In this document: positions 1 through 36,120 of the stretch, one piece after another
How the letters are laid out: each line of letters starts with the position of its first letter
Numbering within the stretch: the stretch's first letter is position 1
DNA from: Chloroflexota bacterium
Lineage (GTDB): Bacteria > Chloroflexota > Chloroflexia > Chloroflexales > Roseiflexaceae
Length of the DNA: 36,120 nt
Assembly: GCA_018969485.1 (NCBI GenBank)
Contig: JAGWYG010000028.1
Location: 1-36,120 of the forward strand
Direction: 5' to 3'
Made by a program: the position numbers and the translations under genes
Notes under the pieces: model-generated
The model's input: the letters and a program-made list of their open reading frames with translations, nothing else
What the model was told of the DNA's origin: nothing
Databases searched by the model: none

Positions 1-270
1 GACCGGGTGACGCTCGAATACTACCTTGAGGCGTTGCTCGAGCTGCATCAGCCGCGCTGGTGCGTCGCAGCCGCGCTGCTCGAGCTGATGCCGGCGTGGT
101 TGCGCTTTCTCGAGCGGCACCGGGTGATCGACGCATCGCGGCGCCGCGCTGCAGTCGCCGAGCTACACGGGTTGGCCGACGACTCGGCGCACATCTGGGG
201 TGGCATGGTGGCCGGCATCTCGGTGCTGCCGAACATCCGCCTCGCGTGGGAAGAGGCACTCGGCGCATGA
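1..270 (+). CDS. Partial CDS, C-terminal end of unknown protein
   Basis: The frame is open from the first base of the window and stops at 268-270, so this is the 3' end of a gene that begins upstream; the GTG at 7 is probably internal. The visible 90 or so residues are rich in Leu, Ala, Trp and His and look all-helical, with a repeated Leu-Leu-Glu-Leu pattern near the start. No motif, membrane segment or signal is visible and I do not recognise the family. Its stop lies 7 bp from the end of the convergent HD-domain gene, so the two are transcribed towards each other. That the frame is coding rests on its continuity to the window edge and GC-rich third positions. Confidence 0.55.
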   Translation, partial: DRVTLEYYLEALLELHQPRWCVAAALLELMPAWLRFLERHRVIDASRRRAAVAELHGLADDSAHIWGGMVAGISVLPNIRLAWEEALGA

Positions 271-277
271 AGGGGCG

Positions 278-904
<627 letters not shown>

Positions 905-910
905 GCTCAC

Positions 911-919
911 AGTATAGCA
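911..919 (-). promoter_or_regulatory. Extended -10 promoter for the HD-domain gene
   Basis: On the minus strand the sequence reads TGC-TATACT, an extended -10 element. The expected start point, about 7 nt downstream, falls at or next to the ATG at 904, leaving no room for a Shine-Dalgarno leader. No good -35 was found, as is common with extended -10 promoters. Confidence 0.55.
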
Positions 920-945
920 CGGGGGATAGGGCAGTGCAGGCAGGC

Positions 946-1704
946 ATGTTCGACATCACCGATCGGGTCGTGGTCGTCACCGGCGCGGCGCGTGGGCTCG
1001 GCGCCGCGCTCGCCGGCGCCTTCGCCGCCGCGGGGGCCAGGGTCGTGCTCTCGGATGCGCGCCTCGAGGCCCTCGAGGCCACCACGCAGGCGCTGCGCGT
1101 CGGCGGCGCAGCCGTGGCGGCGGTGCCATGCGACGTCAGCCTCGAGGATGACGTCGACGCGCTGGCGACCTCGGCGCAGACGATCTTCGGCGCGCTGGAT
1201 GTCTGGATCAACAACGCGGGGATCAACATCCCGAAGCCGGCCGAGCAGCTGGCGTTCGCCGAGTGGAACCGGATCGTGACGACGAACCTCGGCGGCACGT
1301 TCCTGGGCTGCCGGGCTGCCGGGCGGCTGATGCTGGAGCGTGGCGCCGGCTGCATCATCAACATCGGCTCCATCCACGGGCACGTGGGCAGCTACGTCCA
1401 TCGTGCCGCCGCGTACAATGCGGCCAAGGCCGGCGTGATCAACCTGACGCGCTCGCTGGCGCTCGAGTGGGGCGAGCGCGGCATACGGGTCAACGCGATC
1501 TCGCCCGGCCCGCTGGCGACCGAGCTGATGACGACGCGGCTGGCCGATCCGGACTACCGGCGCAAGTCGCTCGAGCGGCTGGCGCTCAAGCGCATCGGCA
1601 CCCCCGACGACGTCGTCGGGGCGGCGATCTTTCTGGCCACCCCGGCGGCCCACTGGATCACCGGCCACACCCTGGCGGTCGATGGCGGCTGGCTGGCCGC
1701 CTGA
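946..1704 (+). CDS. SDR family NAD(P)-dependent oxidoreductase
   Basis: Classical short-chain dehydrogenase of 252 residues, a single-domain Rossmann enzyme oxidising or reducing an alcohol/ketone with NAD(P)H. Visible motifs are TGAARGLG (residues 12-19), NNAG (89-92), catalytic Asn114, Ser142, and YNAAK (Tyr157, Lys161), followed by SPGP and a C-terminal VDGGW typical of gluconate 5-dehydrogenase/3-oxoacyl-ACP reductase-like SDRs. Asp37 at the end of beta-2 suggests NAD preference. The start could be GTG 934, which has GGGGGATAGG just upstream, or ATG 946, which gives the usual N-terminal length. I report ATG. The gene is divergent from the HD gene and tail-to-tail with the epimerase, so its substrate cannot be inferred from an operon. 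Confidence 0.9.
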   Translation: MFDITDRVVVVTGAARGLGAALAGAFAAAGARVVLSDARLEALEATTQALRVGGAAVAAVPCDVSLEDDVDALATSAQTIFGALDVWINNAGINIPKPAEQLAFAEWNRIVTTNLGGTFLGCRAAGRLMLERGAGCIINIGSIHGHVGSYVHRAAAYNAAKAGVINLTRSLALEWGERGIRVNAISPGPLATELMTTRLADPDYRRKSLERLALKRIGTPDDVVGAAIFLATPAAHWITGHTLAVDGGWLAA

Positions 1705-1716
1705 CGCCGGCGGCCA

Positions 1717-2691
1717 TCACGGCTCCAGCGCCACCGGCCCGTGTGCCAACTGGCGGAAGCGGCCGACCGTCTCGGCGACGGCGATCGCCAGCGGCGTGTG
1801 CGGCATACGCCCGATCACGCCGCTCAGCGGGGCGGCGTCGTACTCCTGCGGGAACGGCAAGGCCTCCGGGGCGTAGGTCAGCTGCCCGGCAGCCTCCGGC
1901 GCGGCAGCCTCAATCGCCGCCACCAGCTCGGCCATCGTCGCCAGGCTGCCGCTCAGATTGAAGATGTCGGCGCCGGCATACGCGCTGCGGGCACACGCGA
2001 CGAACGCCCGCGCGACATCGGCGGCATAGTGGAAGTCCGCGCGTCCACCGAATGGAACGTGGAACGGCTGGCCGCGCACCGCCGCCAGCATCGCACGCGT
2101 CGGCGCCGAGGTCATGCCCTGGTCGCGGCCGACACCATAGACGATGTACGGGCGCAGGCCGATGCTGGCGACCCCGTGATCGCGCCAGTAGACGCGGGCC
2201 GTCCCCTCGTTGGCCTGCTTGTAGACGCCGTACAGCGTCGCCGGGTGGCCGCTCGCGCCGTGGGCCACGCTGCCGTCGGCGCCGGCATCGGCCGCATCGT
2301 AGACTGCCGCCGACGAGGCGTAGACCACGCGCGGGATGCGGTCGCGGCGGCGCGCCACCGCCTCGAAGACGTTCACCGTGCCGACGACATTGACCAGCGC
2401 GCCGCGGGGCGGGTCGGCGCGGCAGAATGGCACCTGCAGCGCCGCCAGATGGATGACGCGGCTGATCGCGTGCGCGTCCAGCGCCGCCTCGAGCGCGGCG
2501 AGCTCGGTGATGTCGCCGGTGACGAACTGCACCTGCGACAGCGCCGCGTCGCCCATCACCAGGCGCAGGCGGCGCGGGTCGGCGGCGCGGTCGAAGACGA
2601 CCGGCGTCGCACCTTCATCGACCAGTGTCTTGACGATCCAGGCGCCGATACAGCCGAGGGCGCCGGTGATCAGGAAACGTTCCGCAGTCAT
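1717..2691 (-). CDS. NAD-dependent epimerase/dehydratase (extended SDR)
   Basis: Nucleotide-sugar-modifying or related extended SDR of 324 residues. The N-terminal Rossmann motif GALGCIG is at residues 10-16, Asp34 ends beta-2 (NAD-type), HLAA follows beta-4, SS is at 126-127 and the catalytic YGVYK is at 154-158. The C-terminal part (IVYGVGRDQG, FHYAADVARAF, FNLSGS) matches the UDP-glucose 4-epimerase/GDP-sugar group in a general way but does not fix the substrate. It is the last gene of a four-gene minus-strand operon, 28 bp after the small membrane protein. Together with the FAD oxidoreductase and flippase-like gene, a role in modifying a lipid- or polyprenyl-linked sugar is plausible (inference). 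Confidence 0.88.
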   Translation of the reverse strand: MTAERFLITGALGCIGAWIVKTLVDEGATPVVFDRAADPRRLRLVMGDAALSQVQFVTGDITELAALEAALDAHAISRVIHLAALQVPFCRADPPRGALVNVVGTVNVFEAVARRRDRIPRVVYASSAAVYDAADAGADGSVAHGASGHPATLYGVYKQANEGTARVYWRDHGVASIGLRPYIVYGVGRDQGMTSAPTRAMLAAVRGQPFHVPFGGRADFHYAADVARAFVACARSAYAGADIFNLSGSLATMAELVAAIEAAAPEAAGQLTYAPEALPFPQEYDAAPLSGVIGRMPHTPLAIAVAETVGRFRQLAHGPVALEP

Positions 2692-2719
2692 GCGGGCACC
2701 TCCATTGGCGATGCGGCGC

Positions 2720-3058
2720 TCATGGCGCGCGCCGCACGATGATGATCAGCACAATCTGCGCCAGGCTGGCCACGATGCCGATGCCGGCGCCCAGCAGCGT
2801 GCCGAGCAGCGCCGCTGCCGGATCGAAGGCGAACAGCGTGGGCGTCGCCGAGATCAGCGACGCGCTGCCGAATGCGCCCAGCGCTGCCTGCCCGAGCACC
2901 TCCTGCGCCTGCGCCAGGCGCACCAGCCGTGGCCGACGCAGGATCGCCGTCCAGTCATCGCGGACCAGCAGGCGCCGCACGAGTGGCAGGAGCGCTCCGG
3001 CGCACAGCAGCACCACGCCGCCGAACGCGCGCAGCCATGGATCAATCGCGTCCATCAT
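2720..3058 (-). CDS. Small two-helix membrane protein
   Basis: Unrecognised 112-residue protein with one hydrophobic helix near residues 10-28 (Leu/Val/Ala-rich) and a longer one or hairpin near 75-108 rich in Gly, Ala, Leu and Ile, separated by a basic, Arg-rich loop. It starts 3 bp after the stop of the FAD oxidoreductase gene and ends 28 bp before the epimerase, so it is almost certainly translated as part of the operon. No enzymatic motif is visible. The position suggests an accessory membrane partner of the flippase-like or oxidoreductase protein, but this is guesswork. Confidence 0.7.
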   Translation of the reverse strand: MMDAIDPWLRAFGGVVLLCAGALLPLVRRLLVRDDWTAILRRPRLVRLAQAQEVLGQAALGAFGSASLISATPTLFAFDPAAALLGTLLGAGIGIVASLAQIVLIIIVRRAP

Positions 3059-3061
3059 GCC

Positions 3062-4354
3062 TCACACCGTCGACGTGCGCCGGATCTCGGCAGCCGCGCG
3101 CCGGCCGAGCTCCACCGCATAGTTCGTGCCGCGATCCCAGGGGTACACCTGGCTCATCGATGCCCAATACAGGCCGGCCAGCGGCGTCGCCAGCGGCGGG
3201 ATCGCCCGCGCATGATTCACCGGCACGACCGGCTGGGCGTACGGCTCGCGATGCAACCAGGCATCACGCACCCAGCTGCGCTGAAATGCCGGGTTGAAGC
3301 GCGGCAGCACGCCGAGGAACCGACTCAGCAGCGCGTCGTGGTCGAGCTGGAAATACTCGTGATCGGCGGGGACGTAGTCGCCGCAATAGATCACCGTATC
3401 GCCGCCGTAGTGCTCCGACGGGACGAAGTTCGTATGTTCGACGAGCGCCAGGAACGGAAACTCGGGTTTGGGCAGATTGATCCAGTAGGTGCCGTCGGTC
3501 AGCGGATGGTGCAGCGCGATCGTCATCACGACGGCACCCAGCGAGCGCAGCCCGCCGAGCGCGCCGACGTACGCGTCCGGCAGTTCGGGCGCCAGGCGCG
3601 CCAGCAAGCCCGGGGCACCCGTCACCAGGACGGCATCGACGTCGCTGGTCGTCCCGCGGGCATGTACCGTCCAGCCGCCGTGTTCCGCCGGCGTGAGGCG
3701 CTGGACCGGCGTATCCAGCGCGATTTGTGCGCCGAGCGCACGCGTGCGCGCCAGCAGTGCATCGATGAAGGCCTGGAAACCGCCGGTGAAGTAGCCGAGG
3801 CGGAAGCTGCGTGCCTTGAGCCGCGCCCACAGCCAGGCCATGTTGACCTCATCGGCATACGGGCCGAACTTGCCGGCGAGCAACGGGCGCCAGATGGTGC
3901 GATAGACCCGCTCGCCCGACCAGCGGCGCACCCAGGCGCTGGCCGTCACCTGCTCGAGCGCGCGCCAGTCGTCGGTGGCATATTTCAGGTATGCTGCCGT
4001 CGCTCCGAAGCGCAGCCGGTCGTGCGGTGGCAGACCGGGGAAGCGCAGGACCTCGCCGACGCCGGCGATGCCGTACGGCCGGTCGCGCCACCATTGCGCC
4101 GTCACCGGGCGCCGGAAGAACAGCTGATCAGCGAAGCCGATCTCGCTCACCAGCCGGCGGATGTCGGTGTCGGTCTCGAACAGATGATGATAGAACCGCT
4201 CGAGCGGCCAGCGCCAGCCCGCATCGCGGAACCCCGACGCCAGGCCACCGGCCACGCCGGCGGCCTCGTAGACCGTGACGCCGACACCGGCGCGGGCCAG
4301 GTCGTAGGCGGCCGACAAGCCGGCGACGCCGGCACCGATGATCGCAACCTGCAT
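3062..4354 (-). CDS. NAD(P)/FAD-dependent oxidoreductase, amine oxidase-like
   Basis: Flavoprotein of 430 residues in the amine oxidase/protoporphyrinogen oxidase/phytoene desaturase superfamily. The dinucleotide-binding motif IIGAGVAGLSAAYDLA lies at residues 5-20 with the acidic Glu30 at the end of beta-2 and GGLASG following, the usual FAD ADP-binding fold. The C-terminus has the second FAD motif region (GLYWASMSQVYPWDRGTNYA). The start is ATG 4354, with GAGGG about 7 bp upstream; longer versions of the frame run through the preceding gene and lack this signal. It starts 10 bp after the flippase-like gene stops. Related genes often sit near glycan and lipid genes; the substrate is unknown. 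Confidence 0.88.
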   Translation of the reverse strand: MQVAIIGAGVAGLSAAYDLARAGVGVTVYEAAGVAGGLASGFRDAGWRWPLERFYHHLFETDTDIRRLVSEIGFADQLFFRRPVTAQWWRDRPYGIAGVGEVLRFPGLPPHDRLRFGATAAYLKYATDDWRALEQVTASAWVRRWSGERVYRTIWRPLLAGKFGPYADEVNMAWLWARLKARSFRLGYFTGGFQAFIDALLARTRALGAQIALDTPVQRLTPAEHGGWTVHARGTTSDVDAVLVTGAPGLLARLAPELPDAYVGALGGLRSLGAVVMTIALHHPLTDGTYWINLPKPEFPFLALVEHTNFVPSEHYGGDTVIYCGDYVPADHEYFQLDHDALLSRFLGVLPRFNPAFQRSWVRDAWLHREPYAQPVVPVNHARAIPPLATPLAGLYWASMSQVYPWDRGTNYAVELGRRAAAEIRRTSTV

Positions 4355-4364
4355 CGTGGTTCCC

Positions 4365-5378
4365 TCAACTCCCCGGCGTCGCGTCGCCACGCGGCTCGGC
4401 AGCGGCACGGCCAAAATCGTGCCAGCCGAGTTGGTCGGCGAGCATGTACCAGGCACCGAGCGCGGTGATCGGCAGCCACAGCGCCACATGCAACACGACG
4501 GTGTAGCCGGTCGCCAGCGCCTGTGCGACGCCGAATGCCATGAGCACGGCGATCCCCGGTACGTGGAATGTTCCGACGTAGCCTGGCGTCGATGGCAGCG
4601 TCGTGAAGAGATTCACGACCGCTGTCATCAGCATCAGCACCAGGAACGAGACTTCGAACGGGAAGGCGTGCATGACAAACCAGTATTTCAGCGTCTCGGT
4701 GAGCCAGATGATGACGCTGGTGGCGAAGATCAACGCGAGCTCGCGCGGGCTGCGCAGGGATTGCAGCCCGGCGATGAATCCGTCGAAGATGCCGTGGATC
4801 GCCGGCCGGAGCCGCGGCGGCGCCAGCCGGTCGACGAGTGCGGCGTACCAGCGGGCGACGTGCTGCGGCCGCGCTGCCAGCACCAGGAAGACGCCGAGCG
4901 CGGCGAGGAAGAGCACGCTGAATCCGCTGACGATGGCGCTGTAGACGGGCGGCAGCGGGGCGAATGGCAGGGTGACGAAGACGAAGAGCAGCATCACCAG
5001 GCCATCGAACAGGCGCTCGAGAATGACGGTGGCCAGCGAGGCGCTCACTGGGATGCCGCTGCGCCGCCGTAGGACGTATGATCGCAACAGTTCGCCGGCG
5101 CGCGCCGGATAGACATTGTTGCCCATGTAGCCGATGACGACGATCGGAAAGAGACGCGTGACCGGGATGGGCGCCAGTCGCGTCAGGAGGACCTGCCAGC
5201 GCCAGGTGCGCGCCCAGACGGCACCGAAATAGACTGCGATCCCCGGGATCAGCCACCAGTAATTGGCGCTGCGTACGCTCGCGACGAATGAGGCGAGATC
5301 GAGCCCGTTGAGCGCGATGGCCAGACACGCCGCGCTGATGACGAGCCCCAGCCAGAGCTTCCAGTTTCGCCGCACCAT
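4365..5378 (-). CDS. Flippase-like membrane protein, LPG synthase TM/UPF0104 family
   Basis: Integral membrane protein of 337 residues with about eight hydrophobic helices, matching the 'lysylphosphatidylglycerol synthase transmembrane region' (UPF0104, AglD-like) family. Recognisable family features are a TWRWQ-type segment after the second helix, the GYMGNNVYPARAGELLR motif (about residues 80-97) and ATVILERLFDG. The family includes MprF flippase domains and proteins associated with dolichol/polyprenyl sugar transfer. The start is ATG 5378, preceded by ACGGGGG; an earlier ATG at 5435 would add a hydrophilic stretch without an RBS. First gene of the minus-strand operon, with a TGG-TATGAT promoter at 5431-5439. 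Confidence 0.87.
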   Translation of the reverse strand: MVRRNWKLWLGLVISAACLAIALNGLDLASFVASVRSANYWWLIPGIAVYFGAVWARTWRWQVLLTRLAPIPVTRLFPIVVIGYMGNNVYPARAGELLRSYVLRRRSGIPVSASLATVILERLFDGLVMLLFVFVTLPFAPLPPVYSAIVSGFSVLFLAALGVFLVLAARPQHVARWYAALVDRLAPPRLRPAIHGIFDGFIAGLQSLRSPRELALIFATSVIIWLTETLKYWFVMHAFPFEVSFLVLMLMTAVVNLFTTLPSTPGYVGTFHVPGIAVLMAFGVAQALATGYTVVLHVALWLPITALGAWYMLADQLGWHDFGRAAAEPRGDATPGS

Positions 5379-5430
5379 CGCCCCCGTGTGCCGCAGCGCC
5401 AGGCGAGACCCTGCGGCCTGGCGTCCCGTC

Positions 5431-5439
5431 ATCATACCA
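5431..5439 (-). promoter_or_regulatory. Extended -10 promoter of the flippase/oxidoreductase operon
   Basis: The minus strand reads TGG-TATGAT, with the hexamer at 5436-5431. A start point near 5424 would give a leader of about 45 nt before the ATG at 5378. The same TGGTATGAT sequence occurs upstream of the NYN gene at 7444-7452. Confidence 0.45.
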
Positions 5440-5539
5440 CACTGCGTCGCGCGTCGACCGCCCGGCGGCAGGGTGCCCGGGCGGATGCGGTGCACTTGCC
5501 TGCGATGCCGCCATACTACGGGCTGGCACGCCACCAATC

Positions 5540-5568
5540 TTGACGGATCTCCCGACTGCGGGTAGAAT
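5540..5568 (+). promoter_or_regulatory. Sigma70-type promoter of tRNA-Gly
   Basis: TTGACG (5540-5545), a 17-bp spacer and TAGAAT (5563-5568) form a good vegetative promoter. The predicted start near 5575 lies only a few bases before the mature tRNA 5' end at 5578, so the primary transcript would have a very short 5' leader. Confidence 0.7.
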
Positions 5569-5577
5569 CGACGCGAC

Positions 5578-5651
5578 GCGGGAGTGGCGTAGTGGTAACG
5601 TGAGAGCCTTCCAAGCTCAAGTCACGGGTTCGATTCCCGTCTCCCGTACCA
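5578..5651 (+). tRNA. tRNA-Gly (anticodon TCC), CCA encoded
   Basis: A complete cloverleaf can be folded in 74 nt. The 7-bp acceptor is GCGGGAG/CTCCCGT with a G-U first pair, the 4-bp D stem carries loop AGTGGTA, and the anticodon loop CTTCCAA (5608-5614) gives TCC at 5610-5612, reading GGA and probably GGG. The variable loop has 4 nt and the T arm is ACGGG-TTCGATT-CCCGT. Discriminator A is followed by an encoded CCA (5649-5651). Oddities are the terminal G-U pair and an A-A mismatch at the base of the anticodon stem (27-43). The gene is convergent with the amidohydrolase. Confidence 0.93.
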
Positions 5652-5660
5652 GTTCGGCGC

Positions 5661-5685
5661 GCGCGGGCCCAGCACGAGCCCGCGC
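5661..5685. terminator. Hairpin between tRNA-Gly and the convergent amidohydrolase
   Basis: A perfect 8-bp stem GCGCGGGC/GCCCGCGC with a 9-nt loop lies in the 41-bp gap between the tRNA 3' end and the amidohydrolase stop. No T tract follows. Its position suggests a bidirectional terminator. Confidence 0.45.
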
Positions 5686-5692
5686 CGGCGCA

Positions 5693-7330
5693 TCAGCGGC
5701 GGTACACCACCTTGCCGTCGATGATCGTCATCTCGACGCCGATCTCCTTGATCGCATCCTCCGGGCACGTGAAATAATCGCGATCCAGCACCACCATATC
5801 GGCGAGAAAGCCGGGGGCGAGCGGGCCCTTGAGGTGCTCCTCGCGCGTCAGCCACGCACCAGCCAGCGTGTAGGCGCGCAGCGCCTCCTCGCGCGACACC
5901 GCCTCGTGCGGCGCAATCTCGGTGCCGCGGAATGTTCGCCGCGTCACCAGGCTGTACAGCCCGATGAATGGGTTGTAATGGACCGTCGACGGGATATCGC
6001 TCGTCGCGATGACCGGAATGCCGCGGTCGAGGTATGTGCGCATCGGCTTGTACTGATGTGCCAGTTCGGCGCCGACATCGCGGAACAGGTCATCGCCCTC
6101 GAAGTAAATGAACGTCGGTTGGATCACTGCGGCGATCTGCAGCCGCGCCATGACCTGCAGGCTCGCCTCGGTCGCGAAGTACGCGTGGATCAGGTTGTGC
6201 CGATGCTCCTTGCGCGACGAGGCGTCGATCACATCGGCGAACGCCAGCGCCGACTCGTGATGTGCCCGGTCGCCGATCGCATGAATGCCGATATCCCAGC
6301 CGAGCTCGTGGCCGCGGGCAAAGAATCGCCGCAGGTCGGTCGGGTCGAGCCGATTGAAGTTGGCGACGTGCTCCTCGCCGAGGAACGGGCGGAACATCCA
6401 GGCGGTGTGGCTGGTCGTTCCGCCATCGACGGCCATCTTCAGTCCGCCGATGCTGAGCCAGGCATCGCCAATGCCGCTGAACACGCCGAGATTGGCCGCT
6501 CGATCATCGAGCTCGTCGGCATGCTCCTCCTCGCGGAAGCCGTGCCACGAGGGCATCAGATTGACGCGCAGCGGCAGACGGCCGGCGCGGTAGGCCCGGG
6601 CGTAGGCGCGCAGCTCGTAGGGGTACAGCCCCGGCTCGAGGACGCTGGTGATGCCGACGCGGTGGTAGGCGCGGCCGGCGGCCTCGATCGCCGCGACACA
6701 CGCCTCCTCGCTCGGCTGCGGAATCAGGCGCCGGCAGAAGAGCTTGGCCGCCGCGCGCAGAATGCCCGACGGACTGCCGTCGGCGAGCCGCTCGATCTTG
6801 CCGCCGGACGGGTCGGGGGTCGTGGCATCAACGCCACCGAGCGCGAGCGCGTGGCTGTTCACGACATCCATGTTGAAGAAGCGCTGCAGCATCACCGGGT
6901 GTGCGACGGTCGCGGCATCCAGGTCATGGCGCGTCGGCAGCCGCCCTTCGGCGAACAGCGACTCGTTCCAGCCTTCGCCGATGATCCATTCGCCCGCGGG
7001 CGTGATCGCTGCGCGCTCGCGCACCATCACCACCATCTCGGCGATCGACTGGCAGCGCTCGAGCTCGAGCCGCGTGAACTTGATGCCGACCTGCAGCATG
7101 TGATTGTGTGCGTCGTTGAAGCCCGGGATCACGCTGCGGCCGCCGAGATCGATCTGCTCGGTGTGCGGCCCGGCCAGCGCCCGTACGGCGGCGTCGTCGC
7201 CGATGGCGATGATTCGGCCATCGCGCATCGCGATCGCCTCGGCATGTGGCAACGCCTCGGCCAGCGTGGTGATCGCACCATGGTGGAGGATGAGGTCCGG
7301 GGCGCTGTCGCGCGAGATCAGTGTGGCCAT
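5693..7330 (-). CDS. YtcJ-like amidohydrolase (amidohydrolase family 3)
   Basis: Metal-dependent hydrolase of 545 residues with a TIM barrel flanked by the beta-sandwich that opens the protein (residues 10-65) and closes it (IDGKVVYRR). Motifs fit YtcJ-like family 3 enzymes: VIPGFNDAHNHM with metal ligands His75 and His77, WIIGEGWNE, the central GIHAIGDRAHH, IHAYFAT and ATSDIPS before the last strand. Members hydrolyse amide bonds of diverse small molecules; the substrate is not predictable. No signal peptide, so cytoplasmic. The start is ATG 7330, with GGGAGGGCGG about 8 bp upstream; the in-frame extension to 7435 is GC-rich leader. A TGG-TAAGAT element at 7374-7382 is a likely promoter. Monocistronic. 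Confidence 0.9.
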   Translation of the reverse strand: MATLISRDSAPDLILHHGAITTLAEALPHAEAIAMRDGRIIAIGDDAAVRALAGPHTEQIDLGGRSVIPGFNDAHNHMLQVGIKFTRLELERCQSIAEMVVMVRERAAITPAGEWIIGEGWNESLFAEGRLPTRHDLDAATVAHPVMLQRFFNMDVVNSHALALGGVDATTPDPSGGKIERLADGSPSGILRAAAKLFCRRLIPQPSEEACVAAIEAAGRAYHRVGITSVLEPGLYPYELRAYARAYRAGRLPLRVNLMPSWHGFREEEHADELDDRAANLGVFSGIGDAWLSIGGLKMAVDGGTTSHTAWMFRPFLGEEHVANFNRLDPTDLRRFFARGHELGWDIGIHAIGDRAHHESALAFADVIDASSRKEHRHNLIHAYFATEASLQVMARLQIAAVIQPTFIYFEGDDLFRDVGAELAHQYKPMRTYLDRGIPVIATSDIPSTVHYNPFIGLYSLVTRRTFRGTEIAPHEAVSREEALRAYTLAGAWLTREEHLKGPLAPGFLADMVVLDRDYFTCPEDAIKEIGVEMTIIDGKVVYRR

Positions 7331-7373
7331 GGTTCGCCGCCCTCCCAGTCCGTGAAGCTTCCGCCTGCCCCGC

Positions 7374-7382
7374 ATCTTACCA
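7374..7382 (-). promoter_or_regulatory. Extended -10 promoter of the amidohydrolase
   Basis: The minus strand reads TGG-TAAGAT, about 45 bp before the ATG at 7330. No convincing -35 was found. It is divergent from the promoter at 7444-7452. Confidence 0.4.
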
Positions 7383-7443
7383 TGCCCAGACATCGCGCGA
7401 TGCGCGGCGCCCGGCCGCTGCGCAGCCTGATGCATTGCCGCTG

Positions 7444-7452
7444 TGGTATGAT
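7444..7452 (+). promoter_or_regulatory. Extended -10 promoter of the NYN-LOTUS gene
   Basis: TGG-TATGAT with the hexamer at 7447-7452 and no convincing -35. The predicted start point, near 7459, lies immediately in front of the palindrome at 7461-7475, giving a leader of about 200 nt before the ATG at 7666. Confidence 0.5.
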
Positions 7453-7460
7453 TCGGCAGT

Positions 7461-7475
7461 CATGACATTGTCATG
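7461..7475. promoter_or_regulatory. Perfect palindrome, candidate operator
   Basis: CATGACA-T-TGTCATG: two perfect 7-bp arms around a single central base. It starts about 2 bp after the predicted transcription start of the NYN-LOTUS gene, which is where a dimeric repressor would block initiation or clearance. The arms are mixed in base composition, so this is not a GC-driven chance stem. As RNA, the 1-nt loop would disfavour a hairpin, which argues for a DNA-binding site. Confidence 0.5.
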
Positions 7476-7652
7476 CAGCGTGCGGTTTGCGTCGTTCGAG
7501 GTCCCGTCGTGCCATTGGCGATGACTGGTCAGATGCTCAAGAATCTGCGCCTGGCTGATCCGGTTGCTGCACGACGTTACGCGGTGAAAGAATCCATGTC
7601 GGATCATATGTGTGCTATGACTATCGATGATCCAGTTTGTGTGAACGTATGA
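7473..7652 (+). CDS. Possible small upstream ORF, 59 codons
   Basis: An ATG at 7473 opens 59 codons ending in TGA at 7650-7652, and this stop overlaps the first base of the GAGGAA ribosome-binding site of the NYN gene. Such spacing could couple the two reading frames. There is no Shine-Dalgarno before 7473 and the ATG lies within the palindrome; internal ATGs at 7521 and 7533 are alternatives. The predicted peptide is basic in the middle and has four Cys, with no recognisable motif. Third-position GC is only about half, like the start of the NYN gene and unlike the rest of the window. It may simply be an untranslated leader. Confidence 0.22.
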   Translation: MQRAVCVVRGPVVPLAMTGQMLKNLRLADPVAARRYAVKESMSDHMCAMTIDDPVCVNV

Positions 7653-7665
7653 GGAATTGTGTTGT

Positions 7666-10485
7666 ATGAGTCAATCGTTTGATACGGCTATTTTGTATGA
7701 CATTGAAAATCTTATTCAGGGGCGAGAATCAAATGAGCGCGTCGTTCGTGAAATATCACTCAAAGATATCTATGATCGCATCACGGCGGCGTCTGGCAAG
7801 AAGCGTATTGCAGTTCAACGCGCCTATGCCAATTGGAGTAACCCTGTTCTGGGAATGATGCGGCACTCGATCAATGAGCTCGGCATTGAACCAATACAGG
7901 TGTTTGGTTTTGCATTTGATTCGCGAAAAAATGCTGCGGACATTCAGCTCGTGATTGATGCCATCGATCTAGCATATATTCGGCCTTCAATTGAAAACTA
8001 CATCATTGTCTCGGGTGATGGCGGTTTTGCCGCGCTCGCCAATAAACTGCATCAAATTGGGCGAACCGTCATTGGATGTGGCTATGCGAGCAGCTCCAGC
8101 CGCGTATTTCGTGCAGTATGCGACAACTTCATCATTCTGCCAGATCCGGTTCTCCCGGTGACGGTACCACTGCTACCGGTGCGGCCATCGATCGGCTGGA
8201 GCGAGAGCGGCCGGATGATCGCGGCGCCGCGCGGCGCACCGGCGCCGTCCGGCGATGCTGGTGAGCCGGCGGTCGGCGCGGGCAGCGCGTCGGGTGACGC
8301 CATCGAGGTGCCGGCGCGACCGGCTGTGCCGGCGGCCAGTGCGGCAGCCGACGACACATCGCTCTTCCAGCGGGCGGCCGAGGTGATCAGCGGGATCGAG
8401 CGATCCGAGACGGGGAGCGTCGACATTCACACCGCAGGGATGCAGCTACCGGTCGTCCAGAAAATGATCGTCGAGGCGATTCCCGGTTTCAAGCCGCAGC
8501 TGCTCGGATACAGCAAGTTCATCGAGTTTCTGCGGGCCGTCTGTGCCGGACGCGACGTCGGCGTCGCGAGCCAGGCGGTCGGCGAGCTGCCGGTGCTGAT
8601 CCTGCGCCGTCTCGCGCAGGAGCGCGGCTGGGTGATTCACGCCGATGTCGAGCGGCGGGGAGCGCACAGCGACGCCAGCTATCGGGCGGCGTTGCAGGCG
8701 GGTGGCTTCAGCATCGTCGGCGGCGATGTCATCAGGAGCGTCGCCGGCTGGCTCGCCGGGCAGCCGGCCGAGCAGCGGAACGCGTCATCCGATGGGCATG
8801 ATGCGGCAGTGCGCGCGCTTGGGGCGCAGCACGATCCCGGCCAGATCCGGCAGGTGCTGGAATTGATCGCACGTGCCACCGAAGGCCAGCCGGGGATCGT
8901 GCAGGCGAGCAGCGCCGAGGGGCTGGCCGGCGCGGTCGCGCGGTACGCCGCACGCATCATGCGTCAGCGCAAGGCGCCGTTCGACCGCAGCATCCTCGAG
9001 CAGGTGATCGGGCTGCCGGTGCCCGACGACGGCGCAGACGAAGCCGGCGAGGCTGCCGGGCGCTCCGCGGGCGAGGCAGCGGTGCGCCCGGCGGCGGGCG
9101 ATGAGTCGCCGGGTGATGTGCTGGTTCAGATCCGCGATCGCGTGGGCACCACCATCGCACTCGCCGAGTCGATCGTCGCCGGCCGTAAGGTCGATCCCGC
9201 AGCCGGCAGTTGGATCGACGCCGGCCTGCGCGATCAGCGCAACGGCCGGGAGACATGGCGTGCAGTCGAGGGATGTTACCGGGGCCTGTGGTCGGCGCTG
9301 GATCTGATGACCCAGATCGAGGGCGAGTGGCAGAGCGTCCGGTCACACGGTGACATGCTCAGCCGGCTGTGGGGCAGCCCGCTCGACACCTGGCGCAAGC
9401 GCGGCCTGATGCTGGTCGCCGAAACGCAGTCGGCGGTGCGCGCGATCGTCGCGACGGTCAGCTCGTACGCCGACGCCGACCAGCGGGATGTCTTCCTGTG
9501 GTTGCGGGCATTTGCCGCACGGGAGAAGATCTTCATCGCGCGGCACATGAAACTCGAGGACATCGCCGATCCGCGATTGTGGGCGACGCGGCTGCGGACG
9601 CTCGATGAGCAGCGCGAGCTGTTCATTGCGGCGCGCGAGCGCGCCGGGCGGCAGCGGGTTGCGGCGCAGGCGCTGCTCGACGCGCTGGCGCAGGCGCCCG
9701 ATGCGCTGACGATGCCCGATGAGGTGGCCGATGCGCTGCGCGTGCTGGCCGAGCACGGCGTCGAGCGCGGCTCGGCGGCGTTTCGCGGGATCATCGGTCC
9801 GTATCGCGAGCGCATCGCCCGCTGGAGTGATGCGGGCAGCCGTGAGGTGCTACCCGAGCATGGGGGTGATTCGACGGCGGCGGGCGCGGCGCCCGCGTGG
9901 TTCGCGGCGCTGGCGCAGCGTGCTGATGCGCGTGCCGCGCTGGCAGCGGCGCGTGCCGAAGGATCATCGGCGCCGGAGGACGCCGATCTGGCCGGCGGCT
10001 GGCCCGCAGCGGGTGGTGATCCGGCGCTGTGGACCACGGTGGCTGGCTGGTTCACCGCATTTGCCCGCGCCCTGACCGGGCTGGTCGCGGTCGAGCAGGC
10101 CGCAGCGCGTGCGATCGAGCGCGACGCGGGGGAACGGCAGCGCCGCGAGACGCTCGCCGCCTGGCGTGTCGCGATGCTGCAGGGCCTGTATGCCGTCGAG
10201 CATGGGCTCGCGGTCGCGCTGGCGGCGGCAGCGGTGCCCGAGGATGCCGATCAGGCGGCGCTGCGTGCCTGGCTCGCGACGGCGGCTCCGGGAGAGCCGG
10301 TCACGGACTATGAGGTGACGGCGTGGCACGCCGCGCTGGCTGCCTGTGATGCGCGTCTGGCGCTGCTCCATGACGCCGATCGGCCTGAGATGGCCGGGGA
10401 TGATGCTGCGGTGCGGTATGCTGCGCCGTCGGCGGTGAGTGAGCAGGATCCGCCGGCTGTGGACGATGTGCGCGAGCCGGCATGA
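7666..10485 (+). CDS. NYN domain / LOTUS (OST-HTH)-like protein with a C-terminal helical module
   Basis: Predicted 939-residue protein. Residues 5-158 form a NYN/LabA-like PIN-fold nuclease domain: LYDIENL with Asp12, Glu14 and Asn15, the AADIQLVIDAI segment (Asp92, Asp98) and IVSGDGGF with Asp118, the usual acidic metal-binding set. After a Pro/Ala-rich linker (160-230), residues 231-295 resemble an OST-HTH/LOTUS domain (GMQLPVVQKMI, GFKPQLLGYSKFIEFL), often RNA-binding and often paired with NYN. The C-terminal 480 residues are helical; residues 497-637 resemble part of the DUF2325 protein encoded at 18273-20138. The start is ATG 7666, with GAGGAA 9 bp upstream; a TTG at 7657 is unlikely. 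The first 450-480 bp are AT-richer than the rest. Likely an RNA-processing protein (inference from domains). Confidence 0.85.
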   Translation: MSQSFDTAILYDIENLIQGRESNERVVREISLKDIYDRITAASGKKRIAVQRAYANWSNPVLGMMRHSINELGIEPIQVFGFAFDSRKNAADIQLVIDAIDLAYIRPSIENYIIVSGDGGFAALANKLHQIGRTVIGCGYASSSSRVFRAVCDNFIILPDPVLPVTVPLLPVRPSIGWSESGRMIAAPRGAPAPSGDAGEPAVGAGSASGDAIEVPARPAVPAASAAADDTSLFQRAAEVISGIERSETGSVDIHTAGMQLPVVQKMIVEAIPGFKPQLLGYSKFIEFLRAVCAGRDVGVASQAVGELPVLILRRLAQERGWVIHADVERRGAHSDASYRAALQAGGFSIVGGDVIRSVAGWLAGQPAEQRNASSDGHDAAVRALGAQHDPGQIRQVLELIARATEGQPGIVQASSAEGLAGAVARYAARIMRQRKAPFDRSILEQVIGLPVPDDGADEAGEAAGRSAGEAAVRPAAGDESPGDVLVQIRDRVGTTIALAESIVAGRKVDPAAGSWIDAGLRDQRNGRETWRAVEGCYRGLWSALDLMTQIEGEWQSVRSHGDMLSRLWGSPLDTWRKRGLMLVAETQSAVRAIVATVSSYADADQRDVFLWLRAFAAREKIFIARHMKLEDIADPRLWATRLRTLDEQRELFIAARERAGRQRVAAQALLDALAQAPDALTMPDEVADALRVLAEHGVERGSAAFRGIIGPYRERIARWSDAGSREVLPEHGGDSTAAGAAPAWFAALAQRADARAALAAARAEGSSAPEDADLAGGWPAAGGDPALWTTVAGWFTAFARALTGLVAVEQAAARAIERDAGERQRRETLAAWRVAMLQGLYAVEHGLAVALAAAAVPEDADQAALRAWLATAAPGEPVTDYEVTAWHAALAACDARLALLHDADRPEMAGDDAAVRYAAPSAVSEQDPPAVDDVREPA

Positions 10486-10516
10486 TCTGCTGCGGCCACT
10501 GGGCGGCGCGGGAGTC

Positions 10517-10590
10517 GCACGAAGACACGAAGGCACGAAGGGACGGGGGACGGGGGCCGCGATCTCACACGAAGACACGAAGACACGAAG
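10517..10590. repeat. Two clusters of ACACGAAG octamer repeats
   Basis: Three octamers (GCACGAAG, ACACGAAG, GCACGAAG) at 10517-10540 and three ACACGAAG units at 10567-10590, separated by a G-rich spacer (ggacggggg type). The same arrangement recurs at 36026-36119. It is an intergenic simple repeat with no spacers of the kind seen in CRISPR arrays. Confidence 0.85.
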
Positions 10591-10662
10591 GGACGGGGGC
10601 AGGTCTCATCCCGTGCTCCTCGCTCCTCGCGGCCAGCCACCCCAGAGCCGCGCGGATGGTAG

Positions 10663-10668
10663 TATGAT
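10663..10668 (+). promoter_or_regulatory. Likely -10 element before the long plus-strand operon
   Basis: TATGAT at 10663-10668 lies about 38 bp before the ATG at 10706. A start near 10675 would give a 30-nt leader containing GAAGGAG. No clear -35 is visible. Confidence 0.4.
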
Positions 10669-10705
10669 GCACACGACACGGCCGAAGCCGCGAAGGAGTT
10701 CATCC

Positions 10706-11470
10706 ATGACGATTCGCATCGGTGTCCAGATCGAGCCCCAGGCGACGACCTTCGCGTCGTTCGCGCACGCTGTCCGCCAGGTCGAGGCGCTGGGCGTCGA
10801 TACGATCTGGACCTGGGATCACTTCTTCCCGCTGCATGGCGATCCCAACGCCGGGCACTTCGAGGGCTGGACCCTGCTCACCGCGATGGCGATGCTCACG
10901 AGCCGCGCCGAGATCGGCTGCATGGTCATCTGCAATAGCTATCGCAATCCCGCCTTGCTGGCGCATATGGCCAAGACCCTCGATCACATCAGCGGCGGCC
11001 GCGCCATCCTCGGCATCGGTGCTGGTTGGTTTGAGCGTGATTATGTTGAGTTCGGCTATGAATTCGGCACCGCCGCCGAGCGACTGCGGCACCTGCGCGA
11101 CGCGCTCCCGGTCATCCTGCAGCGGCTCGACGCCGAGATTCCGCAGCCAGTCCGCCATCCGATGCCACTGCTGATCGGTGGCGGCGGCGAGAAAGTGACG
11201 TTGCGGCTGACCGCGCAATACGCCACGATGTGGAACGGCTTCGGGCCGCCGGAAGCCTACCGGCACAAGAACGCCGTCCTCGACGAATGGTGCCGCAGCA
11301 TCGGCCGCGACCCGGCCGAGATCGAGCGCACCGTCATGGCGGGCGACGCCGCGCAGTTCGATGCGCTGGTCGAGGCGGGGGCACAGCACCTGATCATCTC
11401 GATCGGCGACCCGTGGGATTTTGGCAAGGTCGAGCGGCTGCTGGCCTGGCGCGCCAACCGCGGGCATTGA
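10706..11470 (+). CDS. LLM-class (F420/FMN-dependent) oxidoreductase
   Basis: Luciferase-like monooxygenase superfamily protein of 254 residues with a TIM-barrel fold. Family signatures are the N-terminal IRIGVQIEPQATTF, WTWDHFFPLHGD (active-site Asp-His after beta-2), ISGGRAILGIGAGWFERDY (the highly conserved GxGxGW loop) and PLLIGGGGEKVTLRL. The pattern is that of F420-dependent members rather than true luciferases, but FMN cannot be excluded. It is shorter than the usual 290-340 residues, with the C-terminal part compact. The start is ATG 10706, with GAAGGAG 6-7 bp upstream; longer in-frame starts run into the octamer repeats. First gene of an operon; murI starts 5 bp after its stop. Confidence 0.88.
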   Translation: MTIRIGVQIEPQATTFASFAHAVRQVEALGVDTIWTWDHFFPLHGDPNAGHFEGWTLLTAMAMLTSRAEIGCMVICNSYRNPALLAHMAKTLDHISGGRAILGIGAGWFERDYVEFGYEFGTAAERLRHLRDALPVILQRLDAEIPQPVRHPMPLLIGGGGEKVTLRLTAQYATMWNGFGPPEAYRHKNAVLDEWCRSIGRDPAEIERTVMAGDAAQFDALVEAGAQHLIISIGDPWDFGKVERLLAWRANRGH

Positions 11471-11475
11471 GCAGC

Positions 11476-12318
11476 ATGCGGACGGCGCCCGGGCCAATCG
11501 GCCTGTTCGACAGCGGCATCGGTGGTGCGACGGTCCTCGCCGCCTTGCACCAGCACATGCCGCACGATGATCTGGTGCTGCTCTCGGACCAGGCGCGGTG
11601 TCCGTACGGCCCGCGCCCGGCAGCCGAGCTCGTCCGGATCGCGCTGGCCAACACCCGCTGGCTGCTCGCCCAGGAGGCCCGGCTGATCGTGGTGGCATGC
11701 AACACCGCCAGCGCCGCAGCGCTCGGCACGCTGCGCAGCACGTTTCCCGGCGTGCCATTCGTCGGCATGGTGCCGGCCGTCAAGCCGGCAGTGCGCGCCA
11801 GCCAGCGCCAGGCGATCGGCGTGCTGGCCACCCCCACGACCATCGCGGGGACGCTGCTGCGCGATGTCATCGCGCAGTGGGCCGGCGATGCACGCGTGAT
11901 CGCGCAGGCCTGTCCCGGGCTCGTCGAGCAGATCGAGGCCGGCGAGCTCGACACCCCGGCCACCGTCGCGCTGCTGACGCAGCATCTCGCGCCACTCAGG
12001 GATGCCGGCGTCGACACCATCGTCCTCGGATGTACCCACTACCCGCTCGTCGCGCCGACCATCGCGCGGCTGATGGGCGCGGGCGTCAGCATCATCGACG
12101 CCGCGCCGGCCGTCGCGCGGCAGGTCGCGCGCATCGTCGCCAGCCACAGCACGGCGCCGGGGAGCGGCAGCATCCGGTACGTCACGACCGGCGACCAGCG
12201 CGGATACCAGCAACTGATCGAGCGCTGCGGCCTGCCGCCCGGCCAGATCGAGCGCATCGCGCCACTCGACATCAACCCGCAGCCCGACGCCATGATCAAT
12301 GCACACAGGAGTGAATGA
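11476..12318 (+). CDS. murI: Glutamate racemase
   Basis: Cofactor-independent racemase making D-glutamate for peptidoglycan. The 280-residue protein has the complete family set: GLFDSGIGG (residues 9-17, Asp12-Ser13), YGPRP (44-48), the first catalytic Cys75 in VACNTASA and the second Cys186 in LGCTHYPL. Two symmetrical alpha/beta domains are implied. The start is ATG 11476, 5 bp after the oxidoreductase stop, so translational coupling is likely; the long frame starting at 11230 overlaps that gene and is not credible. Its stop overlaps the ATG-ATG start region of the ribokinase. A cell-wall gene inside an otherwise carbohydrate-related operon is unusual. Confidence 0.95.
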   Translation: MRTAPGPIGLFDSGIGGATVLAALHQHMPHDDLVLLSDQARCPYGPRPAAELVRIALANTRWLLAQEARLIVVACNTASAAALGTLRSTFPGVPFVGMVPAVKPAVRASQRQAIGVLATPTTIAGTLLRDVIAQWAGDARVIAQACPGLVEQIEAGELDTPATVALLTQHLAPLRDAGVDTIVLGCTHYPLVAPTIARLMGAGVSIIDAAPAVARQVARIVASHSTAPGSGSIRYVTTGDQRGYQQLIERCGLPPGQIERIAPLDINPQPDAMINAHRSE

Positions 12319-13226
12319 TGAGCATCGTCGTCTTCGGCAGCATCAACATGGACCTTGTGACGCGTACACCGCGCCTGCCGGCGCCGGGCGAGACGCTCAC
12401 CGCGCACGGGTTCGTCACCACGCCGGGCGGCAAGGGCGCCAACCAGGCGGTCGCGTGTGCGCGGCTCGGCGCGACGACGCGCATGGTCGGCCGGGTGGGT
12501 GACGACGTCTTCGGCGCCGCGCTGCGCGGCAGCCTCGGGCAGTACGGCGTGGACACATCGTTCGTCGCCACCCAGCCTGGCGCATCGGGCATCGCGGCGA
12601 TCGCCGTGAGCGACGCCGCCGAGAACACCATCCTGATCGTCGCCGGCGCCAACGGCGCCGTCGGGCAGGCCGACATCGCCGCGCTCGACGACGCGCTCGA
12701 CGGCGCGCAGGTCCTGCTGCTGCAGCTCGAGGTGCCGCTCGCCGCCGTGACCGGCGCCGCCCGCGCCGCCCGCGCCCGCGGCGTCACCGTCGTGCTGGAC
12801 CCGGCCCCGGCGGTGCCGCTGCCCGACGAACTGATGCGGCTGGTCGATATCATCACGCCCAACGAGACCGAAGCTGCGCTGCTGACCGGCATCGCGCCAG
12901 ACGACGATGCGGCAGTGGTGGCAGCCGCAGCCGCACTGCGGGCACGCGGCGCCGGGACTGCGGTGATCAAGCTCGGCGGGCGTGGCGCGTTCGTCGACGA
13001 CGGCCAGACGCGGGCGTTCATTCCGGCATTCCCGGTCACGCCGGTCGACACCGTCGCCGCCGGCGACGCCTTCAACGGCGGCCTCGCCGTCGGCCTCGAC
13101 GCCGGGCTGACGCTCGCCGCGGCGCTGCGGCTGGCCGCAGCCACCGGCGCCATGGCCGTGACGCGGCCCGGCGCACAGGAAGCCATGCCGACGCGCGCCG
13201 AGGTCGACGTCCTGCTGGCCAGCTGA
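12318..13226 (+). CDS. rbsK: Ribokinase (PfkB family)
   Basis: PfkB-family sugar kinase of 302 residues that phosphorylates ribose (or a related pentose) at O5. Motifs are GSINMD (residues 7-12), PGGKGANQAVACARLG (36-51, first PfkB signature), IITPNE with Asn182-Glu183 and DTVAAGDAFNGG (244-255) containing the anion hole and catalytic base Asp250. Two ATGs are adjacent, at 12315 and 12318. AGGAG at 12307-12311 has better spacing to 12318, which is reported. It overlaps the murI stop. The downstream GH127 enzyme releases L-arabinofuranose, so a pentose-related role is sensible, though the exact sugar is not fixed by sequence. Confidence 0.92.
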   Translation: MSIVVFGSINMDLVTRTPRLPAPGETLTAHGFVTTPGGKGANQAVACARLGATTRMVGRVGDDVFGAALRGSLGQYGVDTSFVATQPGASGIAAIAVSDAAENTILIVAGANGAVGQADIAALDDALDGAQVLLLQLEVPLAAVTGAARAARARGVTVVLDPAPAVPLPDELMRLVDIITPNETEAALLTGIAPDDDAAVVAAAAALRARGAGTAVIKLGGRGAFVDDGQTRAFIPAFPVTPVDTVAAGDAFNGGLAVGLDAGLTLAAALRLAAATGAMAVTRPGAQEAMPTRAEVDVLLAS

Positions 13227-13270
13227 GCGATGCGCCGTGCGTGATGCGGCGAGCGAGAGAGGAGCGTGCG

Positions 13271-14071
13271 ATGAGCCGTCGATTTGCCAGCAATCCCGTG
13301 ACCGATGCGCTGCGCCGCGGCGCGCCGGCGGTCGGCAGCTGGCTCAGCCTGGGGTCGCCGTCGGCCGCCGAGACGATGGCACAGCTCGGCTGGGACTGGC
13401 TGGTGGTCGATGTCGAGCACAGCCCGATCGATTTCGAGACGATGGTGCACTGTTTTCGTGCCATCCAGCTGGGCGGCTCGATTCCGCTGGCGCGCGTACC
13501 ATGGAACGACACGATCTGGATCCAGCGGACCCTCGACGCCGGCGCGTTCGGCCTGGTCGTGCCGATGGTGAATACCGCCGACGATGCCCGGCGGGTGGTC
13601 GCCGACATGCGCTACGCGACGCGCGGGCAGCGCAGCTACGGCGGGCAGCGGCTGGCAGCCTACGTCGATGGCGACTACCGTAGCTGGGCCGACGAGCACC
13701 TGACGGTGGTCGTGATGATCGAGACCGCCGAGGCGGTGCGCAATGCCGAGGCCATCCTGGCGGTCGATGGCGTGACCGGCTGCTTCATCGGGCCGAACGA
13801 TCTGGCATTGTCGCTCGGCCTGCCGCCGGGAGCGGGTGGGCCGGGCAGCGCGCACGAAGCCGCCATCCAGCAGGTGCTGCACGCCTGCCGCACCACCGGC
13901 CGGGCCGCCGGCAAGCACTGCTTCACCGCCGCCGAAGTCGTCCAGCGCATCGGCGAGGGCTTCCAGTTCCTGGCGCTGGCGAGCGACGCCGCGCTGCTGA
14001 GCGGCGCCGCACGCGCCGCGCTGGCGACCGTCCGTGCCGGCGACGTCGAACGACCCACCAGCCTGTACTGA
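13271..14071 (+). CDS. HpcH/HpaI aldolase family protein
   Basis: Class II, metal-dependent pyruvate aldolase of 266 residues (the family of 4-hydroxy-2-oxoheptanedioate aldolase, 2-keto-3-deoxy-L-rhamnonate aldolase and macrophomate synthase). Active-site residues are all present: His50 in VVDVEHSP, Arg75 in LARVPW, Glu151 in MIETAEAV and Asp177 in FIGPNDLALS, at spacings matching HpcH (His45, Arg70, Glu149, Asp175). In this setting, after a pentose kinase and before an arabinofuranosidase, cleavage of a 2-keto-3-deoxy sugar acid is more likely than aromatic catabolism (inference). The start is ATG 13271, with GAGAGAGGAG upstream; the earlier ATGs at 13241/13244 lie before this RBS. Confidence 0.92.
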   Translation: MSRRFASNPVTDALRRGAPAVGSWLSLGSPSAAETMAQLGWDWLVVDVEHSPIDFETMVHCFRAIQLGGSIPLARVPWNDTIWIQRTLDAGAFGLVVPMVNTADDARRVVADMRYATRGQRSYGGQRLAAYVDGDYRSWADEHLTVVVMIETAEAVRNAEAILAVDGVTGCFIGPNDLALSLGLPPGAGGPGSAHEAAIQQVLHACRTTGRAAGKHCFTAAEVVQRIGEGFQFLALASDAALLSGAARAALATVRAGDVERPTSLY

Positions 14072-14085
14072 CGCGAGGAGCCACC

Positions 14086-16002
14086 ATGTCCGCACCGACA
14101 CGCCGCTTTGTCCCGGCCGATCTGCGCGCCGTCGTCATCGACGACGGTTTCTGGGGCACACGCCAGCAGATCAACCGCGAGCGCACCATCCCGCATGTCT
14201 ACGCGCAGCTCGCCGAATCCGGCCGGCTGGCGGCGTTCGCGCGCGACTGGCAGCCCAGCGCCGCCGAGCGCGAGCGCGCCGCCTGGGGTGGTTCGACGGT
14301 GATGTTCTGGGATTCCGACGTGGCCAAGTGGGTCGAGGCGGCGGCGGTGAGCCTGACGTGCCACCCCGACGCGGCACTCGCCACCCGGCTCGCCGCGCTG
14401 GTCGAGCAGATCGTGGCGCGCCAGGAGCCCGATGGCTACCTGAATACCTACTTCACCACGATCGATCCGGCCGGCCGCTGGGCCAATCTGCGCGACTGGC
14501 ACGAGCTGTACTGCATCGGGCACCTGATCGAGGCAGCGGTGGCCTGCCACCAGGCGACCGGTGATGCCGCATTCCTTCTGGCGATGCAGCGCGCCGCCGC
14601 GCTGATCGCCGACGTGTTCGGCACCGGCCCGGGGCAGCGCCGCGGCTACTGTGGCCACCCCGAGATCGAGCTCGCGCTGATCCGGCTGTGGCAGGTCAGC
14701 GGCGACGACCGCCATCTGGCGCTGAGCCGCTACTTCATCGACGAGCGGGGCCGGCAGCCACACTACTATGACGAAGAAGCCCGGCAGCGCGGCGAGGCGC
14801 CCGAGCGCTTCTGGGCGCGTTCGTACGAATACAACCAGAGCCACCTGCCGGTCCGCCAGCAACGCACGGTCGCCGGGCATGCCGTGCGCGCCGCCTACCT
14901 GTACAGTGCGATGGCCGACCTGGCGCTGATCGACGGCGATGCCGCCCTGTTCGAGGGGTGCGATGCGCTCTGGCGGCACCTGACCACGACGCGCATGTAC
15001 GTCATGGGGGGCATCGGCACCTCGCGGCACAACGAGGGCTTCACCAGCGACTACGACCTGCCGAACGAGAGCGCCTACGCCGAGACCTGCGCCGCCATCG
15101 CGCTGGTGTTCTGGGCGCAGCGCATGCTCGCTGCCGGCCCTGACCGACGCTACGGCGATGTGCTGGAGCTCGCGCTGCACAATGCCGTGCTGAGCGGCGT
15201 CGCCCTCGACGGCACCAGCTACTTCTACGATAACCCGCTCGCCAGCGACGGCAATCACCATCGCCAGGCCTGGTTCGCCTGCCCGTGCTGCCCGCCGAAC
15301 CTCGCCCGGATCATCGCGGCCGTCGGGCCGCTGGCCTATGCCAGCAGCGATGACACGCTGGCGGTGCACCTGTACCTCGCGAGCCATGCCACGCTGACGC
15401 TGCGCGACGGATCGGTCCAGATACGGCAGCAGACCAGCTACCCCTGGGATGGCGCAGTCACGCTGACGGTCGGGGCCGCGGCGCCGCTGGAGTTCACGCT
15501 CGCACTGCGCATCCCCGGCTGGTGCACGGGGGCCAGCCTGCGGCTGAACGGCGTCGGGCAGCCGCTGGTGCTGCACGCCGGGTATGCGCACCTCCGCCGT
15601 ACGTGGCACGATGGCGATCAGCTGCAGCTTGAACTGCCGATGCCGGTGACGCGGCTGTACGCCCATCCGGCCGTGCGCGCCGCCGCCGGTCAGGTGGCGC
15701 TGCGACGCGGCCCGCTGATCTACTGCATCGAGCAGTTCGACCACCAGGTGCCGCTCGATACCGTGCGACTGCCGGCCGATGCCGCGCTCGACGCCCACTT
15801 CGATGCCAGCCTGCTCGGCGGCGTGATGGTCATCACCGGCACCGCCGACGCCTGCCGCAGCGATGACTGGTCCGACACGCTGTATCGCCCGACACCGGCG
15901 CACGTCACGGCGACGCCGCTGCGCGCCATTCCGTACTTCGCCTGGGACAACCGCCCGTCCGGTGCGATGCGCGTCTGGATCAGCGAGCGCGGTGTGCGAT
16001 GA
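14086..16002 (+). CDS. Glycoside hydrolase family 127, beta-L-arabinofuranosidase
   Basis: 638-residue GH127 (DUF1680) enzyme. It has an N-terminal alpha/alpha barrel and C-terminal beta-sandwich domains, typical length about 650. The unusual zinc-thiolate active site of this family is intact: Glu317 in HNEGF (equivalent to the acid/base Glu322 of HypBA1), Glu333 and Cys335 in AETC and the CPCC pair Cys401-Cys402 (equivalent to Cys417-Cys418, the first being the nucleophile). No signal peptide, so it acts on imported oligosaccharides in the cytoplasm. The start is ATG 14086, 14 bp after the aldolase stop with GCGAGGAG upstream; the stop overlaps the ccmA start by 4 bp. Confidence 0.94.
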   Translation: MSAPTRRFVPADLRAVVIDDGFWGTRQQINRERTIPHVYAQLAESGRLAAFARDWQPSAAERERAAWGGSTVMFWDSDVAKWVEAAAVSLTCHPDAALATRLAALVEQIVARQEPDGYLNTYFTTIDPAGRWANLRDWHELYCIGHLIEAAVACHQATGDAAFLLAMQRAAALIADVFGTGPGQRRGYCGHPEIELALIRLWQVSGDDRHLALSRYFIDERGRQPHYYDEEARQRGEAPERFWARSYEYNQSHLPVRQQRTVAGHAVRAAYLYSAMADLALIDGDAALFEGCDALWRHLTTTRMYVMGGIGTSRHNEGFTSDYDLPNESAYAETCAAIALVFWAQRMLAAGPDRRYGDVLELALHNAVLSGVALDGTSYFYDNPLASDGNHHRQAWFACPCCPPNLARIIAAVGPLAYASSDDTLAVHLYLASHATLTLRDGSVQIRQQTSYPWDGAVTLTVGAAAPLEFTLALRIPGWCTGASLRLNGVGQPLVLHAGYAHLRRTWHDGDQLQLELPMPVTRLYAHPAVRAAAGQVALRRGPLIYCIEQFDHQVPLDTVRLPADAALDAHFDASLLGGVMVITGTADACRSDDWSDTLYRPTPAHVTATPLRAIPYFAWDNRPSGAMRVWISERGVR

Positions 16003-16634
16003 GCACCGCACTGGTTCTGGACGTACAGCGCCTCGGCTGCGCCTATGGCGCACGACCGCTCTTCAGCGAGCTCTCGCTGCGCATCACCGGCGGGCAGGTG
16101 CTGGTCATCGCCGGCGCCAACGGCAGCGGCAAGAGCACGCTCATCCGCGTGCTGTGTGGCCTGCAGCGCCCGCAGCATGGTGAGGTGCAGTGGTGGCGCG
16201 ATGGCGTCATGCGGGCGCCGGCCGCCGCCAGCGGCTGGATCGGTTGGGTCGCGCCCGACGTGCAGCTCTACCGCGAGCTCACCGCCCGCGAGAACCTGGA
16301 GTTCTTCGCACGCGTCCGCGGCATGCCCCGGCATCCCGCCGAGCTCGATGCCCTGCTCGACGACAGCGGCCTCGGCGGCCGCGGCGACGATCGCCTGGCC
16401 GCCTACTCCTCGGGGATGCAGCAGCGCCTGCGCTACGCCTGCGCCCTGCTGCACGATCCGCCATTCCTGCTGCTCGACGAACCCACCGTGACCCTCGACG
16501 CCCGTGGTGCCGACATCGTCGCCCGGCTGATCGCCGCGCGCCGGCGCCATGGCATCATCGTCATCGCCACCAACGACCCACGGGAAGAGCAGTATGCCGA
16601 TGTCATCATCCGGCTCGGGCAGGCCGCCCGCTGA
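15999..16634 (+). CDS. ccmA: Heme exporter ATP-binding protein CcmA
   Basis: ABC ATPase of 211 residues, the nucleotide-binding subunit of CcmAB(CD), which drives release of heme-loaded CcmE in cytochrome c maturation system I. Walker A GANGSGKST (about residues 38-46), PDVQLYRELTARENLEFF after the Q-loop region, signature YSSGMQQRL and Walker B FLLLDEP are visible. The short length and a partner with CcmB features identify it over generic ABC ATPases. The H-loop has Asn (ATNDP) in place of His, seen here directly. The start overlaps the GH127 stop (ATGA), and the end overlaps ccmB by about 40 bp. Confidence 0.85.
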   Translation: MSTALVLDVQRLGCAYGARPLFSELSLRITGGQVLVIAGANGSGKSTLIRVLCGLQRPQHGEVQWWRDGVMRAPAAASGWIGWVAPDVQLYRELTARENLEFFARVRGMPRHPAELDALLDDSGLGGRGDDRLAAYSSGMQQRLRYACALLHDPPFLLLDEPTVTLDARGADIVARLIAARRRHGIIVIATNDPREEQYADVIIRLGQAAR

Positions 16635-17334
16635 GGCGGCGCCGGGCTGGCGCCACATCCTCGATGCCGGCCTCGCCGTGTTCATCAAGGAAGTCCGCAG
16701 CGAGGTTCGCACGCGCTATGCGCTGAATGCCGTCCTGCTGTTCGCCGTCTGCACGATCGTCGCCGTCAGCCTCGGCCTCGGCCCGATCGCACCGCGACGC
16801 AATCCCGACCTGCCGCTGATCCAGGCGGCGCTGTTGTGGATGGCGGTCCTGTTCGCCGCATTCACCGGCCTGGCGCGGACGTTCATCCAGGAGGAAGATG
16901 CGCGGACGGCGGCGGCATTGCGCCTGGCCGCGCCGGCGCTGGCGGTATTCCTCGGCAAGGCATGGTTCAACACGCTGCTGCTCGGCCTGCTCACCAGCCT
17001 GAGCGCGGCGCTGTTCCTCGTGCTGCTGCGCGTCGGCGTCGCCGACCTGGCACAGTTCTGTCTGGTGCTGGCGCTGGGCAGCGCCGGGCTGGTCGCCGCC
17101 ACGACCCTGATCGCCGCGATCATCGCGCGCGCCAGCGCCCGTGGCGCGCTGTTCGCGGTGCTCTCGTTTCCGCTGCTCACGCCGCTGCTGGTGGTCGCGA
17201 TCCGCGCGACCGCGCTCGCGATCGAGGGCGTCACGTGGGCGGTGATCGGCCCGCCGCTGCAGATCCTGGCAGCCTATGCGATTGCGCTGTTCACCGCATC
17301 GCTCCTGCTGTTCGATGTGGTGTGGGAGGCCTGA
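16594..17334 (+). CDS. ccmB: Heme exporter membrane protein CcmB
   Basis: Polytopic membrane protein of about 246 residues with six hydrophobic helices. The N-terminal FIKEVRSEVRTRYALN, the middle LLWMAVLFAAFTGLARTFIQEE and APALAVFLGKAWFN follow the CcmB pattern closely (KE-x-R-x-E, LW-x3-LFA, LxR-x-F-x2-E). Start alternatives are ATG 16594 and ATG 16600, both preceded by GGAAGAG; the 5' part overlaps ccmA. No ccmC, ccmE or ccmF follows: the next 0.9 kb is non-coding. The remaining maturation genes must therefore lie elsewhere or be absent. Confidence 0.87.
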   Translation: MPMSSSGSGRPPAEAAPGWRHILDAGLAVFIKEVRSEVRTRYALNAVLLFAVCTIVAVSLGLGPIAPRRNPDLPLIQAALLWMAVLFAAFTGLARTFIQEEDARTAAALRLAAPALAVFLGKAWFNTLLLGLLTSLSAALFLVLLRVGVADLAQFCLVLALGSAGLVAATTLIAAIIARASARGALFAVLSFPLLTPLLVVAIRATALAIEGVTWAVIGPPLQILAAYAIALFTASLLLFDVVWEA

Positions 17335-17349
17335 CGCTGCGGCAGTCGC

Positions 17350-17370
17350 GCGGGCCGGGTGGGTGCCCGC
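17350..17370 (+). terminator. Hairpin after ccmB
   Basis: Stem GCGGGC/GCCCGC with a 9-nt loop, starting 16 bp after the ccmB stop. No T tract. It is a weak but well-placed terminator candidate for the long operon. Confidence 0.35.
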
Positions 17371-17407
17371 CCCGCATCCGTCTTGACGATGCGCCCCGGC
17401 GTTCTAT
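17371..17407 (+). repeat. Direct repeat copy 1, degenerate promoter
   Basis: 37 bp, differing at two positions from 18078-18114. It contains TTGACG (17383-17388), a 16-bp spacer identical in length to that of copy 2, and TATCGC (17405-17410) where copy 2 has TATACT, so it is probably a weaker or inactive promoter. Confidence 0.8.
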
Positions 17408-17823
17408 CGCCAGCACGCCGCACGGGGCACAGCATTCCGTGGCGCTGCCCGGCAGTCGGCATTGACGGCGGAGCCGATCCTGCGGCGCCCGGGGCACCGT
17501 GCCGCGCCGCTGCGGGCATCTCCCGGTTCGAACGCGCAGCGCGCGACGCGTGCCCCCCGGCAGCCCTGACCCGCCCCACGGGTGTGACGTCACGTGGTGC
17601 ACGGGAGATGACGACGTGCCGGCCAGTTCGCGCTGGCGGCGCACGCGTCAGGGGATGCCGCGCCGCAAGTACCGTCGCGACAGCACTGCGGCGCAGCGGT
17701 TTGTCTGCAGACGCCGCACCACGCCGTTGTGCCACGGCGTGCCTGGCCACCCGCGGCGCCCGCGCCCTGGCCAGGCAGCCCGCGCCGCCTGGGCGCGCGC
17801 TTGCCGCATCAGCCGTCCGTATC

Positions 17824-17971
17824 CTCTGCCTCCCCAGAGAAACCTGCCCCCGCACGGGGGCAACCCTCTCGGCCCCATCGCGGCGCAGCCCGCCTGCGCG
17901 GGCCGTGGCAGGAGGCCGCGTCGGCGGCCTTGGCCTTGGGAGCCGCCCTGCAGGGCGACGGCGCGCCGTCG
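17824..17971. other. Cluster of six perfect stem-loops
   Basis: Consecutive perfect stems: CTCTG/CAGAG (17824-17839), TGCCCC(C)/GGGGCA (17845-17862), GCCCGC/GCGGGC (17888-17903), GGCCGC-GTCG-GCGGCC (17914-17929), the 14-bp palindrome CGCCCTGCAGGGCG (17944-17957) and the 16-bp palindrome at 17956-17971, whose half is CGACGGCG. High GC raises the chance rate, but six in 148 bp is dense. It may be a structured RNA or a REP/MITE-like element. Confidence 0.4.
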
Positions 17972-18077
17972 GGGGAGTGTTGGCATCGCCCGCCCCCGCT
18001 TCTTCGCGGCGAGGAGATCGCGATCGCTCGCCGCATGCTCGTGCGCACTACGGAGATACGTTACATCACACCCCCGT

Positions 18078-18114
18078 CCCGCATCTGTCTTGACAATGCG
18101 CCCCGGCGTTCTAT
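18078..18114 (+). repeat. Direct repeat copy 2
   Basis: Second copy of the 37-bp sequence at 17371-17407, with differences at two positions, one of which turns TTGACG into TTGACA. Sequence diverges right after the shared CTAT of the -10 region. Confidence 0.8.
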
Positions 18115-18117
18115 ACT
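18090..18117 (+). promoter_or_regulatory. Near-consensus sigma70 promoter of the DUF2325 gene
   Basis: TTGACA (18090-18095), 16-bp spacer and TATACT (18112-18117), the closest match to the vegetative consensus in the window. The predicted start, near 18124, leaves a 150-nt leader before the ATG at 18273. Confidence 0.72.
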
Positions 18118-18272
18118 CACTATAACTGCACGGAACCCTCACCGTGCCGGCGCCAGGCCCCACACGCATACGACATCGCCCGGCGGCGGATCGCAGGCAG
18201 CCCGCCAACGGATCTCGCGGCTGGCAGGGCACGCCAGCACCGACGGTGGCGGAAAGTCCAGGAAGGTGAATC

Positions 18273-20138
18273 ATGGCTGAATCAGCACGATCATTTGCTG
18301 AACCCATCGCAGCACTCAGGCAGCTCTTCGCTGCCGCCGCGGCCGAGAGCGAGGCGGCGGTGGCGGCAGTGCGCGCTGGCAATCTGGTGGCAGCGCGCGC
18401 GGTGGGCGAACGGCTGGCCGAATGCGACCGCAGCGCAGGCGCGCTCGCCGGTGCGATCGCCGAATACGCCGCGACGCTCGGCCTGGCCCTCGATCGCCGC
18501 GCCGACTCGCTCGACGATGTCGTCGCGCTCGACCAGCGCCTCGCGGCACACCAGCAGGCGCTGCTCCGGCGCGATCGGGCGCTCGCCCTGCTGCCCGAGG
18601 TGCTGCGCCTCGAGCACACCCGCGAGGCGGGCGCGTTCCTGCTCCCGCTGGTTCGCGAAGTCAAGCGGGTCCGCACGGCGATCCAGGCCGGTGACTTCGC
18701 GCTGGCCGAAGCGCTGTGCGATGGGCGCCACGCGCTCGCCGCCGTGCTGGCCATCGCCCGCGACCGCGACACACTCGGCGAGGATGTCGTTGCGGAGCTC
18801 GGCCAGCAGGTGGCTGCGAGCACACTCGGCAGCCGCATCGCCTTCGCGGCCATCGCCGGCCGCCTGCGGCTGCGCACTGCGGCGGTGCCGGTCGTTCCCG
18901 CGCCGACGGCGGTGCCGGTCGTTCCCGCGCCGGCGGCGGTGCCAGCCAGAGCCAGCGGACCATCCGGCATCGACATCGCGACGCGTCCTGCGGCCGATCC
19001 AGCGGCGCCCGTCGTGGCGCCGCGCGTCAGCCCCGAGCTGCTGCAGCGTCTGTCCGAGCATTTCAGGCCCAGCGAACCCACAACTGGCCGGCGCGCATCG
19101 GGCTCAGCGGGCCCCGGCCAGATGCAGCGAAGCCCCGCGGCAGGCGAATTCGTCCGCGACGAGCGGTCGACGCTGGGGCGCATCGTGGCGTCGGCCAGAG
19201 CGCACGCGCAGTTCATCGCCAATCAGATCACCGGCACCAAGGCCGATCTGAGCGACGCGATCGACCGCGCCTATGCCGCTGCGCTCGTCGCCCGGGCGCG
19301 GCGCAGCAGCTGGCCGGCGCTCGCCAGGGGCTACGCGCTGACAGGCGATGCCGGCGACCTGGCGCACAAGGCGCTGGCGACGCCGCGGCGCGAGCTGCCC
19401 GAACCGCTCGTCCGCCTGCTGGCATGGTCGCAGTCGATCCTGCGCAGCGCGGCCATCGACAGCCTGGGCGGCGGCACAGTCGATGCCACCCAGTTGATGC
19501 TCTACGACTGGCTCATCATCCTCTGCCGCCGCCGCCGCATCTATCTGGCACAGTACATGAGCCTGGAGACACAGGCGCCGGTGAGCGACCTGACCGCCGC
19601 CTATGAGGAGTACGGGCGCCTCGCCGCACTGCTGGCCGAAGCGCAACCGGCCAGGTCGGAGCGTGGCGCGAGGCTCCGGGCAGTGCCCGCGCCGACGCGC
19701 GACGCCAGGCCCCAGCCGCCACCCGAGCCGACGCGCGACGCCAGGCCCCAGCCCGCATCGCGGGCCAGCGAGACGCTGATCGAGCGCGTCGCGCGCTGGC
19801 TGCGTGGGCGCTCGATCCTGTTCGTCGGCGGCGAACGGCGCCCCGAGTACGTCGAGCGCCACACGCGCACCTTCGGCCTGCGCGAGTTCATCTGGGCGAC
19901 CGGCGATCGTGGGCCGACGCCGGCGCAATTCGAGGCCGACATCGCCCGCGACGACGTCGCAGTCGTCGTGCTGGCGATCCGCTGGTCGCGCCACAGCTTC
20001 GGCGACATTAGGCAGGCCTGCCAGCGGCACGGCAAACCGCTGGTACGGTTGCGCGCAGGCTATAATGAGCACGAGCTGGCGCGCAACATCGAAGAGCAAG
20101 CCGGCGCGCGCCTCGCGCTCAATGCCACCACGGTCTAG
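18273..20138 (+). CDS. DUF2325 protein with coiled-coil N-terminus and helical module
   Basis: 621-residue protein. Residues 10-200 are Ala/Leu/Glu-rich helices, probably coiled coil. A Pro-rich linker (204-225) carries a 9-residue repeat. Residues 307-436 form a helical module with WPALARGY, QSILRS, YDWLIILC and IYLAQYMSLE, which aligns with residues 497-637 of the NYN-LOTUS protein at 7666-10485. A second linker (472-498) holds a 12-residue repeat. The C-terminal 513-600 matches DUF2325: SILFVGGERR, a variable acidic middle, VAVVVLAIRWSRHS and the closing CQRHGKPLVRLRAG, in a Rossmann-like layout. Start ATG 18273 with GGAAGGTGA. DUF2325 function is not established. The paired module suggests that it works with the NYN protein. 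Confidence 0.82.
   Translation: MAESARSFAEPIAALRQLFAAAAAESEAAVAAVRAGNLVAARAVGERLAECDRSAGALAGAIAEYAATLGLALDRRADSLDDVVALDQRLAAHQQALLRRDRALALLPEVLRLEHTREAGAFLLPLVREVKRVRTAIQAGDFALAEALCDGRHALAAVLAIARDRDTLGEDVVAELGQQVAASTLGSRIAFAAIAGRLRLRTAAVPVVPAPTAVPVVPAPAAVPARASGPSGIDIATRPAADPAAPVVAPRVSPELLQRLSEHFRPSEPTTGRRASGSAGPGQMQRSPAAGEFVRDERSTLGRIVASARAHAQFIANQITGTKADLSDAIDRAYAAALVARARRSSWPALARGYALTGDAGDLAHKALATPRRELPEPLVRLLAWSQSILRSAAIDSLGGGTVDATQLMLYDWLIILCRRRRIYLAQYMSLETQAPVSDLTAAYEEYGRLAALLAEAQPARSERGARLRAVPAPTRDARPQPPPEPTRDARPQPASRASETLIERVARWLRGRSILFVGGERRPEYVERHTRTFGLREFIWATGDRGPTPAQFEADIARDDVAVVVLAIRWSRHSFGDIRQACQRHGKPLVRLRAGYNEHELARNIEEQAGARLALNATTV
18882..18932 (+). repeat. In-frame 27-bp period repeat in the DUF2325 gene
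   Basis: A 24-nt unit (18882-18905) recurs exactly at 18909-18932 with a 27-bp period and a partial third copy, giving the AVPVVPAPT-type linker. Recent duplication or slippage in a flexible linker is likely. Confidence 0.75.
19691..19753 (+). repeat. In-frame 36-bp period repeat in the DUF2325 gene
   Basis: A 27-nt unit (19691-19717) recurs identically at 19727-19753 with a 36-bp period, encoding PTRDARPQP twice in the linker before the DUF2325 domain. Confidence 0.75.
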
Positions 20139-20153
20139 GCCGCATGATCAGGC

Positions 20154-20167
20154 CCCCGGCGCAAGCC
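20154..20167. terminator. Small GCAA-loop hairpin after the DUF2325 gene
   Basis: CCGGC-GCAA-GCCGG, a stable GNRA-type tetraloop hairpin in the 51-bp gap before the ABC exporter. It lacks a T tract and may be an attenuator or simple mRNA end rather than a terminator. Confidence 0.3.
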
Positions 20168-20189
20168 GGCGGGCGAGCACCGGGGAGTT

Positions 20190-22001
20190 ATGGGATTTCT
20201 GTTCGATGGACTCGACGCCGAATCGTATGACCGCAGCTACACCGACTGGCAGCTGGTGCGGCGCATCGCCGGGTACATCCGGCCCCAATCGCGCCGCATC
20301 GCCATCGCTGCCGTGGCGGTCCTGCTGACCGCCAGCCTCGACGCGCTCCTGCCAGTGATCATCGGCCGCGGCATCGACGCCGTCGCCATCGAAGGCTCGG
20401 GTGCCACGCTGGCCGCATCGGCAGCGCTGCTGGTGGTGCTCGGCAGCCTGTCGTGGATCGCCAATGCGCTACGTCAGAGCGCATCGGCGCGCGCCATCGG
20501 TGATGTCGTGCTCCAGCTGCGCCAGGATGCCTTTCAGGCCGTCACCGCCCACGACCTGTCATTTTACGACCGGTTCGCCACCGGCAAGATCGTCAGCCGC
20601 GTCACATCGGACACCCAGACGTTCGCCCAGGTGATGACGCTGACGATGGACCTGGTGAGCCGGTTGATGCTGGTCGTCGTGCTGCTGGGCTACCTGTTCT
20701 GGGTAAGCTGGCAGCTGTCGCTGGTGCTGCTGGCGCTCGCGCCGCTGATCGTCGCGGCGGCGCTGGGGTTCCGCCACGTCGCGCGCAACATGGTGACCTA
20801 CGCCCGCCGCATGAACGCCGCGCTGAGCGCGACGGTCCAGGAGACCGTGAGTGGCATTCGTGTCGCCAAGACGTTCCGTCAGGAGCCGGCGATCTACGCG
20901 CATTTTGCCCACGAGAATGCCCAGGCGCGCGAAGTGAACCTGCGCACCCGCGTGGTGTTCGCCAGCATCTTTCCGCTGCTGGGCATGCTCGCCGGCGTCG
21001 GGACTGCCGCGCTGGCGTACCGCGGCGCAATCGATGTTCGCGGGCAGGCGATCACGCCCGGTGAGTGGTACCTGTTCATCCAGGGGCTGGGATTGTTCTG
21101 GTTTCCGCTCACGAGCATCGCGTCGTTCTGGAGCCAGTTCCAGCAGGGGCTGGCGGCCGGCGAGCGCATCTTTGCCCTGATCGACGCCGAGCCACAGGTG
21201 CGCCAATCCGGCGCGGTGGCGCTGCCGCACATCAGCGGGCGCGTCACGTTCACGGACGTCGATTTCGCCTATAAGCCGGCCGAGCCGGTGCTGCAGCAGT
21301 TCTCGCTGGACATCGCGGCCGGCGAGACGATCGCGCTGGTCGGGCATACGGGTTCGGGCAAGTCGAGCATCGCGCGGCTGATCGCGCGCTTCTACGAGTT
21401 TCAGGGCGGCCGCATCGCCATCGATGGCCATGACATCCGCGACCTCGACCTGGAGGCATTCCGCGCGCGTCTCGGCATCGTGACCCAGACGCCATTCCTG
21501 TTCGATGGAACGGTGCGCGAGAACATTCGCTATGGCCGCCGCGATGCGGATGACGCTGCCATCGAGCGCGTCGCGCGCGGCGTGGGCGGCGGCGACTGGA
21601 TCGAGAGTCTGCCCGACGGTCTCGAGACGCGCGTCGGCGAGCGGGGTGCGGCGCTGTCGCTGGGGCAGCGCCAACTCGTGGCGCTGGCGCGGGTCTTGCT
21701 GCAGGATCCGGCCATCCTGATCATGGACGAGGCGACGGCGAGCATCGATCCGCTCACCGAGACGCTGATCCAGGAGGGACTGGATACGCTGCTCGCCGGA
21801 CGGACGGCGATCGTGATCGCCCATCGCCTGTCGACGGTGCGCCACGCGGATCGGATCATCGTGCTGCGGCGCGGGACGATCATCGAGCAGGGCGACCACG
21901 AAGCGCTGCTGGCAGCGGGTGGCCACTACGCCGAGCTCTACACGACCTACTTCCGGCACCAATCGCTCGAGGCGATCGAGGCGGCGGCCGAGGCACCGTG
22001 A
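20190..22001 (+). CDS. ABC exporter, fused membrane and ATPase domains
   Basis: 603-residue half-transporter of the MsbA/LmrA/MdlB type. An N-terminal six-helix exporter domain spans residues 25-320. The ATPase domain has Walker A GHTGSGKSS (about 384-392), a Q-loop (VTQTPFLFDGTVRENI), LSLGQRQL signature, Walker B ILIMDEATAS and the switch His in IAHRLSTVR. The signature reads LSLGQ rather than LSGGQ. It would act as a homodimer or with an unlinked partner; the substrate (lipid, peptide or drug) is unknown. The start is ATG 20190, with GGGGAG upstream. It follows the DUF2325 gene at 51 bp and may share its transcript. Confidence 0.92.
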   Translation: MGFLFDGLDAESYDRSYTDWQLVRRIAGYIRPQSRRIAIAAVAVLLTASLDALLPVIIGRGIDAVAIEGSGATLAASAALLVVLGSLSWIANALRQSASARAIGDVVLQLRQDAFQAVTAHDLSFYDRFATGKIVSRVTSDTQTFAQVMTLTMDLVSRLMLVVVLLGYLFWVSWQLSLVLLALAPLIVAAALGFRHVARNMVTYARRMNAALSATVQETVSGIRVAKTFRQEPAIYAHFAHENAQAREVNLRTRVVFASIFPLLGMLAGVGTAALAYRGAIDVRGQAITPGEWYLFIQGLGLFWFPLTSIASFWSQFQQGLAAGERIFALIDAEPQVRQSGAVALPHISGRVTFTDVDFAYKPAEPVLQQFSLDIAAGETIALVGHTGSGKSSIARLIARFYEFQGGRIAIDGHDIRDLDLEAFRARLGIVTQTPFLFDGTVRENIRYGRRDADDAAIERVARGVGGGDWIESLPDGLETRVGERGAALSLGQRQLVALARVLLQDPAILIMDEATASIDPLTETLIQEGLDTLLAGRTAIVIAHRLSTVRHADRIIVLRRGTIIEQGDHEALLAAGGHYAELYTTYFRHQSLEAIEAAAEAP

Positions 22002-22025
22002 TCCGTCTGGCGTCGTGTGCCAGGA

Positions 22026-22062
22026 ACGCCCGGGAGCGCCGCACATGGCTGCTCCCGGGCGT
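22026..22062. terminator. Bidirectional terminator hairpin
   Basis: Perfect 12-bp inverted repeat ACGCCCGGGAGC/GCTCCCGGGCGT with a 13-nt loop between the convergent ABC exporter and L25 genes. No T tract, as usual in this window. Well placed to stop both transcripts. Confidence 0.65.
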
Positions 22063-22067
22063 CGTGG

Positions 22068-22361
22068 TCAGGCGCCGGCCAGGAAGTCGAGGTGCAGGAT
22101 CGCGCGCGACACCGGATGGCGTTGCACTGCCTGGATCGTGACGGTGAGCGGCGCATGCCCGGCGATCTGAAGCTCGATCGTCACGCTGCGGCCACTCTTG
22201 CGGTAGATGTCATCGAAGGCCCGCGCGTCGATCTGGATGCTGATCGGGCCGACCTGCTTCCCGTAGACAGTGGCCGGGATGAGGCCGGTACGGCGCAGGC
22301 GCGCCACCTTCTTGCCGAGAACCGTGCGTTCTTCGGCGGCGAGCACGGCAGGGGTCGTCAT
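22068..22361 (-). CDS. rplY: 50S ribosomal protein L25, short form
   Basis: 97-residue L25/Ctc-family protein that binds 5S rRNA. The signature [13 protein letters not shown] (residues 23-35) and the closing beta-strand region ([15 protein letters not shown]) are clear. It has only the L25 domain and lacks the C-terminal TL5/CTC extension found in many bacteria, so it resembles the E. coli short form. The start is ATG 22361, with GAGAGGA 6-8 bp upstream; an ATG at 22382 is too early for the family. Expressed alone from a divergent promoter at 22443-22451. Confidence 0.9.
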
Positions 22362-22442
22362 GAATGGTCCTCTCTGGTGCAAATCCTTCGCACAGGCTAC
22401 GGGACGTTGCAGCGGGGCGCGGCGCGCCCGGCACGACGCATC

Positions 22443-22451
22443 ATTGTATCA
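22443..22451 (-). promoter_or_regulatory. Extended -10 promoter of rplY
   Basis: Minus strand TGA-TACAAT. The start near 22436 gives a leader of about 75 nt to the ATG at 22361. Divergent from the element at 22470-22478. Confidence 0.5.
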
Positions 22452-22469
22452 CACCCCGGGGCGTGGCTG

Positions 22470-22478
22470 TGCTAGAAT
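22470..22478 (+). promoter_or_regulatory. Extended -10 promoter of the GT-C glycosyltransferase operon
   Basis: TGC-TAGAAT, about 20 bp from the divergent rplY element. The start near 22485 leaves a leader of about 150 nt if translation begins at GTG 22635. Confidence 0.5.
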
Positions 22479-22634
22479 GCAGCGCGGGTCGAGCCATTCC
22501 CGGGCATCGCGTGGCATGCCGTACGCGGATAGATGGCCGGCATCGGGGCCGAGGACGCCAGTGCGCCCGCCCGATCGGCAGCATGGTCACGACGACGGAG
22601 CATCGGTCGTTGCCGCAAGGGGGAGGCGTTCGCT

Positions 22635-25481
22635 GTGGCATGGCTGGTGGGCATAGCGCTCGGCGTGGTGGTGATTGGTCCGGGCGTGCTCATCGCGCAC
22701 GCCTGGCATGGCGCCGAGCACCGCGGCGACTGGCTGGACCGTGCGTACGAGGCGACCGTCGCGGGCGTGCTGCTCAATGGCTGGATCGCGCTGCTGCTGG
22801 CCAGCCTGGGCCTGTTCTCGCTGGCGAGCCATGGCGGCATCGTCGGCGCCGTAGCGCTGGCGGCATGGGGCGTCGCGCGCCGGCGGCGCCAGCGCTGGGC
22901 TCGGCCGCAGGCGCTACCCCGGCCCGAGGCCATCGGATACGCGCTGCTGGGCATCATCACCGTGGCGTTGGTCAGCCAGCCCTTCGAGATCGTCGTCGGC
23001 GCGCGCGACGCCGGCGTCTACGCCAGCACCGGCATCGCGATCGCCCGCACCGGCAGCATCGTGCAGTTCGACCCGCTCGTCGCGCAGATCGGGCGCGACC
23101 AGCAGGCGGCCGATGAGTCGTTGCGGGCCGCCGCGGCCCAGGCCGAGACCAACCTGCTCGGCGTGCAGCATCCCGAGCGGTTCATCGCGACGCGGCAGCG
23201 CGCCGCCGGCTTCATGATCAACGCGGGCGAGCTCGCCGACGGCCGGGTGGTGCCGCAGTTCCTGCATCTGTACCCTGCCTGGCTCGCCGTGTTCGCCGTC
23301 GTTCTCGGCGCGCACGGCGCGCTGTTCGCCACCGGTGCCGCCGGGGCGCTGGGCATCTGGGGGGTGGCGATGCTCGGCCGCCGCCTGGCCGGGCCATGGG
23401 TCGGCCTGCTCGGCGGCCTGCTGCTCAGCCTGAATGGCGTCCAGGTCTGGTTCAGCCGATACTCGACGTCGGAGGCGCTGGTGCAGGCGTTGTGTTTCGC
23501 GGCGCTGGCGAGCTACGCCGCGCTGCACGCGCGCGATGCCACGGCGACGCAGCGCTCGTTCGCCGCAGCGCTGGCCGGCCTGGCGGCCGGGCAGTGGGCG
23601 CTGGCGCGCCTGGACGCCTTCCTGATCGTGATCCCGCTGGCGCTGGCGCTGGGCTATCAGGCGCTGGCGCGGCGTTTCGACACGCCGCAGCGGGTGCTGG
23701 CGCTCACCGGCGGCGCGATGCTGCTCCACGCGGTGATTCACGGCGTGACCATCGCACGCGCCTATGTATTCGACACGCTGTTCGCCCGGCTGCAAGACAC
23801 CGCGCTCACCGCGCTGCTCGCGATGCCGTTCCTCACGCCGACGCTGCGCACCTACTACCTGACGCGCCCCGGCTCGGCGGTCGGCATTCGGCTGGGGCCA
23901 GGCGAGGGGCTGTTCAACTGGCCGCGCATCGCGACCGAACTGGCGCTGCTGGCGCTGCTGGCCGCGCTGATGCTGCTGATCTGGCGCCGTGGCGCGCCAT
24001 GGCTGGCCCGCGGCGAAGCCTGGCTGGCACGCCGGCGGCGCCCGCTGCTGGCGGCCAGCGTGCTGGCGATCGTCGTGCTGGCCAGCTATGGCTACCTGAT
24101 ACGGCCGCGCATCCTCGACGCCGCCACGCTGGCAGCGCTGCCCGGCTGCCTCGCCCCGGCACAGCTGACCCAGCCCACCGACGCCTGCCTGCGGCTGCAG
24201 GGCTACATCGGCGCACCGATCGCGGCGCCGGCCGAGCTGCGGCCCGTCTACGGCATTCCGCTGGCCAATATGGTGCGCGTCGGCTGGTACCTCTCGCCGC
24301 TCGGCGTCGTCGCCGGCGTGGCCGGCTTCGCCCTGTGGTGGTGGCGCGGGCTGCGGCGCGATTCGTGGCTGTTCCTCGTGCTGGCGCTGGTCGTCGGCAT
24401 CTTCTACATCCGTCAGACGTACGGCGCCGGCGACCAGCACTACATCTACATCCTGCGCCGCTACATGGTGCTGGTCTATCCGGCATTCGCGCTGGCCGGC
24501 GCCTACGCGCTGGTGGCGCTGGCTGGCAGCGGGCGGGTGCGGCGGCTGCTGGCCGCCGGCGCGTTGCTGGCCCTGCTGGCGTTCCTGCTGGTCACCAATC
24601 AGCCGATCTACCGGCACCGCGAATATGCCGGCGCCATCGCACAGCTCGCCGACATCGCCGCCCGCTTCGACGACCAGAGCGTCATCCTGTTCCGCAGCGG
24701 CGGCCGCGATACGCCCGACCTGGTCACCACGCCGCTGACGTATCTGTATGGGCGCGACGCGCTGGCGATCAAGAGCACGCGCCCCGACGCCTATGCCGTG
24801 CCGCTGGCGCGCTACGTGCGCGCCTGGCAGGCGGCCGGCCGCACCGTCTATCTGGCGGCCGGGCCGAGCGGTGGCCTCGCACTGCCCGGCCAGCGGCTCG
24901 AGCCCGCGGGCCAGATCCAGCTGACGCTGCGCGAATTCGAACAGCTCACCGACCAGAAGCCGCGCAACAGCTACGACGCGACGCTCGCATTTGCCGTGTA
25001 TCGCCTGGTGCCCGGCACGCCCGTCGCGCCGCCGCAGCTGGCGGTCGATGATTACGCCAGCCAGGTCGCCGGCGTCTATCGCCCCGAGCGCTTCGATGGC
25101 CAGTCGCTGGCCTGGACCGACGGCGACGCGCTGGTGCGCATCGGCTGGCCGGCGGGCGAGGCGGGCGAGCTGCGCGTGACGCTGGCGGCGGGCACGCGGC
25201 CGGCAGACGCGCCGCCGGCCCAGGTCTGCCTGCGCGCCAGCCACGAGGTGTCGTGGCGGCTGGACGATCCGCTGGCGCTGCCCGCCGGCGAGCAGTGCAC
25301 CACGCTCGGCGCGGCGCCGCAGCTGGTGCGCGTGGCCATCCGCGCCGCACCGCTCGCCGCCGATGCGCCACAGAGCCTGCTGGTCCGCATCAGCAGCCCG
25401 GCCTGGGTGCCTGCCGATGTCGATCCGCGCATGAACGACCCGCGGCGGCTCGGCGTGCTCTACGGCGGGATGCAGCGATGA
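22635..25481 (+). CDS. GT-C fold membrane glycosyltransferase (ArnT/PMT-like)
   Basis: 948-residue membrane protein with roughly a dozen hydrophobic helices in the first 650 residues and a soluble C-terminal part of about 280. An Asp in GARDAGVYAS (near residue 127), after the second or third helix and followed by an extracytoplasmic loop, is the position of the catalytic Asp in GT-C enzymes such as ArnT and PMT, which use polyprenyl-phosphate sugars. The YIRQTYGAGDQHYIYILRRYMVLVYP region also fits this group. Start choice: GTG 22635 has GGGGGAGG 8 bp upstream and begins at the first helix; ATG 22533 has no Shine-Dalgarno but cannot be excluded. Donor and acceptor are unknown. Confidence 0.78.
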   Translation: MAWLVGIALGVVVIGPGVLIAHAWHGAEHRGDWLDRAYEATVAGVLLNGWIALLLASLGLFSLASHGGIVGAVALAAWGVARRRRQRWARPQALPRPEAIGYALLGIITVALVSQPFEIVVGARDAGVYASTGIAIARTGSIVQFDPLVAQIGRDQQAADESLRAAAAQAETNLLGVQHPERFIATRQRAAGFMINAGELADGRVVPQFLHLYPAWLAVFAVVLGAHGALFATGAAGALGIWGVAMLGRRLAGPWVGLLGGLLLSLNGVQVWFSRYSTSEALVQALCFAALASYAALHARDATATQRSFAAALAGLAAGQWALARLDAFLIVIPLALALGYQALARRFDTPQRVLALTGGAMLLHAVIHGVTIARAYVFDTLFARLQDTALTALLAMPFLTPTLRTYYLTRPGSAVGIRLGPGEGLFNWPRIATELALLALLAALMLLIWRRGAPWLARGEAWLARRRRPLLAASVLAIVVLASYGYLIRPRILDAATLAALPGCLAPAQLTQPTDACLRLQGYIGAPIAAPAELRPVYGIPLANMVRVGWYLSPLGVVAGVAGFALWWWRGLRRDSWLFLVLALVVGIFYIRQTYGAGDQHYIYILRRYMVLVYPAFALAGAYALVALAGSGRVRRLLAAGALLALLAFLLVTNQPIYRHREYAGAIAQLADIAARFDDQSVILFRSGGRDTPDLVTTPLTYLYGRDALAIKSTRPDAYAVPLARYVRAWQAAGRTVYLAAGPSGGLALPGQRLEPAGQIQLTLREFEQLTDQKPRNSYDATLAFAVYRLVPGTPVAPPQLAVDDYASQVAGVYRPERFDGQSLAWTDGDALVRIGWPAGEAGELRVTLAAGTRPADAPPAQVCLRASHEVSWRLDDPLALPAGEQCTTLGAAPQLVRVAIRAAPLAADAPQSLLVRISSPAWVPADVDPRMNDPRRLGVLYGGMQR

Positions 25482-25547
25482 GCGCGCCGCCGGCCGGTGG
25501 TATGGCGCAGCACGACACGATGCGGCAGCGAGCATGAGGAGCGCCGG

Positions 25548-28500
25548 GTGAGCAGCCGATTGACCCACATCATCACCGCGAGCGACGCCGCCAGCCGCGA
25601 CGCATCGCTCGACGCCTTCGCCCGCGGCGCGTCGCTCGAGCACCTGCTGCATGAGTGCGATGCCCTCGAACACCTGCGCCGCAGCAGCAGCAACCTGTAC
25701 GAACGCGTCCGCGCGCTGTTCTTCCTGGCCGCACTCCATCGCTACCATCTGCCCACCAGGCCGGGCGTCGCGCCGACCGGGCACATCCCGTTCGATGGCT
25801 ACACCCACCTGCTCAACCGCCGCTTCGAGGAAGCCATCGGCGTCTTGCTCGCCGCCCGCCGGCGGCGCATCGACGACGCCATCTGCAGTGCGCTCGCCGC
25901 CGCCTACCAGCGCCTCGCCTTCCAGACGCTCGCCGACCAGGTGCGGCGCAGCGTCCGCTCGGTGCGCGGCAACCAGTGGATGTTCCGCGTCGGCCATCCG
26001 GCCGACCAGCCGCTGCGCATCCGCCCCGAGCTGATGCATCGCGCCAGCGGCGGCGGCGATGCGCCATTCCCCATCCTGTGCGAGGCCACGCCCGTGCGCA
26101 TGGATCTGTCGCACAGCGCCTGGAGCGATATCTTCTTCCTCGGCATGGATCACCCGGCGGGCGCGCGCGTGCTCAATGTCTCGGTCGATCTCGGCGTGCG
26201 CGGGCGCGATGCGCAGGTCCGCCCGCCCGTCGAGGCGTATGCGCGGGTGATCGACGAGCCGCTGCTGCGCCTGACCAGCGTCGATCTCGGCGCCAGCACC
26301 GACATCACCGAACTGGCCGAGGTGTTCGATTACGCCCGGGATCATCTGGGGCTGCTCAAGGCCGCGGTGATCGCCGCCGGCATCGTGCCGCCCGGCATCG
26401 AGGGCAGCGGCGAGAGCCTCGCCGATCTGCTCGCGCGGCTGATCGCCCCGGGGCATGGCCTCGAACTGGTCAGCAACGTCAACGGCATTCCCAAAGGCTC
26501 GCGGCTGGCCGTCTCGACCAACCTGCTGGCCGCCCTGATCGGCGTGTGTATGCGGGCGACCGGCCAGGCGCGCGCGCTGCACGGCCCGCTGGCCGAGCAC
26601 GAGCGGCGTCTGGTGGCGGCACGCGCCATCCTGGGTGAGTGGCTGGCGGGTTCGGGCGGCGGCTGGCAGGATTCCGGCGGCGTCTGGCCGGGCATCAAGC
26701 TGATCTGTGGCGAACCGGCACAGCCGGGCGATCCCGAGTGGGGCATCAGCCGCGGCCGCCTGCTGCCGAGCCACCACATCCTCGACGCCGATGAAGCCCC
26801 CGCGACGGCGCGCGATGCCCTCCAGCAGAGCCTGGTGCTGGTGCATGGCGGCATGGCGCAGAACGTCGGCCCGATCCTCGAGATGGTCACCGAGAAGTAT
26901 CTGCTGCGCTCCGAGGCCGAGTGGCAGGCGCGCCGCGCCGCCGGAGCCATCCTCGACGACATCCTCACGGCGCTGCGGGCCGGCGATATCCGCGCGATCG
27001 GCGCGGCGACCACGCGGAACTTCTTCGGCCCGCTGCAGACGATCATCCCGTGGGCCAGCAATGCCTACACCGAGGCGCTCATCGAGCAGGCGCGCGCGGC
27101 GCTCGGCGCCGATCTGTGGGGCTTCTGGATGCTCGGCGGCATGGCGGGCGGCGGGATGGGCTTCATCGTCGCGCCCGAACGCCGCGCTGCGGCACAGGAG
27201 CAGCTGCTGCACCTGATGCAGCAGACCAAGCGGCGCATGGAGCAGGCGGTGCCATTCGCGATGGACCCGGTGGTGTATGATTTTGCCATCAACGAACGGG
27301 GCAGCTGCGCCACGCTGCACGATGACGGCAGCCAGCTGCTCCCCGCCGGCTACTACGCGCTGGTCGTGCCGGCGCTGCTGCGCAGCGATCCGCGCACCCT
27401 GAACGCGACGCGCCGCGCCGAGCTCGATCGCTTCGGCGCCGCGTGCCGCACGCGCCCGGCGCTCTCGGGCATGGTGCAACTGCTGTTCGACCGGCTGCTG
27501 CCGCGCGCGAGCCGCGCCGCCGACGACGCGCCCGACCTCGAGACACTCCTGCGTGAGCTGGGCTTCGATCGGGCGCAGCACGAGCAGATCCGCGCCGATC
27601 TGCAGCGCGGTCGCATCGGCTTGATGCAGAACCGCCTGCCCGCCGTGACCGACATCCGCGATGTCGAGCCGGGTGATGTGGTCGATGCCCTGCAGCCGCT
27701 TGATGCCGCGTATCATCGCATCGGCACGGCCGCGCTCGCCGCCGGCACCGTCGCGGTCGTCACCCTCGCCGGTGGCGCCGGAAGCCGCTGGACGCAGGGC
27801 GCCGGCATCGTCAAGGCGATCAATCCATTCGCACGGCTGGCGGGCCGCCACCGCAGCTTCGTCGAGGTGCATCTGGCCAAGAGCCGGCAGACCATGCGCC
27901 GTCACGGCGCCACCGTGCCGCATATCGTCACGACCAGCTACCTGACGCATGCCGCGATCGCGGCGTACATCGCCGAGCACCCCACGCTCCGGCCGCTGCA
28001 CGACGCCGGCCTGCTCATGCTCTCGCCCGGCCGCGCCGTCGGCCTGCGGCTGATCCCGATGGCGCGCGATCTGCGCTTCGCCTGGGAAGAGACGCCGCAG
28101 CAACTGCTCGACGAGCAGGCGCAGAAGGTCCGCGAGAGCCTGCATGCCGCGCTCATCGCCTGGGCGCGCTCGGCCGGCGAGGGCCGCGATTACACCGACA
28201 ATCTGCCACAGCAGGTGCTCAGCCCGGTCGGGCACTTCTTTGAGGTGCCGAACCTGCTGCGCAACGGCGTGCTGGCGCGGCTGCTCGTCGAACGGCCCCA
28301 GATCCGCCACCTGCTGCTCCACAACATCGACACCGTCGGTGCCGCGCTCGATCCCGGGCTGCTCGGCGTACACATCAGCCGCGGCGATTGCCTCACCTTC
28401 GAGGTGACGCCCCGGCGCATCGATGACCGGGGCGGCGGCCTGGCGCGCGTCGATGGCTCGCTGCGCCTGCTCGAGGGGCTGGCGATGCCGCACGAGGCCG

Positions 28501-28883
28501 ACGAATCCGCGCTGTCGTACTACAACACGCTCACAACCTGGATCGACATCGATCGGCTGCTGGCAGTCGCCGGGCTCGATCGCACCACCGTGCACGACCA
28601 GGCGCGGGTCGCTGCGGCGGCGCGCGCCCTGGCGGCCCGCGTGCCGACCTACATCACGCTGAAGGACGTGAAGAAACGCTGGGGCCACGGCCAGGAAGAC
28701 GTGTTCCCGGTGGCGCAGTACGAGAAGCTGTGGGGCGACATGACGGCGCTGCCCGAGGTGGTGTGCGGCTTCGTGGCGGTGCCTCAGCAGCGTGGCCGTC
28801 AGCTGAAGGAGCCGGCCCAGCTTGATGCCTGGCTGCGCGATGGCTCGGCCGCCTTCCTTGAGACGATCGCTGACTGGGAGTAA
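25548..28883 (+). CDS. Fucokinase-like GHMP kinase fused to a UDPGP-family nucleotidyltransferase
   Basis: 1111-residue fusion. Residues 1-170 are helical and unrecognised. Residues 175-545 look like the GHMP kinase half of L-fucokinase/FKP: TPVRMDLSHSAWSD (181-194), ARVLNVSVDLG, NGIPKGSRLAVST (312-324), SGGGWQDSGGVWPGIKL (369-385, catalytic-type Asp375) and WMLGGMAGGGMGF (527-539). The ATP loop, normally GSGLGTSS, is altered to GSRLAVST. Residues 735-1100 fit UDP-sugar pyrophosphorylases: TLAGGAGSRWTQGAGIVKA (739-757), LLHNIDTVGA and YYNTLTTWIDI. FKP has the opposite order (nucleotidyltransferase first). It may phosphorylate and then activate a monosaccharide to NDP-sugar. The start is GTG 25548, with GAGGAG upstream. 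Linked to GH1 (3 bp). Confidence 0.8.
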   Translation: MSSRLTHIITASDAASRDASLDAFARGASLEHLLHECDALEHLRRSSSNLYERVRALFFLAALHRYHLPTRPGVAPTGHIPFDGYTHLLNRRFEEAIGVLLAARRRRIDDAICSALAAAYQRLAFQTLADQVRRSVRSVRGNQWMFRVGHPADQPLRIRPELMHRASGGGDAPFPILCEATPVRMDLSHSAWSDIFFLGMDHPAGARVLNVSVDLGVRGRDAQVRPPVEAYARVIDEPLLRLTSVDLGASTDITELAEVFDYARDHLGLLKAAVIAAGIVPPGIEGSGESLADLLARLIAPGHGLELVSNVNGIPKGSRLAVSTNLLAALIGVCMRATGQARALHGPLAEHERRLVAARAILGEWLAGSGGGWQDSGGVWPGIKLICGEPAQPGDPEWGISRGRLLPSHHILDADEAPATARDALQQSLVLVHGGMAQNVGPILEMVTEKYLLRSEAEWQARRAAGAILDDILTALRAGDIRAIGAATTRNFFGPLQTIIPWASNAYTEALIEQARAALGADLWGFWMLGGMAGGGMGFIVAPERRAAAQEQLLHLMQQTKRRMEQAVPFAMDPVVYDFAINERGSCATLHDDGSQLLPAGYYALVVPALLRSDPRTLNATRRAELDRFGAACRTRPALSGMVQLLFDRLLPRASRAADDAPDLETLLRELGFDRAQHEQIRADLQRGRIGLMQNRLPAVTDIRDVEPGDVVDALQPLDAAYHRIGTAALAAGTVAVVTLAGGAGSRWTQGAGIVKAINPFARLAGRHRSFVEVHLAKSRQTMRRHGATVPHIVTTSYLTHAAIAAYIAEHPTLRPLHDAGLLMLSPGRAVGLRLIPMARDLRFAWEETPQQLLDEQAQKVRESLHAALIAWARSAGEGRDYTDNLPQQVLSPVGHFFEVPNLLRNGVLARLLVERPQIRHLLLHNIDTVGAALDPGLLGVHISRGDCLTFEVTPRRIDDRGGGLARVDGSLRLLEGLAMPHEADESALSYYNTLTTWIDIDRLLAVAGLDRTTVHDQARVAAAARALAARVPTYITLKDVKKRWGHGQEDVFPVAQYEKLWGDMTALPEVVCGFVAVPQQRGRQLKEPAQLDAWLRDGSAAFLETIADWE

Positions 28884-28886
28884 CCG

Positions 28887-30137
28887 ATGCGCCGTGAACC
28901 CTTGCGCTTTCCCGCCGGATTCCTCTGGGGCACCGCCTCGAGCGCCCACCAGGTCGAGGGTGACAACCGGAACAATCAGTGGTGGGCGTGGGAGCAGCGC
29001 CCGGGAGCGATCTGGCGCGGCGATACGTCGGGGGCGGCGTGCGGCTGGTGGTACGATTGCGAGGCCGACTTCGACCGGATGCAGGTGCTGGGGACCAATG
29101 CGCACCGCATGTCGCTCGAGTGGAGCCGCATCGAGCCCGAGGACGGGCGCTTCGATGCGGCGGCGCTGGCGCGCTATCGCGCGATGCTGTCCGGCCTGCA
29201 GCGCCGCGGCATCACGCCGATGGTGACCTTGCACCACTTCACCGAGCCATCCTGGCTGGCGCGCCGCGGGGGCTGGCGCCATCCCGCGACGCCCGAACGC
29301 TTCGCCCGCTTCGTCGATGTCGTGATGCATCAGCTCGGCGACCTGTGCCAGCTGTGGTGTACGATCAACGAGCCATCGGTGTATGCCGTGCTGGGCTACG
29401 CGCTGGGGGTGTGGCCGCCCGGCGCGCGCTCACTGCCCGCCAGCATCCAGGTCGTCCGCCAGTTGCTGCGCGGTCATCGACGCGCCGTCCAGGTCATCCA
29501 CGCCCACGGCACACACCATCAGGTCGGGGTGGCGCACCACACGCGCATCTACGATCCGGCGACCCCCGGCAAGCGCGATGTGCTGGTGTCGCTGCTGTAC
29601 GACTTCTTTGCCAACGGCATCGTGCTGCGCGGGCTGGGCGAGGGCTGTGATTTCATCGGGCTGAACTACTACAGCCGTGACCATGTGTCGTTCGATGCGC
29701 GGGCGCCGCATCGCCTGTTTGCGCGTCGCTTCATTCCCGAGCGCTTCGCCCGCAGCGATCTGGGCGTGCTCGGCGAACCATTCGGCGAGATCTACCCCGC
29801 CGGCATGGAGCGGGCGCTCCGCCGCCTGTGGCATCGGCTGCGCCTGCCCGTCTACATCACCGAGACCGGGCTGCCCGATGCGCGTGACCGGCAGCGGCCG
29901 CGCTTCCTGATCGAGCACCTCGCCGCCATCCATCGCGCGTGCGCTGCGGGCGTCGATGTGCGCGGCGTGTTCGTGTGGACGCTGGTCGACAACTTTGAGT
30001 GGGCCGAGGGCTGGGGCCAGCGGTTTGGGCTGTACGCGCTGGACCGCACCACCGGCGCGCGTCGGCTGCGGCGCTCGGGCGCGCTGTATGCCGCGATCGC
30101 CCGGGCCAACGCCTGCCCGCCGCCCGGTACGCTCTGA
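28887..30137 (+). CDS. Glycoside hydrolase family 1, beta-glycosidase
   Basis: 416-residue GH1 retaining beta-glycosidase, (beta/alpha)8 barrel. The N-terminal family signature FPAGFLWGTASSAHQVEG (residues 8-25) is present, with acid/base Glu162 in TINEP and nucleophile Glu326 in ITETG (usually ITENG). Other conserved elements are VTLHHF, WTLVDNFEWAEGWGQRFGL and FIGLNYYSR. No signal peptide. It is 30-60 residues shorter than typical GH1 enzymes, with shorter loops. It starts 3 bp after the kinase-nucleotidyltransferase stop, so the sugar it releases may be the substrate of that protein (inference). Confidence 0.93.
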   Translation: MRREPLRFPAGFLWGTASSAHQVEGDNRNNQWWAWEQRPGAIWRGDTSGAACGWWYDCEADFDRMQVLGTNAHRMSLEWSRIEPEDGRFDAAALARYRAMLSGLQRRGITPMVTLHHFTEPSWLARRGGWRHPATPERFARFVDVVMHQLGDLCQLWCTINEPSVYAVLGYALGVWPPGARSLPASIQVVRQLLRGHRRAVQVIHAHGTHHQVGVAHHTRIYDPATPGKRDVLVSLLYDFFANGIVLRGLGEGCDFIGLNYYSRDHVSFDARAPHRLFARRFIPERFARSDLGVLGEPFGEIYPAGMERALRRLWHRLRLPVYITETGLPDARDRQRPRFLIEHLAAIHRACAAGVDVRGVFVWTLVDNFEWAEGWGQRFGLYALDRTTGARRLRRSGALYAAIARANACPPPGTL

Positions 30138-30170
30138 CTCAGGCCACATGGCACTGAACGAAAGGTCTTC

Positions 30171-31340
30171 ATGGCGACCATTCCAACCGACACGCTGACG
30201 TCCCGTGAGCTCGCCATCGTCACTGTTGCCCGTCTCGTCCTGACGGTCGCATTCCGTGTGCTCTATCCGCTGCTGCCGTTCCTCGGCGATCATCTGCGGG
30301 TCGATCTGGCGCTGGTGAGTACGCTGGTGACGATCCAGCTACTCGCCAGCCTGCTCAGCCCGGTGGCGGGCATGCTCGCCGATGCCTACGGCGAGCGGCC
30401 GCTGATGCTGGCCGGATTGCTGATGTATGTGGCCGGCACGCTGGTGTGTGCGCTCGATCTGGGCTTCACCGGCTACCTGGTCGGCTACATCGGCGTCGGC
30501 ATCGCGCTGGCGCTGTTCCAGCCGCCGTCGACCGCCTATCTCAGCGCCCGCTCATCATACGCCCGCCGCGGCCGCGTGATCGGCATCGCCGAGCTGTCCT
30601 GGGCCGGTGCCGCGCTGCTCGGCGTATTCCCGCTGATGCTGCTGGTCGAGACGAGCCGCAGCGTCGCGCCGGTGTACTGGATCCTGTGTGGCGCCGGCAT
30701 CGCCGCGCTGCTGCTGGTCTGGCGTGGCCTGCCACCGACGACGCGCCATGCCGCGACACGGGTGTCCATCGACTGGCGGGCGCTGACCGCGCCGAGCGCG
30801 GTGCTGATGCTGGCATTCCTCGGGCTGGTGATGCTGGCCTATGACCTGTTCCTGGTGGCCCAGGCGCCCTGGCTGAAGGATACGCTCCGCGTCAGCGAGG
30901 CACAGCTCGGCCAGCTGTTCGGCGTGGTGGGCCTGGCCGAGATGCTCGGCTCGCTGGGCGTCGCATTCCTCGCCGACCGGCTGGGCAAGCGGCGCTCGGT
31001 GCTGCTCGGGTTCGCGGTCACGGCGGGCCTGGTGCTGCTGCTGCCCCTGAGCGCCATCGATCTGTGGGTGGTGGCGGTGCTGTTCTTCGCGCTCTACGGC
31101 GTGATGGAGTTCGCGATCGTCGCGGCCATCCCGCTGATGTCGGCGGTGGCGCCGACGGCGCGCGGCACGCTGCTGGCGCTGAGCGTGATGGTCGTCGGCC
31201 TCGGTCGTGCGCTCGGCGCCCAGCTGAGCGTGCCAGCATACCAGTTGGCCGGCATGACGCTCAACGCGGTGGTATCGGTGGCGTTGATCGTCGTGGCGCT
31301 GGCGCTGGTGGCGCGGGTGCGCGAACACGAGACGGCCTAG
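30171..31340 (+). CDS. MFS transporter
   Basis: 389-residue major facilitator with about 12 hydrophobic helices in two halves separated by a loop near residues 185-200. The motif between helices 2 and 3 is GMLADAYGERP, a variant of GxLaDrxGrkp. The equivalent in the second half is FLADRLGKRRS. The pattern resembles AraJ-like or sugar-efflux MFS proteins. It follows the GH1 gene by 33 bp with CGAAAGG before the ATG, so it is probably co-transcribed and may import or export the glycoside. Convergent with the Rmd-like gene, 25 bp between stops. Confidence 0.9.
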   Translation: MATIPTDTLTSRELAIVTVARLVLTVAFRVLYPLLPFLGDHLRVDLALVSTLVTIQLLASLLSPVAGMLADAYGERPLMLAGLLMYVAGTLVCALDLGFTGYLVGYIGVGIALALFQPPSTAYLSARSSYARRGRVIGIAELSWAGAALLGVFPLMLLVETSRSVAPVYWILCGAGIAALLLVWRGLPPTTRHAATRVSIDWRALTAPSAVLMLAFLGLVMLAYDLFLVAQAPWLKDTLRVSEAQLGQLFGVVGLAEMLGSLGVAFLADRLGKRRSVLLGFAVTAGLVLLLPLSAIDLWVVAVLFFALYGVMEFAIVAAIPLMSAVAPTARGTLLALSVMVVGLGRALGAQLSVPAYQLAGMTLNAVVSVALIVVALALVARVREHETA

Positions 31341-31365
31341 CCGCGAGCGCCCGGGAGGCGGCGGC

Positions 31366-32349
31366 TCACGCCGGGGGCTGTGCGCCCGGCACGCCGCCGC
31401 CCCGCCAGAATGCCAGCAGCTCGGCGACGATCTGCGGCATGGTGTAGCGTGGCTCCCAGCCGGTATCGGCCCGCAGCCGCCGGTTGTCGCCCTGCAGGAT
31501 CGGCTCGTCCACCGGCCGCAGACGCGCCGGATCGACGCGCACCTCGACGGCTGCCCGGCCCTGGCGGCGCACTTCGTCGACGATATCGCCGATGCGGCTG
31601 GCGATGCCCGAACACAGATTGTAGACGCTCCCCGGGCGGCCATGGTGCATCAACGCCCACAGCGCCCGGCTCACATCATCGATGTGGCTGAAATCGCGCC
31701 GTGGCTCCAGATTCCCCACCAGCAGCACCGGCGGCTGCAGCCCGGCCTCGATGCGCGCCATCTGGCGACAGAAGGTCTGGATCGAGCAGCGGTCGCCCTG
31801 GTATGGCCCGACGTGATTGAACGAGCGCGTCACGATCACGTGCAGACCGTAGCTGTCGTGATACTGCAGACCCAGCAACTCCTGGGTTACCTTGCTGACG
31901 CCATAGGGCGAACTGGGCCGGCATGGGTGACTCTCGGCGATCGGCACGGCCGACGGATCGACCACGCCATACTGGGCGCTCGAGCCGGCGATGTGGACCC
32001 GCGCGCGGCTGGCATGGCGCCGCACCGCCTCCAGCAGGTTGAGCGTCCCCTCGCCATTCACGCGCAACGTCGCGACCGGGGCGTCCCACGATGCGGCGGG
32101 GTAGCTCTGCGCCGCCAGATGGTACACGATGTCGGGCTGCGCGCCGGCGACCGCCCCCGCGACGGCGAATGGGTCTTCGATGTCGCCCTCGTGCAGCGTG
32201 ACATGCTCGAGGATGTCGGCGAGCGGGCGCACGTCGCTGCGCCAGCGCCTGAACAGGTGCACGTCGGCGCGCTGCCCGACGAGAAAGTGCGCCAGGGCGA
32301 TGCCGACCGGACCGGTGGCGCCGGTGATCAAAACGCGCGGATGGGTCAC
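31366..32349 (-). CDS. GDP-6-deoxy-mannose reductase/dehydratase-like extended SDR
   Basis: 327-residue nucleotide-sugar extended SDR. Motifs are GATGPVG (10-16), YHLAAQSYP, SS at 123-124, YGVSK (149-153, catalytic Tyr and Lys), then FNHVGPYQGD, VGNLEPRRDFSHIDDVSRA, YNLCSG, RPVDEPILQGDNRRLRADTGW and a C-terminal ELLAFWR. These follow GDP-4-dehydro-6-deoxy-D-mannose reductase (Rmd) more closely than GDP-mannose 4,6-dehydratase. It is therefore probably the reductase that gives GDP-D-rhamnose, but no dehydratase partner is in the window. The start is GTG 32349, with GGGAGGA 5 bp upstream, overlapping the GNAT stop (GTGA). An upstream ATG at 32373 lies inside the GNAT gene. Confidence 0.85.
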   Translation of the reverse strand: MTHPRVLITGATGPVGIALAHFLVGQRADVHLFRRWRSDVRPLADILEHVTLHEGDIEDPFAVAGAVAGAQPDIVYHLAAQSYPAASWDAPVATLRVNGEGTLNLLEAVRRHASRARVHIAGSSAQYGVVDPSAVPIAESHPCRPSSPYGVSKVTQELLGLQYHDSYGLHVIVTRSFNHVGPYQGDRCSIQTFCRQMARIEAGLQPPVLLVGNLEPRRDFSHIDDVSRALWALMHHGRPGSVYNLCSGIASRIGDIVDEVRRQGRAAVEVRVDPARLRPVDEPILQGDNRRLRADTGWEPRYTMPQIVAELLAFWRGGGVPGAQPPA

Positions 32350-33092
32350 TGGTTCCTCCCGGTGCGGTACCAATAGTGATAGCGCTCAGCGAATCCCAGG
32401 GTGTGATAGAGGCGCTGGGCGACCAGATTGGCCGCATCGACCTGCAGGTAGCACGTGCCGGCGCCGTGCTGCTCTGCCCATGCCAGCAGGCCGGCCATCA
32501 GGCGTCGGCCATGGCCGTGGCCACGCCGGGCGTGGTCCACCACCACGTCGAAGACGCCCACTGCAGCGCCGTCGAGCACCGCGATGGCACATGCCAGCGG
32601 GGCGCCGGCGCCGTCGTGCAGCACGGCGCGCAGGTGCGGCATACCGATGCGCTGCAGCACCTCGCGGTGGGCCGCATGATCACGGGCAGCCTGGCCCGAA
32701 CAGGCCTCGTGGAGTGCCAGCCAGTCGTCGAGCGGCGCGTCGACCAGCGGCGGCGCACCGGCATGCTCGCCGGCGATCACCGGCCGCAGCAGAACATGAG
32801 CGCCAGGCGTGTGCCGATAGCCGCGCGATGCCAGCGCCGCATCGAGGTCGGCGGGCTGTGATGCCGCGTTCAGGCGAAAGACGCACGCCGCGCCACAGGC
32901 GCGGTAGAACGCCTCGGCCGCCGCGATCTGCTGCGCCAGGTCATCGTCATCGTGCCACGCGAGCGCGGTCACCGAATTGATGCGCCGACCAGCCTGGCCG
33001 TGATGATACTGTGCCAGCCACCCGCCGATCGGCTGCTGGATGGCAGCCGACCAGGCGCGCAACGCCGCCCGCTCAATGCTGTCGATGTCCAT
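32346..33092 (-). CDS. GNAT family N-acetyltransferase
   Basis: 248-residue acetyltransferase with an unusual N-terminal half (1-105) that looks like a degraded or partner GNAT fold, followed by a typical acetyl-CoA binding motif in VVVDHARRGHGHGRRLM (the RRxGxGxxL loop, around residue 190) and a closing AANLVAQRLYHTLGFAERYHYWYR, the standard GNAT end. Acceptor is unknown. It overlaps the Rmd-like gene by 4 bp, so the two are translationally coupled. A sugar-acetylation role is possible but not shown. The start is ATG 33092, with GAAGGGAA upstream; divergent from aspS. Confidence 0.87.
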   Translation of the reverse strand: MDIDSIERAALRAWSAAIQQPIGGWLAQYHHGQAGRRINSVTALAWHDDDDLAQQIAAAEAFYRACGAACVFRLNAASQPADLDAALASRGYRHTPGAHVLLRPVIAGEHAGAPPLVDAPLDDWLALHEACSGQAARDHAAHREVLQRIGMPHLRAVLHDGAGAPLACAIAVLDGAAVGVFDVVVDHARRGHGHGRRLMAGLLAWAEQHGAGTCYLQVDAANLVAQRLYHTLGFAERYHYWYRTGRNQ

Positions 33093-33226
33093 CGCTTCCC
33101 TTCGTCATATGCCCGAGCGCCCCTACAATACCACAACCTCGCTGCGGCGGCAGCCCGTCGATCCGGCGCGACATGACGCACCGCTCCCGACGCCGGGATC
33201 AGCGCGCCGGGCATCACCGGCAGACC

Positions 33227-33235
33227 TGCTATAAT
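33227..33235 (+). promoter_or_regulatory. Extended -10 promoter of aspS
   Basis: TGC-TATAAT, a perfect extended -10. No good -35 is seen. The start near 33242 gives a leader of about 45 nt that ends with GTGAGGAG before the ATG at 33287. Confidence 0.7.
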
Positions 33236-33286
33236 GATCCGGCTTGACGCCAACGATGCTGGCGCCCATGACAACGTGAGGAGACC

Positions 33287-35056
33287 ATGTATCGAAGCCA
33301 CACCTGTGGCGAGCTTCGCCCCGGGCATGCCGGCCACGAGGTGACCCTTGCCGGCTGGGTCCATCGTCGTCGGGACCATGGGCCGCTGATCTTCATCGAT
33401 CTGCGTGACCGCTACGGCATCACCCAGGTGGTATTCGATGCGGCGCTCGACGGCGCGGCGCACGCCATCGCCAGCGAGGTGCGCTCGGAGTACGTGGTGC
33501 AGATACGCGGCACCGTGCGGCTGCGGCCGGCCGAGGCGCACAATCCCGAGATCGGCACCGGCACCATCGAGGTGAGCGCCAGCGGCGCCAGCATCCTCAA
33601 CGCAGCGCGCCAGCCACCGCTGTACATCAGCCGCGACGGCAACGAGGAAGAGGCGCTCCGGCTGCGCTACCGCTACCTCGACCTGCGGCGCGGGCGCATG
33701 CAGCGCAACATCATCCTGCGCCATCAGATCGTCAAGTTCATCCGCGACTTCCTCGACCACGAGGGATTTCTCGAGATCGAGACGCCGATCCTGATGAAAT
33801 CGACGCCCGAGGGCGCGCGCGATTACCTGGTGCCGAGCCGCGTGCATCCGGGCCAGTTCTACGCACTCCCCCAATCGCCACAGCAGCTCAAGCAACTGCT
33901 GATGGTCGCCGGCTTCGATCGCTACTTCCAGATCGCCCGGTGCTTCCGCGATGAAGACCAGCGCGCCGATCGCCAGCCAGAGTTCACCCAACTTGATCTC
34001 GAGATGAGTTTCGTCGACCAGGAGGACATTCTGGCGCTGATGGAGCGCCTGTTCGTCGCGCTGGCGGCGGCGGTCGTGCCCCACAAGCGGGTCGTGGTGC
34101 CGTTCCCACGGCTGACCTACGCCGAGGCGATGGATCGCTACGGCTCCGACAAGCCGGACCTGCGCTACGGACTGGCATTCACCGACCTGCGCGCCACCGT
34201 GGCGGGCAGCAGCTTCGCCGTGCTGCGCGATGCCGTCGCGCGGGGCGATGCGGTGCGGGGCATGGCGGTGCCGGGATGCGCCGGCTACTCGCGGCGCCAG
34301 CTCGACGAACTGGTGGAACTGGCGCGCCAGGCGGGCGCCCGCGGGCTGCTGTGGGCGGCGGTTCCGGCGGACGGTGGCGAGGTGCGCGCCAGTTTCGCCC
34401 GCCAGGTGCCTGCCGACGAACTGGCAGCGATCGTCGCGGCACTCGGCGGCCAGCCCGGCGACCTGCTGCTGATCGCCGCCGACGCGCCGCGCGTCGCATC
34501 TGCCAGCCTCGACCGGTTGCGCCGTGAGCTGGCGGCACGGCTGCGCCTCGCCGATCCGGATCATCTGGCGTTCGCCTGGGTCCTCGAGTTTCCGCTGCTC
34601 GAGTGGGATGCCGAGGAGCAGCGCTGGCAGGCGGTGCATCACCCGTTCACCGCGCCGCTCGACGAGGATCGCGATCTGTTGGCCAGCGATCCGGGCCGGG
34701 CGCGCGCCAAGGCCTATGATCTGGTGCTGAATGGCTTCGAGGCCGGCGGCGGCTCCATCCGCATCCATCAGCGCGATGTGCAGCAGCAGCTGTTCGATCT
34801 GCTCGGCGTCAGCCGCGAGACGGCACAGGAGCAGTTCGGCCACCTGCTCGAGGCGTTCGAGTACGGCGCGCCGCCCCACGGCGGGATTGCGCCGGGGATC
34901 GATCGCCTGGCGATGCTGTTCGCCGATGAGCCCACCATCCGCGAGGTGATGGCGTTCCCCAAGACGCAGCAGGCCGCCGATGCGATGCTCGGCGCCCCGT
35001 CGCCGGTCGACGAGCGACAGCTGCGCGAGCTGCACATCCGCCTGCGCCAGCCCTGA
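33287..35056 (+). CDS. aspS: Aspartyl-tRNA synthetase
   Basis: Class II synthetase of 589 residues, bacterial type. It has an OB-fold anticodon domain at residues 1-110 ([26 protein letters not shown]), motif 1 with [25 protein letters not shown], a [12 protein letters not shown] flipping-loop region, motif 2 [18 protein letters not shown] (from residue 220), a GAD insertion domain (about 280-420) and motif 3 [12 protein letters not shown] (from 532). Whether it is discriminating (Asp only) or also charges tRNA-Asn cannot be told from sequence alone. Start ATG 33287 with a strong GAGGAG. Monocistronic, with a 12-bp terminator stem behind it. Confidence 0.97.
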
Positions 35057-35065
35057 GCCGCGGTG

Positions 35066-35094
35066 CGCTGACCCCGGTGTGCCCGGGGTCAGCG
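35066..35094. terminator. Bidirectional terminator between aspS and the creatininase gene
   Basis: Perfect 12-bp stem CGCTGACCCCGG/CCGGGGTCAGCG with a 5-nt loop, 9 bp after the aspS stop and 24 bp from the convergent gene's stop. No T tract. Confidence 0.7.
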
Positions 35095-35117
35095 TGCGTC
35101 GGCTGCCCGGCGCTGCG

Positions 35118-35912
35118 TCAGCGCGGCGCCTGGGCGGCGGCGAAGAACGCATCCTGCAATGACCTGGCAGCATCGTCGGCCTTGATCGCCCGCACGGCCT
35201 GCGCGATCGAATCGGCGATCGCGTCGAGGATCTGCTCGCCGGCGGCGGCGCTGCCGTGGGCGGCGTCGCCAGCGTAGTGCGTCGGGTGATCGGCATACCA
35301 CCAGATCCCCGTCTGGACCCCCGCAGCCCGCAGCGCATCGAGCCGCCCCTGCGCCCGGCCCTCGCCGTCGGTCGGGATACGCGTCATGTCGACGAGATCG
35401 GGACGCAGTGCCAGCATCATGCTGGTCTCGCCCGGGCCGGCATGGCCGTCGTCGTCGCGCGACCAGGGCAGCGTCAGCGCGCCCATCGCGGGGAACGGGC
35501 TCACGATGTAGACGACGTAGTCCTTCGGGGTGTACAGCTGCAGCATGTTGTACCAGGCGAGCAGGCCGAAGTTGCCGCCGTGCGCGTTCAGCAGCACGAC
35601 CTTCTTGCAGCCGTTGCGCGCAATCTCGCGGCAGACGTTGTCGAGCAGGCGAATCAGCAATTCGCCGTCGATGCTGATCGTGCCCGGCAGGTGCCGCGCT
35701 TCGGGAATCTGCGTGAAGATGTAGTCGGGAAACTCGATGACTGGCTCACGGGCGGCGATGCGGCTCAGCATGCCGCGCCCCTGAATGGTGTCGGTGCCGA
35801 GCGGCAGATGATGCCCGTGCCGCTCGACGACTGACAGCGCGACGATGCAGACGCCGTCACATGCCCTGACGGCCTCGACGAACTGATCACTGCTGAGTTC
35901 TTCCCAACGCAT
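35118..35912 (-). CDS. Creatininase family amidohydrolase
   Basis: 264-residue metal-dependent amidohydrolase of the creatininase/MftE/ArfB family. Metal ligands match: Glu30 and His32 in VVERHGHHLPLGTD with Asp41, His111 in NAHGGN, and Glu162 in HAGPGETSMM. The family also includes mycofactocin peptidase (MftE) and FAPy deformylase, so the substrate could be creatinine-like, a peptide or a formamide. No neighbouring gene settles this. Residues 195-225 carry a Trp/His-rich insert (IWWYADHPTHYAGD) near the active-site side. The start is ATG 35912, with AGGAGGGG 6 bp upstream. Monocistronic. Confidence 0.92.
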   Translation of the reverse strand: MRWEELSSDQFVEAVRACDGVCIVALSVVERHGHHLPLGTDTIQGRGMLSRIAAREPVIEFPDYIFTQIPEARHLPGTISIDGELLIRLLDNVCREIARNGCKKVVLLNAHGGNFGLLAWYNMLQLYTPKDYVVYIVSPFPAMGALTLPWSRDDDGHAGPGETSMMLALRPDLVDMTRIPTDGEGRAQGRLDALRAAGVQTGIWWYADHPTHYAGDAAHGSAAAGEQILDAIADSIAQAVRAIKADDAARSLQDAFFAAAQAPR

Positions 35913-35942
35913 GAATTCCCCTCCTGTCCGGTCGGTCGCGCA

Positions 35943-35971
35943 ATCCTACGCGATTCCCCGCTGCGGTGCAA
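35943..35971 (-). promoter_or_regulatory. Promoter of the creatininase-family gene
   Basis: Minus strand TTGCAC (35971-35966), 17-bp spacer and TAGGAT (35948-35943). The start near 35936 gives a leader of about 24 nt that includes AGGAGGGG. Confidence 0.5.
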
Positions 35972-36025
35972 TCGCACGCGCCCGGCAGCGGGCAGAGAAC
36001 AGGACTGGAGACGGGCGGCGGGCTC

Positions 36026-36119
36026 ACACGAAGACACGAAGGCACGAAGGGGCGGCGGCGGGGACGGGCTCACACGAAGACACGAAGACACGAAGACACG
36101 AAGACACGAAGACACGAAG
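36026..36119. repeat. ACACGAAG octamer repeat clusters at the window end
   Basis: Three octamers at 36026-36049 (the last one GCACGAAG), a G-rich spacer, then six perfect ACACGAAG units at 36072-36119, continuing past the window end. Same family and same two-cluster layout as 10517-10590. It is a microsatellite-like intergenic repeat. Confidence 0.88.
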
Positions 36120-36120
36120 A

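What the first reader, a model, noticed from the sequence alone, without database searches (positions are those of the whole stretch)
7666..20138. NYN-LOTUS protein and DUF2325 protein share a helical module: possible two-component RNA-directed system
Seen directly: residues 497-637 of the NYN protein (9154-9576) and 307-436 of the DUF2325 protein (19191-19580) align. A W-x-A-V/L-x2-G/C-Y block is followed by QSAVRAIV versus QSILRSAA, FLWLRAF versus YDWLIIL, and KIFIARHMKLED versus RIYLAQYMSLET, in the same order with similar spacing. Known: NYN is a PIN-like RNase fold, LOTUS binds RNA, and DUF2325 is an uncharacterised Rossmann-like domain. Inference: the shared module targets both proteins to the same scaffold or RNP, or makes them interact, giving a nuclease arm and a DUF2325 arm. 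I know of no described system with this layout.
Basis: partly seen in the sequence, partly recalled or inferred. Interest (0 to 1): 0.8.

Follow-up and report, generated by a model that had tools for sequence, protein, structure and literature searches.

The report
RNase that borrowed an orphan helical domain
Two proteins in this Chloroflexota genome really do share an undescribed helical domain, but in other bacteria that domain belongs to one stand-alone protein of unknown function, and here it has been joined to an RNA-cutting enzyme, which hints that the unknown family is connected with RNA.

Summary
Blocks at 9106-9870 (NYN-LOTUS protein) and about 19125-19682 (DUF2325-like protein) are homologous. 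A profile built only from other phyla hits them at E 5e-25 and 1.6e-13, against a best of 0.35 among 3000 shuffles. Both are predicted as confident all-helical folds.

The two-component reading is not supported. The domain normally sits in a single-copy, stand-alone protein [domain + DUF2325-like]. I found 80 such loci, mostly Planctomycetota, and one copy per genome in 50 of 50 genomes, without conserved neighbours. The NYN fusion was found only in the window's genus. The two genes are 7.8 kb apart, separated by metabolic genes, and that linkage is not kept in the sister genome.

The best reading is domain capture. A Chloroflexales copy was added to a NYN-LOTUS RNase. Its core (residues 581-645) is under purifying selection as strong as the nuclease domain (dN/dS 0.012 against 0.006), while the copy in the DUF2325 protein has lost conserved residues. 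The domain most likely recruits the RNase to whatever the DUF2325 family binds. It has no match in Pfam, NCBIfam or PDB. Function and target remain inferred.

The parts
7666..10485 (+). NYN-LOTUS-module gene (939 aa)
   Evidence: Pfam NYN 3.7e-25; orthologue in sister genome G001, split over contigs C267 and C652
7684..8139 (+). NYN (PIN-like RNase) domain, residues 7-158
   Evidence: Pfam NYN 89.6 bits; dN/dS 0.006 over residues 1-160; VPA0982 (2qip) is the only PDB sequence relative
8362..8565 (+). probable LOTUS/OST-HTH domain, residues about 233-300
   Evidence: Pfam OST-HTH E 0.034, below cut-off; dN/dS 0.09; similar segment after NYN in shorter relatives
9106..9870 (+). shared helical module in the NYN protein, residues 481-735
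   Evidence: AlphaFold pLDDT mostly above 90
9406..9600 (+). module core, residues 581-645 (ETQSAVR...DADQ..FLWLR...IFIARHMKLEDIADP)
   Evidence: 1 amino-acid change in 65 codons against synonymous divergence 0.39; dN/dS 0.012
9871..10482 (+). helical C-terminal tail, residues 736-939; a second module copy is not supported
   Evidence: dN/dS 0.44; hhalign probability 7% against the module
18273..20138 (+). DUF2325-like gene (621 aa)
   Evidence: Pfam DUF2325 E 4.4e-4, below cut-off
18273..18893 (+). N-terminal helical domain, residues 1-207, shared with a second protein of this genome and one of G035
19125..19682 (+). truncated, diverged copy of the module, residues about 285-470
   Evidence: HMM E 1.6e-13; pLDDT mostly above 90 over about 341-460 and in parts of 290-340; several conserved core residues lost
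19779..20132 (+). DUF2325-like alpha/beta domain, residues 503-620
   Evidence: Pfam; receiver-like fold, best Z 8.8; GG..RP, AIRW.(R)H, C, KPLVRL and GY kept

Best explanation
The shared block is a real, uncatalogued helical domain of about 230-290 aa. Its usual home is a single-copy, stand-alone protein [short N-terminal region + module + DUF2325-like domain] scattered through Planctomycetota, Hydrogenedentota, Verrucomicrobiota, Chlorobi/Kapabacteria, Myxococcota and Chloroflexota. In the ancestor of the window's genus a Chloroflexales copy of the module was joined to the C-terminal side of a NYN-LOTUS RNase. The RNase kept the module core under nuclease-grade constraint, while the module in the genus's own DUF2325 protein decayed and was truncated. 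Likely mechanism: the module core is a specific recognition surface for a partner protein, an RNP or RNA. It steers the NYN RNase to the target that the module-DUF2325 proteins use elsewhere, with the DUF2325-like domain acting as ligand or signal input in those proteins. Shown: homology, distribution, constraint, predicted fold, lack of linkage. Inferred: recruitment as the function, RNA as the context, the direction of capture, and the role of DUF2325.
For: Homology. Distribution and single copy: 80 loci; one copy in 50/50 genomes; 18/294 genomes of the Planctomycetota draw; 9/82 in the order and none elsewhere among 301 phylum genomes. Most NYN relatives of the window protein lack the module. 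The NYN module groups with Chloroflexaceae module-DUF2325 proteins (support 83/97). Core dN/dS 0.012, equal in order to the NYN domain (0.006) and below LOTUS (0.09), with flanks 0.27-0.44. The NYN copy keeps AE.QSA.R, D.DQ, WL and R.M..D.ADP, while the DUF2325 copy has lost several of these. The module is also seen without DUF2325 (L170), and this DUF2325 type without the module in Deinococcus, so each part can stand alone.
Against: No experiment or binding partner is known. The fusion is seen in one genus (two genomes, the second with the gene split over two contigs). The module is acidic overall with only a local basic helix, so direct RNA binding is not indicated. The window DUF2325 copy sits on a long branch and cannot be placed. 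Decay of that copy rests on one sequence, because the sister orthologue ends at a contig edge.
Confidence: 0.55

Rival explanations
1. One reading: NYN and DUF2325 proteins are two arms of one system in this genus, held together by the module on a common scaffold or by pairing with each other.
For: Both genes are in the same contig here, and both occur in the sister genome G001. Both keep a recognisable module.
Against: 7.8 kb of metabolic genes lie between them; linkage is not kept in G001; no second module gene in 50/50 other genomes; the DUF2325 copy has lost much of the conserved core.
Confidence: 0.12
2. The module is itself an undescribed helical enzyme or nucleotide-binding unit; the fusion makes a bifunctional RNA-processing protein.
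For: The core is as constrained as a catalytic domain, with invariant or near-invariant polar residues Q, S, D, Q, R and D across phyla.
Against: No fold or sequence match to any enzyme; specific binding surfaces can be equally constrained.
Confidence: 0.17
3. The module-DUF2325 family is part of a stress or defence response, and the NYN fusion is a new effector of it.
For: Patchy distribution; a different DUF2325-like protein lies inside a Dpd DNA-modification island in G348; the Campylobacter DUF2325 protein Cj1384 is oxidative-stress induced (PMC9426514).
Against: 125 neighbour proteins show no accumulation of defence families, and no neighbour is conserved; none in the viral or phage collections. 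No control set was scanned.
Confidence: 0.12
4. The likeness is chance or generic helix similarity.
For: The direct pairwise E-value is only 0.026.
Against: Independent profiles from other phyla hit both proteins far beyond shuffles, in the same motif order.
Confidence: 0.01

Closest known systems
LK-nuclease/NYN + OST-HTH (LOTUS) proteins of bacteria and eukaryotes (PMC2848206)
   Same: N-terminal NYN/PIN-like nuclease followed by a LOTUS-like segment; stand-alone gene without conserved neighbours, as that paper reports for bacterial members
   Different: Carries about 600 more residues, including a helical module not found in other relatives searched; its LOTUS match is below the Pfam cut-off
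DUF2325 proteins (Pfam PF10087; e.g. C. jejuni Cj1384, PMC9426514)
   Same: C-terminal alpha/beta domain matching PF10087 weakly but over most of its length, with conserved GG and H/C positions
   Different: Cj1384 is a 104-aa Cys-rich protein; here the domain is divergent, below cut-off, and normally preceded by the helical module
Effector-associated domains of ternary conflict systems (PMC8195603)
   Same: A non-catalytic-looking helical domain carried by an effector-like RNase in a Chloroflexota genome
   Different: EADs are small domains used by several proteins of a genome and tied to ternary operons; this module is large, single copy in 50/50 genomes and without an operon

Membership tests
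NYN / LK-nuclease | Full-length NYN profile match over the curated cut-off | tested here: met
   89.6 bits against 24.2, profile positions 2-144 of 145
NYN / LK-nuclease | Ribonuclease activity | not testable with these tools
   Domain under very strong constraint (dN/dS 0.006); activity needs an assay
LOTUS/OST-HTH | Profile match over cut-off | tested here: inconclusive
   14.5 bits against 23.8, E 0.034; position and constraint fit
DUF2325 | Profile match over cut-off | tested here: not met
   20.8 bits against 33.6; 21 of 56 relatives match at E up to 0.01, best 1.8e-5. Described here as DUF2325-like
DUF2325 | Rossmann-like alpha/beta fold | tested here: met
   Predicted alpha/beta domain, pLDDT above 90 for most of 501-620; best structural neighbours are receiver domains, Z 8.8, rmsd 2.9 over 100 residues
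Two-component NYN/DUF2325 system | Conserved linkage or operon | tested here: not met
Two-component NYN/DUF2325 system | Co-occurrence of two module-bearing genes across genomes | tested here: not met
   Only in the window's genus; 50/50 other genomes have one
Two-component NYN/DUF2325 system | Physical interaction | not tested
Effector-associated domain (EAD) of ternary systems | Same small domain on several proteins of a genome or operon | tested here: not met
   Single copy in 50/50 genomes; two copies only in the window's genus
Known solved fold | Significant match to a PDB entry | tested here: inconclusive
   No Foldseek E below 0.1; helical-bundle Z values up to 9.6 are within the background for helical models; sequence profile matches only designed coiled coils

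The most novel reading that the evidence does not exclude
The module defines a widespread, undescribed RNA-related pathway: a helical recognition or catalytic domain coupled to a DUF2325-like sensor in scattered phyla, whose link to RNA decay is exposed only by the NYN-LOTUS fusion in this genus.
Probability: 0.3. Interest if true: 0.7.

Novelty: new variant of a known kind. Interest (0 to 1): 0.48.

Why it matters
It defines an uncatalogued protein domain found in several phyla, gives a first functional hint (a fusion with an RNase) for an otherwise orphan DUF2325-like family, and names a short, extremely conserved core whose mutation would test that hint directly.

Tried and rejected
Genome-contig scan with the single window DUF2325 protein found nothing; an alignment was needed. 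Viral contigs and phages: no relatives. Tandem second module in the NYN tail: rejected as unsupported (hhalign probability 7%). Conserved neighbours: the only recurring clusters besides the family itself are antisense ORFs of the gene, common domains or close relatives; RtcB directly upstream (140-157 nt, same strand) in L074 and L080 comes from one lineage, so it was not used. Defence-island hypothesis: neighbours not enriched in PADLOC hits, though without a control set. Structure search gave no informative match. PDB sequence search: only designed coiled coils for the module. Protein comparison on A6/A7 failed internally, so hhalign was run in Python. DUF2325 literature: four papers, none on this family.

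Full report
Check of the observation. The coordinates and the quoted motifs are exact. In relatives, the NYN C-terminal block turned up by direct search inside DUF2325-type proteins of another family of the same order (G038, E 2.4e-9; G035, E 3.9e-9). A profile of five such Chloroflexaceae proteins, cut before the DUF2325 part, hits the NYN protein at 3.5e-20 and the window DUF2325 protein at 1.3e-5; the best shuffle is 0.015. A profile made without any Chloroflexales member, nearly all of it from other phyla, hits them at 5.1e-25 and 1.6e-13; the best of 3000 shuffles is 0.35. hhalign agrees (5.7e-19 and 4.1e-9). Homology is established.

What the unit is. Scanning one genome for each of 84,980 species with the module-DUF2325 alignment gave 80 loci, mainly Planctomycetota, also Hydrogenedentota, Verrucomicrobiota, Chlorobi/Kapabacteria, Myxococcota and Chloroflexota. 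Their proteins are mostly 500-600 aa with the same order: short N-terminal region, module, DUF2325-like domain. In 50 of 50 such genomes searched whole, the module occurs once. In a draw of 294 genomes from the Planctomycetota, 18 have it. In the window's order 9 of 82 have it, and none was found outside the order among 301 genomes of the phylum. That phylum draw is a sample: two Chloroflexota loci outside Chloroflexaceae (L065, L072) do appear. The module occurs once without DUF2325 (L170), and this DUF2325 type occurs without a detectable module on Deinococcus plasmids. Pfam, NCBIfam and PADLOC have no model for the module.

Genomic setting. The gene has no conserved neighbour across the 80 loci, and only 26 of 268 near neighbours lie on the same strand within 100 nt, so it is mostly a stand-alone gene. 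In the window, 7.8 kb with a luciferase-like monooxygenase, racemase, PfkB kinase, GH127 and CcmB genes separate the two proteins. In the sister genome G001 the block from the monooxygenase to the DUF2325 gene is kept. The NYN gene, however, is followed by 4.4 kb that does not match the window, and the block is preceded by 10.8 kb that does not match. The two genes therefore do not travel as a unit.

History and selection. Most NYN relatives in the order lack the module. In a tree of 58 module sequences the NYN module groups with Chloroflexaceae module-DUF2325 proteins (83/97), while the window DUF2325 copy has a branch of 3.13 and is not placed. Comparing the NYN gene with G001, dN/dS is 0.006 in the NYN domain, 0.012 in the module core (1 amino-acid change in 65 codons, synonymous divergence 0.39), 0.09 in the LOTUS-like segment and 0.27-0.44 elsewhere. 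With the gene-wide rate of 231 changes in 931 codons, one or none in 65 has a binomial probability of about 2e-7 (my arithmetic; the segment was chosen from the family alignment). Many synonymous changes in the core argue against recent conversion or contamination. The NYN copy keeps the family's core residues; the DUF2325 copy has lost several and lacks the C-terminal third.

Structure. AlphaFold with 51-56 homologues gives a confident all-helical module in both proteins and an alpha/beta DUF2325-like domain. No solved structure matches the module beyond the background expected of helical bundles. The DUF2325-like domain resembles receiver domains (Z 8.8, rmsd 2.9, 100 residues), a common alpha/beta arrangement that shows no function.

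Mechanism. The best-supported account is domain capture. A Chloroflexales module was added to a NYN-LOTUS RNase, where its core now has a function as constrained as the nuclease. Recruitment of the RNase to the partner or RNA that module-DUF2325 proteins recognise is the most likely function (inference). That the core is itself catalytic is the main rival. The two-arm model is possible within the genus but has no support from linkage or distribution.

Known relatives. NYN-LOTUS proteins are described as stand-alone RNA-degrading enzymes in bacteria (PMC2848206), and this protein fits that kind apart from the added module. Effector-associated domains (PMC8195603) resemble it in idea, but the single-copy test is not met. 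DUF2325 has almost no literature; Cj1384 is induced in oxidative stress and Cys-rich (PMC9426514).

Noticed in passing
18273-18893; G000:C90:395-1012 (L139, L181); G035:C77 (L033:9852-12890): The N-terminal domain of the window DUF2325 protein is also shared: with a second protein of the same genome ending in a DDDDDE-repeat acidic tail at a contig edge, and with a 1013-aa protein of G035 near a McrB-like AAA gene; only these and the G001 orthologue were found in 82 genomes.
   Followed up: partly
L136:7625-9907 (G348): A TPR plus DUF2325-like protein (761 aa) lies inside a Dpd (7-deazaguanine DNA modification) island next to DpdJ, DpdK, DpdE and DpdF matches, so a DUF2325-like domain also serves in a defence-type system.
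   Followed up: partly
L186:7965-9189 (Deinococcus gobiensis plasmid P2): A free-standing 122-aa DUF2325 domain gene is followed 56 nt later, on the same strand, by an annotated 3'-5' exonuclease.
   Followed up: no
L074:7774-9270 and L080:7871-9262: The RNA ligase RtcB lies 140-157 nt upstream of the module-DUF2325 gene, same strand, in two related Planctomycetaceae genomes; one lineage only.
   Followed up: partly
L185:1704-8324 (Deinococcus wulumuqiensis pDrdI): A 600-aa DUF2325 protein without the module sits in a PRTRC plasmid gene cluster.
   Followed up: no
L170:5087-8284 (G555): A Planctomycetota gene carries the module at its C-terminus with no DUF2325 domain detected in the same reading frame or nearby ORFs.
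   Followed up: partly
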